Below, one piece after another: positions 1 through 64,000 of a stretch of 64,000 nt of DNA. Within the stretch, counting starts at the first letter, position 1, and each line of letters opens with the position of its first letter. The DNA is taken from NCBI GenBank assembly GCA_029262055.1, contig JAJDAD010000035.1, positions 1 to 64,000 of the forward strand, in the 5' to 3' direction. Position numbers and translations under genes: made by a program. Origin of the DNA: Candidatus Zhuqueibacterota bacterium (GTDB taxonomy: Bacteria > Zhuqueibacterota > Zhuqueibacteria > Oceanimicrobiales > Oceanimicrobiaceae). The notes under the pieces were generated by a model, which saw nothing but the letters and a program-made list of their open reading frames with translations, was not told where the DNA came from and ran no database searches.

Positions 1-1106
1 AAGTCACCGGGTACGCTCTGGAGCCGCCGACCAATCCGAACAACTTCAGCATCTGCGGGGTGAGAGACACTCTCACAGCCCACCACGAGGCGGATATTCG
101 TGATGAGGAAGCACTGCACAAAGCTCTGCAAGATGCCGCCCCTGACCTCGTTCTGCACCTGGCTGCGCAATCAGTCGTCAGGAGAAGCTATCAGGTTCCG
201 CGGGAGACCTTCGAAGTAAATGTCATCGGTACCATTGGTCTCCTTGACGGTGTTCGTAAGCTTGACAAGCCTTGCTCCGTCGTGGTTGTAACGAGCGACA
301 AATGTTACGAAAATCGCGAACAAGTCTGGGGGTATCGCGAAGAAGATTCCTTCGGGGATCATGACCCCTACGGGGGAAGTAAAGGCGCTGCGGAAATAGC
401 TGTACGTTCGTACCGGCACTCCTTTTTTCCACCCGAACGCATGTCTGAACATGGCGTTAAGCTCGCCAGCGCCAGAGCAGGCAATGTTATCGGTGGCGGG
501 GACTGGACATCTGATGCACTTCTCGTGGACCTGGTGCGCGCCCTCTCGCAAGGCAAGCCGATGCAGGTACGCAATCCAGGTGCGCTTCGGCCCTGGCAGC
601 ACGTCTTACAGGCGCTTAGTGGCTACCTCACGTTGGCGGCCGGATTGCTGAATTCCGACAAGCCGGAATTATGTAGCGGGTGGAACATCGGTCCATTCCC
701 CGGTAACGAGCTGCCGGTCCGCGATGTAGTAGAGATCTTTATCAAGGAATGGGGACAAGGCAGTTGGCAAGATAGAAGTGATCCAAGCGACCCGCATGAA
801 GCCAACATACTGCGCCTGTGCATCGACAAGGCGATTTGGCAACTAGGCTGGCAACCGGGATGGAACGTTCGTGAAGCCCTGCACCATACGGCGCGTTGGT
901 ACAGAAACTACTTCGAGGACCCGGATTCAGCGCGCCAACTCAGCCTCGAACAAATCGCCGCCTATGAAAACAGGTTGGCCAAACTGCTTGTTGACCAATC
1001 TGAGGCGCTAAACTCAAAACCTACAGCAAATGTGCGAAACGGCAGCAGCAGGCCCGACACCGCAAAGCGGTTTCCACCTGCCGGCAAAGTGACCAAATGC
1101 AATTGA
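1..1106 (+). CDS. rfbG: CDP-glucose 4,6-dehydratase, N-terminus cut by window edge
   Basis: Short-chain dehydrogenase/reductase-type enzyme that converts CDP-glucose to CDP-4-keto-6-deoxyglucose, the entry step to CDP-3,6-dideoxy and branched hexoses. The frame is open from base 3 and already reads VTGYALEPPT there, which in this family lies about 35 residues from the start, so the NAD-binding GxxGxxG loop is outside the window. A GTG at 60 is an internal Val codon, not the start. Visible motifs, numbered from base 3: TSDK near residue 97 and the catalytic Tyr-x3-Lys in PYGGSKGAAE (Tyr123, Lys127). The family-typical RPWQHV follows. The last 40 or so residues are a low-complexity tail. It begins an operon with the cytidylyltransferase at 5288, which supplies its substrate. 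Confidence 0.93.
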   Translation, partial: VTGYALEPPTNPNNFSICGVRDTLTAHHEADIRDEEALHKALQDAAPDLVLHLAAQSVVRRSYQVPRETFEVNVIGTIGLLDGVRKLDKPCSVVVVTSDKCYENREQVWGYREEDSFGDHDPYGGSKGAAEIAVRSYRHSFFPPERMSEHGVKLASARAGNVIGGGDWTSDALLVDLVRALSQGKPMQVRNPGALRPWQHVLQALSGYLTLAAGLLNSDKPELCSGWNIGPFPGNELPVRDVVEIFIKEWGQGSWQDRSDPSDPHEANILRLCIDKAIWQLGWQPGWNVREALHHTARWYRNYFEDPDSARQLSLEQIAAYENRLAKLLVDQSEALNSKPTANVRNGSSRPDTAKRFPPAGKVTKCN

Positions 1107-1134
1107 GTTTATGATACTTGGAGAGAATACTGCG

Positions 1135-2490
1135 ATGGATTTCACGAAATCAAGAAAGCTTCAGAAGAAAAGTCACAACCTCATTCCGGCGGGTTGCCAC
1201 ACCTATGCCAAGGGCGACGACCAGTACCCGGTCCTGGCGCCGGGATTTATCGTCAAAGGGCAGGGCTGCCATGTCTGGGATGTTGATGGCAACAAATATA
1301 TCGAATACGGTATGGGCTGCCGGGCAGTTGCGCTCGGTCATGCCTATCCCGAGGTGGTCAACGCCGCCAGGGCGGAGATGCTAAATGGCAGCAATTTCAC
1401 TCGCCCTAGTACACTCGAAGTGGACTGCGCCGAAAAAATGCTAAATCTGCTCCCCGCTGCCGACATGGTCAAGTTTACCAAAAACGGCTCCGATGCTACG
1501 ACTGCTGCCGTCAAACTGGCACGTGCCTACACCGGACGAAATCTGGTCGCGCTGTGCGCAGACCATCCTTTCTTCTCCACCGATGACTGGTTTATCGGGA
1601 CAACGCCGGTCGACGCAGGTATTCCAACGGCGGTGAAGAAACTGACCCGCACCTTCAAATACAACGATATCGAGAGCGTGCGACTGCTGTTTCAGAACCA
1701 TCCCAATCAAATTGCAGCCCTGATCCTGGAACCGGTCAAATACGACGCCCCCAAAGACAGCTTTCTACACCAGGTCCGGGAGCTTTGCCACGCAAACGGT
1801 GCTCTCTTCATCCTCGACGAAATGATCGCCGGTTTTCGAATGCACATCGGTGGCGGCCAGGTTCTTTATGAGGTCGAACCCGACCTCTCCACCTTTGGCA
1901 AAGCACTGGGGAATGGCTTTGCTGTTTCGGCCCTGGCCGGCAAAAAAGAAATCATGCAGCTTGGCGGCCTGTTTCACGCGGAGGAGCGTGTTTTCCTGCT
2001 ATCGACCACCCACGGCGCGGAGACGCACGCCCTGGCAGCCGCAATGGCGGTCATAAGGACCTATGAACAGCAACCGGTCATCGAACGCCTCTACTCCATC
2101 GGTCAACGTCTCGCTGACGGCCTCAATCAAGTGATCGAGACACAGGGGTTGCAGGAGTACGTTCAAATCCACGGCTTCCCGTGTAATCTGGTTTTCGCCA
2201 CCCGTGATCAGGACAAGAAGCCGTCGCAGAGCTTCCGCAGCCTGTTCATGCAGGAGATGATAAAAAGAGGCGTATTAGGCCCCTCGTTTGTGGTCAGCTA
2301 TTCGCACACAGCCGAAGATATCGACCGCACGGTGGAAGCCTTTGATGCCTCACTCAAGGTTTATCGGGATGCTCTGGAACTAGGCGCAGAACAATATCTC
2401 GTGGGACGTCCAACCCAGGTGGTTTATCGCAGGTATAATTCGCCTGCGCAATCCCAGACTACAGTTAGCAATGGTGTGCACGGCCAATGA
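1135..2490 (+). CDS. Class III PLP-dependent aminotransferase (GSAM-like)
   Basis: Fold-type I, class III aminotransferase related to glutamate-1-semialdehyde 2,1-aminomutase. The N-terminal third has the GSAM-like AGCHTYAKGDDQYP, the DVDGNKYIEYGMGCR segment and TKNGSDATTAAVKLAR. ILDEMIAGFR carries the PLP-pyridine Asp, and the Schiff-base Lys is in FGKALGNG (Lys256 from this start). I chose ATG 1135 because GGAGAG lies 9 bases upstream; an in-frame ATG at 1111 has no such site. In this operon a tetrapyrrole role is unlikely. Enzymes of this type in nucleotide-sugar clusters more plausibly aminate a keto-sugar or a side chain, which is inference. The stop overlaps the next start as ATGA, showing translational coupling. 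Confidence 0.88.
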   Translation: MDFTKSRKLQKKSHNLIPAGCHTYAKGDDQYPVLAPGFIVKGQGCHVWDVDGNKYIEYGMGCRAVALGHAYPEVVNAARAEMLNGSNFTRPSTLEVDCAEKMLNLLPAADMVKFTKNGSDATTAAVKLARAYTGRNLVALCADHPFFSTDDWFIGTTPVDAGIPTAVKKLTRTFKYNDIESVRLLFQNHPNQIAALILEPVKYDAPKDSFLHQVRELCHANGALFILDEMIAGFRMHIGGGQVLYEVEPDLSTFGKALGNGFAVSALAGKKEIMQLGGLFHAEERVFLLSTTHGAETHALAAAMAVIRTYEQQPVIERLYSIGQRLADGLNQVIETQGLQEYVQIHGFPCNLVFATRDQDKKPSQSFRSLFMQEMIKRGVLGPSFVVSYSHTAEDIDRTVEAFDASLKVYRDALELGAEQYLVGRPTQVVYRRYNSPAQSQTTVSNGVHGQ

Positions 2491-3854
2491 CATACAGACA
2501 CGATGCTGGTGACAAATCCGGGAAAGAAATGCACGACTTGGTCGCAGCCCTCTACCCCATTCATCGCAGCATGACCGGCAACGGCGTGCGGCAAACCCTG
2601 GACATCCTGAAGAACCACATCCCCGTGCAAACGCACGAAGTTCCCAGCGGAACGGTTGCGTTCGACTGGCAGGTCCCGCTGGAGTGGAACGTTGCTGATG
2701 CTTATGTAAAAGATGAGAGCGGCGCAAGAGTCGTCGACTTTACGCAGTCCAACCTGCATCTGGTCAGCTACAGCCAGCCGGTTGATGCCGTCATGTCCTG
2801 GAGCGAACTGAAAGAACATTTGCACACTTTGCCAAAACATCCGGACTGGATACCCTATCGAACTTCACATTTCAAGGAATCATGGGGGCTTTGTCTCAGT
2901 CACCGGCGGTTCCTCGAACTTGATGCGCTCGGCGACCGGTCCTATCACGTGCGCATCGACGCGACGATGACGGACGGCTCGCTGACCTACGGTGAGTTCA
3001 GCCTGCCCGGTACGAGCCGGGACGAGGTCCTGGTCTCATGCCATACCTGTCACCCATCTTTGGCGAACGACAACTTGTCGGGAATCGCAGTAGCCGTTTT
3101 TCTCGCCAAATATTTGGCCCGCGCGCAAAGACGCCTGACCTACCGCTTTATTTTCATTCCCGCAACCATCGGGGCGATCACGTGGCTGTGCCGCAACGAG
3201 CGCAGGGCAGAGAATATCAAGCACGGCCTGGTCTTGAGCCTTCTGGGCGACGCAGGAAGCACCACCTACAAAAAAAGCCGGCAGGGCGACGCCAAAATCG
3301 ATCGCGTGGTCGAGCACGTTCTGCAACACTCGCAGCAAGAGTATGAGATCATGGATTTCGAACCGACCGGTTATGATGAGCGTCAGTTCTGCTCTCCCGG
3401 TTTTAACCTACCGGTTGGATGTTTCATGCGCACACGCAACGGCTATTACCCGGAATACCATACTTCTGCGGACAACCTCGACCTGGTACAACCGGAATCG
3501 CTGGCGGACTCTTTGCAGAAAGCTGTCGCCATCATGGAAACCCTGGAGGGCGATCTTACCTACCGCAATCAAAAGCCGAAATGTGAAGCACGCCTGGACG
3601 GCCTCGGCCTGTACAGCGCCTACGGCGATGCGCAGCGACCTGAAGAGCTGCAGCAAGCCGCCCTCTGGCTGCTCAACATGTCGGACGGGACCATGTCACT
3701 GCTCGACATTGCGGAACGGTCAGGGCTGCCATTTACTCTTTTGAAAAAAGTAACAGACACCCTGGCCGGAGCCGGACTCCTGGCTGAGGTCCCATCGCAA
3801 TTGCGAACACCGGCCGGAGAAAAGTCAGCAGACGTTGAAAAAAAACTCACTTGA
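2487..3854 (+). CDS. DUF2172/DUF4910 aminopeptidase-like protein with C-terminal winged helix
   Basis: 455 residues in the order typical of this family: an N-terminal DUF2172 part (from YPIHRSMTGNGVRQTL), a DUF4910 M28-like metallopeptidase core, and a winged-helix (HTH_47-like) C-terminus from about residue 385. Candidate zinc ligands are in CHTCHPSLANDNLSG (His186, His189 and the Asp before NLSG) and in EYHTSADNLD (His325). Members recur in O-antigen and deoxysugar loci, but their substrate is unknown to me; they may remove or transfer an acyl or aminoacyl group on a sugar intermediate. It overlaps the aminotransferase by 4 bases. It is cytoplasmic, with no signal peptide. Confidence 0.85.
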   Translation: MTYRHDAGDKSGKEMHDLVAALYPIHRSMTGNGVRQTLDILKNHIPVQTHEVPSGTVAFDWQVPLEWNVADAYVKDESGARVVDFTQSNLHLVSYSQPVDAVMSWSELKEHLHTLPKHPDWIPYRTSHFKESWGLCLSHRRFLELDALGDRSYHVRIDATMTDGSLTYGEFSLPGTSRDEVLVSCHTCHPSLANDNLSGIAVAVFLAKYLARAQRRLTYRFIFIPATIGAITWLCRNERRAENIKHGLVLSLLGDAGSTTYKKSRQGDAKIDRVVEHVLQHSQQEYEIMDFEPTGYDERQFCSPGFNLPVGCFMRTRNGYYPEYHTSADNLDLVQPESLADSLQKAVAIMETLEGDLTYRNQKPKCEARLDGLGLYSAYGDAQRPEELQQAALWLLNMSDGTMSLLDIAERSGLPFTLLKKVTDTLAGAGLLAEVPSQLRTPAGEKSADVEKKLT

Positions 3855-3879
3855 GACAGCATCAGAGAGGAAAACCAAA

Positions 3880-5238
3880 ATGAGCAAACCCCAGACTGTA
3901 CCCCGCCTCGAGCACACGAACGGGAAAAACCACGAGCACGTGAACGACACAAGGTCCGTCAACAAGACTTTGCAGGAAGTTGATGGCGCCCCTGCGCCAA
4001 ATCCATCCGGACATCGCTGCAGATTTTGTAATGCCTCCCTGGAGCAACTGGTGGTCGACCTGGGAATGCAGCCGTTGTGTGAGAGCTTCGTCGCAGCGGA
4101 CAAGCTCAACGACATGGAGCCTTTTTATCCCGTGCAAGCTTACGTGTGCGGCAGCTGCTTCCTGGTACAGGTGCCCGAACTGGTGAGCGGCGAGGCGATT
4201 TACGGCCACTACGCCTACTTCTCGTCATTCTCAGACTCGTGGCTGCAGCATGCCCGACAATACGCCGACATGATCACGGACCGCTTCGGATTAACCCAGG
4301 AAAGCCACATCATCGAAGTGGCGAGCAACGACGGCTACCTGCTGCAATATTTCATGCAAAAAGGCATTCCGGTTCTGGGTATCGAGCCGGCCACCAACAT
4401 TGTGGAAGTTGCCAGGCAGAAGGGCATTCCAACGGAGAACAAGTTCTTTGGAGAAAAAACCGCGCGCGAGGTTCTGGCGGCAGGCCACAAAGCTGACCTG
4501 CTGGTGGGCAACAATGTGCTCGCGCACGTACCCGCCCTGAACGATTTTGTCAAAGGGCTCAAGCTGTTACTAGCCGAAGCCGGCGTCATCACTATGGAAA
4601 TCTCACATGTAATGCAACTCATAGAAGGCAATCAGTTCGACCAAATCTATCAGGAGCACTACTGCTACTATTCGCTTCTGGCGCTCCGCCGGATCTTCGC
4701 CGCCCATGAGCTGACCATTTTCGACGTGGACGAGCTAGCGACGCACGGCGGGTCCATCCGTGTTTATGCGCGCCACACTGCGGATCAAAGCAAGCCCGTT
4801 CAACCAGCCGTCGATGATCTAGTGGCGCGAGAGCTGGCAGCGGGATATGGAAGCTACGCCCGCTATCAGAAGTTCACGGAGCAGGTAGCGGAGACAAAGC
4901 GAAAACTGCTCGACTTCCTGATAGCGGCGAAACGTGCGGGCAAGTCCGTAGCCGGTTATGGCGCGCCCGGAAAGGCTGCGACATTGCTGAACTATTGCGG
5001 CGTGCGCGAGGATTTCCTCGACTACACGGTCGACCGCAATCCCTTCAAGCACGACAAATATCTGCCGGGCGTTCGCATCCCCATCTTCGCGCCGGAGAGG
5101 ATCGCGGAAACCAAACCGGATTACATCCTCTTGTTGCCCTGGAACTTGAAAGACGAACTCATCCGGCAGCTTTCCTATGCCCGCGCATGGGGCGCCCAAT
5201 TTGTGGTTCCGATTCCTGAAGTCACCATCTATTCGTGA
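3880..5238 (+). CDS. SAM-dependent sugar C-methyltransferase (NovU/TylC3 type)
   Basis: Three-part methyltransferase of the family that puts a methyl branch on keto-deoxysugars. There is an N-terminal zinc-binding domain starting CRFC (Cys47/Cys50) with a later CGSC pair, a Rossmann SAM-binding core with IIEVASNDGYLLQYF, and a C-terminal domain with VAGYGAPGKAATLLNYCG followed by DRNPFKHDKYLPG. This C-terminal domain is diagnostic for C-3 methyltransferases such as TylC3, NovU and EryBIII. Start ATG 3880 is preceded by AGAGAGG at 9 bases; an in-frame ATG at 3835 would overlap the previous gene. Its presence beside RfbF/RfbG argues that the final CDP-sugar is branched. The first 45 residues are a weakly structured extension. 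Confidence 0.9.
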   Translation: MSKPQTVPRLEHTNGKNHEHVNDTRSVNKTLQEVDGAPAPNPSGHRCRFCNASLEQLVVDLGMQPLCESFVAADKLNDMEPFYPVQAYVCGSCFLVQVPELVSGEAIYGHYAYFSSFSDSWLQHARQYADMITDRFGLTQESHIIEVASNDGYLLQYFMQKGIPVLGIEPATNIVEVARQKGIPTENKFFGEKTAREVLAAGHKADLLVGNNVLAHVPALNDFVKGLKLLLAEAGVITMEISHVMQLIEGNQFDQIYQEHYCYYSLLALRRIFAAHELTIFDVDELATHGGSIRVYARHTADQSKPVQPAVDDLVARELAAGYGSYARYQKFTEQVAETKRKLLDFLIAAKRAGKSVAGYGAPGKAATLLNYCGVREDFLDYTVDRNPFKHDKYLPGVRIPIFAPERIAETKPDYILLLPWNLKDELIRQLSYARAWGAQFVVPIPEVTIYS

Positions 5239-5287
5239 TGGCTGGAAAAACTGAGAACAGAGATTTAAAATCCAACCAGGAGCACTG

Positions 5288-6151
5288 ATGAAAGTTGTAC
5301 TTTTTTGTGGCGGATTCGGGATGCGGTTGCGGGATGACTCAGAATCAACTCCCAAACCGCTCATGCAAATAGGTTACCGGCCCATTCTGTGGCACGTGAT
5401 GAAATACTACGCCCACTACGGGCATAAAGATTTCATCCTCTGTCTAGGGTGGCGGGCTGATGCATTCAAGGAGTATTTCCTGAATTATAATGAATGTCTG
5501 TCAAACGATTTTATTCTCAACGGGAACGGACGCGTCAATTTGCTCAACAGTGATATCCAGGATTGGAATATCACATTTGTCGACACCGGCACAACCTCAA
5601 ATGTCGGGCAACGACTACTGGCGGTACGAGAGCACCTGCGCGGCGAGGAGCATTTTCTCGCAAATTACACGGACGGGCTCAGTGACTTGTATTTGCCAGG
5701 CCTGATCGACTTCCACCGGGAGCAGCAGGCCGTGGCCACGCTGCTCTCCATTTTGCCGAAGTACAATAGTTTCCACGCAGTCAAAATCGACGAGCAGAGC
5801 CGGGTTTCTGAAATTGAGCCGGTCGAAAACCTCGATATCTGGATGAACGGAGGTTTCTTCGTATTCACGCAAGACATCTTCAACTACCTGCAGAAGGGGG
5901 AAGAGCTGGTCGAGCAACCCCTGCAACGGCTCATTAAGAAACGCAAACTCGCTACCCTGCGCCACCACGGTTTCTGGGCCTGCATGGATACTTTTAAAGA
6001 AAAAGAAATGCTCGAGAACATGGTCGCACACGGTGATGCCCCGTGGGAGGTTTGGAAAACCCACGACTGTTCCAACTCCGGGAAAATCAACGGGACCAGC
6101 ACGAATGGTAATACAGTAAAAGGGACTGATGTTAAGACAAAAACTAAATGA
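5288..6151 (+). CDS. rfbF: Glucose-1-phosphate cytidylyltransferase
   Basis: Makes CDP-glucose from CTP and glucose-1-phosphate, the substrate of the dehydratase at the left edge. The N-terminus reads VVLFCGGFGMRLRD, the nucleotidyltransferase signature GGxGxRL, followed by STPKPLMQIGYRPILWH. The downstream FILCLGWRADAFKEYFLNY and the WMNGGFF and GFWACMDTFKE segments are characteristic of RfbF rather than RmlA or GalU. Length 287 residues, against about 257 for the family, because of a Ser/Thr/Lys-rich tail of about 25 residues. AGGAG precedes ATG 5288. The gene overlaps the next one by 23 bases in another frame. Gene order is unusual, since rfbF normally precedes rfbG directly. Confidence 0.95.
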   Translation: MKVVLFCGGFGMRLRDDSESTPKPLMQIGYRPILWHVMKYYAHYGHKDFILCLGWRADAFKEYFLNYNECLSNDFILNGNGRVNLLNSDIQDWNITFVDTGTTSNVGQRLLAVREHLRGEEHFLANYTDGLSDLYLPGLIDFHREQQAVATLLSILPKYNSFHAVKIDEQSRVSEIEPVENLDIWMNGGFFVFTQDIFNYLQKGEELVEQPLQRLIKKRKLATLRHHGFWACMDTFKEKEMLENMVAHGDAPWEVWKTHDCSNSGKINGTSTNGNTVKGTDVKTKTK

Positions 6152-6770
6152 CTGCCGGCGAATCCTCTGCATCGGCGCCCATGCCGACGATATCGAAATC
6201 GGTTGTGGTGCCACCCTGCTTAAGCTGTTAGCGCAAACAGATAAAGCGGTCGTGCATTGGGTGGTTCTCAGCGCGTCTGAGGAGCGCGAGTTGGAGGCAA
6301 AGCAAAGCGCAAACACGTTTCTGGTGAATTGCGAACAGAAGAAGATCATCGTGAAGCACTTCCGTGATGCGTACTTTCCCTATGAGGCGATCAAGATAAA
6401 AGAGTACTTTCAAGAGTTGCGTGCGGAGTTCTCGCCGGACCTAATCTTCACCCACAGGCTCGAGGATAGACACCAGGATCACCGGCTGGTCGCCGAACTA
6501 ACCTGGAACACGTTTCGCAATCATCTGATCTTCGAATACGACGTCCCAAAGTATGAAGGCGACCTTGGCCAGCCCAACGTTTTTGTGGAAGTAAGTGAAG
6601 AGGACGGTCGCAAAAAAATAACGAACCTGCTCAGGCACTTTCCATCGCAGAAAAGTAAGTCGTGGTTTTCACCAGAGACGTTCCAGGCGCTGCTGCATCT
6701 GCGCGGAATCGAGTGCAATGCAACGAGCAGGTCCGCCGAAGGCTTTTACTGCCGCAAGATGGTCTTTTGA
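6129..6770 (+). CDS. PIG-L family (LmbE-like) deacetylase
   Basis: Zinc-dependent N-deacetylase of the LmbE/PIG-L fold. It begins with a beta strand followed by AHADDIEIGCG (His18, Asp20-Asp21), the AHxDD metal and catalytic motif, and later has RLEDRHQDHRLVAE, the HxxDH metal motif. Length 213 residues is normal for the family. It probably deacetylates an N-acetylated sugar, lipid-linked intermediate or side chain of the polysaccharide made by this operon; the exact substrate cannot be read from the sequence. The start lies inside the 3' end of rfbF with AAAAGGG just upstream, so the two are likely coupled. Confidence 0.9.
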   Translation: MLRQKLNDCRRILCIGAHADDIEIGCGATLLKLLAQTDKAVVHWVVLSASEERELEAKQSANTFLVNCEQKKIIVKHFRDAYFPYEAIKIKEYFQELRAEFSPDLIFTHRLEDRHQDHRLVAELTWNTFRNHLIFEYDVPKYEGDLGQPNVFVEVSEEDGRKKITNLLRHFPSQKSKSWFSPETFQALLHLRGIECNATSRSAEGFYCRKMVF

Positions 6771-7665
6771 GACAGTCAAAAAGCACAGCGCAAATACAGG
6801 ATTTTACAGCAACACCAGCATTCTAAAGGAGTCACCAACGCAAAAAACAACTAAATCTCCAGGCTCGCCGCAGCCAGGCAAGCTAAACGCCGCCATTGTT
6901 TGGCCGCCGAAATATGACTTGCTTGGCATTAAAGTCAGCGCCACCTCCTACGCTGAAGCCGTAGAGTTGGTGCTTGCAGCCGCTCAAAAAAACGAGCCCG
7001 CCGTCATTTCATGCCATGCCGTCCATGCCGTGGTTACTGCATCCGGAAGAGCGGAATTGCGGGACCAGGTGAACACATTTCAAATAGTTACACCGGACGG
7101 ACAGCCGGTGCGCTGGGCGCTCAACAGCCTGTACAAAACGAATCTGGCGGAGCGGGTATACGGCCCGGAGCTAATGCTGAGGATATGCCACAGAGCCGCG
7201 CAAGAACTCGCTCCGGTCTACCTTTACGGAGGATCACCGCAGGTCGTAGCGGCTCTTTCGCGCAACCTAAAAAACCGGTATCATGACCTGGTGATCGCCG
7301 GCGCCGAATCCCCGCCTTTTCGGCCACTGTCGCAGTCGGAGAAAGAGGCAACCGTGCGCCGGATCAACAGCAGTGGCGCAAAAATAGTCTTCATCGGACT
7401 GGGCTGTCCCAAGCAGGACTATTTCGCGTATGAGCAGCGGAAACAGATTCAAGCGGTCAAGGTGTGTGTGGGAGCAGCGTTCGACCTTCACGCAGGGGCG
7501 CAGACGATGGCCCCACGCTGGATGCAAAAAAGTGGCCTGGAATGGGCGTTTCGCCTGGGGCAGGAACCCGGCCGGCTTTGGCGCAGGTATCTATTTACTA
7601 ACTCTACATTTGTGGTGAAATTGCTGTTGCAATCAGGACGTAGATTGGTCTCCGGCAAGTTCTAG
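6718..7665 (+). CDS. WecG/TagA/CpsF family glycosyltransferase (GT26)
   Basis: Transfers a hexosamine-type sugar from a nucleotide donor to a lipid-linked acceptor at the inner face of the membrane. Family marks are YDLLGIKVSATSYAEAV, the Asn/Asp region around TPDGQPVRWAL, GLGCPKQDYF and the C-terminal GAAFDLHAGAQTMAPRWMQ with GLEWAFRL. Conserved sequence begins only at about base 6907. The listed start is the first canonical ATG, overlapping the PIG-L gene by 53 bases with no good ribosome site. A near-perfect AAAGGAG at 6825-6831 sits 6 bases before an ACG at 6838, so translation may really begin there. The stop overlaps the convergent polA stop at CTAG 7662-7665. Confidence 0.88.
   Translation: MQRAGPPKAFTAARWSFETVKKHSANTGFYSNTSILKESPTQKTTKSPGSPQPGKLNAAIVWPPKYDLLGIKVSATSYAEAVELVLAAAQKNEPAVISCHAVHAVVTASGRAELRDQVNTFQIVTPDGQPVRWALNSLYKTNLAERVYGPELMLRICHRAAQELAPVYLYGGSPQVVAALSRNLKNRYHDLVIAGAESPPFRPLSQSEKEATVRRINSSGAKIVFIGLGCPKQDYFAYEQRKQIQAVKVCVGAAFDLHAGAQTMAPRWMQKSGLEWAFRLGQEPGRLWRRYLFTNSTFVVKLLLQSGRRLVSGKF
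6825..6840 (+). promoter_or_regulatory. Strong Shine-Dalgarno ahead of a possible ACG start
   Basis: AAAGGAG at 6825-6831 is followed after six bases by ACG (6838-6840) in the frame of the WecG/TagA glycosyltransferase. No ATG, GTG or TTG lies in frame between here and base 6919, where the conserved domain has already begun. This suggests either a rare ACG initiation codon or a recent ATG-to-ACG change. Confidence 0.5.
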
Positions 7666-10388
7666 TGCGCTTCCAGCCAGTTGGGCCCGACTCCTATCTC
7701 GGCTTTGATCGGGACGTCCATAGGGATGGCGTTTTCCATTTCATGGCGGACGAGCTCGATCATTTCATCCACCTCACTTTCCGGGGTTTCGAAAACCAAC
7801 TCGTCGTGCACCTGCATGATCATCCTGGTTTTGTAATTCCCATCCCTTAGCTTATGCCAAATATTGAGCATGGCGACTTTGATGAGTTCCGCAGCGCTGC
7901 CTTGAATCGGTGTATTCACTGCTGTCCGTTTGGCAAACTCCTGAATATTGCGATTGCGGCTCCTGATTTCAGGTAAATACCGCCTGCGGTTGAGCATGGT
8001 GGTCACGTACCCCTTGTCCTCTACCTCCGCATGCATTCTGTCAATGAACTCCTTCACCTTGTAGTACAGCGCGAAGTAACTGGTGATGAAGTCCCGCGCC
8101 TCTTCGTTTGAAATCTGCAGGCGCGTGGCCAGGCCGTAAACGCCCATGCCGTACATGATGCCAAAGTTGATTTCTTTTGCGCGGCGCCTGTGCTCAGCCG
8201 TCAAGTCGTCCTCATGCACCTGAAAAACCAGGCTGGCCGTCTTACTGTGAATGTCTTCTTCATTCTTAAATGCCTCAAGCAGCACAGGGTCTTTCGACAA
8301 ATGCGCCATGATGCGCAACTCGACCTGTGAGTAGTCAGCGTCAAGAATGACGTAGCCTTCGCCGGCTGGCACGAATGCTCGCCTGATCTCCCTGCCGATT
8401 TCGGTCCGGATCGGGATGTTCTGCAAATTGGGATCGCTCGATGACAACCGTCCGGTTGCGGCCACGGCCTGATTGTAGGATGTGTGCAGGCGCCGGGTCT
8501 GAGAGTTCACCAAATTAGGCAGCGCATCCACGTAAGTTGACTTGAGCTTGGTCAACTCCCGGTATTCGAGCATCAACCCAGGCAGTTCATGGACTTTTGC
8601 CAGTTCCTCCAGAACCTTTGCGTCGGTGGAATACCCGGTTTTGGTTCTTTTCTTTTTCGGCAGTTTGAGCTTCTCAAAAAGAATTTCACCAAGCTGCTGA
8701 GTGGAGTTGATGTTGAACTCCTCTCCCGCACTGTCATGGATCTGTTTTACCAGCCGGTCGACCTGTGCACCCATTCTGTCGGACATCTTGGAGAGGAAAT
8801 CCAGGTCAAGCGAAACCCCGATCCGCTCCATGTCGGCCAGCACGTACACCAGCGGCGCCTCGACCTCGTTGAACAACCGGTCGAGACCGGCCTGGCTTAG
8901 CTGCCTCCTGAAAAGCTCATGTAGTTGAAACACCAAATCGGCTTCCTCGCAGAGATACTCAGCCAGACCGCCCTGCTCAACCTCCAAAATACTGAGCTGC
9001 GCCTTGCCACTTCCTAACAGATCTTTGCGCGAACGCTTGATGTGGTTTAGATGCTCCAGCGCAGCCGCCGCGAGGCTATGTTGTTTTGCACCGGCGTTGA
9101 TCAGGTAAGAGGCGACCATGGTGTCAAACGCGCAGCCGTCCAGGTTGATACCATGTTGTGCGAAGAGCAACATCTGTGTCTTGGTATCATGTCCGATCTT
9201 TTTTATCCCGGAGTTCTCCAGGAGCGGTTTTAACACATGGTTAATCGCAATAGAGCCGAACAGGTCGGTCTCAGCCCTCAGGCAAATCTCCTTGCCACCG
9301 TCCTCTGTCGTGGCGTGGGTGCACGCCGGCAGATAGTAACCCTCTCCGCTTTTCAGGCAAAAGGCCATTCCGGCGATCTCGGAGTCCATGGGGTCCTTGC
9401 CCGTCATTTCAGTGCGCAGGACAAAGAATTCACTTTTGTGCAGCTTGCTCACCAGTTTCTCCAGCTCCGGCTGGGTGTCGACAACGATACACTTTGTCTC
9501 GTGCGGTTTAGAGGCAACAGAAAACCGGTCGAGAAGGCTAGTGAAATCCAGTTCCTTGAACAGTGGCTTAAGCTCATCCAGGTTGGGCGCGCCGCACTTG
9601 AAAGACTCCAGGTCAAAATCGATAGGGACCTGCGTCTCGATGCGAACCAGCTTCTTGGACATAAGCGCGTCTTCGTGCCCGGACTTGAGGTTTTCACGGA
9701 CGCTGGTGCGCGTAATGTTTTCCGCGTTTTCCAGGGCGCCCTCCAGGCTGCCGTATTCAGTGATCAGGCTGACAGCAGTTTTCGGCCCGACGCCCTTGAC
9801 CCCGGGCACGTTATCCGATGTATCGCCGGTCAGCCCAAGGTAATCCACGATTTTGTCCGGCGGCAACCCGATCTTTTCCTCCACAGCCTCCTGATCCATA
9901 ATCTCAAAATCTTCCCCAACGCGCCTGCTTGGCCGATAGAGTTTGACATTTTCCCCGACCAGTTGCATAAAATCCTTGTCCGCGCTGACCAGGCAAGCCA
10001 GCAAACCCGAGGATGCAGCACGTTGCGCCAGTGTGCCGATCACGTCGTCGGCTTCATAGCCATCCTGCTGCAGACGTGGAATATTCAGCGCATCGATGAC
10101 TTTGTGCAGAATAGGAAATTGCTCGCTCAAATCATCAGGCATCTTTTGCCGGTTGGCTTTATATTCGGAGTAAGCTTCGTGGCGAAAAGTCGGTCCTTTC
10201 GGATCGAATACAACCGCAAGGTAATCTGGCTTCTCATTGTCCAGAATCATAAACAGAAATCGCAGAAAGCCGAATACCGCGCTGGTATTCTGGCCCTTGG
10301 AGTTAATCAAAGGATTATGGATGAATGCAAAATATGAACGGTAGGCGATCGCCGAACCGTCTATCAGGAAAAGCGTAGGTTGTGACAT
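7662..10388 (-). CDS. polA: DNA polymerase I, with degenerate proofreading domain
   Basis: 908 residues: N-terminal 5' nuclease (LIDGSAIAYRSYFA, YEADDVIGTLA, GLTGDTSDNVPGVKGVGPKTA), a middle 3'-5' exonuclease-like domain, and the family A polymerase with motif A ILDADYSQVELRI, motif B RAKEINFGIMYGMG and motif C QVHDELVFE. Polymerase and flap-nuclease residues look complete. In the exonuclease domain the DxE motif reads RTE and the NLKYD-like motif reads DTKTQ, so two metal-binding carboxylates are lost while the third motif (EEAD) survives. Proofreading is probably absent, as in Taq polymerase. A good sigma-70 promoter lies upstream (10441-10469). The last codon overlaps the convergent glycosyltransferase. 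Confidence 0.97.
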   Translation of the reverse strand: MSQPTLFLIDGSAIAYRSYFAFIHNPLINSKGQNTSAVFGFLRFLFMILDNEKPDYLAVVFDPKGPTFRHEAYSEYKANRQKMPDDLSEQFPILHKVIDALNIPRLQQDGYEADDVIGTLAQRAASSGLLACLVSADKDFMQLVGENVKLYRPSRRVGEDFEIMDQEAVEEKIGLPPDKIVDYLGLTGDTSDNVPGVKGVGPKTAVSLITEYGSLEGALENAENITRTSVRENLKSGHEDALMSKKLVRIETQVPIDFDLESFKCGAPNLDELKPLFKELDFTSLLDRFSVASKPHETKCIVVDTQPELEKLVSKLHKSEFFVLRTEMTGKDPMDSEIAGMAFCLKSGEGYYLPACTHATTEDGGKEICLRAETDLFGSIAINHVLKPLLENSGIKKIGHDTKTQMLLFAQHGINLDGCAFDTMVASYLINAGAKQHSLAAAALEHLNHIKRSRKDLLGSGKAQLSILEVEQGGLAEYLCEEADLVFQLHELFRRQLSQAGLDRLFNEVEAPLVYVLADMERIGVSLDLDFLSKMSDRMGAQVDRLVKQIHDSAGEEFNINSTQQLGEILFEKLKLPKKKRTKTGYSTDAKVLEELAKVHELPGLMLEYRELTKLKSTYVDALPNLVNSQTRRLHTSYNQAVAATGRLSSSDPNLQNIPIRTEIGREIRRAFVPAGEGYVILDADYSQVELRIMAHLSKDPVLLEAFKNEEDIHSKTASLVFQVHEDDLTAEHRRRAKEINFGIMYGMGVYGLATRLQISNEEARDFITSYFALYYKVKEFIDRMHAEVEDKGYVTTMLNRRRYLPEIRSRNRNIQEFAKRTAVNTPIQGSAAELIKVAMLNIWHKLRDGNYKTRMIMQVHDELVFETPESEVDEMIELVRHEMENAIPMDVPIKAEIGVGPNWLEAH

Positions 10389-10440
10389 TTGGTTGTCCTA
10401 AAAAGAGTGCGCAGATCGGGCAAGAAAAGAAATCCACGCG

Positions 10441-10469
10441 AATATATTACACCTGGGTCAAAGAGTCAA
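10441..10469 (-). promoter_or_regulatory. Sigma-70 type promoter of polA
   Basis: On the minus strand TTGACT (10464-10469) and TATATT (10441-10446) are separated by exactly 17 bases, about 50 bases upstream of the polA start. It lies back-to-back with the promoter proposed for the DUF3467 gene. Confidence 0.65.
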
Positions 10470-10484
10470 TTTCTTACTTTTACT

Positions 10485-10513
10485 TTGATCCTTTGCCTCA
10501 TATTCATTATAAT
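10485..10513 (+). promoter_or_regulatory. Sigma-70 type promoter of the DUF3467 gene
   Basis: TTGATC (10485-10490) and a perfect TATAAT (10508-10513) are spaced 17 bases apart and lie 70 bases upstream of the DUF3467 start. This also argues that the region is regulatory rather than coding. Confidence 0.65.
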
Positions 10514-10582
10514 GAAAAGCTCTTACGCAGAAAACTTTGCCTACAAACCGGTTAAAAGACGAAAAATACAAGGATCTTGTAA

Positions 10583-10915
10583 ATGAATCAGCAAACCCAG
10601 AATCAGCAAATAAACGTGGAGCTTGGTGAAAAAGAGGCGGAGGGGATTTACAGCAATCTGGCGCTCATCACCCACTCACCGGCGGAGTTCGTTCTCGACT
10701 TCACACGCATGTTGCCCGGCATCCCGAAAACCAAGGTGTACGCACGCATTATCATGACGCCGCAGCACGCGAAGTCTTTCATGACTGCGCTGCAAGACAA
10801 TGTCGGCAAATATGAAAAGCAGTTTGGCGAGATTAAAATCCATGGGAATCAACCGGACATGCAGCAGCAGATGGGGTTTACCCCGCCGCCGGATGGTGAG
10901 GGTAGCAAGAAGTAG
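10583..10915 (+). CDS. DUF3467 domain protein
   Basis: Small cytoplasmic protein of 110 residues. The conserved core, from INVELGEKEAEGIYSNLALITHSPAEFVLDF through MLPG to VYARIIMTPQHAKSFMTALQDNV and KYEKQFGEI, matches the DUF3467 family. That family is widespread, single-domain and of unknown biochemical role. The N-terminus is Gln/Asn-rich and the C-terminus is a Pro/Gly tail. It stands alone, divergent from polA, behind its own promoter and before a strong hairpin shared with the convergent ferredoxin gene, so it is probably monocistronic and constitutively expressed. Confidence 0.9.
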   Translation: MNQQTQNQQINVELGEKEAEGIYSNLALITHSPAEFVLDFTRMLPGIPKTKVYARIIMTPQHAKSFMTALQDNVGKYEKQFGEIKIHGNQPDMQQQMGFTPPPDGEGSKK

Positions 10916-10938
10916 CGCAGCCACACCTGGGGAGGCTT

Positions 10939-10973
10939 GGGCAGGTTATCAGACGGATCACAATAACCTGCCC
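10939..10973. terminator. Bidirectional hairpin between convergent genes
   Basis: Perfect 11-bp inverted repeat: GGGCAGGTTAT (10939-10949) and ATAACCTGCCC (10963-10973) with a 13-base loop, between the stops of the DUF3467 gene (+) and the ferredoxin gene (-). U-tracts are weak on both sides. Confidence 0.7.
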
Positions 10974-10983
10974 CGTTTACTCC

Positions 10984-11400
10984 TCAAAAAAGCGGCTTAC
11001 CAATCAACTCGAACAGCATAAATACAATAAAAAACAACGTTCCGCCTCCAAACACAATTAAGGCAGGCAACATCTTCAGATCTTCCTTCAATTCATTGCC
11101 ATACTCGATGGCGGGCGCGATGCTAACCTGGACGTCAGCAACCAACCTGGTTTGACAAGCCAAACGCACGCCCCCTTTTTCTTCCAGATGCAACTTCTCT
11201 TTCCAGGTCATTGGGCTTAAACAGTCTTTGGCGTCAGCCTTGATGCGGTCGGTACCGCAAAGACCGAATCCGCGGCAGTTGAGTAATTTACCCGGACCTC
11301 CGTACACGTCAACCTTGTTCTTCTGGGCAATGGTTCGGATGTCCTGTCCTTCGTCGGCAGTCACAGTCAAATTAGCTTCTTTAAACTCAATGATTGGCAT
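10984..11400 (-). CDS. Ferredoxin-like [2Fe-2S] protein with C-terminal membrane anchor
   Basis: 138 residues. A plant-type ferredoxin fold (IIEFKEANLTVTADEGQDIRTIAQKN at the start; NCRGFGLCGTDRIKA; RLACQTRLVADVQVSI at the end) is followed by one transmembrane helix at about residues 110-130. Expected ligands are Cys42, Cys48, the residue two after Cys48, and Cys82. The third is Asp51 instead of Cys, while an extra Cys60 is present. The same Cys-to-Asp change occurs in the ferredoxin domain at 25398. The protein probably carries electrons at the cytoplasmic membrane surface, but the cluster may be Asp-ligated, use Cys60, or be absent. It has its own start site (GAAGAGGAA upstream) and faces the terminator at 10939. 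Confidence 0.78.
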   Translation of the reverse strand: MPIIEFKEANLTVTADEGQDIRTIAQKNKVDVYGGPGKLLNCRGFGLCGTDRIKADAKDCLSPMTWKEKLHLEEKGGVRLACQTRLVADVQVSIAPAIEYGNELKEDLKMLPALIVFGGGTLFFIVFMLFELIGKPLF

Positions 11401-11614
11401 GCGTTCCTCTTCGTTTTGTTTGTCCTAAACAGTTCATGAATCTGTGTATTGAGCACAAATCTGAAAACCACGGTCCTTCAGGAGGAATCCTTCTTGAATG
11501 GGCCCGGTAGCACTCAACGGACACGGATTCTACCAAAAACAAAAATGCTTCCAGGATGAGAAAAAGGCAGTTTATGAACAATGCAGGTCATAGACCCGGT
11601 GTGGCTGAAATTGT

Positions 11615-12325
11615 CTAATGCTCGCCGCTCTCTTCTTCCATCCGTTTCTTCGCTGTCTGGGCAAACTCAGTACCGGGATGCTGCGTGATTATCTCTTGCC
11701 AGTATTTGTCGGCTTCTTCGTGGTTGTGCAAGGCCGCATGGATCTCAGCCAAATAGTGCAGAGCGAAAGCATAGCCTGGGTCGGCTGCCAGCACCTCCTC
11801 GAGTAACGCGATTGCACGATCGTTGTCCTGCAAATTGTGATTGGTCAGAGCCAGTGCGATCTTGACATCCTTGTTATCCGGTTCAATTGCCAGGTGCTTG
11901 TCGTAATAGGTACGGGCTTTATCATAGCTGCCGGCGATGGCAAACATAACCGCCAAGCTGTCGATTGCTACCAAGTCCTGCGGGTTGGCCTCAACTCTTT
12001 CCTGCAGTCGGGTGAGGGTGCCGTGCACCTGCTGCATCGCCTCTTCACTCATGCCGGCGCCCGCTTGTGTGGCGTTAGCGGATGCATTGACCGTCTCCGG
12101 GTCTTTGTTCACCCAAAATAGAAGAACCACAATCCCGGCGAAAATAGGGATAAAGAGGAAGGCTCCGAATGAATGGAGCCAGCTTTTAGCGGTAGCCTCC
12201 GGTTCGTGGATGTCACTTTCTTGCGCTGTTTCAGCACTCAGTTTGGCGCCACATTCGTGGCAAAAACTCGCGTCGGATTTCAGCTTTTGGCCGCATTCAG
12301 TACAAAACAAATCTTGATCCTCCAA
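11615..12325 (-). CDS. Zinc-ribbon, single-pass membrane TPR protein
   Basis: 236 residues. An N-terminal double zinc knuckle (FCTECGQKLKSDASFCHECGAKL) is followed by one transmembrane segment (about residues 50-72, FGAFLFIPIFAGIVVLLFW) and then by TPR repeats (YDKARTYYDKHLAIEPDN; DRAIALLEEVLAADPGYAFALHYLAEIHAAL; HEEADKYWQEIITQHPGTEFA). The TPR part resembles the NrfG/CcmH helper domain. It is the last gene of a four-gene minus-strand operon, 2 bases after the SirB1-like gene. Role unknown; a scaffold at the membrane is the simplest reading. Confidence 0.85.
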   Translation of the reverse strand: MEDQDLFCTECGQKLKSDASFCHECGAKLSAETAQESDIHEPEATAKSWLHSFGAFLFIPIFAGIVVLLFWVNKDPETVNASANATQAGAGMSEEAMQQVHGTLTRLQERVEANPQDLVAIDSLAVMFAIAGSYDKARTYYDKHLAIEPDNKDVKIALALTNHNLQDNDRAIALLEEVLAADPGYAFALHYLAEIHAALHNHEEADKYWQEIITQHPGTEFAQTAKKRMEEESGEH

Positions 12326-12327
12326 GG

Positions 12328-13164
12328 TTATTTGCGAAAAAACTCGCTAAAGATACGTTCCAGTGCGTCGATTTTTTGCAACTGATTATTTTGAGAATAA
12401 ATTAGAACCAGATTTCTGACCATACGCGCCAGAATATCGCGCGGGTTTGCCGGGTCAAAATAAAAGTCGTAGAATGAATAGCCCATTTTGCGCAGAAGCC
12501 CCACGCAGTCATCGGCAGACATGACCGCGCCGTTGTTAAAGGCGTCGATAAAAAAGAAACTGGAATCAAAATCGTACTTGAGGAGAAAATGGCCGGGAAA
12601 GGCAACTCCCTGAACAGGTAACTGCAGCCGTTCCGCTACAAAAAGGTAAATGGCGGACAGACTGATCGGAATACCGAGTTTCCGGTCCAGGACCCGGTTG
12701 ATGTAGCTGTTTTGCGGATCGTAGTAGGCTTCGTCGTTTCCCTGGAAACGTGATCCGAAAAGGAACTTACCCAAAAACTCAACCCGCTTCTTTTCGTTGG
12801 TCATCCACTTCATATGCAGGAAAGCGTCATTCGCCAAATCATCGAACTTGCGGCTGTAGGCAGAAACGCAGAGTTGGGGGTATTCGATCTGGGCCAGAAT
12901 GAGAGACGCCGTCTCCAGGTCGAACTCCTCCTTGCAGCTTATCCGGCTGACTTCCTCGGTAAGTTGATTAAGACGGTTGGCCTCGAGGATTGCCCGCGCC
13001 TCGATCCGGATGCGACCTTCGGCCTCACTATTCACCACCTTTTCCAGGATGGGTTCAATCGGATCGCCAAAGGACAACAGCTTGTTGTGCGCGACCGCCC
13101 GTATCTTGGAATCGGGATCGCCAAGGAGAAATATCAATGCCTTGATTTCTTCAAGGTTGAGCAT
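12328..13164 (-). CDS. SirB1-like transglutaminase-fold protein
   Basis: 278 residues. The N-terminal third is a helical HEAT-like segment (LGDPDSKIRAVAHNKLLSFGDPIEPILEKVV). The remainder is the SirB1/transglutaminase-like core with VLDRKLGIPISLSAIYLFVAERLQLPVQGVAFPGHFLLKYD, where the His of PGHF is the conserved position. The catalytic Cys of true transglutaminases is not evident, which is usual for SirB1 proteins; their function is unsettled. It follows plsY by 14 bases and is in the same operon. Confidence 0.85.
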   Translation of the reverse strand: MLNLEEIKALIFLLGDPDSKIRAVAHNKLLSFGDPIEPILEKVVNSEAEGRIRIEARAILEANRLNQLTEEVSRISCKEEFDLETASLILAQIEYPQLCVSAYSRKFDDLANDAFLHMKWMTNEKKRVEFLGKFLFGSRFQGNDEAYYDPQNSYINRVLDRKLGIPISLSAIYLFVAERLQLPVQGVAFPGHFLLKYDFDSSFFFIDAFNNGAVMSADDCVGLLRKMGYSFYDFYFDPANPRDILARMVRNLVLIYSQNNQLQKIDALERIFSEFFRK

Positions 13165-13178
13165 TGGATTCTATGCGC

Positions 13179-13823
13179 CTAACGTTTCGTCCGTAAAGAC
13201 TCCTTACTGAAACGACTCTCCGTGCCCTTCAGCAAACGTCGTATGTTGTCACGGTGCGTAAAAACAATCAGTCCGCTGATCAAAAAACTTAGTCCCAGCA
13301 GTGGATTTGAGATGGGCTTATCAAAGAATCTACTCAATAGCAGCAACGCAGCCGGGAATGCTGAAGCAGCGGCCATCGAGCCGAGAGAAACGTAGCGGGT
13401 CCTCCAAAAGACAGCTACAAAGACCAATGCACAGATCAAAGCGGCCCAGGGAAAAATGGCGATCATCATGCCGCCGGCCGTGGCAACACCCTTGCCGCCT
13501 TTAAACTTGGCCAGAACAGTCCAAATATGACCGACAACGGCAAAAGAGCCGGCCAACACCTGCACCATTTCATGCGTAATAGGCACTGCATCCATACGGA
13601 TGCGGGAAATGAGCGCTGCCGCTAGTACGCCCTTGCCGACATCGATCAAACTCACACCGACGCCGGCACGCCACCCAAGTACACGAAAGGCATTTGTGCC
13701 ACCCGGATTCTTGCTACCGTAGTCCCGGATATCAATCCTGCGCGTTAGCCTGCCCCAAACAATCGCGGACGGAAACGAGCCTACCAAATAAGACAAAAGT
13801 ACTATTACAAGGAGTGAAGACAT
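13179..13823 (-). CDS. plsY: Glycerol-3-phosphate acyltransferase (acyl-phosphate dependent)
   Basis: Integral membrane enzyme that transfers the acyl group of acyl-phosphate to glycerol-3-phosphate, the first step of phospholipid synthesis. 214 residues with about five membrane segments and the PlsY signatures VGSFPSAIVWGRL, GSKNPGGTNAFRVLGWRAG and KFKGGKGVATAGG. It follows the FakA/FakB fusion gene by a single base, so the enzyme that can make acyl-phosphate from exogenous or recycled fatty acids is co-translated with the enzyme that uses it. Confidence 0.96.
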   Translation of the reverse strand: MSSLLVIVLLSYLVGSFPSAIVWGRLTRRIDIRDYGSKNPGGTNAFRVLGWRAGVGVSLIDVGKGVLAAALISRIRMDAVPITHEMVQVLAGSFAVVGHIWTVLAKFKGGKGVATAGGMMIAIFPWAALICALVFVAVFWRTRYVSLGSMAAASAFPAALLLLSRFFDKPISNPLLGLSFLISGLIVFTHRDNIRRLLKGTESRFSKESLRTKR

Positions 13824-13824
13824 A

Positions 13825-15618
13825 TCAATCTCCGAGAAAAGCGACCCCGGCAGCCCCCGGTCCAGCGTGAGCGCCTAGAGCCGGTGAGACATTCACCGTT
13901 ATAATATCCCTAACTTCGCATTGTTTTTCGATCTGGTCACGAAGCCATGCCGCTTTTTCGATGGCATTGGCATGGGCGACGGCAAACCGTAAATTCTTCT
14001 TGCCTCTGGCCTCTTTGCGGATAAACTTCATAACCTTCTTCAAAGAAGCCTGAGCACCCAGCACGCGGGCCGCCACTTCCACCTGACCATCCTGGGTGAG
14101 ACGCAAGATGGGTTTGAGATTCAAACCACGAGCAACAATACCCCTTGACCTGCTGAGCCTGCCCCCCCGAATCAAGTATTCAACCGTGTCAATGGCAACA
14201 TAAAACCGAATCTTATTTGCGGCCGCCTCAACTTTTGAAACCACTTCATCTAAGTCGCACCCCTGTTCGATGGCGCGGGCAGCTTCCGCGACCAGCAAGC
14301 CCAATCCTATGCAGACATTGCGACCGTCCAGCACTCGCAGCTTGCCGTCCGGCACGCCTTTGGCTGCGGTCCGTGCCGCCTGCAGCGTGCCGCTGAGCAC
14401 TCCCGACAGATGAATCGATACGGCCTGGTCGTAGTGTCCCCAAAGCTGTTCATAGGTGTTTGCAAAATCACCCGGAGTCGGCTGCGATGTTTTGGGATAG
14501 TACCCCGACTCCGTAAGCATCCGGTAGTACTCCTTCGGTGTAATGGTGATCTTGTCGATGTAATTTTGCTGCCCAAACGACAGTTGTACAGGCACCGTCT
14601 GTATGTTGTGCCGGATGATGAACTCGGGTTCCAGATCACATGAGCTGTCGGTGACCAGGGCAATCGAGCTTGTTCGCTCAGCCGCATGCGCATCGGTGTG
14701 CTGCTTGCGCATATCGTCAAACTTCCGCCTGCTGACCTGGCCGTAACGTCCCGCTATTTCGAAAACGGTCTCGGGTTCGTTGGTGTGAACGTGCACACGC
14801 ATTTTCTCGGTTGAGCCTGCGACGATCAAAGAGTTTCCGATCTGTCGCAACTCGTCTCGTAGTTGCACGCGTGCAATCCGCTCTCCTTCGATGAAACACT
14901 CAGTGCAGTATTGAAACAAAATATCCTGGGGCATGGCCTCGACTTTAGCGCCGGAATCAGAGGAGGCGCCAATCCCGACCGCTTGTTCGATCTTGCCGGT
15001 CAACACGAAATTCAGAATGCCTTCCAGCATATGGACAAAACCCTGGGCGCCCGCATCCACAACGCCGGCTTTGGCCAGCATCTTAAGCTTCTTGGGGGTA
15101 TCATTTAAGGAACTCTGGGCCGCTCTCAGACCCTGGCTGATCAGGTCAATGAAATCATGGGCATGGTGGCAATAGCTGCGCGCATGCTCAGCCCAGTCGT
15201 GAATCACGGTCAGGATCGTGCCTTCCTGTGGTTCGGTTATAGCTTCGTAGGAGGAGTTTCTGGCCTGCTGTGCCACAGCGCCAAACTGAACGAGTGAAAT
15301 ACGCTGTTCGTTCCTGAGTTTCTCCGAAAATCCCTGGAAGAATTGTGCCAGAATCGCACCGGAATTGCCACGCGCCCCCATCAAAGCCGAGTCGGCCAGC
15401 CTCCGGCTCATTTCAGAAATGCTGGCGTCGTGGCAACTGATGGCTCCCTCAGCCACACTTTGCAGGGTAAGGGCCATATTGGTGCCGGTATCATTATCAG
15501 GCACCGGGAAGACGTTCATTCGATTCAATCGTTCCTGCATTAGTATTACACGTCTGGCGCCGGCAATCACAGCCTGTTTCAACCGCAAGCCATCAATATA
15601 TCCAATTTTGCTTGTCAT
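13825..15618 (-). CDS. Fused fatty-acid kinase: DAK2 (FakA-like) plus DegV (FakB-like)
   Basis: 597 residues in two modules. The N-terminal DAK2 kinase domain has NVFPVPDNDTGTNM (Asp41, Asp43 in the nucleotide/Mg site) and the SALMGARGNSGAILAQFFQGF loop; a FakA-type middle region follows. From about residue 318 a complete DegV domain begins with IALVTDSSCDLEPEF, has SQPTPGDF and SIHLSGVLSGTLQAAR, both fatty-acid headgroup-binding signatures, and ends with RGGRLSRSRG. In Firmicutes these are separate proteins, FakA (ATP-dependent kinase) and FakB (fatty-acid carrier), yielding acyl-phosphate. Here they are fused and lead an operon with plsY. Confidence 0.92.
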   Translation of the reverse strand: MTSKIGYIDGLRLKQAVIAGARRVILMQERLNRMNVFPVPDNDTGTNMALTLQSVAEGAISCHDASISEMSRRLADSALMGARGNSGAILAQFFQGFSEKLRNEQRISLVQFGAVAQQARNSSYEAITEPQEGTILTVIHDWAEHARSYCHHAHDFIDLISQGLRAAQSSLNDTPKKLKMLAKAGVVDAGAQGFVHMLEGILNFVLTGKIEQAVGIGASSDSGAKVEAMPQDILFQYCTECFIEGERIARVQLRDELRQIGNSLIVAGSTEKMRVHVHTNEPETVFEIAGRYGQVSRRKFDDMRKQHTDAHAAERTSSIALVTDSSCDLEPEFIIRHNIQTVPVQLSFGQQNYIDKITITPKEYYRMLTESGYYPKTSQPTPGDFANTYEQLWGHYDQAVSIHLSGVLSGTLQAARTAAKGVPDGKLRVLDGRNVCIGLGLLVAEAARAIEQGCDLDEVVSKVEAAANKIRFYVAIDTVEYLIRGGRLSRSRGIVARGLNLKPILRLTQDGQVEVAARVLGAQASLKKVMKFIRKEARGKKNLRFAVAHANAIEKAAWLRDQIEKQCEVRDIITVNVSPALGAHAGPGAAGVAFLGD

Positions 15619-16008
15619 TTTTCGGCAGGTTTTTTATTATCCACACCTGGTCGCAAGCTTCGATTGTCCTGTCCCGCCGCTCAAATGCCTGTCCTCTTAG
15701 CCTCTGCTTCGGAGGGAAGTCAGTAGGAAACAGGCCGGCAGCAACGACTTTTTATAAGTCCAAATCGTCATCAAGGTACTTGGATAGCGCCTAAAAAGCA
15801 AGGACAAATTCAGGCTGGACCGGGGCAGCAGCACGGCTGCGCAACTGCGCGGAACCGGCAGCCAAACGTAGCAGGCACGTCAACAAATTCGGACATTCTG
15901 AAAAATCTCGGGACAAGGGAACGATGAAGAAAGACATTCGTGTAATAATTTTATGCTAAGCACAGAAACACCCCTTCAGCTCAAACAACTCGATGGAGAA
16001 AGGAACCC
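15619..16008. other. Intergenic region between divergent genes, no gene seen
   Basis: 390 bases between the FakA/FakB start (-) and the TPR-parvulin start (+). It should contain both promoters, but I could not place a convincing -35/-10 pair on either strand. Several short ORFs here have no family resemblance. The plus-strand gene has GAAAGGAA just before its ATG. Confidence 0.5.
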
Positions 16009-17214
16009 ATGAAACAACTTGTTATGACTTTGACTCTGGCTATACTTGGTGCAATGTTGGTGGAAATCGCTCCTGCCCAGACTGCGGACGAACTCAATCG
16101 AAAAGCGATGGAACTAATCAGCAAAGGCAATCTTAATGAAGCTATCGAAGCGTTGCAGTCCGCAACCAAAACCGATTCGAACTACGCAACAACATACATC
16201 AACCTGGGATTCCTGTACTACTCTAACGGTATGCTGGAGCAGGCGATAGCCCTGTACGCCAAAGCGCTGCAACTGGAACCGAAAAACCCCCTGGCTCACA
16301 ATAATGTCGGCGCTGCATTGCTGGCCGCCGGAGATTACAAGCGGGCCATCCTGGAGTACAAGCTTGCGCTCAAATATGAGCCGAATTATCCGGAAGCTCA
16401 CAACAATCTGTCCTACGCCCTAAACTCCGTCGGCGCTTATGACCTGGCGATTGAAGAGGCAACCAATGCCATTGACCTCAAACCTGACTATGCGCGGGCC
16501 TTCAACAATCTCGGCATGGCCTATCACTCCAAAGGTCAGTTTGATGACGCGGTTTTGAAGTATCAGAAGGCGCTGGAACTGGCTCCGGAACTGATTGTCG
16601 CTTTAAACAACCTCGGTACGACTTATCGCTTTCAGGGGAAATTTACGGAGAGCATCGAGCAGCATAAGAAAGCCATCGCACTGGATTCGCTCAACGTGGA
16701 GTCCTTCAACAGCATGGGGTTGGCGTTCATGAACCAGGGTGAGAGCAAAACCGCAATCGACTGGTTCAAGAAGGCGTTGGAAATCTCGCCCAACTATGCC
16801 ATTACACACAACAATCTCTCTTACACATATTACGATATATTGGATTATGCCATGGCCATGCAGCATGCCTCCGCTGCCGAAAGACACGGCCTCAGAATGA
16901 ACAGTACCTACATGGAAGATCTGAAAAAATCTCTGGATCCCGAGTTCTACCGTGCCCGCCACATCCTCGTAAAAACGGAGGCAGAGGCACAGGCTATTCT
17001 GGTCGAAATTGGAAAAGGTGAACAATTCGGCCGTCTGGCGCTTGGCAAGTCGCTCGACAAAAACTCAGCCAAGAAGGGTGGCGACCTCGGCTACTTCAAG
17101 AAGGGTGACATGATGCCCGATTTTGAGGCGGCCATCTTAGCCATAAAAGTAGGACAGGTGAGCAAATCGGTCAAGACCGACCTCGGCTATCATCTTTTTC
17201 AGCGCCTGAAATAG
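16009..17214 (+). CDS. Exported TPR protein with C-terminal parvulin-type prolyl isomerase domain
   Basis: 401 residues. A signal peptide (MKQLVMTLTLAILGAMLVEIAPAQ) is followed by about eight TPR units in register (pattern YAxAxNNLGxAYxxxGxxxxAIxxYxKALxLxP) to residue 305. A parvulin/PpiC domain closes the protein: RARHILVKTEAEAQAILVEI, then KKGGDLGYFKKGDMMPDFEAAIL and GQVSKSVKTDLGYHLFQRL, with both conserved His positions (RHILV, GYHLF). It is probably periplasmic, as a chaperone or assembly factor that holds clients with the TPR array and isomerises prolyl bonds. The fusion order is unusual. Monocistronic, followed by a strong hairpin. Confidence 0.9.
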   Translation: MKQLVMTLTLAILGAMLVEIAPAQTADELNRKAMELISKGNLNEAIEALQSATKTDSNYATTYINLGFLYYSNGMLEQAIALYAKALQLEPKNPLAHNNVGAALLAAGDYKRAILEYKLALKYEPNYPEAHNNLSYALNSVGAYDLAIEEATNAIDLKPDYARAFNNLGMAYHSKGQFDDAVLKYQKALELAPELIVALNNLGTTYRFQGKFTESIEQHKKAIALDSLNVESFNSMGLAFMNQGESKTAIDWFKKALEISPNYAITHNNLSYTYYDILDYAMAMQHASAAERHGLRMNSTYMEDLKKSLDPEFYRARHILVKTEAEAQAILVEIGKGEQFGRLALGKSLDKNSAKKGGDLGYFKKGDMMPDFEAAILAIKVGQVSKSVKTDLGYHLFQRLK

Positions 17215-17281
17215 CTGGTCTGCACTATTCACAAACTGCCTTTTGGGTCGCCCGGAAGGTTCTTTCCTGGAGAACACAAAA

Positions 17282-17315
17282 CAACAACCCGCCCCGATCA
17301 CGAGGCGGGTTGTTG
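17282..17315 (-). terminator. Intrinsic terminator of the lipoprotein gene; hairpin shared by convergent genes
   Basis: Perfect 12-bp stem CAACAACCCGCC (17282-17293) / GGCGGGTTGTTG (17304-17315) with a 10-base loop. Read on the minus strand it ends in a T-rich run (TTGTTTTGTGTT) six bases after the stop of the gene at 17321-17893. It can also stop plus-strand transcripts from the TPR-parvulin gene. Confidence 0.8.
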
Positions 17316-17320
17316 AAGCT

Positions 17321-17893
17321 CTATCCGGCTAGTTTACAAGACGCCAGAAACCCCTGAAAAGCAGCCTCCCATTTCGCAACTGTATCCTTTGGGCCGACAA
17401 ATTTGACAAACCAGGGACCGCCTGCACCCTCGATCACGGCCGCGAGCATCCTGAATCCGGGCTTTTCCGTAGCGGTTGGCGCCATCGGGCGCGTTTTGAA
17501 CAGGTACGTTCCCGTAATGTCAACATGGGTTTGCGCCAGACCGTTTACCTCTGTTCGCTTAGGCTCACTGGCGGCAACATCCGCCTCACTAAACTGAGAA
17601 ATCCAGCGTTGGATATTGGCGTCCGTTCCACCACCTTCGCCACCGAAATAGAAAATGACCAAAGAAGCATCCTCAGCATCAGATCCGGAACGCGGCAAAC
17701 TGAACTGAGCGATTCGCATTGACGAGGTCGGCTGCTCTGCTGTCCAGTCGTTCGGCACCTGCCAGGACAGGCCACTGCCGGAGCCGCTCTTAGTCGTTGT
17801 CACGGCTTCTGTCTTGCTCGCCATATCGTCGTTGGATGGTTCACCACATGCGATGAACAAAAATAGTCCTAAGAAGAGAAGAGATGTCATCAT
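17321..17893 (-). CDS. Small lipoprotein of unknown function
   Basis: 190 residues. A short signal peptide with lipobox (LFLFIAC, Cys16) is followed by a Ser/Gly/Thr linker. A compact domain then begins LSWQVPNDWTAEQPTSSMRIAQFSLP and contains a Gly-rich loop (FYFGGEGGG), a DITGTYLF strand and the final FKVKFVGP-like segment with FLASCK. The layout (ligand-like beta domain, WxxP near its start) resembles small lipoproteins of planctomycetes and FCB bacteria with no assigned role. Monocistronic, with its own terminator. Confidence 0.8.
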   Translation of the reverse strand: MMTSLLFLGLFLFIACGEPSNDDMASKTEAVTTTKSGSGSGLSWQVPNDWTAEQPTSSMRIAQFSLPRSGSDAEDASLVIFYFGGEGGGTDANIQRWISQFSEADVAASEPKRTEVNGLAQTHVDITGTYLFKTRPMAPTATEKPGFRMLAAVIEGAGGPWFVKFVGPKDTVAKWEAAFQGFLASCKLAG

Positions 17894-18036
17894 TACTCCT
17901 GTTATTTAGGTTTGGTTGGGATGCAATTTGTGTATTGAGTTGACTTTCCTTTCTCGCTCCATCTCCCTGCTATCGTGCGGCGAGTGCTCACCTGGGTAAT
18001 TCAGCCGGAGCTTCTTGCACGCCCGTGATGACTGAC

Positions 18037-20481
18037 TCACGAGCGCTCGCTATCGGCCGCTTCAATTAACTTGATCAAGTCATACAAATGCGCCCTGGTC
18101 ATCAGGTCATTTGTCTCGCCTTCTGCCCGTTTCAGCTTCTCCAGCAGGCGATTCGCCGAGTAGCGTGCGAGAGCACGCAGGTCGTTATTAACGGCGCTGT
18201 CATCGTTGTATTGCGCCACCAGTTTTGCCACATACGCCCGCTGCAGGTTACGCCGGAAAATCCCGATCTCCCCGGTATCGCTATCCAATTCCGAAAAAAT
18301 GCCGGCGGTCAACTGCGTCACCATGTCGCTGAGCGTGTATGTTTCGTACCCGGATGCCTCCACGTCCGCCATGCGCTTGGCTCGCTCGCCGCTGAACAAC
18401 ATATCCAGCAGCCTCTGCTGGTACTGCAAAATACGATTCTGGGTGTCGAGAACGCCGATGCGCGACACGACCTCCTGCTTGACGAGCCATGACGGCACCT
18501 CAAAAGCGTTTGACAAAAGAAAAGCCAGGGCCTTCTGTTGGTCATCGGCAGGCAACGGTTCGTACAAATCCGCGCCCTGACCATAGAGGAGCCGATTCAC
18601 CCGCACACCGCCAATCTGGTTTGCAACATGAGCGAGTTCCGTCCTGACCTGTGAGACGACAAAGCCGTAGATCTCTCTCAGGAGCCGGTAATCCTTGCTT
18701 TCCACGGAAGTTCCGGGAACGATGTAGCCCATGACGCGCTCGAGATTGAGAAAACCGAGCCGGGTTGCTTCGAGCACATCGTTGGTCAAGTCCTCGGTTT
18801 GGCTGGTGGGATCACCGCGTCCGACAACTCCGTCTTCCCGGCCACCGCTGAAGCGCACCAGGGGATCGGTTAGCTGGCGTTCCGCGATTTTGTCCAGATG
18901 TTTCTTGTCCTCTTCGTAAGTGCGTGTTTTCGGAAACTCCCGGTAGCCCCATTCGATGGCAAACCGGTCGTAAGGTCCGATTTTTGAAATGAAGTCCGCA
19001 TTGTCCCCGGGTTGTGCCACATAGTTGGCCCGCGCATACTCCATGATCGAAGCCACGATTCCGTTCTTTCTGGTCCAGTCCTTGTCCCGTAGCTGCTCTA
19101 CGCTGTACGCATAAGATGCGCGATAGTTGTGCCGCAACCCGATGGTGTGTCCGACCTCGTGGGCCACCACGCGACGCACAAAACGGCCCATGAGTTCGTC
19201 GGGATAAGGCAGTTTTTGATACTTAGTCCCCGCATGTGCTGACGCCTGTACAAAGAACCAGTTGCGGTAGGTGCTGACGTGATTGTGGAAGAAGCGTATA
19301 TCCGATTCCAGGATTTCGCCTGTGCGCGGGTCAGCCACGTGCGGGCCAAAGGCGTTACGCGTCTTCACCGGCAGCCAGCGTACGGTGGAGAAGCGGGCGT
19401 CTTCCGCGTCCCAGTCAGGATCCTCTGCCTGACTCGGCGCATACTTGCCGACAATGGCGTTCTTGAAACCGGCAGCCTCGAATGCCAGCTGCCACATTTC
19501 AATCCCTTCCTTTACGTACTTCTTCCATTTTTCCGGCACTTCGCGGCCGACGTAGTAGACGATAGGTTTGACCGGCTCGCTAAGCCTGGCCCCGGGTTTC
19601 TTTTTGACCAGGCGCCAACGTTTGATGAAACGAACATCCTCAACCTGAACATTCTCGTCCGTGTAGTTTTCAAAAGTGCCGGTGAAGTAGCCGACACGAT
19701 TGTCGAATTCGCGCGGGCGCATGGGGCTTTCCGGCAACTGGATCATGCTGTTGTGTACTTCGACAGTCACGCTGCCAAGCGACGGGTCGCTACGGCGCGG
19801 CTGCGGTGGTCCCTCGGTCCTGGGCGCGAAAAAATTCACCGGCTCCACCTTGAACGTGGCGGTCACCCGGATCTCGAGATTGATCGGAAATGCTTTTACC
19901 GATGAAATGAAGGTGCGGTCTTTGTCGATAGATTTGGCGCGCAGTGCGTTCTTCGGACTGAACTCCGGCGTGTCGTCCGTGAAGAGTGCGGAGACGTCGA
20001 TCACCGGAATACTGTCCGGAGCAAAAGTAACAATCTTGAACGTTTTGATGATAGCCTCGATACTGGCATCGGCCACGCCAAGTGCCTCAGGCGTACCCAC
20101 TCGTGCGCGTTTTTCATATTCGACATTACGCAGGAGGATTCGGTCGTTGACCCGTTGCCAGCGCACCACCCGGTTGCCGAGAGGATAGCCGCCGTACTGA
20201 TAACCGGTCTGTGTTTTGGAAATCTGGTAAACCCAGAGAAACTCCTGGTCCAATTGCCCCGGCGGGATCTGATAATAGAGTTTGCCCTCTACCTGGTGCG
20301 TGGTGAAGAGCCCCTGCCTGGTCAGCGCTTCCCCGGTAATTACTTCGGAGTAGGGCTTGAATTTGGGTGTTTCCTTCTTTTCTTCTTCTGTTTCTACAAC
20401 GGACTGAGCAGCAGCCGCAACAGAAATGAATACAAAAGGCAGCACGAAAAGTGCGATGAGCGCACGCTTAAATTGACACAT
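18037..20481 (-). CDS. Exported zinc metalloprotease (DUF5117/DUF4953 type)
   Basis: 814 residues. Signal peptide (about residues 1-26, ending AAAAQS), then the DUF5118/DUF5117 N-terminal region (VEGKLYYQIPPGQLDQEFLWV; GYPLGNRVVRWQR). The metzincin-like catalytic part has HEVGHTIGLRHNY near residues 440-452, an extended HExxHxxGxxH zinc site with catalytic Glu, and a downstream SIMEYARANY that supplies the Met-turn. The C-terminal 300 residues are helical (DUF4953-like). It is probably periplasmic or surface-exposed; its substrate is unknown. It starts 189 bases after the stop of the Cache lipoprotein gene, with a hairpin between them. Confidence 0.92.
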   Translation of the reverse strand: MCQFKRALIALFVLPFVFISVAAAAQSVVETEEEKKETPKFKPYSEVITGEALTRQGLFTTHQVEGKLYYQIPPGQLDQEFLWVYQISKTQTGYQYGGYPLGNRVVRWQRVNDRILLRNVEYEKRARVGTPEALGVADASIEAIIKTFKIVTFAPDSIPVIDVSALFTDDTPEFSPKNALRAKSIDKDRTFISSVKAFPINLEIRVTATFKVEPVNFFAPRTEGPPQPRRSDPSLGSVTVEVHNSMIQLPESPMRPREFDNRVGYFTGTFENYTDENVQVEDVRFIKRWRLVKKKPGARLSEPVKPIVYYVGREVPEKWKKYVKEGIEMWQLAFEAAGFKNAIVGKYAPSQAEDPDWDAEDARFSTVRWLPVKTRNAFGPHVADPRTGEILESDIRFFHNHVSTYRNWFFVQASAHAGTKYQKLPYPDELMGRFVRRVVAHEVGHTIGLRHNYRASYAYSVEQLRDKDWTRKNGIVASIMEYARANYVAQPGDNADFISKIGPYDRFAIEWGYREFPKTRTYEEDKKHLDKIAERQLTDPLVRFSGGREDGVVGRGDPTSQTEDLTNDVLEATRLGFLNLERVMGYIVPGTSVESKDYRLLREIYGFVVSQVRTELAHVANQIGGVRVNRLLYGQGADLYEPLPADDQQKALAFLLSNAFEVPSWLVKQEVVSRIGVLDTQNRILQYQQRLLDMLFSGERAKRMADVEASGYETYTLSDMVTQLTAGIFSELDSDTGEIGIFRRNLQRAYVAKLVAQYNDDSAVNNDLRALARYSANRLLEKLKRAEGETNDLMTRAHLYDLIKLIEAADSERS

Positions 20482-20591
20482 TCTTTACCTCCGAGACACA
20501 TAACCTGGGAATTAATCTCAATGTGCGAAAGTGCCGTATAGTTTGCAAGGGAAAGCTGAGCGGAAAATGCGGGGATGAGCAAACTGCATCC

Positions 20592-20645
20592 AGTCGCACA
20601 ATCCAGCACGGCAGGTACACGTCCACACGCGCGGATTGTGCGACT
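20592..20645. terminator. Long hairpin downstream of the Cache lipoprotein gene
   Basis: Perfect 13-bp inverted repeat AGTCGCACAATCC (20592-20604) / GGATTGTGCGACT (20633-20645) with a 28-base loop, flanked by further GCAT/ATGC complementarity. It lies 26 bases after the stop at 20671 on the minus strand. The loop is long and there is no clear U-tract, so it may be an mRNA-stabilising or operator structure rather than a simple terminator. Confidence 0.5.
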
Positions 20646-20670
20646 TGAATGCAATTAGGTTTAAAACGAT

Positions 20671-21180
20671 CTACTCGACATACATGCCGCTGCCCACTGC
20701 CACGACCTTATCGCCGAGTTTTGCTTTCATGACGTAGGAAGACTTCTTCGATGGTTCAGTCATACCCGGTTTGGGCCACATGTATGAGATCCAGCCAGAG
20801 TCGCTGGTTTCCAACAATGTCAACATTTGCCCGGTCGGTGAAACACCCTCGCTGTCAACGACGTCAGACACATTTGTGCCCTCCAAGTCAGGACTGGCGG
20901 GGTTGCACAGGGCATTGCCCTCCAAATCGATGACAAAGACATACTTGTCCCCCGTAAACCATTCATCATCCGTCTGGCGAAAATCGGCAAAAGCGTCTTC
21001 ACCCCTTTCTTCTACGGCTGCTGCGGCGCCGGCCACAAACTCAACCAGCTCCTGTTTTGGATCAGGCGCAGACATTTCCTCAGCAGACTTTTCCGCCTCG
21101 GACTGTGTCTGGCAACCGGCGAAAGCCCAAACTGTTAGTGCAAGACCAAGCAGGACACGGGCCAAATAGTTCCTTCGCAT
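20671..21180 (-). CDS. Cache-domain lipoprotein
   Basis: 169 residues. Lipoprotein signal (VWAFAGC, Cys23), short Glu-rich linker, then a single small Cache-like sensor domain: YVFVIDLEGNALCNPASPDLEGTNVSDVVDSEG, then GWISYMWPKPGMTEPSKKSSYV, then VVAVGSGMYVE. This order (strand, Asp-rich turn, W-x2-Y-x-W, final GSGxY) is the single-Cache_2-like pattern found in chemoreceptors and free lipoproteins. It is probably a periplasmic binding protein for a small carboxylate or amine. No transducer lies nearby. Confidence 0.85.
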   Translation of the reverse strand: MRRNYLARVLLGLALTVWAFAGCQTQSEAEKSAEEMSAPDPKQELVEFVAGAAAAVEERGEDAFADFRQTDDEWFTGDKYVFVIDLEGNALCNPASPDLEGTNVSDVVDSEGVSPTGQMLTLLETSDSGWISYMWPKPGMTEPSKKSSYVMKAKLGDKVVAVGSGMYVE

Positions 21181-21246
21181 AACATGCTCCTTTTAGAAAA
21201 AGATTCCTGGAATTCCCCCGGTTTGTGGACGAAATAAAACCGCCTC

Positions 21247-21645
21247 TTACGCTTGTTTGTGGATCAGCCCGGCAACAGCGCCGTACAGCATCCAACCGAT
21301 GACCGCAATGCCGCCCCAGCACCATGCCAGATAGTAGGGAAATGCACTGATAACAAGGGGATAAGTGAACATGGCAAAGAATGCTACCAGCCCCATGAAA
21401 GAGCCAAACATGATACCGCCCTTAGGGCCGTCCGCCCAGGCAGCACGAGTTTTGACAAAGAGCAGCGCTCCGCCAAAAGCCATGCCGGCCTCGACTGCCA
21501 GAAACCAGGCCGGATTGCCATCTTGCCTGAACACCGCGTTCCCCATGTAAGTCTCGGCCATGACCATACCGTGCATTACAAAATTGTAAAGCCAAAGCAC
21601 GATGCCGCCCGCAACGCCGATGATCAACGCTTTGTTCCAGTTCAT
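21247..21645 (-). CDS. Small four-helix membrane protein of unknown function
   Basis: 132 residues with four predicted membrane helices (about 7-28, 46-64, 80-100, 105-128). Between helices 1 and 2 lies HGMVMAETYMGNAVFRQDGNPAWF. The pattern resembles small DUF1761-like membrane proteins, but I do not recognise a characterised family. GGAGGGAGAG precedes the ATG. It lies 66 bases upstream of the Cache lipoprotein gene on the same strand, so the two may be co-transcribed. Confidence 0.75.
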   Translation of the reverse strand: MNWNKALIIGVAGGIVLWLYNFVMHGMVMAETYMGNAVFRQDGNPAWFLAVEAGMAFGGALLFVKTRAAWADGPKGGIMFGSFMGLVAFFAMFTYPLVISAFPYYLAWCWGGIAVIGWMLYGAVAGLIHKQA

Positions 21646-22318
21646 ATTCTCTCCCTCCGGTTAAAGAATAATGATTTGTGCTTGACTGCGACGCGCAAAG
21701 ATTACTCTGGGAAAACAGAACACGACAAAAGTCCCGGAATAACTCAATACGCCGCGATCGAAGATTAATTGTTAACATACTGTAGCAAAAAGCGAAACGC
21801 AACCATAAATGTGTGACCTGAGCCGGGTGGCGAGCGCCGGCCCCTTTCCGAAGCTGCTCCGTCCGACCAAAGCCGCGACTCGGTTGACTCGCTAGGTCGT
21901 GGTAGGTTTCACAACAATCGTCACACGGCACGACAAGCAGATCTGCAGGCAATTGCAAAAACGCATTCATCGCCAAGGCGCACATATCGTAAGACGAAAT
22001 TGTAAACGGCCCTTCCCGGAATTCAATTCTGAGCACACAGCGAAGACACACTGTCCCCGGGTTCCGCGCGGGATATTCTGAGTAATTGTTTGAACAGACC
22101 AGCCAGGTCCGATCTCAGACAATTCTCAACTATCACAAAATCAATACTTTGCCAGCCTACCCAGTTCACCCGTCTGGTTTCCCAATTCTTGCAAAAAAAG
22201 CACCCTGGGCCTGCCAAGCCTGCCAGCGAGACCCTTGAACGCAATTGGTATCACTTTTGCAAATCATCCTCATGCCGGAGTGCAGTTCACGATCAGTTCA
22301 AAGAAAAGAGAGTGAGAT
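21646..22318. other. Intergenic region upstream of the FHA cluster, no gene seen
   Basis: About 670 bases between divergent genes. Reading frames here lack codon bias and family resemblance. The part next to the FHA gene carries a sigma-54-like promoter motif (22245-22260). The rest shows no repeat, tRNA or riboswitch that I can recognise. Confidence 0.55.
22245..22260 (+). promoter_or_regulatory. Possible sigma-54 promoter of the FHA cluster
   Basis: TTGG (22245-22248) and TTGC (22257-22260) give the exact GG-N10-GC spacing of a -24/-12 element, followed by AAA. They lie about 60 bases upstream of the FHA gene start. The -24 box matches the consensus only at TGG, so the call is tentative. 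Confidence 0.35.
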
Positions 22319-23215
22319 ATGTTAGCCAAAATCACGTGCAAGAGCGGAATGCTGGCAAAGACGGAGTTTCTCGTTCGCGGCTCTCTTACCATTGGTGCAG
22401 CCGCCAGAAATGATGTGATCATAAAAAAGAAAACCGTGTCGAACAGGCATGCCCGCATATTCTATGACAAAACTGAGAAGCGCTACTTTCTGGAAGATCT
22501 GCAGAGCCACAACGGCACCCAGTTGGATGGTGTGCCGATCAAAGCACCACAGCGGCTCGGAGTCGTGCACGTCCTGACCATTGCTGACAAGTTCGATTTT
22601 ATCTTCCAGCCGGTTCTTGCGGACGGGCCCTCGGTCGCGCCGGCGCCGGCAAAAACTCCTGTGCCTGTTACACCTGCGACCGCCAGTCCGGTCACTATCA
22701 TCGAGCACCTGCCATTCGACTCCAACGAGAGCCACACACGCCAGAGGCTCACTGCGCCTGCAACCATTATGGAAGAAGTCCGCCAGACCGGAGGAGGAAA
22801 CGAACGTTACTTATCTGCCGAAAATCTGCACGGAGACGGCCAACTATGCCAGACAGAGAATGAGTACACTGCCTCGCAAGAATATGCCGTACCGGAACCC
22901 ACCTGGCCGCAACCTGCTGAACAGCAGGCGCTGTCATTACTCATCCCGGCGATGCAGGAAAAATTTGTCCTTGGTCCCGGCGAGCACCTGATCGGGCGAG
23001 CCGTGGCCTGCGCGATTACGATCAATCACCACAGCGTATCGCGCCAGCATGCCCTGATTCGTGTCAGGGAGCACTCGATGGTAATCGAAGATCTGGGCAG
23101 TAAGAATCACACGCTGCTGGCAGACCGCCGCTTGCAGGGACAAACCGAAATCGGCGCCGGCCACGCGCTGAAATTCGGCCAGGTCGAAGCAATTGTAACG
23201 CAGGAAGATGCGTGA
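22319..23215 (+). CDS. Protein with two FHA domains
   Basis: 298 cytoplasmic residues: FHA domain 1 (about 10-85), a 100-residue Pro/Thr/Glu-rich linker with possible phosphorylation sites, and FHA domain 2 (about 205-298). Domain 2 has the full phosphothreonine-binding set: LIGRA, SRQHA and an Asn in DLGSKNHT. Domain 1 keeps SNRHA and SHNGTQL but has IGAA where the binding Arg is expected, so it may bind weakly or serve as a dimer interface. The next gene, 34 bases on, also carries two FHA domains, and a Ser/Thr kinase follows. Start ATG 22319 is preceded by GAGAGTGAG. Confidence 0.93.
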   Translation: MLAKITCKSGMLAKTEFLVRGSLTIGAAARNDVIIKKKTVSNRHARIFYDKTEKRYFLEDLQSHNGTQLDGVPIKAPQRLGVVHVLTIADKFDFIFQPVLADGPSVAPAPAKTPVPVTPATASPVTIIEHLPFDSNESHTRQRLTAPATIMEEVRQTGGGNERYLSAENLHGDGQLCQTENEYTASQEYAVPEPTWPQPAEQQALSLLIPAMQEKFVLGPGEHLIGRAVACAITINHHSVSRQHALIRVREHSMVIEDLGSKNHTLLADRRLQGQTEIGAGHALKFGQVEAIVTQEDA

Positions 23216-23249
23216 CCGGTGGCTTTGTTAGTACCAGGGAAGAGTAGTC

Positions 23250-25559
23250 ATGCTTGAATTACAATATAGCCAGGATGGTTTTTTGCAGCTTTCAGACCCG
23301 GTCGACTTGCCCGAGCTGCTCGATATCCTGATTGTGGGTGGCGGGCCCGGCGGAACTGCCGCTGCGTTCCGTGCCAAAGAGTTGGGTCTGGCCGCTCTGG
23401 TCATCGACTTTGACGATTTGATGAAGCGCATCCGGGACTACGCCAAGGATAAACTGATCATCCCCGCGTTCGGCGGAGGCGATCATCTGGAATTTCCGGA
23501 GGGCGGCAAGCTCATCGCCCGACTGTCCTTTACTGACATCGACAAAGACGATATGTGTGCGCAGTGGAAGCAGCTTTATTATGAATTTTCGGTCCCGGCT
23601 CAAATCGGCGCAGAGCTCACCGGCCTCGAACCGGGGCCCGGGCAAGTGTGGCAAGTCACGATCTGGAACCATAACCTGAGTCAGGAGCAGACCCACCTGG
23701 CGCGGCACGTCATTCTGGCGGTCGGCAAGGGCGTGCCGCGCAGGTTCGACATTCCGGGTAACAGCGACGGAATTGTCTACCGCCTCAGCGAGCCTGACCA
23801 CTATCTCGGCGCCCCGGCCTGTGTTGTCGGTGGTGGCACTTCCGCAGCCGAAGCGGTGATCGCGATCTCCAACGCCAAGGCTGCCTCAGAAGACTCGACA
23901 CCTGTGTTCTGGTCCTATCGTGGACATAGGATGCCACGCGTGTCCAAGGCACTCGCGGACGATTTTTTCGGAGCCTACCTGGGCAATGGCAATGTTAGAT
24001 ACTTTCCAAAAAGCGAGCCAGTGGCCATTGTCACCAGTGCGGCAGGCAGCGAATATCTGGCCATTCGCACCGAATCGGATCCGGAGCAGACGGCGCGCAC
24101 GGAATGTCGCTATCTCGAATTTCCCAAAAAGCGCTGCGTCGCTTGCATCGGCGAAGATATGCCGGAAAAATTCCTGGCATCCATGGCGATTCATCTGCGC
24201 AACGGCGGAACGTCCAGAAAGAAACGCATGACGGTCAATGCCCACCTGGAAACGCAACAACCGGGCGTTTTCGTAATCGGCGATCTGCTCAGTCCCTCCT
24301 ATCTCGAAATAGCGGACTGGGCTCCGGAAAACGCACCGGCCCAGGAGGTAAAACACCGGGGCAACATAAAAGCCGCCCTGTGCGATGGTGTGGCTGTTGT
24401 TGAGCACATCCATCGCAAGCAATCTACCGGCTCTATGTCTGTGCCCACTGTTTCAGCCTCCACAAAAGCAAAGCATGACCAGCCTGTCCCGCCGGAACCA
24501 AAGCCGGAGACACACCCAACGACACCGGCTGGCGAAGCGCTAACCCAGGCCTGTATCAAACGCCTGCTACCCGGGGAGGTCGAGGAAGCAGAATACCCGA
24601 TCAAACCAAATGGCATCACCACCATCGGGCGCGTGGATTGTGATATCTGCCTGCCCGGGGACACCACGCTTTCAGATTTTCATGCGTCGCTGGCCAGTAA
24701 CAGCCAGGGATTTTTTCTGCGCGACGAAGGCAGCAAAACCGGCATCTTCATTAAATCCGCCGCAGGAGTTGCGCGGGAATTGCCACCGGATACAACGATT
24801 AAGGCCGGCGCACAATTCCTCACATTCGTCCTGGTCAACGGTAGCGGTTTTTTGCAGCAGGGTCAAACCGGCAGCCGGCATAGCCTGTCGGACAGATTTA
24901 CCGTATTCGGCCGGGAAGCGGAAGTCGTACTCGACGTCTCCGACCTGTCGCTCTCACGCCGGCACTTCGCGGCAGCAGAGCGAGACGGCTTCCTGGTGCT
25001 AAAAGATCTGGGTAGCGCTAATGGTATTTTCATTAAGATTCGGGATTCCCTGGCAATTGCAGCAGGCGACCGTTTCAGGATTGGCCAGCAACTGTTCTAC
25101 TTGTCACATCCCGGTTACGGAACGCCGGCAGGCGTCGGCACAATGCTGCCACCCGACGACCATCAAAACGGCGAAGCAGGCACGGTCTCACCAACAGTCG
25201 AGCCAGATGCCCTGCTGAACGGCCCGGGCGACCAGCTCCCGGAATCGACGGCACAGACAAGCGCTACGCAAGTCAACGTGTATGTCGAAAATCTGGGCAA
25301 AACCGTAGAAGTCCCGCCCGGCGCAACGCTCTGCCAGGTCGCGGAAAAGTGCGGCTACAAGGTAAAGGTCGAATGTGGCATCGGCGTCTGCGGCAGCGAT
25401 CCGGTTAAAGTGCTGGCGGGCAGCGAGAACCTCAGTTCTCCGAGTGATGAGGAACTGGAAACACTCCCGGATATTTGTGATCTCGAACCCGGGCCATACC
25501 GCCTGGCCTGCAAGGCTGAAGTAACCGGAGATGTCAGAATTGAATTTATGGCAGACTAA
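23250..25559 (+). CDS. Thioredoxin-reductase-like flavoprotein fused to two FHA domains and a ferredoxin domain
   Basis: 769 residues in four modules. Residues about 1-390: two-dinucleotide-binding flavoprotein with ILIVGGGPGGTAAAF (FAD), CVVGGGTSAAEAVIAI (NAD(P)H) and GVFVIGDLLSP (FAD). The redox CxxC of true thioredoxin reductases is not at its usual place. After a Pro/Thr linker come FHA 1 (about 445-520; GRVDCD, SDFHA, but Thr replaces the conserved Asn) and FHA 2 (about 535-620; FGREAE, SRRHF, SANGIF: complete). Residues about 690-769: [2Fe-2S] ferredoxin domain with Cys709, Cys714, Asp717 in place of the third Cys, and Cys754. The likely electron path is NAD(P)H to FAD to iron-sulfur, possibly gated by phosphothreonine binding. 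The overall build is unlike any standard enzyme I know. Confidence 0.9.
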   Translation: MLELQYSQDGFLQLSDPVDLPELLDILIVGGGPGGTAAAFRAKELGLAALVIDFDDLMKRIRDYAKDKLIIPAFGGGDHLEFPEGGKLIARLSFTDIDKDDMCAQWKQLYYEFSVPAQIGAELTGLEPGPGQVWQVTIWNHNLSQEQTHLARHVILAVGKGVPRRFDIPGNSDGIVYRLSEPDHYLGAPACVVGGGTSAAEAVIAISNAKAASEDSTPVFWSYRGHRMPRVSKALADDFFGAYLGNGNVRYFPKSEPVAIVTSAAGSEYLAIRTESDPEQTARTECRYLEFPKKRCVACIGEDMPEKFLASMAIHLRNGGTSRKKRMTVNAHLETQQPGVFVIGDLLSPSYLEIADWAPENAPAQEVKHRGNIKAALCDGVAVVEHIHRKQSTGSMSVPTVSASTKAKHDQPVPPEPKPETHPTTPAGEALTQACIKRLLPGEVEEAEYPIKPNGITTIGRVDCDICLPGDTTLSDFHASLASNSQGFFLRDEGSKTGIFIKSAAGVARELPPDTTIKAGAQFLTFVLVNGSGFLQQGQTGSRHSLSDRFTVFGREAEVVLDVSDLSLSRRHFAAAERDGFLVLKDLGSANGIFIKIRDSLAIAAGDRFRIGQQLFYLSHPGYGTPAGVGTMLPPDDHQNGEAGTVSPTVEPDALLNGPGDQLPESTAQTSATQVNVYVENLGKTVEVPPGATLCQVAEKCGYKVKVECGIGVCGSDPVKVLAGSENLSSPSDEELETLPDICDLEPGPYRLACKAEVTGDVRIEFMAD

Positions 25560-25596
25560 GTCCTCCGCCGACACTGCAGGGGTCAAAACAATATCC

Positions 25597-27003
25597 ATGC
25601 TTGCCACCCCCCTATTGCATGAAATATCTGACAGTAGCGATGCACAGCTCATGAAAATTTCGCGATACAATATCGTCCGTGAACTAGGTGAGGGTGGCAT
25701 GGGCAAGGTCTACCTTGCCGAAGACACCCAACTGAATCGCAAGATTGTCCTGAAAGTGCTGCCACGCTCGGTCGCGGTCCGCAAGACCATCATGGAGCGC
25801 TTCCAACGCGAGGCACGGGCGGCAGCAGCTTTGAAGCATCCCAACATCGTGACTGTCTACGACTTCAATCAATACACCGATGGCCACTACATCGCCATGG
25901 AATATATCGACGGCGTATCTCTGCAGGATCTCCTGGACAAAAAGAAGGTCTTGTCACAGACCAAGGTACTCGACATCGTTCTTCAAGCCGGGCGCGGACT
26001 ACGCAGCGCGCACCAGGCAGGCATCGTTCACCGGGATATTAAACCGGGCAACATTATGATCGATCGCGAGGGCTGGGTCAAAGTGCTCGATTTCGGGCTG
26101 GCAAAGCTGACCGACTTTCAAAGACTCACCAAATACGGCACGCGGATGGGCACCATCCCTTACATGTCTCCGGAACAGGTACGCGGGGAGGAAGTCGACG
26201 AACGCAGCGATATTTTTTCCATGGGAGTCGTCCTGTATCAGCTCCTGACGCAGCGCCTGCCGTTTAACGGTGAAACCGAGGCCGCCCTCATGTACGCCAT
26301 CGCACATAACAGCCCGGAACCCATCGACCGCCAGAAAAGCGGCATCAATGCGGACCTGCAGAGAGTTGTGGGGAAAGCCCTGTACAAGAATCCCGAGCGT
26401 CGCTACCAACACCTCGACCGCTTCTTATCCGACTTAAAGCAGGAAAGAAAACGGGGGCGGCCGCCAAAGACCACAAGCAGCAAGACCCGGTCCCTCAGTC
26501 CATCCGATACCATCCGCATCAGGGCGTTTGACACGGAAACTGCGCGCCCGCGCCTGAGACTGATCGCCAAGGCGGCAACAGCGTTCCTGCTCATCTTCTT
26601 CGCGTGGCTCTCTTTGGCGGACAGCGGACAATTGGCCTGGACGCGGGTATCTTCCGCGGTCGTGACATTTGTCTCGACAAAAATATCGAAAAGCGCCGGA
26701 CAACCAACCTCGGAGCACCTCAGGCAACTGATGCAGATCACCGACACGGAGCTGCTGCTGCGCACGCTCGAACTCTACGAAGAGAAAGCCCTGATTGCGG
26801 TCGACAGAGCAAAAATGAATGCTGAAAAACTGAACGCCAGCTATGTCTTTATCACCAGCTCCGAATCGGTGATAGACGTCTTCCGTGTAAAGAACCGGCA
26901 GTTCCACTCGCTGCGATCGGACATGGCCGTCTCGACCCTGTCAGGAAAATTTCCGGGCAAAGAGATGATCTGGGTGCAGGATTTGGCTGTGGCAGGCAAG
27001 TAA
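25597..27003 (+). CDS. Transmembrane Ser/Thr protein kinase (Hanks type)
   Basis: PknB-like kinase. The catalytic domain begins YNIVRELGEGGMGKVYLAED (P-loop), has the VAIK-equivalent Lys in IVLKVLP, catalytic loop HRDIKPGNIM, Mg motif DFGLAK, activation segment MGTIPYMSPEQVRGEEVDERSDIFSMG. After a basic Ser/Thr juxtamembrane stretch comes one membrane helix (AATAFLLIFFAWLSL) and an exported domain of about 120 residues with no family I recognise. Start is uncertain: ATGs at 25531, 25597 and 25651 are in frame. I list 25597, with a weak AGGGG upstream; 25531 would overlap the previous gene. It probably phosphorylates Thr residues read by the four FHA domains encoded just upstream. Confidence 0.93.
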   Translation: MLATPLLHEISDSSDAQLMKISRYNIVRELGEGGMGKVYLAEDTQLNRKIVLKVLPRSVAVRKTIMERFQREARAAAALKHPNIVTVYDFNQYTDGHYIAMEYIDGVSLQDLLDKKKVLSQTKVLDIVLQAGRGLRSAHQAGIVHRDIKPGNIMIDREGWVKVLDFGLAKLTDFQRLTKYGTRMGTIPYMSPEQVRGEEVDERSDIFSMGVVLYQLLTQRLPFNGETEAALMYAIAHNSPEPIDRQKSGINADLQRVVGKALYKNPERRYQHLDRFLSDLKQERKRGRPPKTTSSKTRSLSPSDTIRIRAFDTETARPRLRLIAKAATAFLLIFFAWLSLADSGQLAWTRVSSAVVTFVSTKISKSAGQPTSEHLRQLMQITDTELLLRTLELYEEKALIAVDRAKMNAEKLNASYVFITSSESVIDVFRVKNRQFHSLRSDMAVSTLSGKFPGKEMIWVQDLAVAGK

Positions 27004-27084
27004 CCGCCGGACCACGGACAAGGTGACTGCCCATGCCGTGTTACTTTTTCTCCGGACTGAGTCCGTGAAAACGCAGGCCCGCTC

Positions 27085-27891
27085 CTAGCGCGCGAGTGAA
27101 ACGGAGAAGCCGCCAGCCGCGATGATGTTCTCCAGCGAGCCGTGATATAATCTGTCCTGGAAATCCTCAGATTCCACCAGATGTTGCGTGATTTCCTGAC
27201 TGTCGCGTGCGATCAGGTGCTTCAATTCCGCCAGGTTCGTCGACCAGCAGAATCCATTGAAAAACTGAAACCCGGCAAACTGCGTCTTGTACAGAGCATT
27301 CGTGGAGTAGCAAGTGCCCAGGTAGAGGTGTTCATGCTTCTCAGCGGCAAACCTATCCACACACGAAGTCATCATGAACATGCCCAGGTTGCGATTGTAG
27401 TAGCCGAGATCATAAAAGGCATAATAGTAGTAGACCAGAACACTGCCTTCAATAAAGAGCGTAGCCAGCCCAACCTCTTGCCCGGTTTCAGTATCCTCGA
27501 AGACCAGGACGTGTGAGATTAGCTGCGAGTTCATAAGCCCGTCGAGACGCGCGTAGGTCATGACGTCTTTGCCGAACTTGATGTCTGCGTAAGTCTTGCA
27601 GAAATCGCGGCGCCGCGGGCTGAAGTCGAATTCATCGCGCGGGACCAAACGATGCCTGATCCCTTTGCATTTGCGTAAAATCCGGCGGTTCTCCGAAGAC
27701 CGGGTGAAAGCCGAAAGCTGGACGCGGATCTGGCGGCACATGTAGTATCTGTCCAGCTCACGGGAAGCGGGCAGAAACCCCTGCGCGAAGATCTGGGACG
27801 GTCTCTCCCCCGCTTCCGGGATGGCCCAGATGGCGTAGGGAAAAATATAGTGCCCGTAGTCAGAGCGGGCTTCGGAGAATAGCACCTTCAT
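27085..27891 (-). CDS. Arginyl/leucyl-tRNA--protein transferase-like (ATE/GNAT fold) protein
   Basis: 268 residues. The second half resembles the ATE C-terminal GNAT domain: LATLFIEGSVLVYYYYAFYDLGYYNRNLGMFMM and HLYLGTCYSTNALYKTQFAGFQFFNG. The N-terminal half has RYYMCRQIRVQLSAFTRSSENRRIL, matching the PVRV-F-SxSQRR region of ATE/Bpt enzymes. The Cys pairs that bind metal in ATE1 are missing. True ATE or Bpt enzymes attach Arg or Leu from charged tRNA to protein N-termini; this divergent relative could use aminoacyl-tRNA for another acceptor. It follows the ATP-grasp gene by 111 bases on the same strand. Confidence 0.7.
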   Translation of the reverse strand: MKVLFSEARSDYGHYIFPYAIWAIPEAGERPSQIFAQGFLPASRELDRYYMCRQIRVQLSAFTRSSENRRILRKCKGIRHRLVPRDEFDFSPRRRDFCKTYADIKFGKDVMTYARLDGLMNSQLISHVLVFEDTETGQEVGLATLFIEGSVLVYYYYAFYDLGYYNRNLGMFMMTSCVDRFAAEKHEHLYLGTCYSTNALYKTQFAGFQFFNGFCWSTNLAELKHLIARDSQEITQHLVESEDFQDRLYHGSLENIIAAGGFSVSLAR

Positions 27892-28002
27892 GAAATATTT
27901 CCTCGTTTGCAGGTTCTCGCGGCCTGATGCCTACGCCGGCACCTGTCACCGGGCCGGTTTGCGTTGCTGCGGAGTGGAGGCGAAGCGGGCATTGACCGCG
28001 GT

Positions 28003-29250
28003 TCACTCCGATCCTGGCGGCCACAGGCTCTTGCCGATGTCGGTTCGGTAGTAGCTGCTCAGGCACCTGATTTTGGCAATGTTATCGTACGCGTTCTCAA
28101 TAGCCTCTTCCAGAGTCGGCTGAATGGACACCACGTCTGCAATTCTGTGACCGTCGAGCGCAAGCGTGCCTGCTGGCGTTTCTGCCACCTGGTTCCACCA
28201 CACGTAGCAATCAAACTCGCCGAGAGCCTCAACGGGGAATTTCGGAGCGGCTATCTGAGTGAAAGGATAGCCATACCCGGCCAGGGTAAGCGAACAAGCA
28301 TACCTGACGTCGTCATTGAACCTGGGCTCGATGGCGCGATTGGTACTCACATCAGCCAGCACCTCCAGCGGATTCTTCAGCATTTTCCAGATGACCGGGC
28401 CGCACGTGACCCCGATACGCACGTTGTATTCCAGTACGTGCCAGCGGTCACGATGACGCATGGCCGTCACTTGCACGGGTCCGTGAAAATTGACTTCGCG
28501 AAACCACGGTAGCAGCGGGTGGAGCAGCTCCCTGGCCAGGCCATACTTGTCGTCATTATCCATTTCCACGATGCCTCCGAGTGGAACACCTGCGAGCACT
28601 CCCATGTTGCCGTCGAAGGCACGTTTGTATTCCAGGTTAGAAACCATCGAGTAGATTTCACCGCCGCTGACAAAAGCGATATGCCCGGCTTCATAACTGT
28701 CGAGATATTCCTGCAAAAAAACTCCTTCGGCATAATCGACTTGCCGCAACCAACTTCGGGTATCCTCCATGGATTCGCACAGGATCGTGTGCACGGGGCT
28801 GGTGGGCGAACACAGCGTGTTCTTAATGACGAACGGCATCGGGTTTTCATCCAGGATCTTCTCGGCTTCCAGGCGATTTTTCGCGACAAAGGCCTTCGGA
28901 TAGGGGATACTGTAGCGAGCACACAAGTCCTTGCCGAAGTGACGGTCGCGCTCCAGCCGTATGCCTTCTTCCGCCGGTGATATAATTGGGATGCCGAGTT
29001 CAAGGAATTCTTCCACCCAATCCGCACGGTTCCAATCGATGGACATGGGGATGACACAGTCGATGGCCAGCTCCCGCAGCAGTTTGCATAGATTAGGGTG
29101 TGCGTCGCTAGCGTACGTCGGGCCGACAATTCCAGGGCCATACCGCCCGCCGTCTCTCGTAAAATAGGTGTGGACTTCTGCGCCTTGCTCGGTCAGAACT
29201 TCCCCAACGCCATGAGCAAACGAACCGACTCCCAAGATCATGATTCGCAA
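28003..29250 (-). CDS. PurD-like ATP-grasp ligase
   Basis: 415 residues with the architecture of phosphoribosylamine-glycine ligase: an N-terminal Rossmann-like domain (RIMILGVGSFAHGVGEVLTEQ), an ATP-grasp core (PFVIKNTLC; GVFLQEYLDSYEAGHIAFVSGGE; WHVLEYNVRIGVTCGP with the metal-binding Glu/Asn) and a C-terminal barrel. It departs from PurD at the phosphate and glycine-binding loops: the GxGGREHA start is absent and NPRxGDPE reads NVRIGVTCG. I therefore think it joins a carboxylate to an amine on another substrate. It sits in tandem with the ATE-like gene, which suggests a two-enzyme amide-forming pathway. Confidence 0.78.
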   Translation of the reverse strand: MRIMILGVGSFAHGVGEVLTEQGAEVHTYFTRDGGRYGPGIVGPTYASDAHPNLCKLLRELAIDCVIPMSIDWNRADWVEEFLELGIPIISPAEEGIRLERDRHFGKDLCARYSIPYPKAFVAKNRLEAEKILDENPMPFVIKNTLCSPTSPVHTILCESMEDTRSWLRQVDYAEGVFLQEYLDSYEAGHIAFVSGGEIYSMVSNLEYKRAFDGNMGVLAGVPLGGIVEMDNDDKYGLARELLHPLLPWFREVNFHGPVQVTAMRHRDRWHVLEYNVRIGVTCGPVIWKMLKNPLEVLADVSTNRAIEPRFNDDVRYACSLTLAGYGYPFTQIAAPKFPVEALGEFDCYVWWNQVAETPAGTLALDGHRIADVVSIQPTLEEAIENAYDNIAKIRCLSSYYRTDIGKSLWPPGSE

Positions 29251-29654
29251 TGGTTGATTTTCCGTTGTTTATTCATCTTACATGAGTGACAATATAGTGG
29301 AAATCTGGTGGATTTCATAGCAGGAAAAATCAAACGTATCGAAATCAACAAGACAACCGGCGTGTCTCATTTTGGGCCTGAGTGGCCTGAGCGGATAAAA
29401 GCCGACTACTCCTTCGGCTTTCAATTCTCAGCCCGACAAAGCACCTTATGAACTTGGTACGACAGCTTAGCTTTGCAGTGCTGCGAGACCATGCTTGTTA
29501 TCTTTTGTTTTGCGCCGGTTTTCAGGTTTCACACCCTTGGGAAGCGAGCTCGCAATGATCAGCGAAAACCGAAGTGACCAATGGTGAAAAGCCCGAATTC
29601 ATAGATCGGCACGGGTTTGGCTCCGGATCATTTACTAATTCAGTCTGGTCAGGA
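29251..29654. other. Intergenic region, no gene seen
   Basis: About 400 bases between the ATP-grasp start and the stop of the subtilase gene, both on the minus strand. It must hold the promoter of the ATP-grasp/ATE-like pair, but I could not assign -35/-10 boxes with confidence. A small hairpin (29398-29421) is listed separately. Confidence 0.5.
29398..29421 (-). terminator. Possible terminator downstream of the secreted-protein block
   Basis: AAAGCCGA (29398-29405) pairs perfectly with TCGGCTTT (29414-29421) across an 8-base loop. On the minus strand the stem runs into TTTTAT. It lies about 230 bases after the stop at 29655, so it is distant for a terminator. Confidence 0.4.
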
Positions 29655-32600
29655 CTATTTCAGTAGGAGCATTTTGCGAGCCCCTTCAAGACGACCCGCT
29701 GCAGTGACACGGTATATGTAAATGCCACTGCTTACAGATTTACCGCGATCGTCAGTACCATTCCAAACTACCGTCTGACCTCCCGAACTTTGAACAGCAT
29801 CAACCAGGGTGCGTACCTCCCGGCCTAGCAGGTCGTAGATACGTAAAACGACCCGGGATGCGGTCGGCAACGCATATCTTATTGTCGTGGCTGGATTGAA
29901 CGGATTCGGGTAGTTCTGCTGCAAGGTAAAGCCGGACGGAACGCCTGATGGGAGATCGTCCTGTACCGCTGTGACTGTCGAGTTCAGACCTACGCCCTCA
30001 ACTGCGCGATAGAATCCGGTGCTGTGGACTCCGGTGTAAAGATCCACCTGACCTGAAGGCCACTCCAGCCTAATCGAATCCGCCACCGCCGCTGCTCCCA
30101 CCCCAAAGTGAACACGTTGGCTATTATGGGAACGATCTCCAGTAGGGCTGCCTGAGACGTGCCGTAATTGCCAGTAGGACTGACCGAAGATATTGGCCTT
30201 GAGCCACACTTTTGTGCCGATTGCGGATTTGTTCGACTGAACGCCCTCGCAAGCAATAGTCAGCCAGCGGTTGTCATTACCGATCTCGTTGCGGTAAAGA
30301 AAGTTGGCATCCGGGGTAGCGTTGTCGGAGGAAGTGTTGGCAATGTACAGGTCGAGGTCGCCGTCATTGTCATAGTCGGCCCAGGCGCAACCACTGGAAC
30401 TCCCGGCATTGGTGGCCAGATTTCCTATCTTGGAATGTGTCAAACGAGTGAAATTTCCTGCCCCATCATTTTCATACATGGAACTGGTTCCGGGTGAAGC
30501 AGAGGCAACGAAAAGGTCGAGATCGCCGTCGTTGTCATAGTCTGCCCAGCCACTACCGATGGAAGGCCCGCCATCGTTGACAATAATTCCGTCCGTAATT
30601 TTCGCAAACAGTCCGGTCTCGTTCACATCATTGCGATAAAGAGCATTATTGGCATTGAAAACACTGAGGTAGACATCCGGATCGCCATCGTTGTCATAGT
30701 CACCCCAGCTTGCTGAAAAACCAAAATCAAATTCCGCCACAATTGGACCACTCGTTAATCGGAGAAAACCGAGATGGCCCCTTTCAGTCAGCAGATTTTG
30801 GAACAAGGCGTTGACTTCCCCACCAATATCAGAACCACTTTTGGGGATAAAGAGGTCCTGATCGCCATCGTTGTCGTAGTCTATCCAACTGCCAACGCCG
30901 CTATTTGCCTGGTTATTTGAACTGAGAAACGCAGCATTATCTCTTGTAAAAACACCGGCGCCATCGTTTACATAAAACAGCTCGGGATTGCCGCGCACGG
31001 CAGGCGGGGAATAGATGTCCAGATCGCCGTCATTGTCGTAGTCCACGAAACTGCTGCTCCAGGTTCCAGTGCTATCCCTGGCAATGTCGCCTGTTGTTAT
31101 TCTCGTAAAAGTGTAATTTGGCGGCCCGTCATTCTGGAATAACAAATTCATCCAAAAGGTTGGCTGCAGTCCGGTGTTGCCGCCCACGCTAACATAGACG
31201 TCCAGGTACCCGTCATTGTTGAAATCTCCCCACGCACTGGCGAATGGACGACTCACCAATTGGTCGATTTCAGGGGAGGTGAACTTGGAAAACGTGCCGT
31301 CGCCATTATTGGTGTACAAAGAAAGGCTCTTCGCGATTGAAAAATTCGATACCATCAAATCGAGATATCCATCGTTATTGTAATCTCCCCAACTGCAGCC
31401 GGTACTGAATTCGCGATCTTCGACCGGAGCTCCGATCGTAATTTGCGTGAAGTGAAACGGAGAATAGGCCATGGTATCATTCAAGCGCAAAACCTCGCGG
31501 CTTTCTCGTTTCAATCCTTCTGCATCGGTGGCGGTGACTTTCCAAAAATATTTGACTCCCGTACCCAACAGGGAGCGATCAATGGAAAACCCGGTGTCCG
31601 CGGATGTGAAAGTCACCGCGTTGGTAAAACTCTCATCTACACCCAGAGCCACTTCATAAGAAACAGGGCTGGAAGAATTCGGATCCGTGGAGCTGCGCCA
31701 GGAGAGTTCGATACTGTTCGGCATGAAGTCCGATTCATTGGGCAAGATCAAGCTAAATGGCAAAGGGTGTTTGATTTCTTCAACTTCCGTCGCCGCTGCA
31801 AACGCATCGATCAGTCCCCAGCCGCGGTCGTTGTCAGGATTCTCGGCATTTCCGGCAGTTTGCTTCAGGGCATCAATAACCTGCATCGGGGTCCAATCTG
31901 GATGAGCTTCAATCAAGAGTGCGGCCGCACCGCTAACCAGTGGCGTTGAAAGCGACGTGCCGTTGGCGAAACGGTACTCGTTGGTTACTCGTCCTCTGGC
32001 CCACAATGTTCTCGCACCGCGCGCGACGACATCAGGTTTAATTCTGCCATCCGCGGTAGGGCCTCGCCCACTGAAACTGGCGACCACGTTGTTCGAGTCC
32101 ACTGCCCCCACAACCAGCATGCTGTCCGCATCAGCCGGCGTCCAGAGGCTGGAAACGCTCGGTCCAAAGTTACCAGAAGCGTTACAGAGCACGATTCCAC
32201 GACTCGCGGCCAGAGAGGCAGCTTGTGATGTCACAGCGGTCCGGCCGTCCAAGTCGGCAATCGTGTAGCCACTACCGTCATCAAAAGTAAGATAAGCCAA
32301 TGAGCTGTTGACCACGTCCGCACCCAGGCTATCCGCCCACTCCAAACCAGCGACCCAATTGTCTTCTTCAAGGCGGGTTTCCAGGAGGAAATCCTCCGTC
32401 TTGGCCAGCAAAATCCGGGCGCCATATGCAGGACCAATCAGGACTCCGGGCTTGAACCCGGCAGCAACGGAAAATGTGCCCGTACCGTGATCATGCTGTT
32501 GCAGTACATCCCCCGGCTCGTTTTTGGTTTCGCCGTCACCAAAGACAAAATCTCGTTCGGCAAAGATGTCCCGGTCGCGCACAGCCTCATGGTCCTTGTT

Positions 32601-33296
32601 GTAGCCGGTATCCAGCATGCACAGAATTACTCCCTTTCCCGAAAAGCCCAGTTCATGCAGCGCCGGCACATTGATTTGATTTACCTGCTTAAAGGAAAAG
32701 CCGTAATCCAGTTGCGCTGGTAAACTGCTCGTCTTGGGAAAAGCATCCTTCGCGAAATCAAAGCTTGCGATTTCTTCAAATGAAGGCTCATCCTTCCGGG
32801 AGTAGCTTCTGACTTCCTGAATCTTCCGCACGAAGGGAAACTCCGCAATCTCCATCAAACCGGTCTGATCGGTTTCGACACTTACCGCATTGAGCCACCT
32901 TGAAATCCGTCTAATTTTGAACACCTTGGCACCAATCTCTTCGAGATATGTCGCTGAAACTTCAAGGTCATAAAAATCCAGCAACTGACTGCCAAACACC
33001 TTTTGCCGCCGTTTTTGTGCCTGCGGTAAAATGTCGGTTTTTTGTCGAGCAAGAGCAGTTCGATATTCACCCGGATTGTGAATTCCTTTGTCTGTAAAGA
33101 AAACCCAGGCCTTGACTGTTGTCTCCTTCTTTTGCAGGGACAGCGCTCTTTCTAAAGAAGCCACGATGACAGGGTCTGATTTAGACTTGCTCAGTTGGGG
33201 AGCATTTGAACTGCGGCTTTGAGAAAAAAGCAACGTTGATGAAAGAAGCACGACCAATGTAGAAATAGATATTCGAGAATACTTGGCTCTTCGCAT
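29655..33296 (-). CDS. Secreted subtilisin-like serine protease with FG-GAP repeats and sorting signal
   Basis: 1213 residues. Signal peptide, an I9-like propeptide region (about 55-150), then an S8 peptidase domain with Asp in ILCMLDTGYNKDH, His in QQHDHGTGTFSVAAG and Ser in GTSLSTPLVSGAAALL. A fibronectin-like segment with SIELSWRSSTDP follows, then about eight FG-GAP/VCBS repeats (WGDYNNDGYLDL, WIDYDNDGDQDLF and similar Ca-binding loops), an ASPIC/UnbV-type domain, and a C-terminal sorting module beginning LQQNYPNPFNPATTIRY and ending ARKMLLLK. It is probably a cell-surface or released protease. First of a row of same-strand secreted genes. Confidence 0.94.
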   Translation of the reverse strand: MRRAKYSRISISTLVVLLSSTLLFSQSRSSNAPQLSKSKSDPVIVASLERALSLQKKETTVKAWVFFTDKGIHNPGEYRTALARQKTDILPQAQKRRQKVFGSQLLDFYDLEVSATYLEEIGAKVFKIRRISRWLNAVSVETDQTGLMEIAEFPFVRKIQEVRSYSRKDEPSFEEIASFDFAKDAFPKTSSLPAQLDYGFSFKQVNQINVPALHELGFSGKGVILCMLDTGYNKDHEAVRDRDIFAERDFVFGDGETKNEPGDVLQQHDHGTGTFSVAAGFKPGVLIGPAYGARILLAKTEDFLLETRLEEDNWVAGLEWADSLGADVVNSSLAYLTFDDGSGYTIADLDGRTAVTSQAASLAASRGIVLCNASGNFGPSVSSLWTPADADSMLVVGAVDSNNVVASFSGRGPTADGRIKPDVVARGARTLWARGRVTNEYRFANGTSLSTPLVSGAAALLIEAHPDWTPMQVIDALKQTAGNAENPDNDRGWGLIDAFAAATEVEEIKHPLPFSLILPNESDFMPNSIELSWRSSTDPNSSSPVSYEVALGVDESFTNAVTFTSADTGFSIDRSLLGTGVKYFWKVTATDAEGLKRESREVLRLNDTMAYSPFHFTQITIGAPVEDREFSTGCSWGDYNNDGYLDLMVSNFSIAKSLSLYTNNGDGTFSKFTSPEIDQLVSRPFASAWGDFNNDGYLDVYVSVGGNTGLQPTFWMNLLFQNDGPPNYTFTRITTGDIARDSTGTWSSSFVDYDNDGDLDIYSPPAVRGNPELFYVNDGAGVFTRDNAAFLSSNNQANSGVGSWIDYDNDGDQDLFIPKSGSDIGGEVNALFQNLLTERGHLGFLRLTSGPIVAEFDFGFSASWGDYDNDGDPDVYLSVFNANNALYRNDVNETGLFAKITDGIIVNDGGPSIGSGWADYDNDGDLDLFVASASPGTSSMYENDGAGNFTRLTHSKIGNLATNAGSSSGCAWADYDNDGDLDLYIANTSSDNATPDANFLYRNEIGNDNRWLTIACEGVQSNKSAIGTKVWLKANIFGQSYWQLRHVSGSPTGDRSHNSQRVHFGVGAAAVADSIRLEWPSGQVDLYTGVHSTGFYRAVEGVGLNSTVTAVQDDLPSGVPSGFTLQQNYPNPFNPATTIRYALPTASRVVLRIYDLLGREVRTLVDAVQSSGGQTVVWNGTDDRGKSVSSGIYIYRVTAAGRLEGARKMLLLK

Positions 33297-33338
33297 TGTG
33301 CCTTCCTAAAGTAAGAGTAAGGGATAAACTCAACAAAA

Positions 33339-35660
33339 TTATCGCAGCAAAAGCATTTTCTTTCTCGTTACACTTTCCCCGGATTCCAGTTCGTAGATAA
33401 AAATGCCACTAGCCAGCTCGATTCCGTCTTCGCTCAGACCAGTCCATTTAACTTGGTAGGTTTGCGCCGACTGTACTTCATCCACCAAGGTCAGCACCTT
33501 CTGGCCAAGCAAATTGTAGATCGTCAGAGTTACCTGGCCACCGTGTTCTATTTCGTATTCTATAGTCGTCTCGGGATTGAACGGATTTGGGTAGTTTTGG
33601 AAAAGCTGAATCTTATTCGGAATCACTGGCCCTCTTCGTCCGCCATTCAGGACAGCCGGGTCGAGTTTAAGGGCAACCAGTTCTGCGATTTGGGAAGCGC
33701 CGCCCACCGGAACGGCGATGTGCTGAATTCCGTCGGCCATGTAAGTCATTGGTGAGCCGGCTGCGTTGCTGGGCAGTGCAATCTTGGCAATCTGCTCGCC
33801 GGTTTCCAGATTAAATGCAAGCAACGCCGGATCGCTGTTAAAAGTAGATATTTCCGAAGCATTTCCACGCGGTGTGCTGCCACGATGACTGTTGATCCCT
33901 TCCTGCACCGCAAAGAGAAGCGAGTCAGTCAAAAGTACGAAAACGCGACGAGCCCAACCGAGGCGTGGCAGGTTAAGGCCACTCAATGCGGAATGGTTTC
34001 GTGGGCCTTCACCTACGGCGGTGTACCAAAGATGGTCGCCCGTATTTAAATCCATCGCCGTGATTCGCCCGTACGGTGGTTTCATTATTGGCAGTCCCTG
34101 CGGGCCAACCGGCCCGTAACTTGGCGCCCCTTTGTAAGCATAATTCTGAGGATCTCTCGTGTTTTCCCAAACTCGCAAAGTCCAAACACCTTTGATGGAG
34201 GGTACGAAAATTCGTCCGGTTGTCGGGTGAACCGCTGCGCCTGCCCAACTTCCGCCTCCACTCACGCCAGGCACCGTAACCGTACCTTGAAAAGTTGGCG
34301 GCGTAAATATGGGGCCGTGTCTTAGTCGAGTCAAAATTGCAGTCGCTTGCTGACGTAACGCCGGCGTAAAGTCGATTAAATCATCAATTTCTGCGCCTTG
34401 CTGTTCGAAGGGAGCAGGTTTCGTTGGATGAGGTTGAGTGGGAGACGCAACCTCACCAGGTACATTCGATAACGGCACGGATTTCTCCTCAATCGGCCAG
34501 ACTGGCTCACCGGTCACACGATCAAACACAAAGAGCGAGCCATGTTTCGTCACCTGCGCAACTGCCTTAATTCGAGTACCGCCAACTGTGATTTCCAGAA
34601 GGTTTGGCGCCGCGGGCAAATCATAATCCCACAATCCGTGGTGCACGATTTGGTAGTGCCAAACACGTTCACCGGTTTCCGCATTCAGACAAACCAGGCT
34701 TTCTGCAAACAAATTATCACCGGCCCGTTCCCCGCCGTAGTAGTCGTTTGTAGGCGTCCCAAACGGCAGATAAACATACCCAAGCTCTTCATCAGAACTC
34801 ATTGGCGCCCAAACATTGGTGTTGCCAAAACGCTGCCAGGAATTGTCGCCCCACGTCTCCACGCCAAAATCGCCGCCCTGGGGAATCGATTCAAAAATCC
34901 ACAGCAGTTCACCGGTCCTGGGATCGAAAGCACGCACATCGCCGGGAGCCATATTTCTTGAAACCGGGTAATCCCAAATTGAAGATCCGACAACCACCGC
35001 ATCGCGACAAATGATAGGTGGAGAACTGACGCCGTACTGCAAATTACTAAAACTGCGGCGCAATCCTGTCGTGAGATCGATTCTACCGTTCGCACCGAAG
35101 TTGGTGATCGGGTTACCGGTATCTGCATTGAGCGCAATCAGGTAAGCATCGCCTGTGCCGATAAAAATTCGACGCTCTCCTCCTCCCTCCCAATAAGCGA
35201 CGCCGCGATGTAGAAAACCGTTATTCGGGGGAGAGCCGCTTTGGTAAGACTCCGGATTAAATGTCCACAAAGTTTGGCCGGTCACCGCATCGATGGCTGC
35301 AACCTGGCTGAGTGAGGTGCTTGTGTACAGCACGCCATCGACCATCAATGGCGTTGCCTCATATTTCCAGGTCCACAGATTTGAATTGCTATTTAGAATC
35401 GGTTGGTCAATCGATTGCCAGCGCCAGGCAATTTGTAATTGATTGACATTCTCAGTGGTGATTTGATTGAGAGGCGCATATTTCGTGCTGGCCTGATCGG
35501 CCCCATACGATCGCCAGTTGCCGCCGGCGGTCTGTGTTGATACGAATCGTGCGTCAACCAGGCTGAAAAATAGCAGCAAAAATAAAACACGAACTCTTTG
35601 TCTGTAGAAGTGTTTTATGGGCCGGGAGTTTCTTTTAGCTAATTGTTCAAATCGTTTCAC
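33339..35660 (-). CDS. Secreted PQQ-dependent dehydrogenase-like protein with sorting signal
   Basis: 773 residues. A signal peptide with an unusually long basic N-region is followed by an eight-blade quinoprotein propeller of the membrane-glucose or alcohol dehydrogenase type. Recognisable segments are NWRSYGADQASTKYAPLNQI, QVAAIDAVTGQTLWTFNPE, RAFDPRTGELLWIFESIPQ, FVFDRVTGEPVWPIEEK, and PGVSGGGSWAGAAVHPTTGRIFVPS. No cytochrome c domain is present. The C-terminus carries the FlgD-like sorting module (NYPNPFNPETTIEYEI through TRKKMLLLR). It probably oxidises a sugar or alcohol at the cell surface; whether it truly binds PQQ is not proven by sequence. It ends 42 bases before the subtilase gene. 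Confidence 0.92.
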   Translation of the reverse strand: MKRFEQLAKRNSRPIKHFYRQRVRVLFLLLFFSLVDARFVSTQTAGGNWRSYGADQASTKYAPLNQITTENVNQLQIAWRWQSIDQPILNSNSNLWTWKYEATPLMVDGVLYTSTSLSQVAAIDAVTGQTLWTFNPESYQSGSPPNNGFLHRGVAYWEGGGERRIFIGTGDAYLIALNADTGNPITNFGANGRIDLTTGLRRSFSNLQYGVSSPPIICRDAVVVGSSIWDYPVSRNMAPGDVRAFDPRTGELLWIFESIPQGGDFGVETWGDNSWQRFGNTNVWAPMSSDEELGYVYLPFGTPTNDYYGGERAGDNLFAESLVCLNAETGERVWHYQIVHHGLWDYDLPAAPNLLEITVGGTRIKAVAQVTKHGSLFVFDRVTGEPVWPIEEKSVPLSNVPGEVASPTQPHPTKPAPFEQQGAEIDDLIDFTPALRQQATAILTRLRHGPIFTPPTFQGTVTVPGVSGGGSWAGAAVHPTTGRIFVPSIKGVWTLRVWENTRDPQNYAYKGAPSYGPVGPQGLPIMKPPYGRITAMDLNTGDHLWYTAVGEGPRNHSALSGLNLPRLGWARRVFVLLTDSLLFAVQEGINSHRGSTPRGNASEISTFNSDPALLAFNLETGEQIAKIALPSNAAGSPMTYMADGIQHIAVPVGGASQIAELVALKLDPAVLNGGRRGPVIPNKIQLFQNYPNPFNPETTIEYEIEHGGQVTLTIYNLLGQKVLTLVDEVQSAQTYQVKWTGLSEDGIELASGIFIYELESGESVTRKKMLLLR

Positions 35661-35796
35661 GAAGCCAATCCTTATCTTTGCTTTTGTCGCTATTGCCAGG
35701 CAACCACAGCAGTGCCTTTTGGCCCAAAAGGTATCATTGACATTCTTAATTCAGAATTAGACTGTTATGACTCCTTGTTCAGTTTTTGAGCAAAGA

Positions 35797-37764
35797 CTAC
35801 TTTAACAGGAGCATCTTTTTACTTTCCCTGAGATTGTCAGATTGAATTTCATAGATGTAAAGTCCTGAACTCAATTTGATGCCCGAGTCGTCTCGGCCGT
35901 CCCAAACGACTGTCTTGGCGCCGGCTGTCTGCGTCTCATTTACCAACACTCTGACTTGTTCACCGATTAGATTGTAAACAGACAATTGAACACGAGAACT
36001 TGCCCGCAATTCATAGCGAATGCTGGTGGTCGGGTTGAAGGGATTAGGGTAATTCTGATCTAAAACGAAATCTCCGGGTACGACGCCCGGTTCCTGGACA
36101 CTGGTCAAAGTCACACCTTCTTCAATGGTGACTATTTGGTTTACTACGGCATTTTTCAATATGTCAATCGTACCGGCCGGCCATTGTACTGTAACGGAAT
36201 CGACCCTGTCGCTCTGACCAAGACCAAAGCTTAGCCACTGACTGCCCATTGAAAGGTGGCTGGCACCCGCGTACACCTCTCGCAGCTGCACCACTCCGTT
36301 AGAGGCAACCCTGACCTTGGCTCCGACGCCATCCCGGTTGCTGCGAGTGCCAACTAGTCGAACTTTGAGCCAATTGTTGCCGTTCCCTGCATTTCTCAGC
36401 AGAAAGGGCCGGCCCGGTTGCCCAACTCTGCCAGCTTGCGCCGGGATGGCTTCTGCTGCGACAATAATATCAGGAAAGCCGTTGTTGTCAAAATCTGCCT
36501 GGGCAACTCCTGATGTATAGAAATTTGACAAATTCACCGGCATTTGTGCGGTGAGTTCTGTAAAACCGCCATCGCCGTTGCTGAAGAGCATCGTGCCCGG
36601 ATTACCAACACCCGGCCCAATGATGTTCAACGCCAGGCACCGTTGCGCCCCTGCTGTGGTTGCGGCACGCGGAGGGCAGGTTCCTACGATTGAGCCAGTG
36701 AAAAAGAGATCGTCATTGCCATCGTTGTCAAAATCGGTAAAACTGCATCCCCACGCGAACTCATGATTTGACACGCCCGCGGCCGGCGCTTGATCTGTAA
36801 AGGTTCCGTTACCATTGTTGCGCCACAGCGCATGCGGCAGGCCACTTGTGCCGGTATTGGTGACAAAAATATCGATATCGCCGTCGTGGTCGTAATCGCT
36901 GCCGGCAAGGCCCATCCAGAGACCTGGCCGCGAAACACCGGCTTGCGCCGCAACCTCAGTAAAGGTCAAATCCCCGTTATTCCGGAACAGCTCGAGAGGC
37001 GTCGACGCGATATTGCGGTCGTTGCAGGTGGCGACAAAAAGATCCATGAGCCCATCATTGTTGTAGTCGGAGAACATAGTAGCGCAAGCGCCAACTCTGG
37101 TGTCAACACGCGCAGAAGCACTGATGTCCGTGAAGGTCAGGTCGCCATCATTCAAGTACATCTTGTTCCGGTCGTTGCGTAAGTGTGCCAGACTGCCGGG
37201 AGCCGAAACAAAAATATCCAGATAGCCATCGTTATTTATGTCAGCCACTGATGCAGCTAGGTGCGTAACAGGAGACGAGAGCTCTGCGTCGCTGGTAATA
37301 TCACTGAACGTTCCATCTCCATTATTGTGGTAGAGTTTCATCGGAGCCTGCGCGGTTCCTTGCAGGCTGCCGCCATCGCCCGTCAGGAAAAGATCTTTCC
37401 AGCCGTCGTTGTCAAAGTCAGCCGCGACAACGCCTGAGTTGCCGGTTCTACTCTCAGCACCTGCTGCTACGGCAACGTTAATGAATGTACCATCGCCGTT
37501 GTTTCGAAATAAGGCGTTTGGCTGCGTCTTGCCGTTAGTCAGGAAGAGATCTACCAGGTCGTCGTTATTGTAGTCGAACCAGGCCGCGCCGGCTAGGCCA
37601 TCGCCGCCAAAATGGGAGCTGCGGTGCTCGAAATCGAGCAGGCGTGAAGCATTCTCGAATGTTACGGATGGAGTTTGTGTGAAGGCCACTAGCTGTGTTG
37701 ATATCAGAAAAAAGATGACAAGCAGCTGATGAACCCACGAATTCGGCGTAAGTCTCATGATCAT
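35797..37764 (-). CDS. Secreted FG-GAP/VCBS repeat protein with UnbV domain and sorting signal
   Basis: 655 residues. Signal peptide (to about residue 30, LVAFTQ), then an FG-GAP/VCBS propeller of about seven repeats with acidic Ca-binding loops (WFDYNNDDLVDLFLTNG, DFDNDGWKDLFLTGDG, DYDHDGDIDIFVTNTG). An ASPIC/UnbV domain follows (NWLKVRLVGTRSNRDGVGAKV to FGLGQSDRVDSVTVQWP), then the C-terminal sorting module (NYPNPFNPTTSIRYEL to KKMLLLK). CRTAC1-like proteins of this build are surface-exposed and probably bind ligands or Ca; no enzyme site is visible. GGAGGG precedes the start; a second ATG two codons later is possible. Confidence 0.93.
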   Translation of the reverse strand: MIMRLTPNSWVHQLLVIFFLISTQLVAFTQTPSVTFENASRLLDFEHRSSHFGGDGLAGAAWFDYNNDDLVDLFLTNGKTQPNALFRNNGDGTFINVAVAAGAESRTGNSGVVAADFDNDGWKDLFLTGDGGSLQGTAQAPMKLYHNNGDGTFSDITSDAELSSPVTHLAASVADINNDGYLDIFVSAPGSLAHLRNDRNKMYLNDGDLTFTDISASARVDTRVGACATMFSDYNNDGLMDLFVATCNDRNIASTPLELFRNNGDLTFTEVAAQAGVSRPGLWMGLAGSDYDHDGDIDIFVTNTGTSGLPHALWRNNGNGTFTDQAPAAGVSNHEFAWGCSFTDFDNDGNDDLFFTGSIVGTCPPRAATTAGAQRCLALNIIGPGVGNPGTMLFSNGDGGFTELTAQMPVNLSNFYTSGVAQADFDNNGFPDIIVAAEAIPAQAGRVGQPGRPFLLRNAGNGNNWLKVRLVGTRSNRDGVGAKVRVASNGVVQLREVYAGASHLSMGSQWLSFGLGQSDRVDSVTVQWPAGTIDILKNAVVNQIVTIEEGVTLTSVQEPGVVPGDFVLDQNYPNPFNPTTSIRYELRASSRVQLSVYNLIGEQVRVLVNETQTAGAKTVVWDGRDDSGIKLSSGLYIYEIQSDNLRESKKMLLLK

Positions 37765-37848
37765 TTATCCCTCCAAGTTTCTGAAAACTTATGTAGTCTG
37801 TCGCGATTATCAGCGGCATAGCTGTCGAGAAACATGCAACGACAGGTT

Positions 37849-39222
37849 TCAAAGAATTCCTTTTCCACGCAGCCAGATGAAATAGTCGGACCAGAGATCG
37901 ACAAATCGCCCGGTCCGGGTGTCACGAAGATCGTGCCGTGCAAACGGGTACATGATGAATTCATAAGGCTTGCCGAGGTCCTGCAAGTGCCGCATATTCA
38001 ATGTATCCAATCGAGTTGGAATGCTGCGGTCCATGGCGCCATAGAGCCAAAGGCTTGGTATGTCAAGAGCCTCGAGAACTGGCAGCGGCGTGTAGCCGTT
38101 CAGACCGCTAAAGTTGGCCAATTGAGGGTACACATTATCCAATGGCGTTTGGGTTCTATCTGCCAAAGTACTGTAGAAAATCTCGAGCCCCACACTAACC
38201 GTCGGTCCGGACCACATCAGCAAGAAAGAAACTTCATCCGCTTCTGCGGCAGCTAGGGGGCCAATCCATCCGCCCTGACTGTTGCCCAAAATGCCAATGC
38301 GGTCTTGATCGATTTCAGGAAAATTCTTTAGAAAACGCACACCGGCCACAAGGTCACTAGCCAAAACTCCTAATCCGGAAACGCTGTTGCCGAGTCCGAT
38401 ATTGAAGAATGTACCCGTTGACTCGCCAACTCCGCGTTTGTCGTAGCGCAGAACTGCCATCCCCTCCGGGACAAAAGGATTGGTGCCGTGCGCGATCATG
38501 TTTCTGTTCAGCCTGCCGGAGCCGTGAACGAAGACGATGGCAGGAAAAGGCCCACCACTATCGTCAGGCAAGTCAAGATCATAACGAAACCGCACGTTTC
38601 CATTCAGAAAAAACTTGTCACCAATCACCTCAAAGAGTAAGCTCTTGCTAGCCGCACCCGCCGTCGCGGCAATGGTTGCATTCCCGAATCCTGTGGCTGT
38701 AATCAAACCCGCAGAATCCACTGTCGCGACCGAAGGATTCGTTGAGGCCCAGGTTAATGAAACATTTGACATTGGGTGTCTTCGAGCGTCCATAGAAACC
38801 GCACTGACTCGCACAGTGTCTCCTGGAAATTCTACAGGCGACGTAGATGAGAGTGAAATAATGGCAACCTTTTGCTCGACGGTAACAGTGGCATTTCCAC
38901 TAACATCCAATGTTTTTGCAGTGATTGTAGCGGTACCGTTAGCAATGGCAGTCGCGTTCGCAATGTCCGGTAGTTCGCTGCTGGTCACTACGGAAACAAT
39001 CGACGAATCTGAGCTGGACCACTCAAAATCCACTCCCGTAACTTCTCTCCCACCGGCGTCGATAGCGCGCGCCGTCAAGATTTGGACTTCGCGGAAAGTG
39101 GATATTGTAGCGACTGAAGGCGATATCCCGACCGAGGTGATAGGAACGGTTCCAGGCTCTTCGTTATCAGAACTGCTTGTCGGAGAATCACTGCTGCAGG
39201 CCAAACATCCAATGAGCAGCAC
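37849..39222 (-). CDS. Lipoprotein alpha/beta hydrolase with two Ig-like (BIG2) domains
   Basis: 457 residues from the listed GTG: lipobox LACS almost at the start, two BIG2-type Ig domains (VPITSVGISPSVATISTFREVQILTARAIDAGG; VSLTWASTNPSVATVDSAGLITATG), then an alpha/beta hydrolase domain with oxyanion region IVFVHGSGRLNR, nucleophile elbow GILGNSQGGW, and a late His in FARHDLRD. It is the only gene in this block that lacks the C-terminal sorting module; it should instead be lipid-anchored. The GTG start leaves no basic N-region. Extending to an ATT at 39267, which follows AGGAG, would give a proper lipoprotein signal peptide with KTPLPARFAPVLLIGCLAC. Confidence 0.88.
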   Translation of the reverse strand: MLLIGCLACSSDSPTSSSDNEEPGTVPITSVGISPSVATISTFREVQILTARAIDAGGREVTGVDFEWSSSDSSIVSVVTSSELPDIANATAIANGTATITAKTLDVSGNATVTVEQKVAIISLSSTSPVEFPGDTVRVSAVSMDARRHPMSNVSLTWASTNPSVATVDSAGLITATGFGNATIAATAGAASKSLLFEVIGDKFFLNGNVRFRYDLDLPDDSGGPFPAIVFVHGSGRLNRNMIAHGTNPFVPEGMAVLRYDKRGVGESTGTFFNIGLGNSVSGLGVLASDLVAGVRFLKNFPEIDQDRIGILGNSQGGWIGPLAAAEADEVSFLLMWSGPTVSVGLEIFYSTLADRTQTPLDNVYPQLANFSGLNGYTPLPVLEALDIPSLWLYGAMDRSIPTRLDTLNMRHLQDLGKPYEFIMYPFARHDLRDTRTGRFVDLWSDYFIWLRGKGIL

Positions 39223-39264
39223 AGGTGCAAATCGGGCCGGCAGAGGTGTTTTTCTTAAGATATG

Positions 39265-39281
39265 AATGGTTCTCTTCTCCT
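39265..39281 (-). promoter_or_regulatory. Shine-Dalgarno ahead of a possible ATT start
   Basis: On the minus strand AGGAG (39277-39281) lies 9 bases before an ATT (39265-39267) that is in frame with the lipoprotein hydrolase and adds 15 codons rich in Arg/Lys and Pro. An in-frame TAG lies just upstream, so no ATG is available. Confidence 0.45.
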
Positions 39282-40572
39282 ACTTGAGCAGCAGCATTTT
39301 CTTGCTGTCTCTGAGTCCGTCGGATTGAATCTCATAAACGTAAAGTCCTGAGCTCAATATGTTGCCCGCGTCATCCCGGCCATCCCAAACAACGGTTTTG
39401 GCGCCTACTGTCTGGGGCTCATCGACCAACACTCTCACCCGCTCACCGACTATATTGTAGACAGACAACAGGACACGCGAGTTTGCCTGCAGTTCGTACC
39501 GGATGCTGGTGGTTGGGTTAAAAGGGTTGGGATAGTTTTGGCTTAGAGCGAATTCCGTCGGGAGGGCTCCGGCCGCATCACCAACGGAAGTAACAAACAA
39601 CTCGTTTTTGAACACGCCGCTAAGGGTTCCGGCGTAAAGAATATCTGTTGAAGAAATTGCAAGGGTAAAGATAGTGCTATCGGAAAGGCCAAGGCTAAAC
39701 TCGTTCCAACTACTGCTCCCTTTAGGGAGTAGAAAAACGCCACTGCCAAATGATCCTGCAAACAAATCGCCATTGGAGTTTAGAGACAGTGCTCGCAGAT
39801 CCAGGTTGCTCAAACCATTATTTCCCGACTCCAGGGTTGTGCCGCCATCGGTAGAGCGAAATAGACCATCTGAACGTGTACTGACAAAAAGTTCGTTGTC
39901 AGCATCGATAACCATAGCAGTCACCGTCAATGAATCTAAACCTTGGAACTGCCAGTTGTCGCCGTTATCTACTGAACGATATAAGCCGAATCTTCCGCCT
40001 GCATATAATACATCATCTTCACTAATAGCCAGAGTAAGAATATCAAGGGTATTTGGTAGCAGGCCATTCACAAGTCGTTGCCAGGTTTGGCCATTATTAA
40101 GTGAGCGCTGTATGCCACCGCCGAAGCCAAGAGAAACTAAGCCGTGCACGCCGGCAAACACATGCCCCTGGTCATTGAACTCAAAGTCCCAAGCGACACC
40201 TTCAGATAGTTGCAGAGTCCACGTATCGCCATTGTTTCCGGATTTGAAAATGCCAGAACCATTAATAACACCAGCCCATAAGTTACCACTTCCATCCAGC
40301 GAAAGCGCCTCAACACCTCCGTTCAGTTCGTTTGTAATTTCCTGCCAGGTTTCACCCAGATCGGAAGAGCGATAAACCTCTTTGACTCCGCTGTCTGAGA
40401 AGAAGGTGTCGTTGCTGCCAGCAAACACCAGTCCGTCTGAATTAACCGTGAGTGCGAAAATGTTCACTTCAGGACTATTCGTTTTTACCCAACTATTTGT
40501 TTGCCCAAAAGTCCTGTGACAAAAAATAACCTGCAGTGAAAAGATCAACAAAATGTACTTATTCATATTCAT
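39280..40572 (-). CDS. Secreted BNR/YCF48-type beta-propeller with sorting signal (paralogue A)
   Basis: 430 residues from ATG 40572, chosen because AGGTAATACCT directly precedes it; an upstream in-frame ATG at 40620 lacks a ribosome site. Signal peptide (NKYILLIFSLQVIFCHRTFGQ), then seven or more photosystem-assembly/BNR-like repeats of the form LYRSVDNGDNWQFQGLDS or IFKSGNNGDTWTLQ, which build a propeller of the exo-sialidase-like fold without visible catalytic residues. The C-terminal module is NYPNPFNPTTSIRYEL to SKKMLLLK. Close paralogue of the next gene upstream, sharing leader and C-terminal DNA. Probably a surface-displayed binding protein. Confidence 0.9.
   Translation of the reverse strand: MNMNKYILLIFSLQVIFCHRTFGQTNSWVKTNSPEVNIFALTVNSDGLVFAGSNDTFFSDSGVKEVYRSSDLGETWQEITNELNGGVEALSLDGSGNLWAGVINGSGIFKSGNNGDTWTLQLSEGVAWDFEFNDQGHVFAGVHGLVSLGFGGGIQRSLNNGQTWQRLVNGLLPNTLDILTLAISEDDVLYAGGRFGLYRSVDNGDNWQFQGLDSLTVTAMVIDADNELFVSTRSDGLFRSTDGGTTLESGNNGLSNLDLRALSLNSNGDLFAGSFGSGVFLLPKGSSSWNEFSLGLSDSTIFTLAISSTDILYAGTLSGVFKNELFVTSVGDAAGALPTEFALSQNYPNPFNPTTSIRYELQANSRVLLSVYNIVGERVRVLVDEPQTVGAKTVVWDGRDDAGNILSSGLYVYEIQSDGLRDSKKMLLLK
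39288..39541 (-). repeat. Sorting-signal cassette, copy 1
   Basis: DNA encoding the C-terminal sorting module of paralogue A. It is clearly alignable base by base with the cassettes at 40662-40918 and 42005-42260, much better than the propeller parts of the same genes. Confidence 0.7.
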
Positions 40573-40602
40573 AGGTATTACCTCTATCTTGAGAATACCA
40601 TT

Positions 40603-40636
40603 GAATTCGATACCGGTCAATTAGCGAATTGATAGT
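40603..40636 (-). repeat. 34-bp intergenic repeat, copy 1
   Basis: Begins GAATTCG and ends near CGAATTG, around a core with ACCGGTCAATTA. It matches the element at 41947-41980 with two differences. It lies between a stop upstream and the leader of paralogue A. Confidence 0.75.
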
Positions 40637-40655
40637 ATCACACTCATTGACAGCC

Positions 40656-41924
40656 CTATTTCAACAGCAGCATTTTCTTGCTGTCTCTGAGTCCCTCGGA
40701 CCGAATCTCATAAACGTAGAGTCCGGAGCTCAGTATATTGCCTGCGTCGTCACGGCCGCTCCAGACAACTGTTTTTGCGCCGGCTGTCTGGAGCTCGTCG
40801 ACCAGCACTCTCACCCGCTCACCGATGGTATTGTAAACAGACAACAGGACACGTGAGTTTGTCCGTAGTTCATACCGGATGTTGGTGGTTGGGTTAAAAG
40901 GGTTGGGATAGTTTTGCTGAAGTAAAAACCGTTCCGGTTGCGTACTCTCAGGGCTGAGGACTGAGGTGACGGTCGATTCCCGGCTGCGGTAGACACCCGT
41001 TTCAGTACCTGCATAGACAAAGCCATCCGGCCCTTCTGCGAGAGTCCACACATGTAAATCAGATAGCCCATTTATAACGGGTTGCCATGTGAGGCCGTCA
41101 TCATCGGAACGTAAGATACCGTCGTCAGAGGTTGCCAGAAAAAGACTGCCCTCGGAGTTTTGCAAAAGGTCACGCACAAAAACTGTGTCTATACCAACCG
41201 AAACGGGTTGAAAAGTTCCGCCACCGTCCATCGAGTTGAAAAGAGTGGTTCGCGTGCCAGCCCAAATACCTCCTGTAGTTGAGACAAGGACTGCAGGCAC
41301 CCTACCGTCAAGGTCTGTCGGCAACCAGCTATTGCCCCCGTTATTCGATGTAAACAAACCGAGGTTGGTGCCTGCGTAAAGGTTGTCCTCTACATCCAGA
41401 GAAATTGAAAAGGCATCGACCAGATCGTCCCCAAAGTCGAGGTCTATCCGTTGCCAACTTGCGCCGAAATCTGTGGACCGCAGCAGGTTGGGACTCCCAT
41501 GACCTCCAAGGAAAATATGTCCCTGACTGTTAAACACAATATCCCAAACCGCCGCCGGTATGTCACTTCGCGGAATACCTGCCGAGGTCCAGGTGTCGCC
41601 ATTATTCTCAGAAAGAAACAATCCCCTTGCCACCGTGCCTGTCCAAATTGTTCCGCGTGTGTCAAATGCAATACTTCTTATGCCGATTCCCCCAATACCT
41701 GTGGTTTTCTCCTGCCAGGTATTGCCGCCATCCACGGAACGCAGCAAAATATCCCTCTCGCCTGGATTATTGTTGGAACTGCCTGCAAATATGGTCATGT
41801 CTGGTTTGACACATAAAGCGAAGATAGCGTCCTCCGGGCTGTTGGTTCTAACCCAGAAATCAGTTTGTGCTTGCAGAGGTGTAAATACAGAAAGGATTGA
41901 GAGCATCAAGATGTACTTATTCAT
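40656..41924 (-). CDS. Secreted BNR/YCF48-type beta-propeller with sorting signal (paralogue B)
   Basis: 422 residues from ATG 41924, which follows GGAGGTAATACCT. Signal peptide (MNKYILMLSILSVFTPLQAQ), a propeller with repeats such as ILLRSVDGGNTWQEKTTGI, LFLSENNGDTWTSAGI and LLRSTDFGASWQRIDLD, then NYPNPFNPTTNIRYEL to SKKMLLLK. Repeat register and leader are the same as in paralogue A, so the pair arose by tandem duplication. No catalytic site is visible. Expected location is the cell surface or the medium. Confidence 0.9.
   Translation of the reverse strand: MNKYILMLSILSVFTPLQAQTDFWVRTNSPEDAIFALCVKPDMTIFAGSSNNNPGERDILLRSVDGGNTWQEKTTGIGGIGIRSIAFDTRGTIWTGTVARGLFLSENNGDTWTSAGIPRSDIPAAVWDIVFNSQGHIFLGGHGSPNLLRSTDFGASWQRIDLDFGDDLVDAFSISLDVEDNLYAGTNLGLFTSNNGGNSWLPTDLDGRVPAVLVSTTGGIWAGTRTTLFNSMDGGGTFQPVSVGIDTVFVRDLLQNSEGSLFLATSDDGILRSDDDGLTWQPVINGLSDLHVWTLAEGPDGFVYAGTETGVYRSRESTVTSVLSPESTQPERFLLQQNYPNPFNPTTNIRYELRTNSRVLLSVYNTIGERVRVLVDELQTAGAKTVVWSGRDDAGNILSSGLYVYEIRSEGLRDSKKMLLLK
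40662..40918 (-). repeat. Sorting-signal cassette, copy 2
   Basis: DNA encoding the C-terminal module of paralogue B. It shares an exact 35-base run (40827-40861) with the cassette of the NHL-type gene (42171-42205), although the rest of those two genes is unrelated. Confidence 0.75.
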
Positions 41925-41946
41925 AGGTATTACCTCCATTTCTAAT

Positions 41947-41980
41947 GAATTCGATACCGGTCAATTAACGAATTCATAGT
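41947..41980 (-). repeat. 34-bp intergenic repeat, copy 2
   Basis: Perfect 7-bp inverted arms GAATTCG (41947-41953) and CGAATTC (41969-41975) flank a 15-base core. Near-identical to 40603-40636. Both copies lie just upstream of a propeller paralogue and downstream of the preceding sorted-protein gene. Confidence 0.75.
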
Positions 41981-41999
41981 TTGAACCTCATTGCCAGTC

Positions 42000-43199
42000 C
42001 TATTTCAAAAACAGCATCTTCTTGCTTGCACTGCGCCCTTCGATTTGAACCCGATATACATAAATCCCCGAGCTTTGCATTTTTTCCGCGTCGTCACGGC
42101 CGTTCCACACAACCATTTTTGCGCCAGCTGTCTGGAGTTCGTCGACCAGCACTCTCACCCGCTCACCGACGGTATTGTAAACAGACAACAGGACACGTGA
42201 GTTTGCCCGTAGTTCGTACCGGATGTTTGTGGTTGGATTAAAGGGGTTGGGATAGTTCTGTTCCAGCACGAAGTCGATTGGAATTTCACCTGAGCTTTCA
42301 TCCACGCTGGTCGGGTTGCCGAGGGTGATTTCACGGAGTACGCTCGGGTGAAACGTGTTGCTGGTGGCGACAACATCGTTGACGTAAAGTTTAGTCCCAT
42401 CCGGACTAACACCGATACTGTTGGGAAACGAAAATGTCGCCTGCAGGGCCGGCCCGTCATCATTGCCGCGTACATTCGGCTGTCCCGCAAAAAGTTCAGG
42501 CTGATTGTTACCGTCCACAGGGATGCGATAGATCGCATGTGCGGCTCTCACCGTCACATAAATGAAGCCATCATTAAATGCGAGATTGACGCTATTGTTG
42601 CCCGGCACAGTGGCAAAAGCAGTAAACACGCCTTCGGACGAAACACGATTAACCCGGCCATCATTGAAATTTGAGACGTAGAGATTACCTTGATCATCGA
42701 AAGTCAACCCATTGGCGCAGTTTATAAGACTGCTGGTTGGAAATGCGGAGCTCTCGCCTTCCGGCGTGATTCGGATGATGGTGTTGCGACTGCAGCTCGC
42801 GACAAAGAGGTTATCATCGTTATCAACCGCGATGGCAACAGGACTATTCAAGTCCACAAAAAAAGTCGCGTTGCCATTCTCGTCGATTCTGTCAACACGG
42901 TTAGCGCCGAAGCTCGACCAAAACAGGTTGCCGCGTGAATCAAAACCGCCCCCGGTGCCGCCCAGCAATCCGGTTGAAAAGGTGCTTACATTTCCGTCTG
43001 GTGTGATCTTGAACAGGTTGGTACCAGGTGTTGAGAAGTTTGGCCCAAAATCAGCGACAAAGATATTTCCCTCCGCATCGACTTTGATCCCGCCGCTGGC
43101 GGAGAAGCCGCCCGTCAGCGTGGCTACTGTCTGAGCCTCCACTGGCCTGGCACTGCAGACCCAAAACACCAACATGATGACCGCTGTTTGCCTAACCAT
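42000..43199 (-). CDS. Secreted NHL/SMP-30-type beta-propeller with sorting signal
   Basis: 399 residues. Signal peptide (MVRQTAVIMLVFWVCSARPVEAQ), a six-blade propeller of the NHL/SMP-30 gluconolactonase-like class (GIKVDAEGNIFVADFGP, GGGFDSRGNLFWSSFGANRVDRID, GLTFDDQGNLYVSNFNDGRVNRVS, SIGVSPDGTKLYVNDV), then the sorting module NYPNPFNPTTNIRYEL to SKKMLFLK. The lactonase metal ligands are not obvious, so a binding role is as likely as an enzymatic one. GGAGGCAAAGGA precedes the start. First transcribed of the sorted-protein row downstream of the HTCS gene. Confidence 0.9.
   Translation of the reverse strand: MVRQTAVIMLVFWVCSARPVEAQTVATLTGGFSASGGIKVDAEGNIFVADFGPNFSTPGTNLFKITPDGNVSTFSTGLLGGTGGGFDSRGNLFWSSFGANRVDRIDENGNATFFVDLNSPVAIAVDNDDNLFVASCSRNTIIRITPEGESSAFPTSSLINCANGLTFDDQGNLYVSNFNDGRVNRVSSEGVFTAFATVPGNNSVNLAFNDGFIYVTVRAAHAIYRIPVDGNNQPELFAGQPNVRGNDDGPALQATFSFPNSIGVSPDGTKLYVNDVVATSNTFHPSVLREITLGNPTSVDESSGEIPIDFVLEQNYPNPFNPTTNIRYELRANSRVLLSVYNTVGERVRVLVDELQTAGAKMVVWNGRDDAEKMQSSGIYVYRVQIEGRSASKKMLFLK
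42005..42260 (-). repeat. Sorting-signal cassette, copy 3
   Basis: C-terminal module DNA of the NHL-type gene, close to copy 2 at nucleotide level. The mature propeller upstream is from a different family, which points to cassette exchange. Confidence 0.75.
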
Positions 43200-43433
43200 A
43201 TTCCTTTGCCTCCGTGAGCTTTTGCGATATTAGAAGTTTCTCAATATTTCCTATGTAATACTGTGGTAGAAATATAGCAGTCTGAGGCCATAATTGTCTA
43301 AGACGGAAGCGACAACCTTTAGCACAAACGCGACATTTACAATCTGCGAAAACCGCGCACTGGAGAGTAGAATTACTGATGGAAGAAAAACAGATAACTG
43401 ACGAGAAGACTCTATTAGTGATAAGGAAGGGGA

Positions 43434-46400
43434 CTAGGTGTTGTTCAGCTCCGAAGGCAGGAAGCCGAACTCTTCTCTGAAGCATCTGGAAAAATATGAC
43501 AGACTGCTAAATCCAACCTGAAATGCTACCTCTGAAACTGAGCCTGTTCCATTCTGCAGGAACTGTCGTGCATATTGTAGCCGCAGGGAGCGGATAAACT
43601 GGTTGGGTGATTGCCCGGTCAGGGCACGAATCTTTCGCTGTAGCTGCCGCAAACTCAAACCGGTGTCTGCTGCAAGTGCGTTTGCGGTGAACTCTTCTTT
43701 CTGATGTTTTTCATGCACGACTGCTCGTAATCTTTGTAAAAATATTTCCTCACTCGACAGAGATGAATTTGCATTCGGTTCAAGCAGCAGTTGCTTTCGA
43801 TAATGTTTCTGCAGCCTTTGGCGCTGAGTCAGCAGGTTTTGCAGACGTGCGTCCAACTCAACCATTTTGAACGGTTTTGTCAGGTAATCATCTGCACCCA
43901 GGTTGTAGCCGGACACTCTATCCCGGCTTTCAGCTCTGGCGGTCAGCAGGATAAGAGGAATGTGTGAAGTCGTACATTTGCTCTTCAGCACCTGGCAAAG
44001 CTCGAAGCCGTCCATTTGTGGCATCGCGACATCGCTGATGATGATGTCGGGAATCCGTTCCTGCGCCAGCTTGAGTCCTTGTGCTCCATCAGCGGCGGCT
44101 ATGATCGCATAGCGAACCTGCAGGCTGTCCCGGATGAAATCACGAACTTCGCTGGCATCTTCAATAACGAGCAAAAGGGGTTGGTCTGAAGTGTTTCTTG
44201 CCTTCCCGGCGCCGTTCTTGATCGCCGATTCCGCAGCTTTTACTACAACGCCTAGACCGTCCCTGTTTGATTCCACTATCTTTTTCGGTTCGTGATTTGT
44301 CGGGAAAAGGGGCAGGACGACACGGAAGACCGATCCTGTGCCAACCTTGGTTCGTATCGAGATGCTGCCGTTATGCAGTTCTACAAGTTCCTTGACAAGG
44401 GACAGGCCAATTCCGGCGCCACTCCTATTCGATTCGGTCGGGTCCACGCGATAAAATCGCTCGAAGATCTCGGTTTTACCGGTGTCCGGAATCCCCTTGC
44501 CTGTATCGGCCACTGTTATCGCAATTCTATCTAATCTGCTACCTTTTTCGCCACTCGCAGACGCTACTCGGAGGACAATTCTGTCACCAGGTTTGGTAAA
44601 TTTGAATGCGTTGGAAAGCAAATTAGAAACAACTTTTTCCAGCTTGTCACGGTCAACCATGTAATTCAAAAAATGGCAACGCGGTTCGAATACGAGGCGC
44701 ACGCCTTTCGTTTCGGTCAATGGGCTAAATGACAAGCAGATATCCTTGAGAAAGGAAACCAACTCCGTCGGTTCAAGCCCCAATTCCATATTGCCAGATT
44801 CCAGTTTCGCAAGGTCGAGGAGTTGCGTAATCAGACTCAAGAGCCGGTGGGCATTACGCTGCACACCGGCAAATACTTGTTTGGTTTCAGGATTGTGACC
44901 GTTGTTGAGCAGGCGCTCCATGGGCCCCAGGATAAGCGTCAGCGGCGTGCGAAATTCGTGCGAAATGTTTACAAAAAAACGAGACTTAAGGCGATTGATT
45001 TCAGATAGTTTTCGTGCCTGTTTTTCAACCGTTTTCCTGGCATTTTCAGCCAAGTGCTTTTGCTTTTCAAGCTGAACTGTCTTTTCCCGCAGAGCGGCTG
45101 TACGCTGGGCGACCAGTTGTTCGAGCTCTGCGCTTCGCTGGCCCAGGCGTGAAACACGTCGGCGGTCCGCAGCTATTGTAGCACACAATAGCAGAAGCAG
45201 CGCTGACCCAATGAAAAGTTTCGTTTGCCACCAGGGCGGGTGGATTTTGATGTTCATGGCAGCGCCGATTTCGTTCCAGACACCGTCGCTATTCGCCCCT
45301 TTCACCCTCAGCACATAATCGCCGGCTGGCAAATGGACATAACTTGCAAATCGTCTCTGGCCGCAAAAAATCCAATCGTTGTCTAAACCTTCGAGCTTGT
45401 AACTGAACTCATTTCTTCCTGGATTGGTGTAATCCAGAGCAGCGAATTCAAAGGATATCAGGTTTTCGTCATGGTTCATTTCAATCGCTTTCGGTTCACC
45501 AGAATACGGGAGCGCAACTGGTTCATTGAGTTTTCTAAAAGCGGTGATCACTACCTTCGGCGCGTGGGGGTTGACGCGAATCGCCTCCGGATGAAAAACG
45601 TTGAAGCCGTTGACCCCGCCAAAATACATTGTTCCTGATCTCGATTTCAAAAAGGCGCCCGTGTTGAATTCGTTGCTTTGCAAACCGTCATCCATATCGT
45701 AATTCTTGAATGTCCGTTGTTGCGGATCAAAACAAGATAATCCCCTATTTGTGCTCAACCACAGGTTGCCTACGCCGTCGGGCACAATGGCATACACAAC
45801 GTTGTTAGGCAAACCGTCCGTGTCGGTGAATCTGATAAAGTCGTTTTCTTCAGGGACAAACTTGTTCAAGCCGCCGCCATAGGTGGCCACCCAGAGATTC
45901 TTCGAGTCGTCCTCATAAAGAGCGGAAACGCAATTGTGACTCAAGCTATTGGGGTTGCGAGGCTCGTTTTGAAAAACGCTGAATCGCCCGCTTTTTGGAT
46001 CAAAACAGTTTAGTCCTGCGTTCTCTGTCCCAAGCCAAAACTTGCCGGCACTGTCTTCCAAAATGGTACGCACGAGATTGCTGCTGATGCTATAGCTGTC
46101 CCCGGGGTCATGTGTATACCTGGTGAAGGAATCACTTTCCTCATCATACCTGTTCAAACCCCCGCCGAATGTTGCCAACCACAACGTGCCCGCGCGATCC
46201 CGGTAGGTTGCCCGAAACCTGTTGGCCCCAACCGAACCCGGATTGTCTGGTTCGAAGAAGTAATTTCTATAACTCAACTTCCCTTTGCGTGCACCTGACT
46301 CATGCTCCTGAGGAACGTTCACTCTAAACAGGCCATTGCGCTCAGTACCAATCCAAATATCCCCCTGGAGATCCTGCCCGATCGCCAGGATAAGGCGTTT

Positions 46401-47621
46401 GCCGATCGCCGCGAACAACTCGGCATATCTGTGGTCAGACAGAATCTGGCCAAGCATGGGATCAAAAAGGACTAAGCCCCTCCAAGTCCCGACCCAAATA
46501 AGGCCATCGCGGTCCTCATGAAATGCATAAACCAGGTTGGCTTTGGTGCTGGAACTTTGCGGGATAGTGTAATGTGAGAAGTTTCGTTGCGTTAACTTAT
46601 TCATTCCGCCCAAAATAGTGCCGGCCCAAATCACGTCGGAACGGTCCACATACAAGGAGAAGACCGAGTTCGCGCTCAAGCTGCTCGGGTTGGCCTGGTC
46701 GTTGTAAAAAGTCTCGAGCCGATCTCGTTCTATATCATAGTTGCTGAGGCCGCCATCTGTGCCTATCCAGAGCTTCCCAAGCCCATCCAACGCCAAGGCG
46801 TTGATAGTGTTGGCGGGCAGGTCTGTTTCACCTGCGGCGGAGTTAGCAAAAAAGTGGCGCCTAAATTGCTTTCCGTCCCGATCGAGTTTGTACAGTCCGT
46901 GGCCAACCGTGGCGAGCCACAGGTCGTCGTTGTCATCCTCGATGATATCTGTAACTGTCCTGTTCGGCAATCCGTGCTTCGAACGATTGACGGCTGGATC
47001 CAGGAACTTTCTAACCTTCTGCCTGTCAGGAGTGATTTTGAATAGGCCGTGGGCAAGCGTACCAACCCACAAATTGTCCTGCCCATCCTCGAACAGCGCC
47101 GTTATAGATGCCTCCGATGGGAAAGTCGGGTGCGCTGCGAAATGCGTGAACGAATCGCTGTTTGCGGATAGAAAAGAAAGACCGTCACCTGTTCCAACCC
47201 AAATAGTTCCAGCGCGGTCCTGGTGTATGGCTGTGACGTTGTTGACAAGACGCGACCCTGGCCCCAAGACTGAGCCATAACGCACAAAGGTTTCTGTCTC
47301 CCGGACAAATTTATTAAGGCCAAAGCGGGTGCCTACCCACAAATTATACTGGTTATCCTCAAAGAGTGCGCCTATGTAGTCGTTTGACAGAGTGGCCGGG
47401 TTATTGGGATTATGAGTGAAAACTTGAAACTCATAGCCGTCATAACGGTTCAGTCCATTGGCGGTTCCGAACCAGAGGTAGCCCGCGTTATCCTGTAAGG
47501 TTACAAAGACAGAGCTTTGCGACAAACCGTCAGCCAATGAGATCTTATCAATTTGATATTCCTGTCCAAAGGCTGGGCAGCTCAGTGCAAGGAGCACGCA
47601 GGCTGATAACAAACGTTTCAC
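43434..47621 (-). CDS. Hybrid two-component sensor/regulator (HTCS)
   Basis: 1395 residues. Signal peptide, then a periplasmic sensor of two seven-blade Reg_prop propellers (repeats like ITAIHQDRAGTIWVGTGDGLSFL) and a Y_Y_Y domain (FEFAALDYTNPGRNEFSYKLEG). One membrane helix (LFIGSALLLLLCATI) and a coiled coil follow. HisKA has the phospho-acceptor in ISHEFRTPLT near residue 885; HATPase has NLLSNAFKF, DTGKGIP and GAGIGLSLV. The receiver has Asp in IIISDVAMPQMDG near 1196 and Lys in LTKPF. The C-terminus is an AraC-type HTH (LSLRQLQRKIRALTGQSPNQFIR; VAFQVGFSSLSYFSRCFREEFG). HTCS proteins sense glycan fragments in Bacteroidota. It is divergent from the sugar cluster at 48236 and upstream of the sorted proteins. 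Confidence 0.96.
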   Translation of the reverse strand: MKRLLSACVLLALSCPAFGQEYQIDKISLADGLSQSSVFVTLQDNAGYLWFGTANGLNRYDGYEFQVFTHNPNNPATLSNDYIGALFEDNQYNLWVGTRFGLNKFVRETETFVRYGSVLGPGSRLVNNVTAIHQDRAGTIWVGTGDGLSFLSANSDSFTHFAAHPTFPSEASITALFEDGQDNLWVGTLAHGLFKITPDRQKVRKFLDPAVNRSKHGLPNRTVTDIIEDDNDDLWLATVGHGLYKLDRDGKQFRRHFFANSAAGETDLPANTINALALDGLGKLWIGTDGGLSNYDIERDRLETFYNDQANPSSLSANSVFSLYVDRSDVIWAGTILGGMNKLTQRNFSHYTIPQSSSTKANLVYAFHEDRDGLIWVGTWRGLVLFDPMLGQILSDHRYAELFAAIGKRLILAIGQDLQGDIWIGTERNGLFRVNVPQEHESGARKGKLSYRNYFFEPDNPGSVGANRFRATYRDRAGTLWLATFGGGLNRYDEESDSFTRYTHDPGDSYSISSNLVRTILEDSAGKFWLGTENAGLNCFDPKSGRFSVFQNEPRNPNSLSHNCVSALYEDDSKNLWVATYGGGLNKFVPEENDFIRFTDTDGLPNNVVYAIVPDGVGNLWLSTNRGLSCFDPQQRTFKNYDMDDGLQSNEFNTGAFLKSRSGTMYFGGVNGFNVFHPEAIRVNPHAPKVVITAFRKLNEPVALPYSGEPKAIEMNHDENLISFEFAALDYTNPGRNEFSYKLEGLDNDWIFCGQRRFASYVHLPAGDYVLRVKGANSDGVWNEIGAAMNIKIHPPWWQTKLFIGSALLLLLCATIAADRRRVSRLGQRSAELEQLVAQRTAALREKTVQLEKQKHLAENARKTVEKQARKLSEINRLKSRFFVNISHEFRTPLTLILGPMERLLNNGHNPETKQVFAGVQRNAHRLLSLITQLLDLAKLESGNMELGLEPTELVSFLKDICLSFSPLTETKGVRLVFEPRCHFLNYMVDRDKLEKVVSNLLSNAFKFTKPGDRIVLRVASASGEKGSRLDRIAITVADTGKGIPDTGKTEIFERFYRVDPTESNRSGAGIGLSLVKELVELHNGSISIRTKVGTGSVFRVVLPLFPTNHEPKKIVESNRDGLGVVVKAAESAIKNGAGKARNTSDQPLLLVIEDASEVRDFIRDSLQVRYAIIAAADGAQGLKLAQERIPDIIISDVAMPQMDGFELCQVLKSKCTTSHIPLILLTARAESRDRVSGYNLGADDYLTKPFKMVELDARLQNLLTQRQRLQKHYRKQLLLEPNANSSLSSEEIFLQRLRAVVHEKHQKEEFTANALAADTGLSLRQLQRKIRALTGQSPNQFIRSLRLQYARQFLQNGTGSVSEVAFQVGFSSLSYFSRCFREEFGFLPSELNNT

Positions 47622-48235
47622 GGCTTGACTTCCAAATTGAGAAGAGATTCATAGTACAAACAACTAACCAGCCTGTCTTATTCCAAAATAAGTGTAGATT
47701 AGGCCTGTAAGTCAATGTAAATCAAGCTTCCTTCTCCCGGCTAGATACTGAACAGTACCATCAGCTCTGTCGGGAAAGAGCATGGATGCCCGGACGACTA
47801 ACATCGACGGTGATGGAGATTTGGAGCTGGTAATTGCTTACGAGTTCTGCTGTGATCATCCAATCACGCCCTACGCTCTATCCTCTAGTTCACTCCATGA
47901 CCCAAATCGTAGAAGTACTTCTTTAACAATGTCACTTCCTTCATCCTGACCAACGAGCATCAGACGTGGTTCGGCGCACTTTCTACGACACCAGCCGCAT
48001 ACGCGTAATAATTCTCCAGGCTCCCACTATTTATAGAATAGCTAGTCATACCCCGGGCCTGAGCAGGAGTTTCTGCACGACCTTAATCAGGGTTGCATTT
48101 TTTATTTCTGTTTTGTAATCTGAAGAGGCCAAATCGGACCAACCGGCCCGTACTACCCTCAAACGAATGCCACTTTGCCAGGGAGTCTGCCATTCCGGGA
48201 ATCGATTCTGATCATAACGAGCACAGGAATAGAAC
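47622..48235. other. Intergenic region with decayed coding remnant
   Basis: About 610 bases between the HTCS start (-) and the TIM-barrel gene (+). Apart from the FG-GAP-like fragment at 47782-47949 I see no intact gene. It must contain promoters in both directions, but I could not place them confidently. Confidence 0.5.
47782..47949 (+). pseudogene. FG-GAP/VCBS-like gene fragment
   Basis: A 55-codon reading frame whose first part translates to TNIDGDGDLELVIAYEF, a typical FG-GAP calcium loop followed by the LELVIA strand. It then runs into unrelated sequence and a stop. No signal peptide, no further repeats and no clear ribosome site are present, so it is most likely the remnant of a deleted secreted repeat protein. 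Confidence 0.45.
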
Positions 48236-49081
48236 ATGAATCGTAGAGATTTTCTCAAGATTTCAGGGCCAGCCACTCTCTTTGGCCTGCCTGCCTTGAC
48301 GCCGAAAAAACTTTCTGCGGCAAATGTACCTGCAAAGAAATCTCTTGAAAGAATCGGCTTACAGTTGTACACTGTCCGCGATTTCATGAAAGAGGATTTT
48401 GCCGGCACTCTGGAAAAGGTCGCTGCAATTGGATACAAAGAAGTTGAGTTTGCCGGATATTTCGAGAACCGGCCCAAAGCGGTGCGAACCCTGCTTGACG
48501 GGCTTGGGCTCACCGCTCCTGCCACACATGTGCCCATCAGCGAGCTTCGTGAACAACTCGATGCCACCATCGAGTCCTGCAACATCATCGGACATCGTTA
48601 CCTCATCTGCCCCTGGATAGCGCCCGAAGAACGTAATCCGGATAATTACAAAAAGCTGGCAGATTTTTTCAACCGGGTCGGTGAGAAATGCCGTGACGCC
48701 GGGCTGCAATTCGGCTATCATAATCATGATTTCGAATTCCAGGCAAATGACGGCCCGCTACCCTATGATATTCTTTTGGCGAGCACCGAACCCGGGCTGG
48801 TTCAAATGGAGCTGGATCTTTTCTGGATAAAGAAGGCGGGCAATGATCCCCTCGCCTATTTTGAGAAACACAAAGGCCGCTTCCCCCTTTGCCACGTAAA
48901 AGACATGACCGCTTCCGAAGAAATGGTCGCGGTGGGAGAAGGAAGTATCGATTTTGCCGGAATCTTTGCCCGAGCGGAAGAAGCCGGCTTGCGGCATTTT
49001 TTTGTTGAGCACGACAAGCCCACAGACCCATTGAAAAGCATCGAAGCAAGCTTCAAATACCTCAAGCAATTGCAGTTTTGA
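48236..49081 (+). CDS. Tat-exported sugar phosphate isomerase/epimerase-like TIM barrel
   Basis: 281 residues. N-terminal twin-arginine signal NRRDFLKISGPATLFGLPAL, then a xylose-isomerase-like/AP-endonuclease-2 barrel: IGLQLYTVRDFMKEDFAGTLEKVAAIGYKEVEFAG, HVPISELREQLD, GLQFGYHNHDFEF with metal His and Glu positions, VQMELDLFWIKKAG, and CHVKDM. Exported members of this family act on keto- or aldo-sugars in oxidative sugar pathways. It leads the plus-strand sugar cluster and lies 61 bases before the permease gene. Confidence 0.92.
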   Translation: MNRRDFLKISGPATLFGLPALTPKKLSAANVPAKKSLERIGLQLYTVRDFMKEDFAGTLEKVAAIGYKEVEFAGYFENRPKAVRTLLDGLGLTAPATHVPISELREQLDATIESCNIIGHRYLICPWIAPEERNPDNYKKLADFFNRVGEKCRDAGLQFGYHNHDFEFQANDGPLPYDILLASTEPGLVQMELDLFWIKKAGNDPLAYFEKHKGRFPLCHVKDMTASEEMVAVGEGSIDFAGIFARAEEAGLRHFFVEHDKPTDPLKSIEASFKYLKQLQF

Positions 49082-49141
49082 AATCCTCTAAGGGTTTCCT
49101 GCTAATGTAGATAGTCGCGATTCAAATTCAGGAGAGAGGAA

Positions 49142-50359
49142 ATGACTAAAGTTCGATTATCTGCGATGATGTTCTTGCAGTTTTTCGTGTGGGGTGCCTG
49201 GTATACGTCGGTCGCGGTATTCATGAGTGAGCATGGCATGGGCGATCTCACACACTGGCCCTACACCGTGAACCCCATTGCTGCCATCATCGCACCATTC
49301 TTCCTCGGGTTCGTCGCCGACCGTTACTTTTCGACGGAAAAAGTGCTGGGCGTACTCCATTTACTTGGCGGTGTGGTGATGTTGGTGGTGCCCCAGACGG
49401 CCGCCTCACCTACTTTATTCATATCTTTACTCCTGGTCTACAATCTGTGCTACATGCCCACTCTGGGCCTGGCAAACTCAATTTGCTTCCACAACATCGA
49501 AACCCAGGAAAAGCAATTCCCGCTGATCCGGGTGTTTGGCACCATCGGCTGGATCGTGGCGGGTCTGGTGGTCAGCTTCGGGCTCTCCCGCTTCACCACG
49601 GAGCTGCCGGAGAAAACAGCTCTGCCCATGCTCATGACCGGCGTGGTCGGCATCGTACTGGGCCTGTTGAGTTTAACCCTACCACATACGCCGCCACCGG
49701 CCAAGGGTCAAAAAGTGTCCCTACGCAGCATTATCGGCCTGGACGCTTTGAAGCAGTTAGGCAGCCGGCCCTTCTACGTTTTTCTTGTCAGCTCCTTCCT
49801 GATCTGCATTCCGCTGGCAGCCTACTACAACTTTACGCAGGTCTTTCTTAAGGCAGCCGGTTTTTCGAAAATTGCGGGCACGCAGACTCTCGGGCAAATG
49901 TCTGAGATCGTTTTCATGGTCCTGATGCCGTTTTTCTTTGCCCGTCTGGGTGTAAAACGAATGCTTCTGGTCGGGATGTTTGCCTGGGTGCTGCGCTATG
50001 CTCTGTTTGCGGCCGGCGCACCGGGTGCAGTCGTTTGGATGGTCATGGCCGGCATCGTTTTGCACGGCATCTGTTACGACTTCTTCTTCGTTACCGGGCA
50101 GATTTATGTCGACAAGAAGGCCACCCCCGAGATTCGTGGCCAGGCGCAGGGATTTCTGGTTTTGATCACTTACGGCGTCGGTATGTTGATCGGCGCACAA
50201 ATTGCCGGTGGCTTATTCAACCGGTTGGTGACCGGGACCGGCCTGGAGGCGCTGGCGCAATACCAGACGTTCTGGATTTTCCCGGCGGTCTTCGCGGCGG
50301 CGGTCATGGTCGTATTCGGTTTTCTGTTTAACGAGAAAGAAGAAGCAAAGGAGAGTTAG
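49142..50359 (+). CDS. MFS permease, nucleoside/sugar:H+ symporter type
   Basis: 405 residues with twelve membrane helices. The start VRLSAMMFLQFFVWGAWYTSVAVFM and GFVADRYFSTEKVLGVLHLLGG match the nucleoside:H+ symporter (NupG/XapB) branch of the major facilitator superfamily. Members in Bacteroidota and planctomycete sugar-oxidation clusters are thought to carry sugars. AGGAGAGAGGAA precedes ATG 49142. It is followed after one base by the cytoplasmic Gfo/Idh/MocA gene, so importer and oxidoreductase are co-translated; the transported compound is probably a keto-sugar or glycoside product of the exported enzymes. Confidence 0.92.
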   Translation: MTKVRLSAMMFLQFFVWGAWYTSVAVFMSEHGMGDLTHWPYTVNPIAAIIAPFFLGFVADRYFSTEKVLGVLHLLGGVVMLVVPQTAASPTLFISLLLVYNLCYMPTLGLANSICFHNIETQEKQFPLIRVFGTIGWIVAGLVVSFGLSRFTTELPEKTALPMLMTGVVGIVLGLLSLTLPHTPPPAKGQKVSLRSIIGLDALKQLGSRPFYVFLVSSFLICIPLAAYYNFTQVFLKAAGFSKIAGTQTLGQMSEIVFMVLMPFFFARLGVKRMLLVGMFAWVLRYALFAAGAPGAVVWMVMAGIVLHGICYDFFFVTGQIYVDKKATPEIRGQAQGFLVLITYGVGMLIGAQIAGGLFNRLVTGTGLEALAQYQTFWIFPAVFAAAVMVVFGFLFNEKEEAKES

Positions 50360-50360
50360 C

Positions 50361-51614
50361 GTGCAACCTTTAAGATTAGGAATGGTCGGCGCCGGTTTTA
50401 TCTCAACTTTTCACGCGCGCGCCCTCAAGCAAGTCCGGAATGTCGAAATCGCCGGTGTGACCAACCGCACCCGGTCGCGGGCTGACGCCCTCGCCAAGAT
50501 GGTGGCGGACAACGGCCTGGGTGCCGGTACCGTCTACCCCAACATCACAGAGATGGCGAATCATGTGGATGTCATCGCTCTCTACGCGCCCAATTTTGTC
50601 CGTGTTGAGATGACGGAAGAGATTGTGGATGCTGTCAAAAAGGGGGCAAACCTTAAGGGCGTGATTTGCGAAAAACCCCTGGCCCGGAACCTCAAAGAAG
50701 CGCGCCGGTTGATTGCTCTGGTGGCTGAAGTCGGGCTCAAGACCGCCTATTTTGAAAATCAAATTTTCATGAAACCGATTCAAACGCAATTGCAGCAACT
50801 CGCGCCGCAGCAAAAGACTATGGGGCCGCTGGTGCTCACCCGCTCTGCCGAAGAGCACGGCGGGCCGCATGAACCGTGGTTTTGGGATCCGACAAGACAG
50901 GGCGGCGGCGTTCTCAGCGACATGGGCTGCCACAGCATTGCCGTCGGTTGGTATCTGCTCAACCCGATCGGTAAGCCTGTCACCTTCATGCAGCCGACTT
51001 CAGTGTCGGCGGAGTGTGCACTACTCAAATGGGGATTGCCCGAATGGCGTCAAAAGCTGCTGGACGAACACGGCGTAGACTACGCGAAAACACCTGCCGA
51101 AGATTTTGCCACCGGTATCGTAACTTACAAAAACCCTGAAACCGGCCAGATCGCAAAATCACAATTCACGGACTCATGGATGTTCGAAAAACAAGGGTTG
51201 CGACTCTTCATGGATGGCATGGGTCCCGGTTATGCTTTTGAAGTAAACACACTGAATTCATCGCTCGATGTTTTCATTGGCGACATTGCTGCCGAAGCTG
51301 TTGCGGATGCCGAAAGCGCTCTAGAAAAGGCCACCGCCTCGCGCGGCCTGTTGGCCGTACAGTACAATGAACCCGACCTGTACGGCTACACCGATGAAAA
51401 TGAGGATGCCATCACCGCTTTTCTTGCAGGCAAAGACGCATCCCTGTCATGGCAGTACGGCCTCGAAATTACCAGATTGGTGATGGCGGCATACATGTCG
51501 TCCGAGCGAAAAAAAACCATCGACCTGACCGACCCTGATACTCTGAAGGAGCTTGAAACATTCGTGCCCTTGATTCAGCAAGGCAAGGGTGCCGATGTGC
51601 TTTATTCTGGTTAA
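50361..51614 (+). CDS. Gfo/Idh/MocA family oxidoreductase, cytoplasmic
   Basis: 417 residues, GTG start with AAAGGAGAG upstream. N-terminal Rossmann fold LRLGMVGAGFISTFHARALKQV binds NAD(P); VICEKPLARNLKEA gives the EKP catalytic motif; the C-terminal substrate domain contains GGGVLSDMGCHSIAVGWYLL, with the conserved D-x3-H. No signal peptide, in contrast to the two paralogues downstream. Likely oxidises or reduces a sugar imported by the adjacent MFS permease. Confidence 0.93.
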   Translation: MQPLRLGMVGAGFISTFHARALKQVRNVEIAGVTNRTRSRADALAKMVADNGLGAGTVYPNITEMANHVDVIALYAPNFVRVEMTEEIVDAVKKGANLKGVICEKPLARNLKEARRLIALVAEVGLKTAYFENQIFMKPIQTQLQQLAPQQKTMGPLVLTRSAEEHGGPHEPWFWDPTRQGGGVLSDMGCHSIAVGWYLLNPIGKPVTFMQPTSVSAECALLKWGLPEWRQKLLDEHGVDYAKTPAEDFATGIVTYKNPETGQIAKSQFTDSWMFEKQGLRLFMDGMGPGYAFEVNTLNSSLDVFIGDIAAEAVADAESALEKATASRGLLAVQYNEPDLYGYTDENEDAITAFLAGKDASLSWQYGLEITRLVMAAYMSSERKKTIDLTDPDTLKELETFVPLIQQGKGADVLYSG

Positions 51615-51691
51615 TTTTCTTTTCCGTTTAATGAAACCTGAAATCCGGTAATTGACTCCAGGAGATGACTCGAAAAAGGAGGAAGATAATA

Positions 51692-52381
51692 ATGAAGAGC
51701 ATGCTGTTTGGCATCGGGTGTTCTCTTTTGTTTGCAAGTTGCCAGAGCGGGAAGTTGCGCTTATCAGACACTGAAAAGCGGGAGGGTTGGCGATTTCTGT
51801 TTGACGGAACAACGCTCGATGGCTGGCGCGGCTTTAGAAAGGAAACCGTGCCGGATGGCTGGCAAATAACCGCTGAAGGAGAAATGCACTTCACCGGTGA
51901 AGGCGATGGCGACATCATGACGGTCGAGGAGTTCGGTAATTTTGAACTCCGGCTCGCATGGAAAATCTCTCCAGGAGGCAATAGCGGCATCTTCTTCCGG
52001 GTTTCCGAGAAGCGGGAGCACGCATGGCACACCGGCCCGGAGATGCAGGTCCTGGACAACAAACTCCATAAGGATGGCAAGAATCCCCTGACATCCGCAG
52101 GTGCAAATTATGCACTGCACGCCGCCAAAATCGATGCGACGCGGGAGGCTGGACTTTACAATGAAGTCAAAATCGTGGTACTGAAAAACCATGTGGAACA
52201 TTGGCTGAACGGAATCAAAGTCGTTGAATATGAGATCGGCGACTCCGAGTGGCAGGCGTTGGTCGCGGGCAGCAAGTTCGGAGAGTTGCCGGACTATGGC
52301 CGTTATCGCAGTGGTCACATTGTTCTGCAGGATCATGGTGACGCGGTCTGGTACCGGGATATTCGGATTCGACGCTTATGA
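51692..52381 (+). CDS. DUF1080 (3-keto-disaccharide hydrolase-like) lipoprotein
   Basis: 229 residues from ATG 51692, which follows AAGGAGGAAG; an ATG at 51665 has no such site. Lipoprotein signal (LLFASC), then one DUF1080 jelly-roll: GWRFLFDGTTLDGWRGFRKE, FELRLAWKISPGGNSGIFFRV, GPEMQVLDN, and final GHIVLQDHGDAVWYRDIRIR. The family includes hydrolases or lyases that cleave 3-keto-glycosides; the GGNSGIFFR strand is conserved. It probably acts at the outer face of a membrane on products of the exported Gfo/Idh/MocA enzymes. Its stop overlaps a possible upstream start of the next gene as ATGA. Confidence 0.92.
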   Translation: MKSMLFGIGCSLLFASCQSGKLRLSDTEKREGWRFLFDGTTLDGWRGFRKETVPDGWQITAEGEMHFTGEGDGDIMTVEEFGNFELRLAWKISPGGNSGIFFRVSEKREHAWHTGPEMQVLDNKLHKDGKNPLTSAGANYALHAAKIDATREAGLYNEVKIVVLKNHVEHWLNGIKVVEYEIGDSEWQALVAGSKFGELPDYGRYRSGHIVLQDHGDAVWYRDIRIRRL

Positions 52382-52416
52382 AAAACACAAAGGTCTCAGC
52401 ATACGAGGAGTTAAAC

Positions 52417-53850
52417 ATGAAGTCAGGAAAGCCGGTCGATCGCCCGTCCAAAGTTGTTTCGAGAAGAGATTTTTTAAAAACTGCGGGTGCCGCTGTCGCA
52501 GGGTTTACCATTGTGCCCCGGCATGTCCTGGGCGGACCGGCCTACATTGCCCCAAGCGCCAAAATCAACCTGGCGGTGATCGGCGTCGGCGGCCAGGGCA
52601 CTTTTGACATGACCGAATTCTTGAAAGTTCCCGATGTACAAGTGACTGCTGTTTGTGATGTCTTTGATGAGTTTTTGAATTGGAGAAAAACCAAAATCGG
52701 GCGCAAAGCCGCCAAAGCTGTGGTGGATAAACATTACGCGGAGCAATCGACTGGTGGCGCCCACAACGGCTGTGCCGCATACATCGACTTCCGCGACATG
52801 CTGGATCGGGAGGAAGACATCGACGCCGTGGCTATCGGCACGACGGATAATGTGCATGCCGTCGCTGCCATGGCCGCCATGAAACTCGGTAAACATGTCT
52901 ACTGTCAGAAGCCACTCAGCCACAATATCTACGAAGCTCGCACGTTGACCAAAGCGGCCAGGGAATTTGGCGTTGTTACGCAAATGGGCAACCAGGGGCA
53001 TGCCGGCGAAGGAAATCGATTAATCGTCGAGTGGGTCGCGGATGGCGCCATCGGCGATGTGCGGGAAGCGCATGTCTGGACCAACCGGCCATCAGGCTGG
53101 TGGCCGCAGGGCATTGGCAGACCCGACGACATGCCGCCGGTACCATCCGGACTCGATTGGAACCTGTGGCTTGGTCCAGCCCGCTACCGTCCTTACCACC
53201 CGGCCTATGTCCCGTTCAAATGGCGCGGATGGTGGGATTTCGGGACCGGTGCATTGGGCGATATGGGGTGCCATCTGATCGATACGCCTGTCTGGGCCCT
53301 CAACCTGGGCCATCCCACCAGCGTGGAAGCCAGTTCCACTCCGGTCAACGATGAAACCGCGCCGCTGGCTTCGATTGTGCATTATGAGTTTCCGGCGCGC
53401 GGCAGTATGCCGCCGGTAAGAATGACCTGGTACGACGGCGGCCTGATGCCGCCGCGGCCGACAGATCTGGAAGAAGGCCGGCGCATGGGCGACAGCGGCG
53501 GCGGCGTCTTGCTGGTCGGCGACAAAGGCACCATCATGTGCAGCACCTATGGCAACAACGCAAGAATAATACCCGAGACCAAAATGCGGGCCTACAAACG
53601 ACCGCCCAAATCCATACCGCGTGTAAAGGGAATCTATCAGGACTTCATTAGCGGTTGCCAGGGCGGGCCGCAGCCGTGTTCCGCTTTTGATGTCTCGGGA
53701 CCGTTGACCGAAATCGTGCTGCTCGGAAACCTGGCTGTTCGCGCCCCGGGGCAGCGCCTGGTCTGGGATGGTCCCAAAATGGAAGTTACGAACGTACCGG
53801 AAGTAAACAGTTTTGTCAGCCGCGAGTATTACGGTGATTGGAACCTGTAA
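52417..53850 (+). CDS. Tat-exported Gfo/Idh/MocA oxidoreductase 1
   Basis: 477 residues from ATG 52417 (GAGGAG 6 bases upstream; an ATG at 52378 overlaps the previous stop). Twin-arginine signal SRRDFLKTAGAAVAGFTIVP, Rossmann fold KINLAVIGVGGQGTFDMTEF, and a catalytic motif reading CQKPLSHNIYEA, with Gln in place of the Glu of EKP, as often seen in exported members. The substrate domain includes WWDFGTGALGDMGCHLIDTPVWAL. Folding in the cytoplasm before export suggests it carries a tightly bound NAD(P), as in Zymomonas glucose-fructose oxidoreductase. Probable role: oxidation of a sugar or glycoside in the periplasm. Confidence 0.93.
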   Translation: MKSGKPVDRPSKVVSRRDFLKTAGAAVAGFTIVPRHVLGGPAYIAPSAKINLAVIGVGGQGTFDMTEFLKVPDVQVTAVCDVFDEFLNWRKTKIGRKAAKAVVDKHYAEQSTGGAHNGCAAYIDFRDMLDREEDIDAVAIGTTDNVHAVAAMAAMKLGKHVYCQKPLSHNIYEARTLTKAAREFGVVTQMGNQGHAGEGNRLIVEWVADGAIGDVREAHVWTNRPSGWWPQGIGRPDDMPPVPSGLDWNLWLGPARYRPYHPAYVPFKWRGWWDFGTGALGDMGCHLIDTPVWALNLGHPTSVEASSTPVNDETAPLASIVHYEFPARGSMPPVRMTWYDGGLMPPRPTDLEEGRRMGDSGGGVLLVGDKGTIMCSTYGNNARIIPETKMRAYKRPPKSIPRVKGIYQDFISGCQGGPQPCSAFDVSGPLTEIVLLGNLAVRAPGQRLVWDGPKMEVTNVPEVNSFVSREYYGDWNL

Positions 53851-53885
53851 GGAAGCGCGGATTATTTCAGAAATGAGATCAAACC

Positions 53886-55226
53886 ATGGATAGCAAGAAG
53901 TCAAAAACAGACATGGACCGGCGGACTTTTTTGCGCACCAGCGCGGTGGCCGGAGCCGGAATGTTCGTTGCGCCAGCGGTGCTGGGGCAGCAACGCAGCA
54001 GCTCCAATGATTTGAACATCGGGATGATCGGCGTTGGGGCGCAGGGACAGGTCCTGTTGAATGCCGGATTGAAGATCCCTAACATCCGCTTTAAGGCAGT
54101 GTGCGATATTTGGCAGGAGTATAATCTCAAGCGCGCCACCGGCTTGCTCGGGAAATATGGCCACGCACCCACCGCCTACCAGGATTATGCGGAAATGCTG
54201 ACCACTGAAAAAGATCTCGATGGCGTTATCATTGCCACGCCGGATTTCTGGCATGCGCAGCAGACAGTCGCTTGCCTGCGCGCCGGTTTGCATGTTTACT
54301 GTGAGAAGGAGATGTCCAACACCCTGCAGGGAGCGCAAAGAATGGTGCGCGCCGCCAGACAGACGGGCAAGCTCCTGCAAATCGGCCATCAGCGCCGCAG
54401 CAATCCGCGTTACCTGCACTGCTACCACAAGCTTCTGCGCGAAGCGAACATTCTTGGCCGAATCACCACCATCAACGGCCAGTGGAATCGTGCGGTGCAA
54501 CCCGACCTGGGCTGGCCCAAGAAATACGCAATCGCCCCGGCGACCCTGCGAAAATATGGCTTTGACTCCATGCATCAATATCGCAACTGGCGCTGGTACC
54601 GCGACCTTGGCGGCGGCCCGATTGTCGACCTGGGATCACATCAGATTGACATCTTCAATTGGTTCCTCGACGCGCAGCCGAAATCCGTTATGGCCAGCGG
54701 CGGGACCGATTACTACGACAAGAAAACACACGAATGGTATGACACCGTTCTCGCGGTCTACGAATATGAAACCGAAGCCGGCAAAGTGCGCGCTTTTTAT
54801 CAAACCATCACCACCAACAGCAGCGAAGGGTATTATGAGAACTTTCTCGGAGATCAGGCTACGCTGCACATCTCCGAATCTGCCAGTAGAGGCGGGATCT
54901 ACCGCGAGCCCTCCGCACCGCAATGGCACAAGTGGGTCGAGATGGGATACCTGAAGGCTCCCAAAGAAGACAAACCCACCGAAACCGCCGCCGTCCTGGA
55001 CGTCCGCGAGACCGTGGCGCCGCCACAACACCGGTTGCCGGTTGAGTTCAACGACCCCTACCACAAACCGCACCTGGAGAATTTCTTCAATGCGATTCGT
55101 GGCCGGGAAGAGCTCAACTGCCCGGAAGACATTGGCTATGAAACGGCCGTCACCGTTCTGAAAGTAAACGAGGCGGTGCGGGCTGACAGAAAGCTATCCT
55201 TCAAACCTGGGGAATTCACAGTTTGA
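53886..55226 (+). CDS. Tat-exported Gfo/Idh/MocA oxidoreductase 2
   Basis: 446 residues. Twin-arginine signal DRRTFLRTSAVAGAGMFVAP; Rossmann fold LNIGMIGVGAQGQVLLNAGLK; catalytic motif CEKEMSNTLQGAQRM, with Glu in place of the Pro of EKP; substrate domain with RNWRWYRDLGGGPIVDLGSHQIDIFNW. It follows the first exported paralogue by 35 bases but is only distantly similar, so the two probably act on different positions or substrates. The stop TGA overlaps the ATG of the cytochrome gene, tying oxidoreductase and multiheme cytochrome together. Confidence 0.93.
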   Translation: MDSKKSKTDMDRRTFLRTSAVAGAGMFVAPAVLGQQRSSSNDLNIGMIGVGAQGQVLLNAGLKIPNIRFKAVCDIWQEYNLKRATGLLGKYGHAPTAYQDYAEMLTTEKDLDGVIIATPDFWHAQQTVACLRAGLHVYCEKEMSNTLQGAQRMVRAARQTGKLLQIGHQRRSNPRYLHCYHKLLREANILGRITTINGQWNRAVQPDLGWPKKYAIAPATLRKYGFDSMHQYRNWRWYRDLGGGPIVDLGSHQIDIFNWFLDAQPKSVMASGGTDYYDKKTHEWYDTVLAVYEYETEAGKVRAFYQTITTNSSEGYYENFLGDQATLHISESASRGGIYREPSAPQWHKWVEMGYLKAPKEDKPTETAAVLDVRETVAPPQHRLPVEFNDPYHKPHLENFFNAIRGREELNCPEDIGYETAVTVLKVNEAVRADRKLSFKPGEFTV

Positions 55227-57091
55227 TGAGCCCATCCAAACAGGCTTTGTTGCTGGCGCTGGCAGTGGTCATTTGTACGGCGCAGAGTTTTTCCCAGGAT
55301 GCGAAGATCGGCGATGTCAGCGACGGCAATCGCTCCAGCCCGGTTCACCTCCTCAATCTGTACGACGAAGAGGGTTCTATTATCACTCCCCAGATTGAAC
55401 CCATGCTACCCTTTTCACCAAAACAGACTTGCAGCCCGTGTCACGATTACACAAGAATCAGCGACGGCTGGCATTTCAATGCGGCAACCGGCGTCCTTGC
55501 GGGTCGGCGCGGACAGCCCTGGATCTTTGTGGACCGGACCACGGCCACCCAAGTGCCTTTGTCCTATCGCGCCTGGTACGGCACCTACCGACCTGAGGAG
55601 TTGGGCATCACACCGATGCGCTTTGTACAACTGTTCGGCCGGCACATGCCCGGCGGCGGGGTCGGCGACAACGAACAAATGCAGACTCCGGAAAACGTCA
55701 TGCGCTGGTGGGTTTCGGGCAAACTTGAAGTCAACTGTCTGAGCTGCCACGATGCCGAACCGGGTCACGATCAAGCCGAGTTTGACACTCAAACCAGAAA
55801 AGGAAACTTCCGCTGGGCTGCCGGCGCAACCAGCGGGTTTGCTGCGGTTCAAGGTTCGGCGCGGGACATGCCGGACAACTTCAGCATCTACGGGTCCCTG
55901 CTGGATGACGGCAAGAAGATCCCACCGGCCATCAGATATGACCGGAATCGATTCGATTCGCACGCAAAAGTCCTGTTCAACCTCGAACGGCAAGTGGCCA
56001 ATGACCGCTGTTACTTTTGCCACTCGACCAAAGTCATCGGCGCGCAGTCCAAACGATGGCAGTCTGATGAAGATATTCACATCAGCGCCGGTATGCAGTG
56101 CGTGGATTGCCACCGCAACGGCCTCGACCACCGGATGGTGCGCGGCTACGAAGGCGAAGCACAGGAATATGACAACCCGGGTGCAGCAACCTTGACCTGC
56201 AAAGGGTGTCATTTGGGGGAAGACTCCGAAGAGGGTGTCCGTGCCGCCGGTCGCCTGGGCGCCCCGGTTCCGGACCATGTCGGCATTCCGCCGGTTCATT
56301 TTCAAAAACTGACCTGCACGACTTGCCATTCCGGTCCCTGGCCTGCAGAAAGGGCCTACCCGGTCAAAACTTCGAGAGCGCATGCGCTCGGCACTCACCG
56401 CGTAAACCGGGGCGATGCCGCATTGCCGCACATCGTGGCCCCGGTATTTGTCGAACAGGGCGACGGTGTAATCGCACCGCACAAGATGTTCTGGCCTTCT
56501 TTTTGGGCAAAAATCGAACGGGGCCAGGTCAAGCCCATTGACCCATTGCTGGTGCAGCCGCTGGCTGCTGAGCTGGTGCCGGCTGACACCCTCGGTACCG
56601 GCGACTGGCCCGGCTTGACGCAAGGACAGATCGCAACTATCCTGCAAGGCCTGGTGCAAGGCGATTCTACTTTGACAGCGGCGTATGTCGGCGGCGGCAA
56701 CTTATATCGCCTGTCGGCCACGGGCCGCATGATCGCGGAGGAACACGCGGCTGCTACCCCCTACTCCTGGGCCTTCGCGCACGACGTCCGCCCGACTGCA
56801 CAATCGCTCGGTGTGCGCGGTTGCGACGATTGCCATGCCGGCGATTCGCCCTTTTATTTTGCACAAATTCCAGTCGACACTCCGGTTGCCGCCGAAAGTG
56901 GTGCCGTGCGCAGAATGGTTGACTTTCAGGACATTAGCTCATTCTATGCGCGCCTTTTCGGCTGGTCGTTCATGTTGCGCCCACTGCTGAAGATCATTAT
57001 TCTGGCTGCGGGCGGCGTGCTCGCGCTGATCTTTGTTTCCTATTTGTTCAATGCTTTTTCCGCATTTATTCGCGGGGCGGACGGCTCTTAA
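55226..57091 (+). CDS. Seven-heme cytochrome c with C-terminal membrane anchor
   Basis: 621 residues from ATG 55226 (a TTG one codon earlier is also in frame). Signal peptide (ALLLALAVVICTAQSFSQ), then seven CxxCH motifs: CSPCH (about 69), CLSCH (171), CYFCH (262), CVDCH (291), CKGCH (325), CTTCH (364), CDDCH (533). Numerous other His residues could serve as distal ligands. One membrane helix lies near the C-terminus (LLKIIILAAGGVLALIFVSYLF). It is a periplasmic electron-transfer protein of a multiheme family I cannot name exactly. The one-base overlap with the exported oxidoreductase and the b-type partner downstream suggest a route for sugar-derived electrons into the quinone pool, or the reverse. 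Confidence 0.92.
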   Translation: MSPSKQALLLALAVVICTAQSFSQDAKIGDVSDGNRSSPVHLLNLYDEEGSIITPQIEPMLPFSPKQTCSPCHDYTRISDGWHFNAATGVLAGRRGQPWIFVDRTTATQVPLSYRAWYGTYRPEELGITPMRFVQLFGRHMPGGGVGDNEQMQTPENVMRWWVSGKLEVNCLSCHDAEPGHDQAEFDTQTRKGNFRWAAGATSGFAAVQGSARDMPDNFSIYGSLLDDGKKIPPAIRYDRNRFDSHAKVLFNLERQVANDRCYFCHSTKVIGAQSKRWQSDEDIHISAGMQCVDCHRNGLDHRMVRGYEGEAQEYDNPGAATLTCKGCHLGEDSEEGVRAAGRLGAPVPDHVGIPPVHFQKLTCTTCHSGPWPAERAYPVKTSRAHALGTHRVNRGDAALPHIVAPVFVEQGDGVIAPHKMFWPSFWAKIERGQVKPIDPLLVQPLAAELVPADTLGTGDWPGLTQGQIATILQGLVQGDSTLTAAYVGGGNLYRLSATGRMIAEEHAAATPYSWAFAHDVRPTAQSLGVRGCDDCHAGDSPFYFAQIPVDTPVAAESGAVRRMVDFQDISSFYARLFGWSFMLRPLLKIIILAAGGVLALIFVSYLFNAFSAFIRGADGS

Positions 57092-57119
57092 GAAATACTA
57101 TCTAACCGGCACCTAAAGA

Positions 57120-57719
57120 ATGTTTCGAGTGATTTCCATCATCGGCTTTTTGGGCATTGTCATTGCCATTGCTTTTCTGAGCAGGAAAGAAACCAATGCT
57201 CTTTCCACGCTGACAAGTCTGCTCCGATCCGGAAAACGCCAGGATCTGCTCTACGTTCTTGCGGTCGCAAGTTTCGTGCTGCTGACCTTGAGTGGGTTCC
57301 TTCCCGTTCTGTTAGCGGGCAACTCTGTAAGTGGCGCCCTGCTCTTTATCCACGTCATCGCGGCGCCGGTGTTTGCGGTCTGCATTGCAGCCGTAGCCGT
57401 CCTGTGGGTCCGGCACCATCGTCTCGACAAAGCCAATTGGCAAAGCCTGTTACGTTTGACCCTGCTACAACCAGCTCCGGTTGAACGGCATGCACAAACA
57501 GCGGAACTCGGACAAAAATTGCGATTCTGGGCGATTCTGCTTTCTTCCGCCTCGGCCATCTTGTCGATTGTGCTGAGCATGTATCCGCTTTTTGGCACAT
57601 ACGGCCAGACCGTCCTCTTGCATTTGCATGGCTATAGTGCCTTATTTCTGGTGTTAGCCGTGGTTGCAGGTTCATACCTGCCTATGACCAGCCGGCAGGT
57701 TGATGCCGGCAAGCGGTAA
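57120..57719 (+). CDS. Four-helix membrane protein, probable cytochrome b-type partner
   Basis: 199 residues with about four to five membrane helices: residues 3-20, 42-65, 72-98, 133-155 and 163-185. Histidines sit at helix positions suited to heme b ligation: FIHVIAAP, VRHHRLD and LLHLHGYSAL. The pattern resembles small cytochrome b561 or DUF4405-like subunits that pair with multiheme cytochromes. It follows the heptaheme gene by 28 bases. Family assignment is by context and His placement only. Confidence 0.7.
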   Translation: MFRVISIIGFLGIVIAIAFLSRKETNALSTLTSLLRSGKRQDLLYVLAVASFVLLTLSGFLPVLLAGNSVSGALLFIHVIAAPVFAVCIAAVAVLWVRHHRLDKANWQSLLRLTLLQPAPVERHAQTAELGQKLRFWAILLSSASAILSIVLSMYPLFGTYGQTVLLHLHGYSALFLVLAVVAGSYLPMTSRQVDAGKR

Positions 57720-57829
57720 GCAGGCCGCGCAGACGCAAACAGGAGTGCAATGTCAATCAACCGGAACCGATGACAAAGTGAAACTCGCCTTATGGTAAAA
57801 GCCCACACACTTTGAAAAGAGGCACCGGT

Positions 57830-58591
57830 TTGAACGCGCAGAAAAAATGTGCAGGTCTGCAACTGGTCGTTGCCGAAAACCATGAGGCAATGAGTCGCCT
57901 GGCGGCCAATTTGATTAGTCAGGAAATCATGCGCGACCCAGGGCTTCTTTTCTGTGCCGCAACCGGGAGTACGCCCACAGGCACGTATCAAAGGCTGGCC
58001 GCAGAGTACGCCAAAGATCCGGCGCCCTTCAAGCAGGTTCGCGTTCTGAAGCTGGATGAATGGGGCGGACTGGACATGAACCATCCGGCTACCTGTGAAG
58101 CCTATCTCCAGAAGCACCTTTTGGCGCCTCTCGCGATAGCGCGGGAACGCTATTTCGGTTGCACCAGCCGGCCCGCAGATCCTGAGGCAGAATGTCGAAC
58201 AATGGACCGCGTTATGGAAATAGAGGGGCCCATCGATTTGTGCCTCCTGGGTCTGGGCCTTAACGGCCACCTCGGTCTGAACGAGCCTGAGGATTATGTT
58301 TCGCCCGGCTGGCATGTCAGCGAATTGTCCCGGGAGTCGCTGGATCATGCCATGCTACGGGACACGGGAGCCATTCCGCGCTTTGGCATAACACTGGGCA
58401 TGAGCGGCCTCCTGCAAAGCAAGCAGATTCTATTGTTGGTGAGTGGCTCGCAAAAAAAGGGCGTCCTGAAGCGACTGTTCGAGGAGAACATCACAACCCA
58501 TTTCCCGGCGTCTTTTCTTAGGCTCCATCCGAGGGTGACGGTCCTCAGTGATGCGGATGCCGCCGACTCTTTAACTGAAACAGCGTCGTGA
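57830..58591 (+). CDS. Glucosamine/galactosamine-6-phosphate deaminase-like (NagB fold)
   Basis: About 253 residues. LLFCAATGSTPTGTYQRLA is the phosphate-binding loop, VRVLKLDEWGGLDMNHPATC the active-site Asp region, and CLLGLGLNGHLGLNEP the catalytic Asn-Gly-His motif. These place it with NagB/AgaI isomerase-deaminases rather than phosphogluconolactonases. Two TTG codons can start it: 57812 and 57830. I list 57830 because AAAAGAGG lies 7 bases upstream. Cytoplasmic; it would turn an amino-sugar phosphate into fructose- or tagatose-6-phosphate plus ammonia, suggesting that this cluster handles an amino sugar. Confidence 0.88.
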   Translation: MNAQKKCAGLQLVVAENHEAMSRLAANLISQEIMRDPGLLFCAATGSTPTGTYQRLAAEYAKDPAPFKQVRVLKLDEWGGLDMNHPATCEAYLQKHLLAPLAIARERYFGCTSRPADPEAECRTMDRVMEIEGPIDLCLLGLGLNGHLGLNEPEDYVSPGWHVSELSRESLDHAMLRDTGAIPRFGITLGMSGLLQSKQILLLVSGSQKKGVLKRLFEENITTHFPASFLRLHPRVTVLSDADAADSLTETAS

Positions 58592-58643
58592 TGCAGTTTG
58601 CCCTATACCGCATCCACCTGGCACACAAAAAGGAAACAGACCA

Positions 58644-59600
58644 ATGCGAATGAGAATGTTGCTCCTTTGTCTCACATCGTCCCTGCTCAGTTGCAGCCCC
58701 GAAACACTGGAAATGCAATCGAACCCCGGTCCGGTAGATCGCACGGCTATTCTGGGACGCTGGGACGCGACCGTCTACGATATTCAGGGTGTCTATCCTT
58801 CCTGGTTTGAAATCGAGGAGAAAGACGACGAGTTGGGCGGTAGCTTTGTCGGGCGCTACGGCAACGCGCGTCCCATCCGCTACCTGCATTTTGACGGCGA
58901 TCAGCTCTATCTGTCCCTGCCCCGGCAATATGAAAGGCCGGTTGAGGACCTGCTCTTCGTCGGCAAGGTCGAGGATGGCAGGATTGACGGCCAGACCAAA
59001 AGTGAATCCGGAAAGGTCATTCGGTTCCAGGCCGAGCGCGCCCCGGCGCTGGAATTCTCCGGTGCGCCTGAGTGGGGCGAGCCCATCGAACTCATTCGTC
59101 AAGACCTGTCGAACTGGATGCCGCGCAACCCAAATCATGAGAACAAGTGGCGGGTCGAGGATGACCTGCTAATCAACGGTGACCGGGGTACGGACCTGAT
59201 CACGCGTGAGAAGTTCACCGACTTCAAGCTGCACCTCGAATTCAAATATCCTGAAGGCAGCAACAGCGGTGTCTATTTGCGCGGCCGTTATGAAGTGCAA
59301 ATCGAAGATAACTACGGCAAGGAACCGACCAATCGGAGGGCGGGAGGTGTGTACGGCTTCCTGACCCCGGCCAGGATGGCGATCAAACCGGCAGGTGAGT
59401 GGAACACTTACGACATCACGCTGCTCGGACGAAAGATCTCTGTGCGGCTGAATGATGAGCTGATTATCGATAACGGCGAGATTCCCGGTGTGACGGGTGG
59501 CGCCCTCGAGAGCCGTGAGGGGGACCCCGGTCCCATCATGCTGCAGGGCGACCACGGCCGGATCAGTTTCAGGAACATTGTCCTCACGCCGGCAAAATGA
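58644..59600 (+). CDS. DUF1080 lipoprotein with N-terminal extra domain
   Basis: 318 residues. Lipoprotein signal (LTSSLLSCS), a 110-residue beta-rich domain (LGRWDATVYDIQGVYPSWFEIEE; GSFVGRYGNARPI), then a DUF1080 jelly-roll (LSNWMPRNPNHENKWRVEDDLLING; DFKLHLEFKYPEGSNSGVYLRGRYEVQIED; PGPIMLQGDHGRISFRNIVL). It is the second DUF1080 in the cluster and differs by this N-terminal domain. It is expected to cleave keto-glycosides at the cell surface. AAAGGAAACAG precedes ATG 58644; a start at the third Met is possible. Confidence 0.92.
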   Translation: MRMRMLLLCLTSSLLSCSPETLEMQSNPGPVDRTAILGRWDATVYDIQGVYPSWFEIEEKDDELGGSFVGRYGNARPIRYLHFDGDQLYLSLPRQYERPVEDLLFVGKVEDGRIDGQTKSESGKVIRFQAERAPALEFSGAPEWGEPIELIRQDLSNWMPRNPNHENKWRVEDDLLINGDRGTDLITREKFTDFKLHLEFKYPEGSNSGVYLRGRYEVQIEDNYGKEPTNRRAGGVYGFLTPARMAIKPAGEWNTYDITLLGRKISVRLNDELIIDNGEIPGVTGGALESREGDPGPIMLQGDHGRISFRNIVLTPAK

Positions 59601-59952
59601 GGTTCTGTATTGTTTGGTGTGGGTAATTTGGAAAAAAATACGCCACGGATGAAAGCATTGTCGTCAAAAACCAGTCACAATGTTCGCTGGTTTGAACACC
59701 TGGTTTTCGGCACGTTCCAATTCCATAATTTATAGCACCAGATTTCAAGAAAGCAGTCCTGAAAAAAAACTGTACACCTCAAGAATCCGTGTTTCATCAG
59801 TGAGAATCCGTGGCCAAGAAGATCCTTAATTCTGACAGAACAGTCAATCCGTGGCGAAAGACCGGAATAAGAGGACTACTTCAACCGCACTAAACACCAT
59901 AGACCCAAAATGATTTTTTCTTAGATAACGTTTTTTAGAGGGAGAACAAGAA
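59601..59952. other. Intergenic region with short dispersed repeats
   Basis: About 350 bases with no gene. It holds three copies of the 8-mer AATCCGTG (see 59784-59853) and an AT-rich stretch before the discoidin-like gene. No promoter boxes can be placed with confidence. Confidence 0.5.
59784..59853 (+). repeat. Three AATCCGTG repeats at helical-turn spacing
   Basis: AATCCGTG occurs at 59784-59791, 59805-59812 and 59846-59853, that is 21 and 41 bases apart, close to two and four turns of DNA. Flanks are partly shared. This could be a set of operator half-sites or a decayed member of a short repeat family. Confidence 0.5.
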
Positions 59953-60834
59953 ATGAACAAGGCGAATCACCTACTCAGCAGCAAATCGTGTTTCACAGCG
60001 CTCTTGCTCCTGCTTGTGCTTGCTTTTGCTTGTGCGGAAGAGCCTGCGAAAAAAGCAGAAGAGCAGCCTGAAATGCATGTCGAAGACAAGGTAATGCCGG
60101 AAACAGAAGAAAGCGATGAACCGGAGCAACCCGAAGAGCCGGAGAAAACCACACCGGTCGAAATGAGCGAGCCCAAGACGGCTGAACCGGTCAAAAAGGC
60201 GCCGCAGAAAAAAGTGGTCGCAGAACCGGCCTCAGGCGGGATGCTGCCGTTGGATCTGAAACTGCCAAAACCCATGTTTATCGGTACGCCGCAGAACTTC
60301 AGAGTCGACAAACTGGAGAAACCGCTGGGCAAACCGCGTCCTCCCTTTTTAGTGCCTGCGGGCACAAAGAATGTAGCATCCGGGCGACCCGTTGCCAGCA
60401 CTGACGATGCGCCCATCATCGGTGAAATCAGCATGATCACGGACGGCGACAAAGAGGCGGCGGACGGCAGTTACGTCGAACTCGGCCCTTTCTTGCAGCA
60501 CATCACCATCGATCTCGGAGCCCGGCACGACATTTACGCGATTCTGCTCTGGCATTTTCACAAGCAGGCCAGGGTCTATTATGATGTGGTCCTCCAGGCA
60601 GCGGACAATCCTGATTTCAGCGAAAACGTCCAGACGCTGTTCAACAACGACCATGACGAGTCCGCCGGGATTGGCGCGGGCAAGGACTTGCACTATGTCG
60701 AAACATCCGAAGGCAGGCTGATAGATGCCAAGGGTGTGCAGGCGCGCTACGTCCGGCTCTACAGCAACGGCAATACCAACAACGACTTGAATCACTACAT
60801 CGAAGTTGAAGTTTACGGCAAGCCTGCAATGTGA
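59953..60834 (+). CDS. Lipoprotein with discoidin (F5/8 type C)-like domain
   Basis: 293 residues. Lipoprotein signal (LLLLVLAFAC), a 100-residue Glu/Pro/Lys-rich linker, then a beta-sandwich domain: NVASGRPVASTDDAPIIGEISMITDGDKEAADGSYVELGPFLQHITIDLG, then HDIYAILLWHFHK and QARYVRLYSNG. The layout ASxGxPVxSxD..xIxDGD..xIDLG..YVRLYS is that of F5/8 type C carbohydrate-binding modules. The stop overlaps the start of the membrane protein as ATGA, so the two are coupled and probably act on the same surface polymer. Confidence 0.82.
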   Translation: MNKANHLLSSKSCFTALLLLLVLAFACAEEPAKKAEEQPEMHVEDKVMPETEESDEPEQPEEPEKTTPVEMSEPKTAEPVKKAPQKKVVAEPASGGMLPLDLKLPKPMFIGTPQNFRVDKLEKPLGKPRPPFLVPAGTKNVASGRPVASTDDAPIIGEISMITDGDKEAADGSYVELGPFLQHITIDLGARHDIYAILLWHFHKQARVYYDVVLQAADNPDFSENVQTLFNNDHDESAGIGAGKDLHYVETSEGRLIDAKGVQARYVRLYSNGNTNNDLNHYIEVEVYGKPAM

Positions 60835-62420
60835 AATGGTCTCGTGAGAACCTCCTGATTCTGCTCGCAATCGCGGCCGCCGCCACAGCGCTGCGCGTAC
60901 CGCGTCTGCAAGAGCGTCCCATGCACACCGATGAGGCTGTGCATGCTATCAAATTCGGCGCGCTGCTGGAAGACGGGTTCTATCGCTACGACAGTCACGA
61001 GTTTCACGGCCCGACACTCAATTATCTGACCCTGATTCCGGCCTGGCTCAGCTCAGCCGGGAAACTCACGGAAATCGACGAAACTACCTTACGTATCGTC
61101 CCGGTTTGTTTCGGGGTTTTGGTAGTTTTGATGGTTTTCGTGCTCACCGGTGCACTCGGGCGTCCTGCTGTTCTGGTGGCAGCACTTCTCACCGCCCTCT
61201 CACCTGCGATGGTCTTCTACAGCCGCTACTACATTCAGGAAATGCTGATGGTCTGCTTTACATTTGCGGCCGTTCTATCCGGTTACCGCTACACGCTGAC
61301 CAGAAAGGCGATCTGGGCGGGCGCAACCGGGGTGTTCCTGGGGCTGATGCACGCCACCAAGGAAACCTGCATCATCGCCTATGCCGCCATGTTATTGGCG
61401 ATCTTGTTGACCTACTTGCCGGACCGTGACCTGCGGCACAAGCTTCGTGACTGGAAGGACCAAATCAGGCCAGGGCATCTCGTCATCGCAGGCGCCGTCA
61501 TGTTCGTGGCCTCGGCTTTGTTCTACTCTTCCTTTCTTAGCAATGCCGCCGGGATAGTGGATTCCGTGACGGCATACAAGACCTACCTCAGCCGGGCCGG
61601 ACACGACAACCTGCACATTCACCCCTGGTACTATTACCTGAAAATGCTGTTGTTCTCCAGGTACGGCAGCGGCCCGATCTGGAGTGAGGCACTGATTCTT
61701 TTTCTGGCCCTGGCCGGAATGCTGGCCGCCTTCAAATGGAGTGACCGGTTCGAATGCGAGCGGGCATTGATTCGGTTCGTGTCCTTCTATTCAATCCTGA
61801 TGACGGTGGCCTATTCCGTCATTCCGTACAAGACACCCTGGAACCTGATCGAGTTTTTACATCCGCTGATCTTGATGGCCGGTGTGGGTGCAGCGGCAAT
61901 CATAAAGTACACGGAGCGCAAACCACGTCTTTTCAGAATCCTACTCGGTTGCGTCCTGACACTCGGGTTAGGTCATCTTGCCGGGCAAGCATATCTCGCA
62001 AACTACGAGTATTTTGAAGACCCGGTTAACCCGTACGTTTATGCGCACCCGCTTTCGGACACGTACCAGGTGGTTTCGAGAGTTGAAGAACTCGCGACAG
62101 TTCACCCTGACGCGCACAACATGCAGGTCGAGGTAATTTTTCCAGACAGTGATTATTGGCCGCTGCCATGGTATTTGCGCGCGTTTCCCAACGTAGGCTG
62201 GTGGCAAGAGGTCGACGCAAAGACGCTGGCGGCTCCCGTCATAATTGCTTCCCCCGCCGTGGAAAGCGACCTGATGCGAAAGCTGTATGAGATTCCGCCG
62301 CCGGGGGCGAGACATCTGTATGTGCCGCTCTTTGATTCACATATCGCATTGCGTCCAAATATTGAAATCACGGGCTATGTGAGAAATGATTTGTGGAATG
62401 CATATCTACAGACTAAATGA
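60831..62420 (+). CDS. Multi-pass membrane protein of the Agl23/TIGR03663, GT39-like group
   Basis: 529 residues with about 10-12 membrane helices. The first loop has RPMHTDEAVHAIKFGALLEDGFYRYDSHEFHGPTLNYLT, the DE-containing catalytic loop pattern of GT39/GT83-type polyprenyl-phosphate glycosyltransferases and the FHGPTLxYLT signature of TIGR03663. A C-terminal exported region of about 120 residues follows. Archaeal relatives (Agl23) are linked to lipid-linked sugar handling. Start ATG overlaps the previous TGA. It probably moves a sugar from a lipid carrier to a surface acceptor, perhaps aided by the coupled lipoprotein. Confidence 0.85.
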   Translation: MKWSRENLLILLAIAAAATALRVPRLQERPMHTDEAVHAIKFGALLEDGFYRYDSHEFHGPTLNYLTLIPAWLSSAGKLTEIDETTLRIVPVCFGVLVVLMVFVLTGALGRPAVLVAALLTALSPAMVFYSRYYIQEMLMVCFTFAAVLSGYRYTLTRKAIWAGATGVFLGLMHATKETCIIAYAAMLLAILLTYLPDRDLRHKLRDWKDQIRPGHLVIAGAVMFVASALFYSSFLSNAAGIVDSVTAYKTYLSRAGHDNLHIHPWYYYLKMLLFSRYGSGPIWSEALILFLALAGMLAAFKWSDRFECERALIRFVSFYSILMTVAYSVIPYKTPWNLIEFLHPLILMAGVGAAAIIKYTERKPRLFRILLGCVLTLGLGHLAGQAYLANYEYFEDPVNPYVYAHPLSDTYQVVSRVEELATVHPDAHNMQVEVIFPDSDYWPLPWYLRAFPNVGWWQEVDAKTLAAPVIIASPAVESDLMRKLYEIPPPGARHLYVPLFDSHIALRPNIEITGYVRNDLWNAYLQTK

Positions 62421-62436
62421 AAAAAAGATGTGAAAC

Positions 62437-63399
62437 ATGATTCAGTCCAACAGGGATTTCACAGTTGGAGGCGGAATAGAGGCGCTGCATCGATTCAGTC
62501 ACCCGGCAATGGCGACGGTGTACGAGATCATAGTCGTGCATGAGGATGGTAACTACGCCCGGCAGGCGGCGAACGAAGCCTTTCATGAGCTTGACCGGCT
62601 TGAGCAGGAACTCAGCCGGTTCATTGAAAACAGCGACATCGCGCGAATCAATAGTCAGTCCGCAAACCAGCCCACACGGATCGGGCTGGCCACATTCGAA
62701 TGTCTGCAGCAGAGTCTCCAAATATTTCAGGAAACCGGTGGCGCTTTTGACATCACGGTGGGTCCGCTTCTGAAATGCTGGCTAAATGAAGATAAAACCG
62801 TACGCACCCCATCTGACCAGGAGCTTGAGCTTGCGAGCGGACACGTTGGTCTGCACCACCTGCAATTGAATGAGGACCGGCACACTGTCACGGTCGATGT
62901 AGGCCCCATGCTTATCGATCTCGGCGGTATCGGAAAAGGCTACGCACTAACACAATTGGCACAACTGCTGCAGGAGTGGGAGCTTGCTACGGTTTTTCTT
63001 CAAGGTGGAGATAGTTCGGCGCTTGCGCTTGGGGCTCCGCCCGGGATGCCGGGTTGGCCGATCACTTTGAGCAGTCCGAGCAATCGCGCACAGGTCTTGT
63101 CACGTTTCTATCTGCGTGATCGGGCTTTGAGTGGTTCCGGGCTACAAAAGGGACAGCACATCATTGACCCACGTTCGGGACGGCCGGTCAGCAGCGCCAC
63201 TGCGGCCTGGGCTTGTAGCGCGGACGCAGCCGGAAGCGACGCTCTGTCTACGGCGTTTATGATAATGAACCACGATGAAATCGCGGCATATTGCGCCGGC
63301 AACCCGGATGTCCTGGCGCTGGTCGTCAGTCAAGGCGACCGGAGCGGGTCGGGGCAGGAGGTTGTATCACGCTTCGGACCGTGGGACAAAGTGGGGTAG
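62437..63399 (+). CDS. apbE: FAD:protein FMN transferase
   Basis: 320 residues. ApbE signatures: FHELDRLEQELSRFIENSDIARIN, TGGAFDITVGPLL, the FAD/Mg loop LIDLGGIGKGYALTQLAQLL, LQGGDSSALALG and HIIDPRSGRPVSSATAAW, with the Ser/Thr metal site SDALSTAF. Transfers FMN onto Thr/Ser of electron-transfer proteins such as NqrC, RnfG or FMN-binding-domain proteins. No signal peptide is evident, which is unusual, since most ApbE proteins act outside the cytoplasm. No acceptor protein is encoded in the window. It follows the membrane protein gene by 16 bases. Confidence 0.93.
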   Translation: MIQSNRDFTVGGGIEALHRFSHPAMATVYEIIVVHEDGNYARQAANEAFHELDRLEQELSRFIENSDIARINSQSANQPTRIGLATFECLQQSLQIFQETGGAFDITVGPLLKCWLNEDKTVRTPSDQELELASGHVGLHHLQLNEDRHTVTVDVGPMLIDLGGIGKGYALTQLAQLLQEWELATVFLQGGDSSALALGAPPGMPGWPITLSSPSNRAQVLSRFYLRDRALSGSGLQKGQHIIDPRSGRPVSSATAAWACSADAAGSDALSTAFMIMNHDEIAAYCAGNPDVLALVVSQGDRSGSGQEVVSRFGPWDKVG

Positions 63400-63428
63400 C
63401 TCGACCTGGTGGGACAGCGGAGTGGCGG

Positions 63429-64000
63429 TCAGTCAATTTGGATGTTAAGAGCGGACTTTCCCGTTGCGGTTTCGACTATCTCAAACTTCACCCTGGTCTG
63501 GGCTGAGATGGTGCGATAGCCTTCCCCCGGTATGGTGGTAAAGTTGAAGAACAGCTTCTGGTCGTCTTGTTCATCGACGATCATGCCATTGCCGCTTTGT
63601 TTATCAAAGTGGAGCACGAAGCCCTCGGAAACCGGGTTTCCGCTTGCACCCAGTGGCCTCCCGGTGGCCCAAAAGTGTTGCGGAACTCTTAACTGTTTTC
63701 TTCCCTCCGTGTTCCAGGCTTCGTACGGATAGTAGTCCTGTTCACTCATGATTCTTCGCAAATCCTGTCGCAACTCTTCAGCAGTTGGCCTGCCTACAAA
63801 GAACCAGCCGTCATAGATTTTCCGAATTCTCAGATCGGGATTGCAGATAAAAGTATACGGCTGCGCGGTATAGGCGTACTCTCCTTCGGTTTCATCCAAA
63901 ATGCCCAACGAGGTGATGAGTTCTCGATTCTCATCGGAGAAGAATGGCCAGGTTGCCCCCAAGCCCGCCCTGAATGCGGATAAGACCCTGGGACTATCGA
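63429..64000 (-). CDS. Peroxiredoxin-like protein fused to a cold-shock domain (N-terminus beyond window)
   Basis: The frame is open to the right edge, so the start lies outside; a TTG at 63960-63962 is only internal. The visible N-terminal part, DSPRVLSAFRAGLGATWPFFSDENRELITSL, matches the second half of an AhpC/TSA peroxiredoxin, and AQPYTFICNPDLRIRKIYDGWFFVG its last strands. After a linker of about 40 residues the C-terminus reads GFVLHFDKQSGNGMIVDEQ, LFFNFTTIPGEGYRTI and RVKFEIVETATGKSALNI. This is a cold-shock (CSD/OB) domain pattern with changes at the RNP motifs. The peroxidatic Cys would be outside the window. Convergent with apbE, 29 bases away. Confidence 0.75.
   Translation of the reverse strand, partial: DSPRVLSAFRAGLGATWPFFSDENRELITSLGILDETEGEYAYTAQPYTFICNPDLRIRKIYDGWFFVGRPTAEELRQDLRRIMSEQDYYPYEAWNTEGRKQLRVPQHFWATGRPLGASGNPVSEGFVLHFDKQSGNGMIVDEQDDQKLFFNFTTIPGEGYRTISAQTRVKFEIVETATGKSALNIQID

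Follow-up and report, generated by a model that had tools for sequence, protein, structure and literature searches.

An FHA-bearing flavoprotein-ferredoxin fusion displaced from a conserved multihaem electron-transfer operon

Results

Five genes in two convergent modules

The window, which is the whole 64,000-nucleotide stretch of DNA analysed here, comes from an uncultured genome (G000) and carries five adjacent genes. Open reading frames were obtained by simple calling, and all five ORFs of the original prediction were confirmed at their positions and strands:

22319-23215, + strand: double-FHA protein, 298 aa, module A (PF00498 twice)
23250-25559, + strand: FUS, the FHA/flavoprotein/2Fe-2S fusion, 769 aa, module A (Pfam and NCBIfam)
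25531-27003, + strand: Hanks-type Ser/Thr kinase with one predicted transmembrane helix, 490 aa, module A (start overlaps the end of FUS)
27085-27891, - strand: ATE-like (arginyltransferase-related) protein, 268 aa, module B (weak NCBIfam resemblance)
28003-29250, - strand: PurD-like ATP-grasp ligase, 415 aa, module B (below the PurD cut-off)

Module A spans 22319-27003 on the + strand and module B 27085-29250 on the - strand. The two modules are convergent, and module B is therefore not co-transcribed with module A. Promoter and terminator scans gave hits at chance level only. The five genes had been read as one candidate undescribed system; they instead make up two modules. For comparison we used 60 related genomes (the window's genome and 59 relatives) and a set of 82 genomes of the phylum, the comparison genomes being uncultured.

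Domains and motifs of module A

Pfam confirmed the four FHA domains predicted earlier, two in the double-FHA protein and two in FUS. On FUS it further matched Pyr_redox_2/3 (E = 7e-16 / 4e-15) and Fer2 (E = 3e-6), in agreement with the predicted NAD(P)H flavoprotein-ferredoxin fusion. A YpdA/thioredoxin-reductase-like FAD/NAD(P) domain occupies residues ~20-390, the two FHA domains ~430-620, and a plant-type ferredoxin domain the C-terminus; the AF2 model of FUS (pLDDT 43) was too poor for fold reading. FUS shares the FAD/NAD(P) two-domain fold with YpdA (bacillithiol disulphide reductase) and thioredoxin reductases (TIGR04018, E = 9e-14). However, it scores 51 bits against the curated YpdA equivalog cut-off of 340, and, unlike either enzyme, it carries a ferredoxin domain and two FHA domains in the same chain.

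The ferredoxin ligands of FUS are C709, C714, D717 and C754, a C-C-D-C set instead of four cysteines, and they are invariant in all full-length relatives. This set is one of the two plant-type 2Fe-2S ligand patterns (CCCC or CCDC), and a cluster is predicted. An Asp at the third ligand position is known for some succinate dehydrogenases. FUS thus resembles SdhB/FrdB-type and plant-type [2Fe-2S] domains in its Fer2 fold and third-ligand Asp, but differs from them in that the domain is fused to a flavoprotein with FHA domains.

FHA domains bind phosphothreonine made by Hanks kinases. Motif inspection found the canonical Arg, Ser and Asn of the binding face complete in two of the four domains, namely the second domain of the FHA protein (GR..SRQH..SKNH) and the second domain of FUS (GR..SRRH..SANG). 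The first domain of the FHA protein reads GA where GR is expected, and in the first domain of FUS a T replaces the N. The kinase (Pkinase, E = 9e-56) has intact GEGGMG (53), HRDIKPGN (167; HRDxKxxN) and DFG (187) motifs, as in Hanks Ser/Thr kinases, and one predicted transmembrane helix at 344-362, so that the transmembrane Ser/Thr kinase of the original prediction stands.

FUS lies in a multihaem cytochrome operon in relatives

Full-length FUS architecture was found in 12 of the 82 genomes of the phylum and in two other phyla; a broad genome scan with a single FUS sequence as query returned two loci. Around FUS in these relatives we labelled recurrent genes as follows: c9, a protein with two cNMP-binding domains and 4Fe-4S domains (including PF13247); c7, a dihaem-b-like membrane protein; c5, a decahaem cytochrome; c33, c11 and c14, multihaem cytochromes; and c22 and c38, outer-membrane barrel candidates. 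The gene order is largely constant: c22 or c38, then c33/c11/c14, c9, c7, c5, FHA and FUS, followed by a PP2C phosphatase gene (six loci) and sometimes a kinase gene. The order multihaem cytochrome, c9, c7, c5, FHA, FUS is kept in two classes of the window's phylum (L061 and L158) and in MAGs of Gemmatimonadota (L025) and Acidobacteriota (L026); the last three share the identical order c22-c11-c9-c7-c5-FHA-FUS, L158 belonging to a class other than the window's. In one genus (g15), FUS lies away from the cytochrome genes. The FUS membership of a multihaem cytochrome operon was missed by the earlier reading.

Among the 59 relatives, FUS occurs in 10. All 10 carry c9, versus 4 of the 49 without FUS (p = 1.6e-8, indicative only, as are all co-occurrence p-values here, because the comparison genomes are related to each other). 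Three of these four relatives with c9 and without FUS have c5 and a kinase in view. That c9 occurs without FUS indicates that FUS is not essential to the conduit.

The double-FHA protein of the window is 30-46% identical to the FHA gene product of this redox operon, including those of L025 and L026, and its homologs in relatives lie downstream of c5 and upstream of FUS. Of 16 loci, 12 have an FHA gene upstream of FUS (one of them with an extra ORF between the two), and 6, from three families, have a PP2C gene directly after FUS.

Every copy of c5 has 10 CxxCH motifs, and both copies tested have one N-terminal transmembrane helix. The haem count is 3 or 7-8 for c11, 10 in the longer copies of c14, and at least 3 for c33 (partial). 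Both WX3HX13H motifs of c7 were present in 15 of 16 copies, L025 lacking the first Trp; the [SG]GxxG motif reads SGxxG in most copies and GGxxG in two, and is absent from L026. The c9 protein matches PF13247, and its gene either precedes c7 or is fused to it, the fused copy scoring just below the Pfam cut-off. The c22 and c38 products have no Pfam match, no haem motifs and mostly aromatic C-terminal residues; by these features and their length they are candidates for outer-membrane barrels. The AF2 model of c22 (pLDDT 28) was unusable.

The rest of the operon lies on another contig of the same genome

On contig C106 of the window's genome (L114) we found the order c37-c38-c14-c11-c9/c7 fusion-c5-DUF5777 barrel, the last gene encoding a DUF5777 membrane beta-barrel domain. 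This half of the operon lacks exactly FHA, FUS and the kinase, and no kinase gene stands before its barrel gene. The FHA, FUS and kinase genes of the window are a displaced part of the conserved multihaem electron-transfer operon. The protein at 12849-14129 of L114 and its homologs in L115, L118 and L119 have a CX4CH haem-like motif ahead of the DUF5777 beta-barrel domain and may be cytochrome-porin fusions that recall Cyc2.

The window kinase points to the same operon. Out of 271 kinase matches in 12 genomes, the best three are the kinases directly behind c5 in the redox operon of three genomes from three other genera (G002, G004 and G005), and among the matches listed only these align beyond the kinase domain to the C-terminal end. 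These genomes have no FUS, and their full-length orthologs of the window kinase lie between c5 and the DUF5777 barrel gene. Thus the window kinase is the kinase of the redox operon, here joined with FHA and FUS. We regard this orthology as the strongest evidence for the predicted functional link of kinase, FHA protein and reductase. The earlier proposal that the kinase signals to the reductase gains from the operon a functional link, carried by the FHA gene upstream of FUS, the PP2C gene after it and the kinase orthologs behind c5; signalling by FHA docking is still what we infer. Kinase identity varies from locus to locus, many FUS loci have no adjacent kinase, and the genomes hold 13-58 kinase matches each. 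In genus g15 and in G054 (L116 4765-7263, L117, L121 and L122), a single gene separates c9 from a different kinase gene downstream; the L116 kinase is fused to a sulfatase-modifying-factor (FGE) domain.

A second operon of the window's genome (L123, C45:28000-39154) encodes a 4Fe-4S/Pyr_redox flavoprotein without FHA domains, a membrane protein that resembles c7 and has WX3HX13H twice, and a 20-haem cytochrome. This FHA-free counterpart suggests that flavoprotein, dihaem protein and multihaem cytochrome form a recurring unit to which FHA control was added. A further multihaem protein in L123 is cut by the contig end. Elsewhere in the window, a seven-haem Cytochrome_C7 protein (55223-57091) lies beside three GFO/IDH/MocA oxidoreductase genes and a 3-keto-disaccharide hydrolase gene, possibly a sugar-oxidation cluster with its own cytochrome.

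Module B is a separate, widespread gene pair

The likeness of the fourth protein to arginyltransferases proved weak but real: NCBIfam arginyltransferase models matched at E = 1.6e-7 and ~31 bits, against cut-offs of 170-358, and Pfam gave no match. It has no CxxC and one invariant Cys (C194), and so lacks the cysteine-rich N-terminal motif of ATE/Bpt proteins. The PurD likeness of the ligase is clear, yet its score of 107-109 bits lies below the TIGR00877 equivalog cut-off of 288, and the canonical PurD of the genome lies elsewhere (G000:C61:853-2112, 534 bits). Module B therefore resembles ATE/Bpt aminoacyl-tRNA-protein transferases weakly and PurD ligases moderately, but differs from both in its sub-cut-off scores and in consisting of separate, paired genes, often accompanied by a second alanine racemase.

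The ATE-like gene occurs in 41 of the 82 genomes of the phylum. Both genes are found together in 28 of the 59 relatives, most of them without FUS (p = 1.4e-9 for the pair, indicative), and in about 20 genomes they share a contig, mostly as neighbours. Co-occurrence with FUS was not significant for the ATE-like gene (p = 0.16), and p was 0.012 for the PurD-like gene, both values again indicative. In every other genome having both, FUS and the pair lie on different contigs; they are adjacent only in the window. The idea that the pair serves the redox module is thus not borne out. Among the relatives surveyed, the pair neighbours FUS in no other genome. Module B is a separate, widespread pair and an unrelated neighbour of module A.

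In several families an alanine racemase gene lies between or beside the pair, and in most of these cases the genome encodes a further alanine racemase at another place; the window's genome has a second one at C25:50850. The trio of PurD-like ligase, alanine racemase and ATE-like transferase is conserved across the class (L075, L077, L085, L086, L095 and L101), with an Rce1-like protease gene upstream in family f7. The trio looks like an undescribed amino-acid conjugation pathway. As a lead only, the probable activity of module B is to attach an amino acid, perhaps D-alanine, to some acceptor.

Comparison with porin-cytochrome complexes

The main text of He et al. 2017 (PMC5566968) describes the putative porin-cytochrome complexes PCC3 and PCC4, whose inner-membrane protein carries two WX3HX13H motifs and SGxxG. 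In PCC4 subgroup II a PF13247 Fe-S gene lies just upstream of the membrane-protein gene, and PCC4 has three periplasmic multihaem cytochromes with 4, 5 and 10 haems. The operon described here is alike in that c7 carries both WX3HX13H motifs and SGxxG, the PF13247 protein c9 is encoded upstream of c7, and c9 and c7 are fused in the window's family, such a fusion being annotated in one PCC4 genome. It also has a 10-haem periplasmic cytochrome, multihaem cytochromes, a porin candidate and extra redox genes. In contrast to PCC4, the cytochromes here have 3, 7-8 or 10 haems, so that only the 10-haem one fits and the 4- and 5-haem ones are unmatched, and c9 bears two cNMP-binding domains. The FHA protein, the FHA-containing reductase, PP2C and the kinase are absent from the main-text description of PMC5566968; that text mentions 'other redox-active proteins', with domains shown in its supplement, and FUS-like proteins may be among them. 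We class the operon as PCC4-like and not as a member, since the other haem counts differ and the porin is only a candidate.

In a literature search, no paper was found that connects FHA domains to multihaem conduits. Table 1 of PMC10734462 lists, unexplained there, a 'forkhead-associated protein' cluster (cluster 403) with 10 haem motifs in 27 genomes of iron-oxidising Gallionellaceae, which may be related to the c5/FHA pairing.

Discussion

Having observed the domains, gene order, co-occurrence and motifs, we infer the chemistry, electron path, direction and regulation. Module A probably forms the NAD(P)H-side end, in the cytoplasm and under phosphothreonine control, of an electron conduit that crosses the envelope and resembles PCC4. 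Electrons would pass between NAD(P)H, the FAD of FUS and its [2Fe-2S] domain, then the 4Fe-4S domains of c9 and the dihaem b membrane protein c7, and on to the membrane-anchored periplasmic decahaem c5, further multihaem cytochromes, the outer-membrane barrels and an outside acceptor or donor, with flow in either direction. NAD(P)H, FAD, 2Fe-2S, 4Fe-4S, two b haems and ten c haems would then make an unbroken carrier set from cytoplasm to periplasm. The kinase, together with PP2C in relatives, would decide which Thr residues carry phosphate, binding of the FHA protein and FUS to these through their FHA domains would switch or recruit the reductase, and cyclic nucleotide binding by c9 could be a second control. 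More tentatively, a possibly extracellular conduit could be gated at its NAD(P)H entry by two signals, phosphothreonine from its own kinase and phosphatase and a cyclic nucleotide acting through the Fe-S relay. OdhI and GarA, through which Hanks kinases control a metabolic enzyme by FHA binding, are alike in combining FHA, a redox-metabolism enzyme and a kinase; module A differs in having FHA domains inside the enzyme itself, and this enzyme is part of a cytochrome operon.

Two observations count against phosphothreonine control, namely the two FHA domains that each depart from one canonical residue and the many FUS loci without an adjacent kinase or phosphatase. They favour a reading in which FUS works with the conduit while its FHA domains are assembly scaffolds for partners that are unphosphorylated or constitutively phosphorylated; kinase and PP2C adjacency would then be incidental, with no switchable phospho-control, and with so many kinase matches per genome some chance adjacency is expected. 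We consider this rather unlikely, given that the window kinase is orthologous to the c5-operon kinase of three other genera, an independent arrangement, and that PP2C follows FUS in several loci of three families. An alternative that we hold to be improbable takes FUS for a cytoplasmic thiol-disulphide or ferredoxin-type reductase of the general redox pool, with an operon position that reflects co-regulation only. YpdA is indeed its closest curated reductase family, a thioredoxin-reductase-type enzyme is the closest solved structure to its N-terminal part, and most copies have a CxxC (C296/C299). However, this motif is not strictly conserved (L069 reads CIVLIG), the fused ferredoxin domain fits one-electron transfer, the position beside Fe-S, dihaem b and decahaem genes is kept over three phyla, and the C45 operon likewise pairs a Pyr_redox flavoprotein with a c7-like protein and a multihaem cytochrome. 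As for a single five-gene system, in which the ATE/ATP-grasp pair would make or modify a substrate or effector of the FHA/reductase part, its one point of support is adjacency in one genome. It is rejected because of the genomes and contigs on which FUS and the pair occur; non-significant FUS/ATE co-occurrence, separate contigs and convergent modules leave it unsupported, and we regard it as highly improbable.

Most work on porin-cytochrome conduits treats them as fixed wires, and the control of electron flow through them is poorly known. With module A as the regulated NAD(P)H-side end, a conserved operon that has phosphothreonine readers inside its reductase, with a cNMP-binding Fe-S protein and a kinase or phosphatase beside it, would be a concrete example of electron export or uptake gated by signals in phyla known from uncultured genomes, namely Gemmatimonadota, Acidobacteriota and the phylum of the window.
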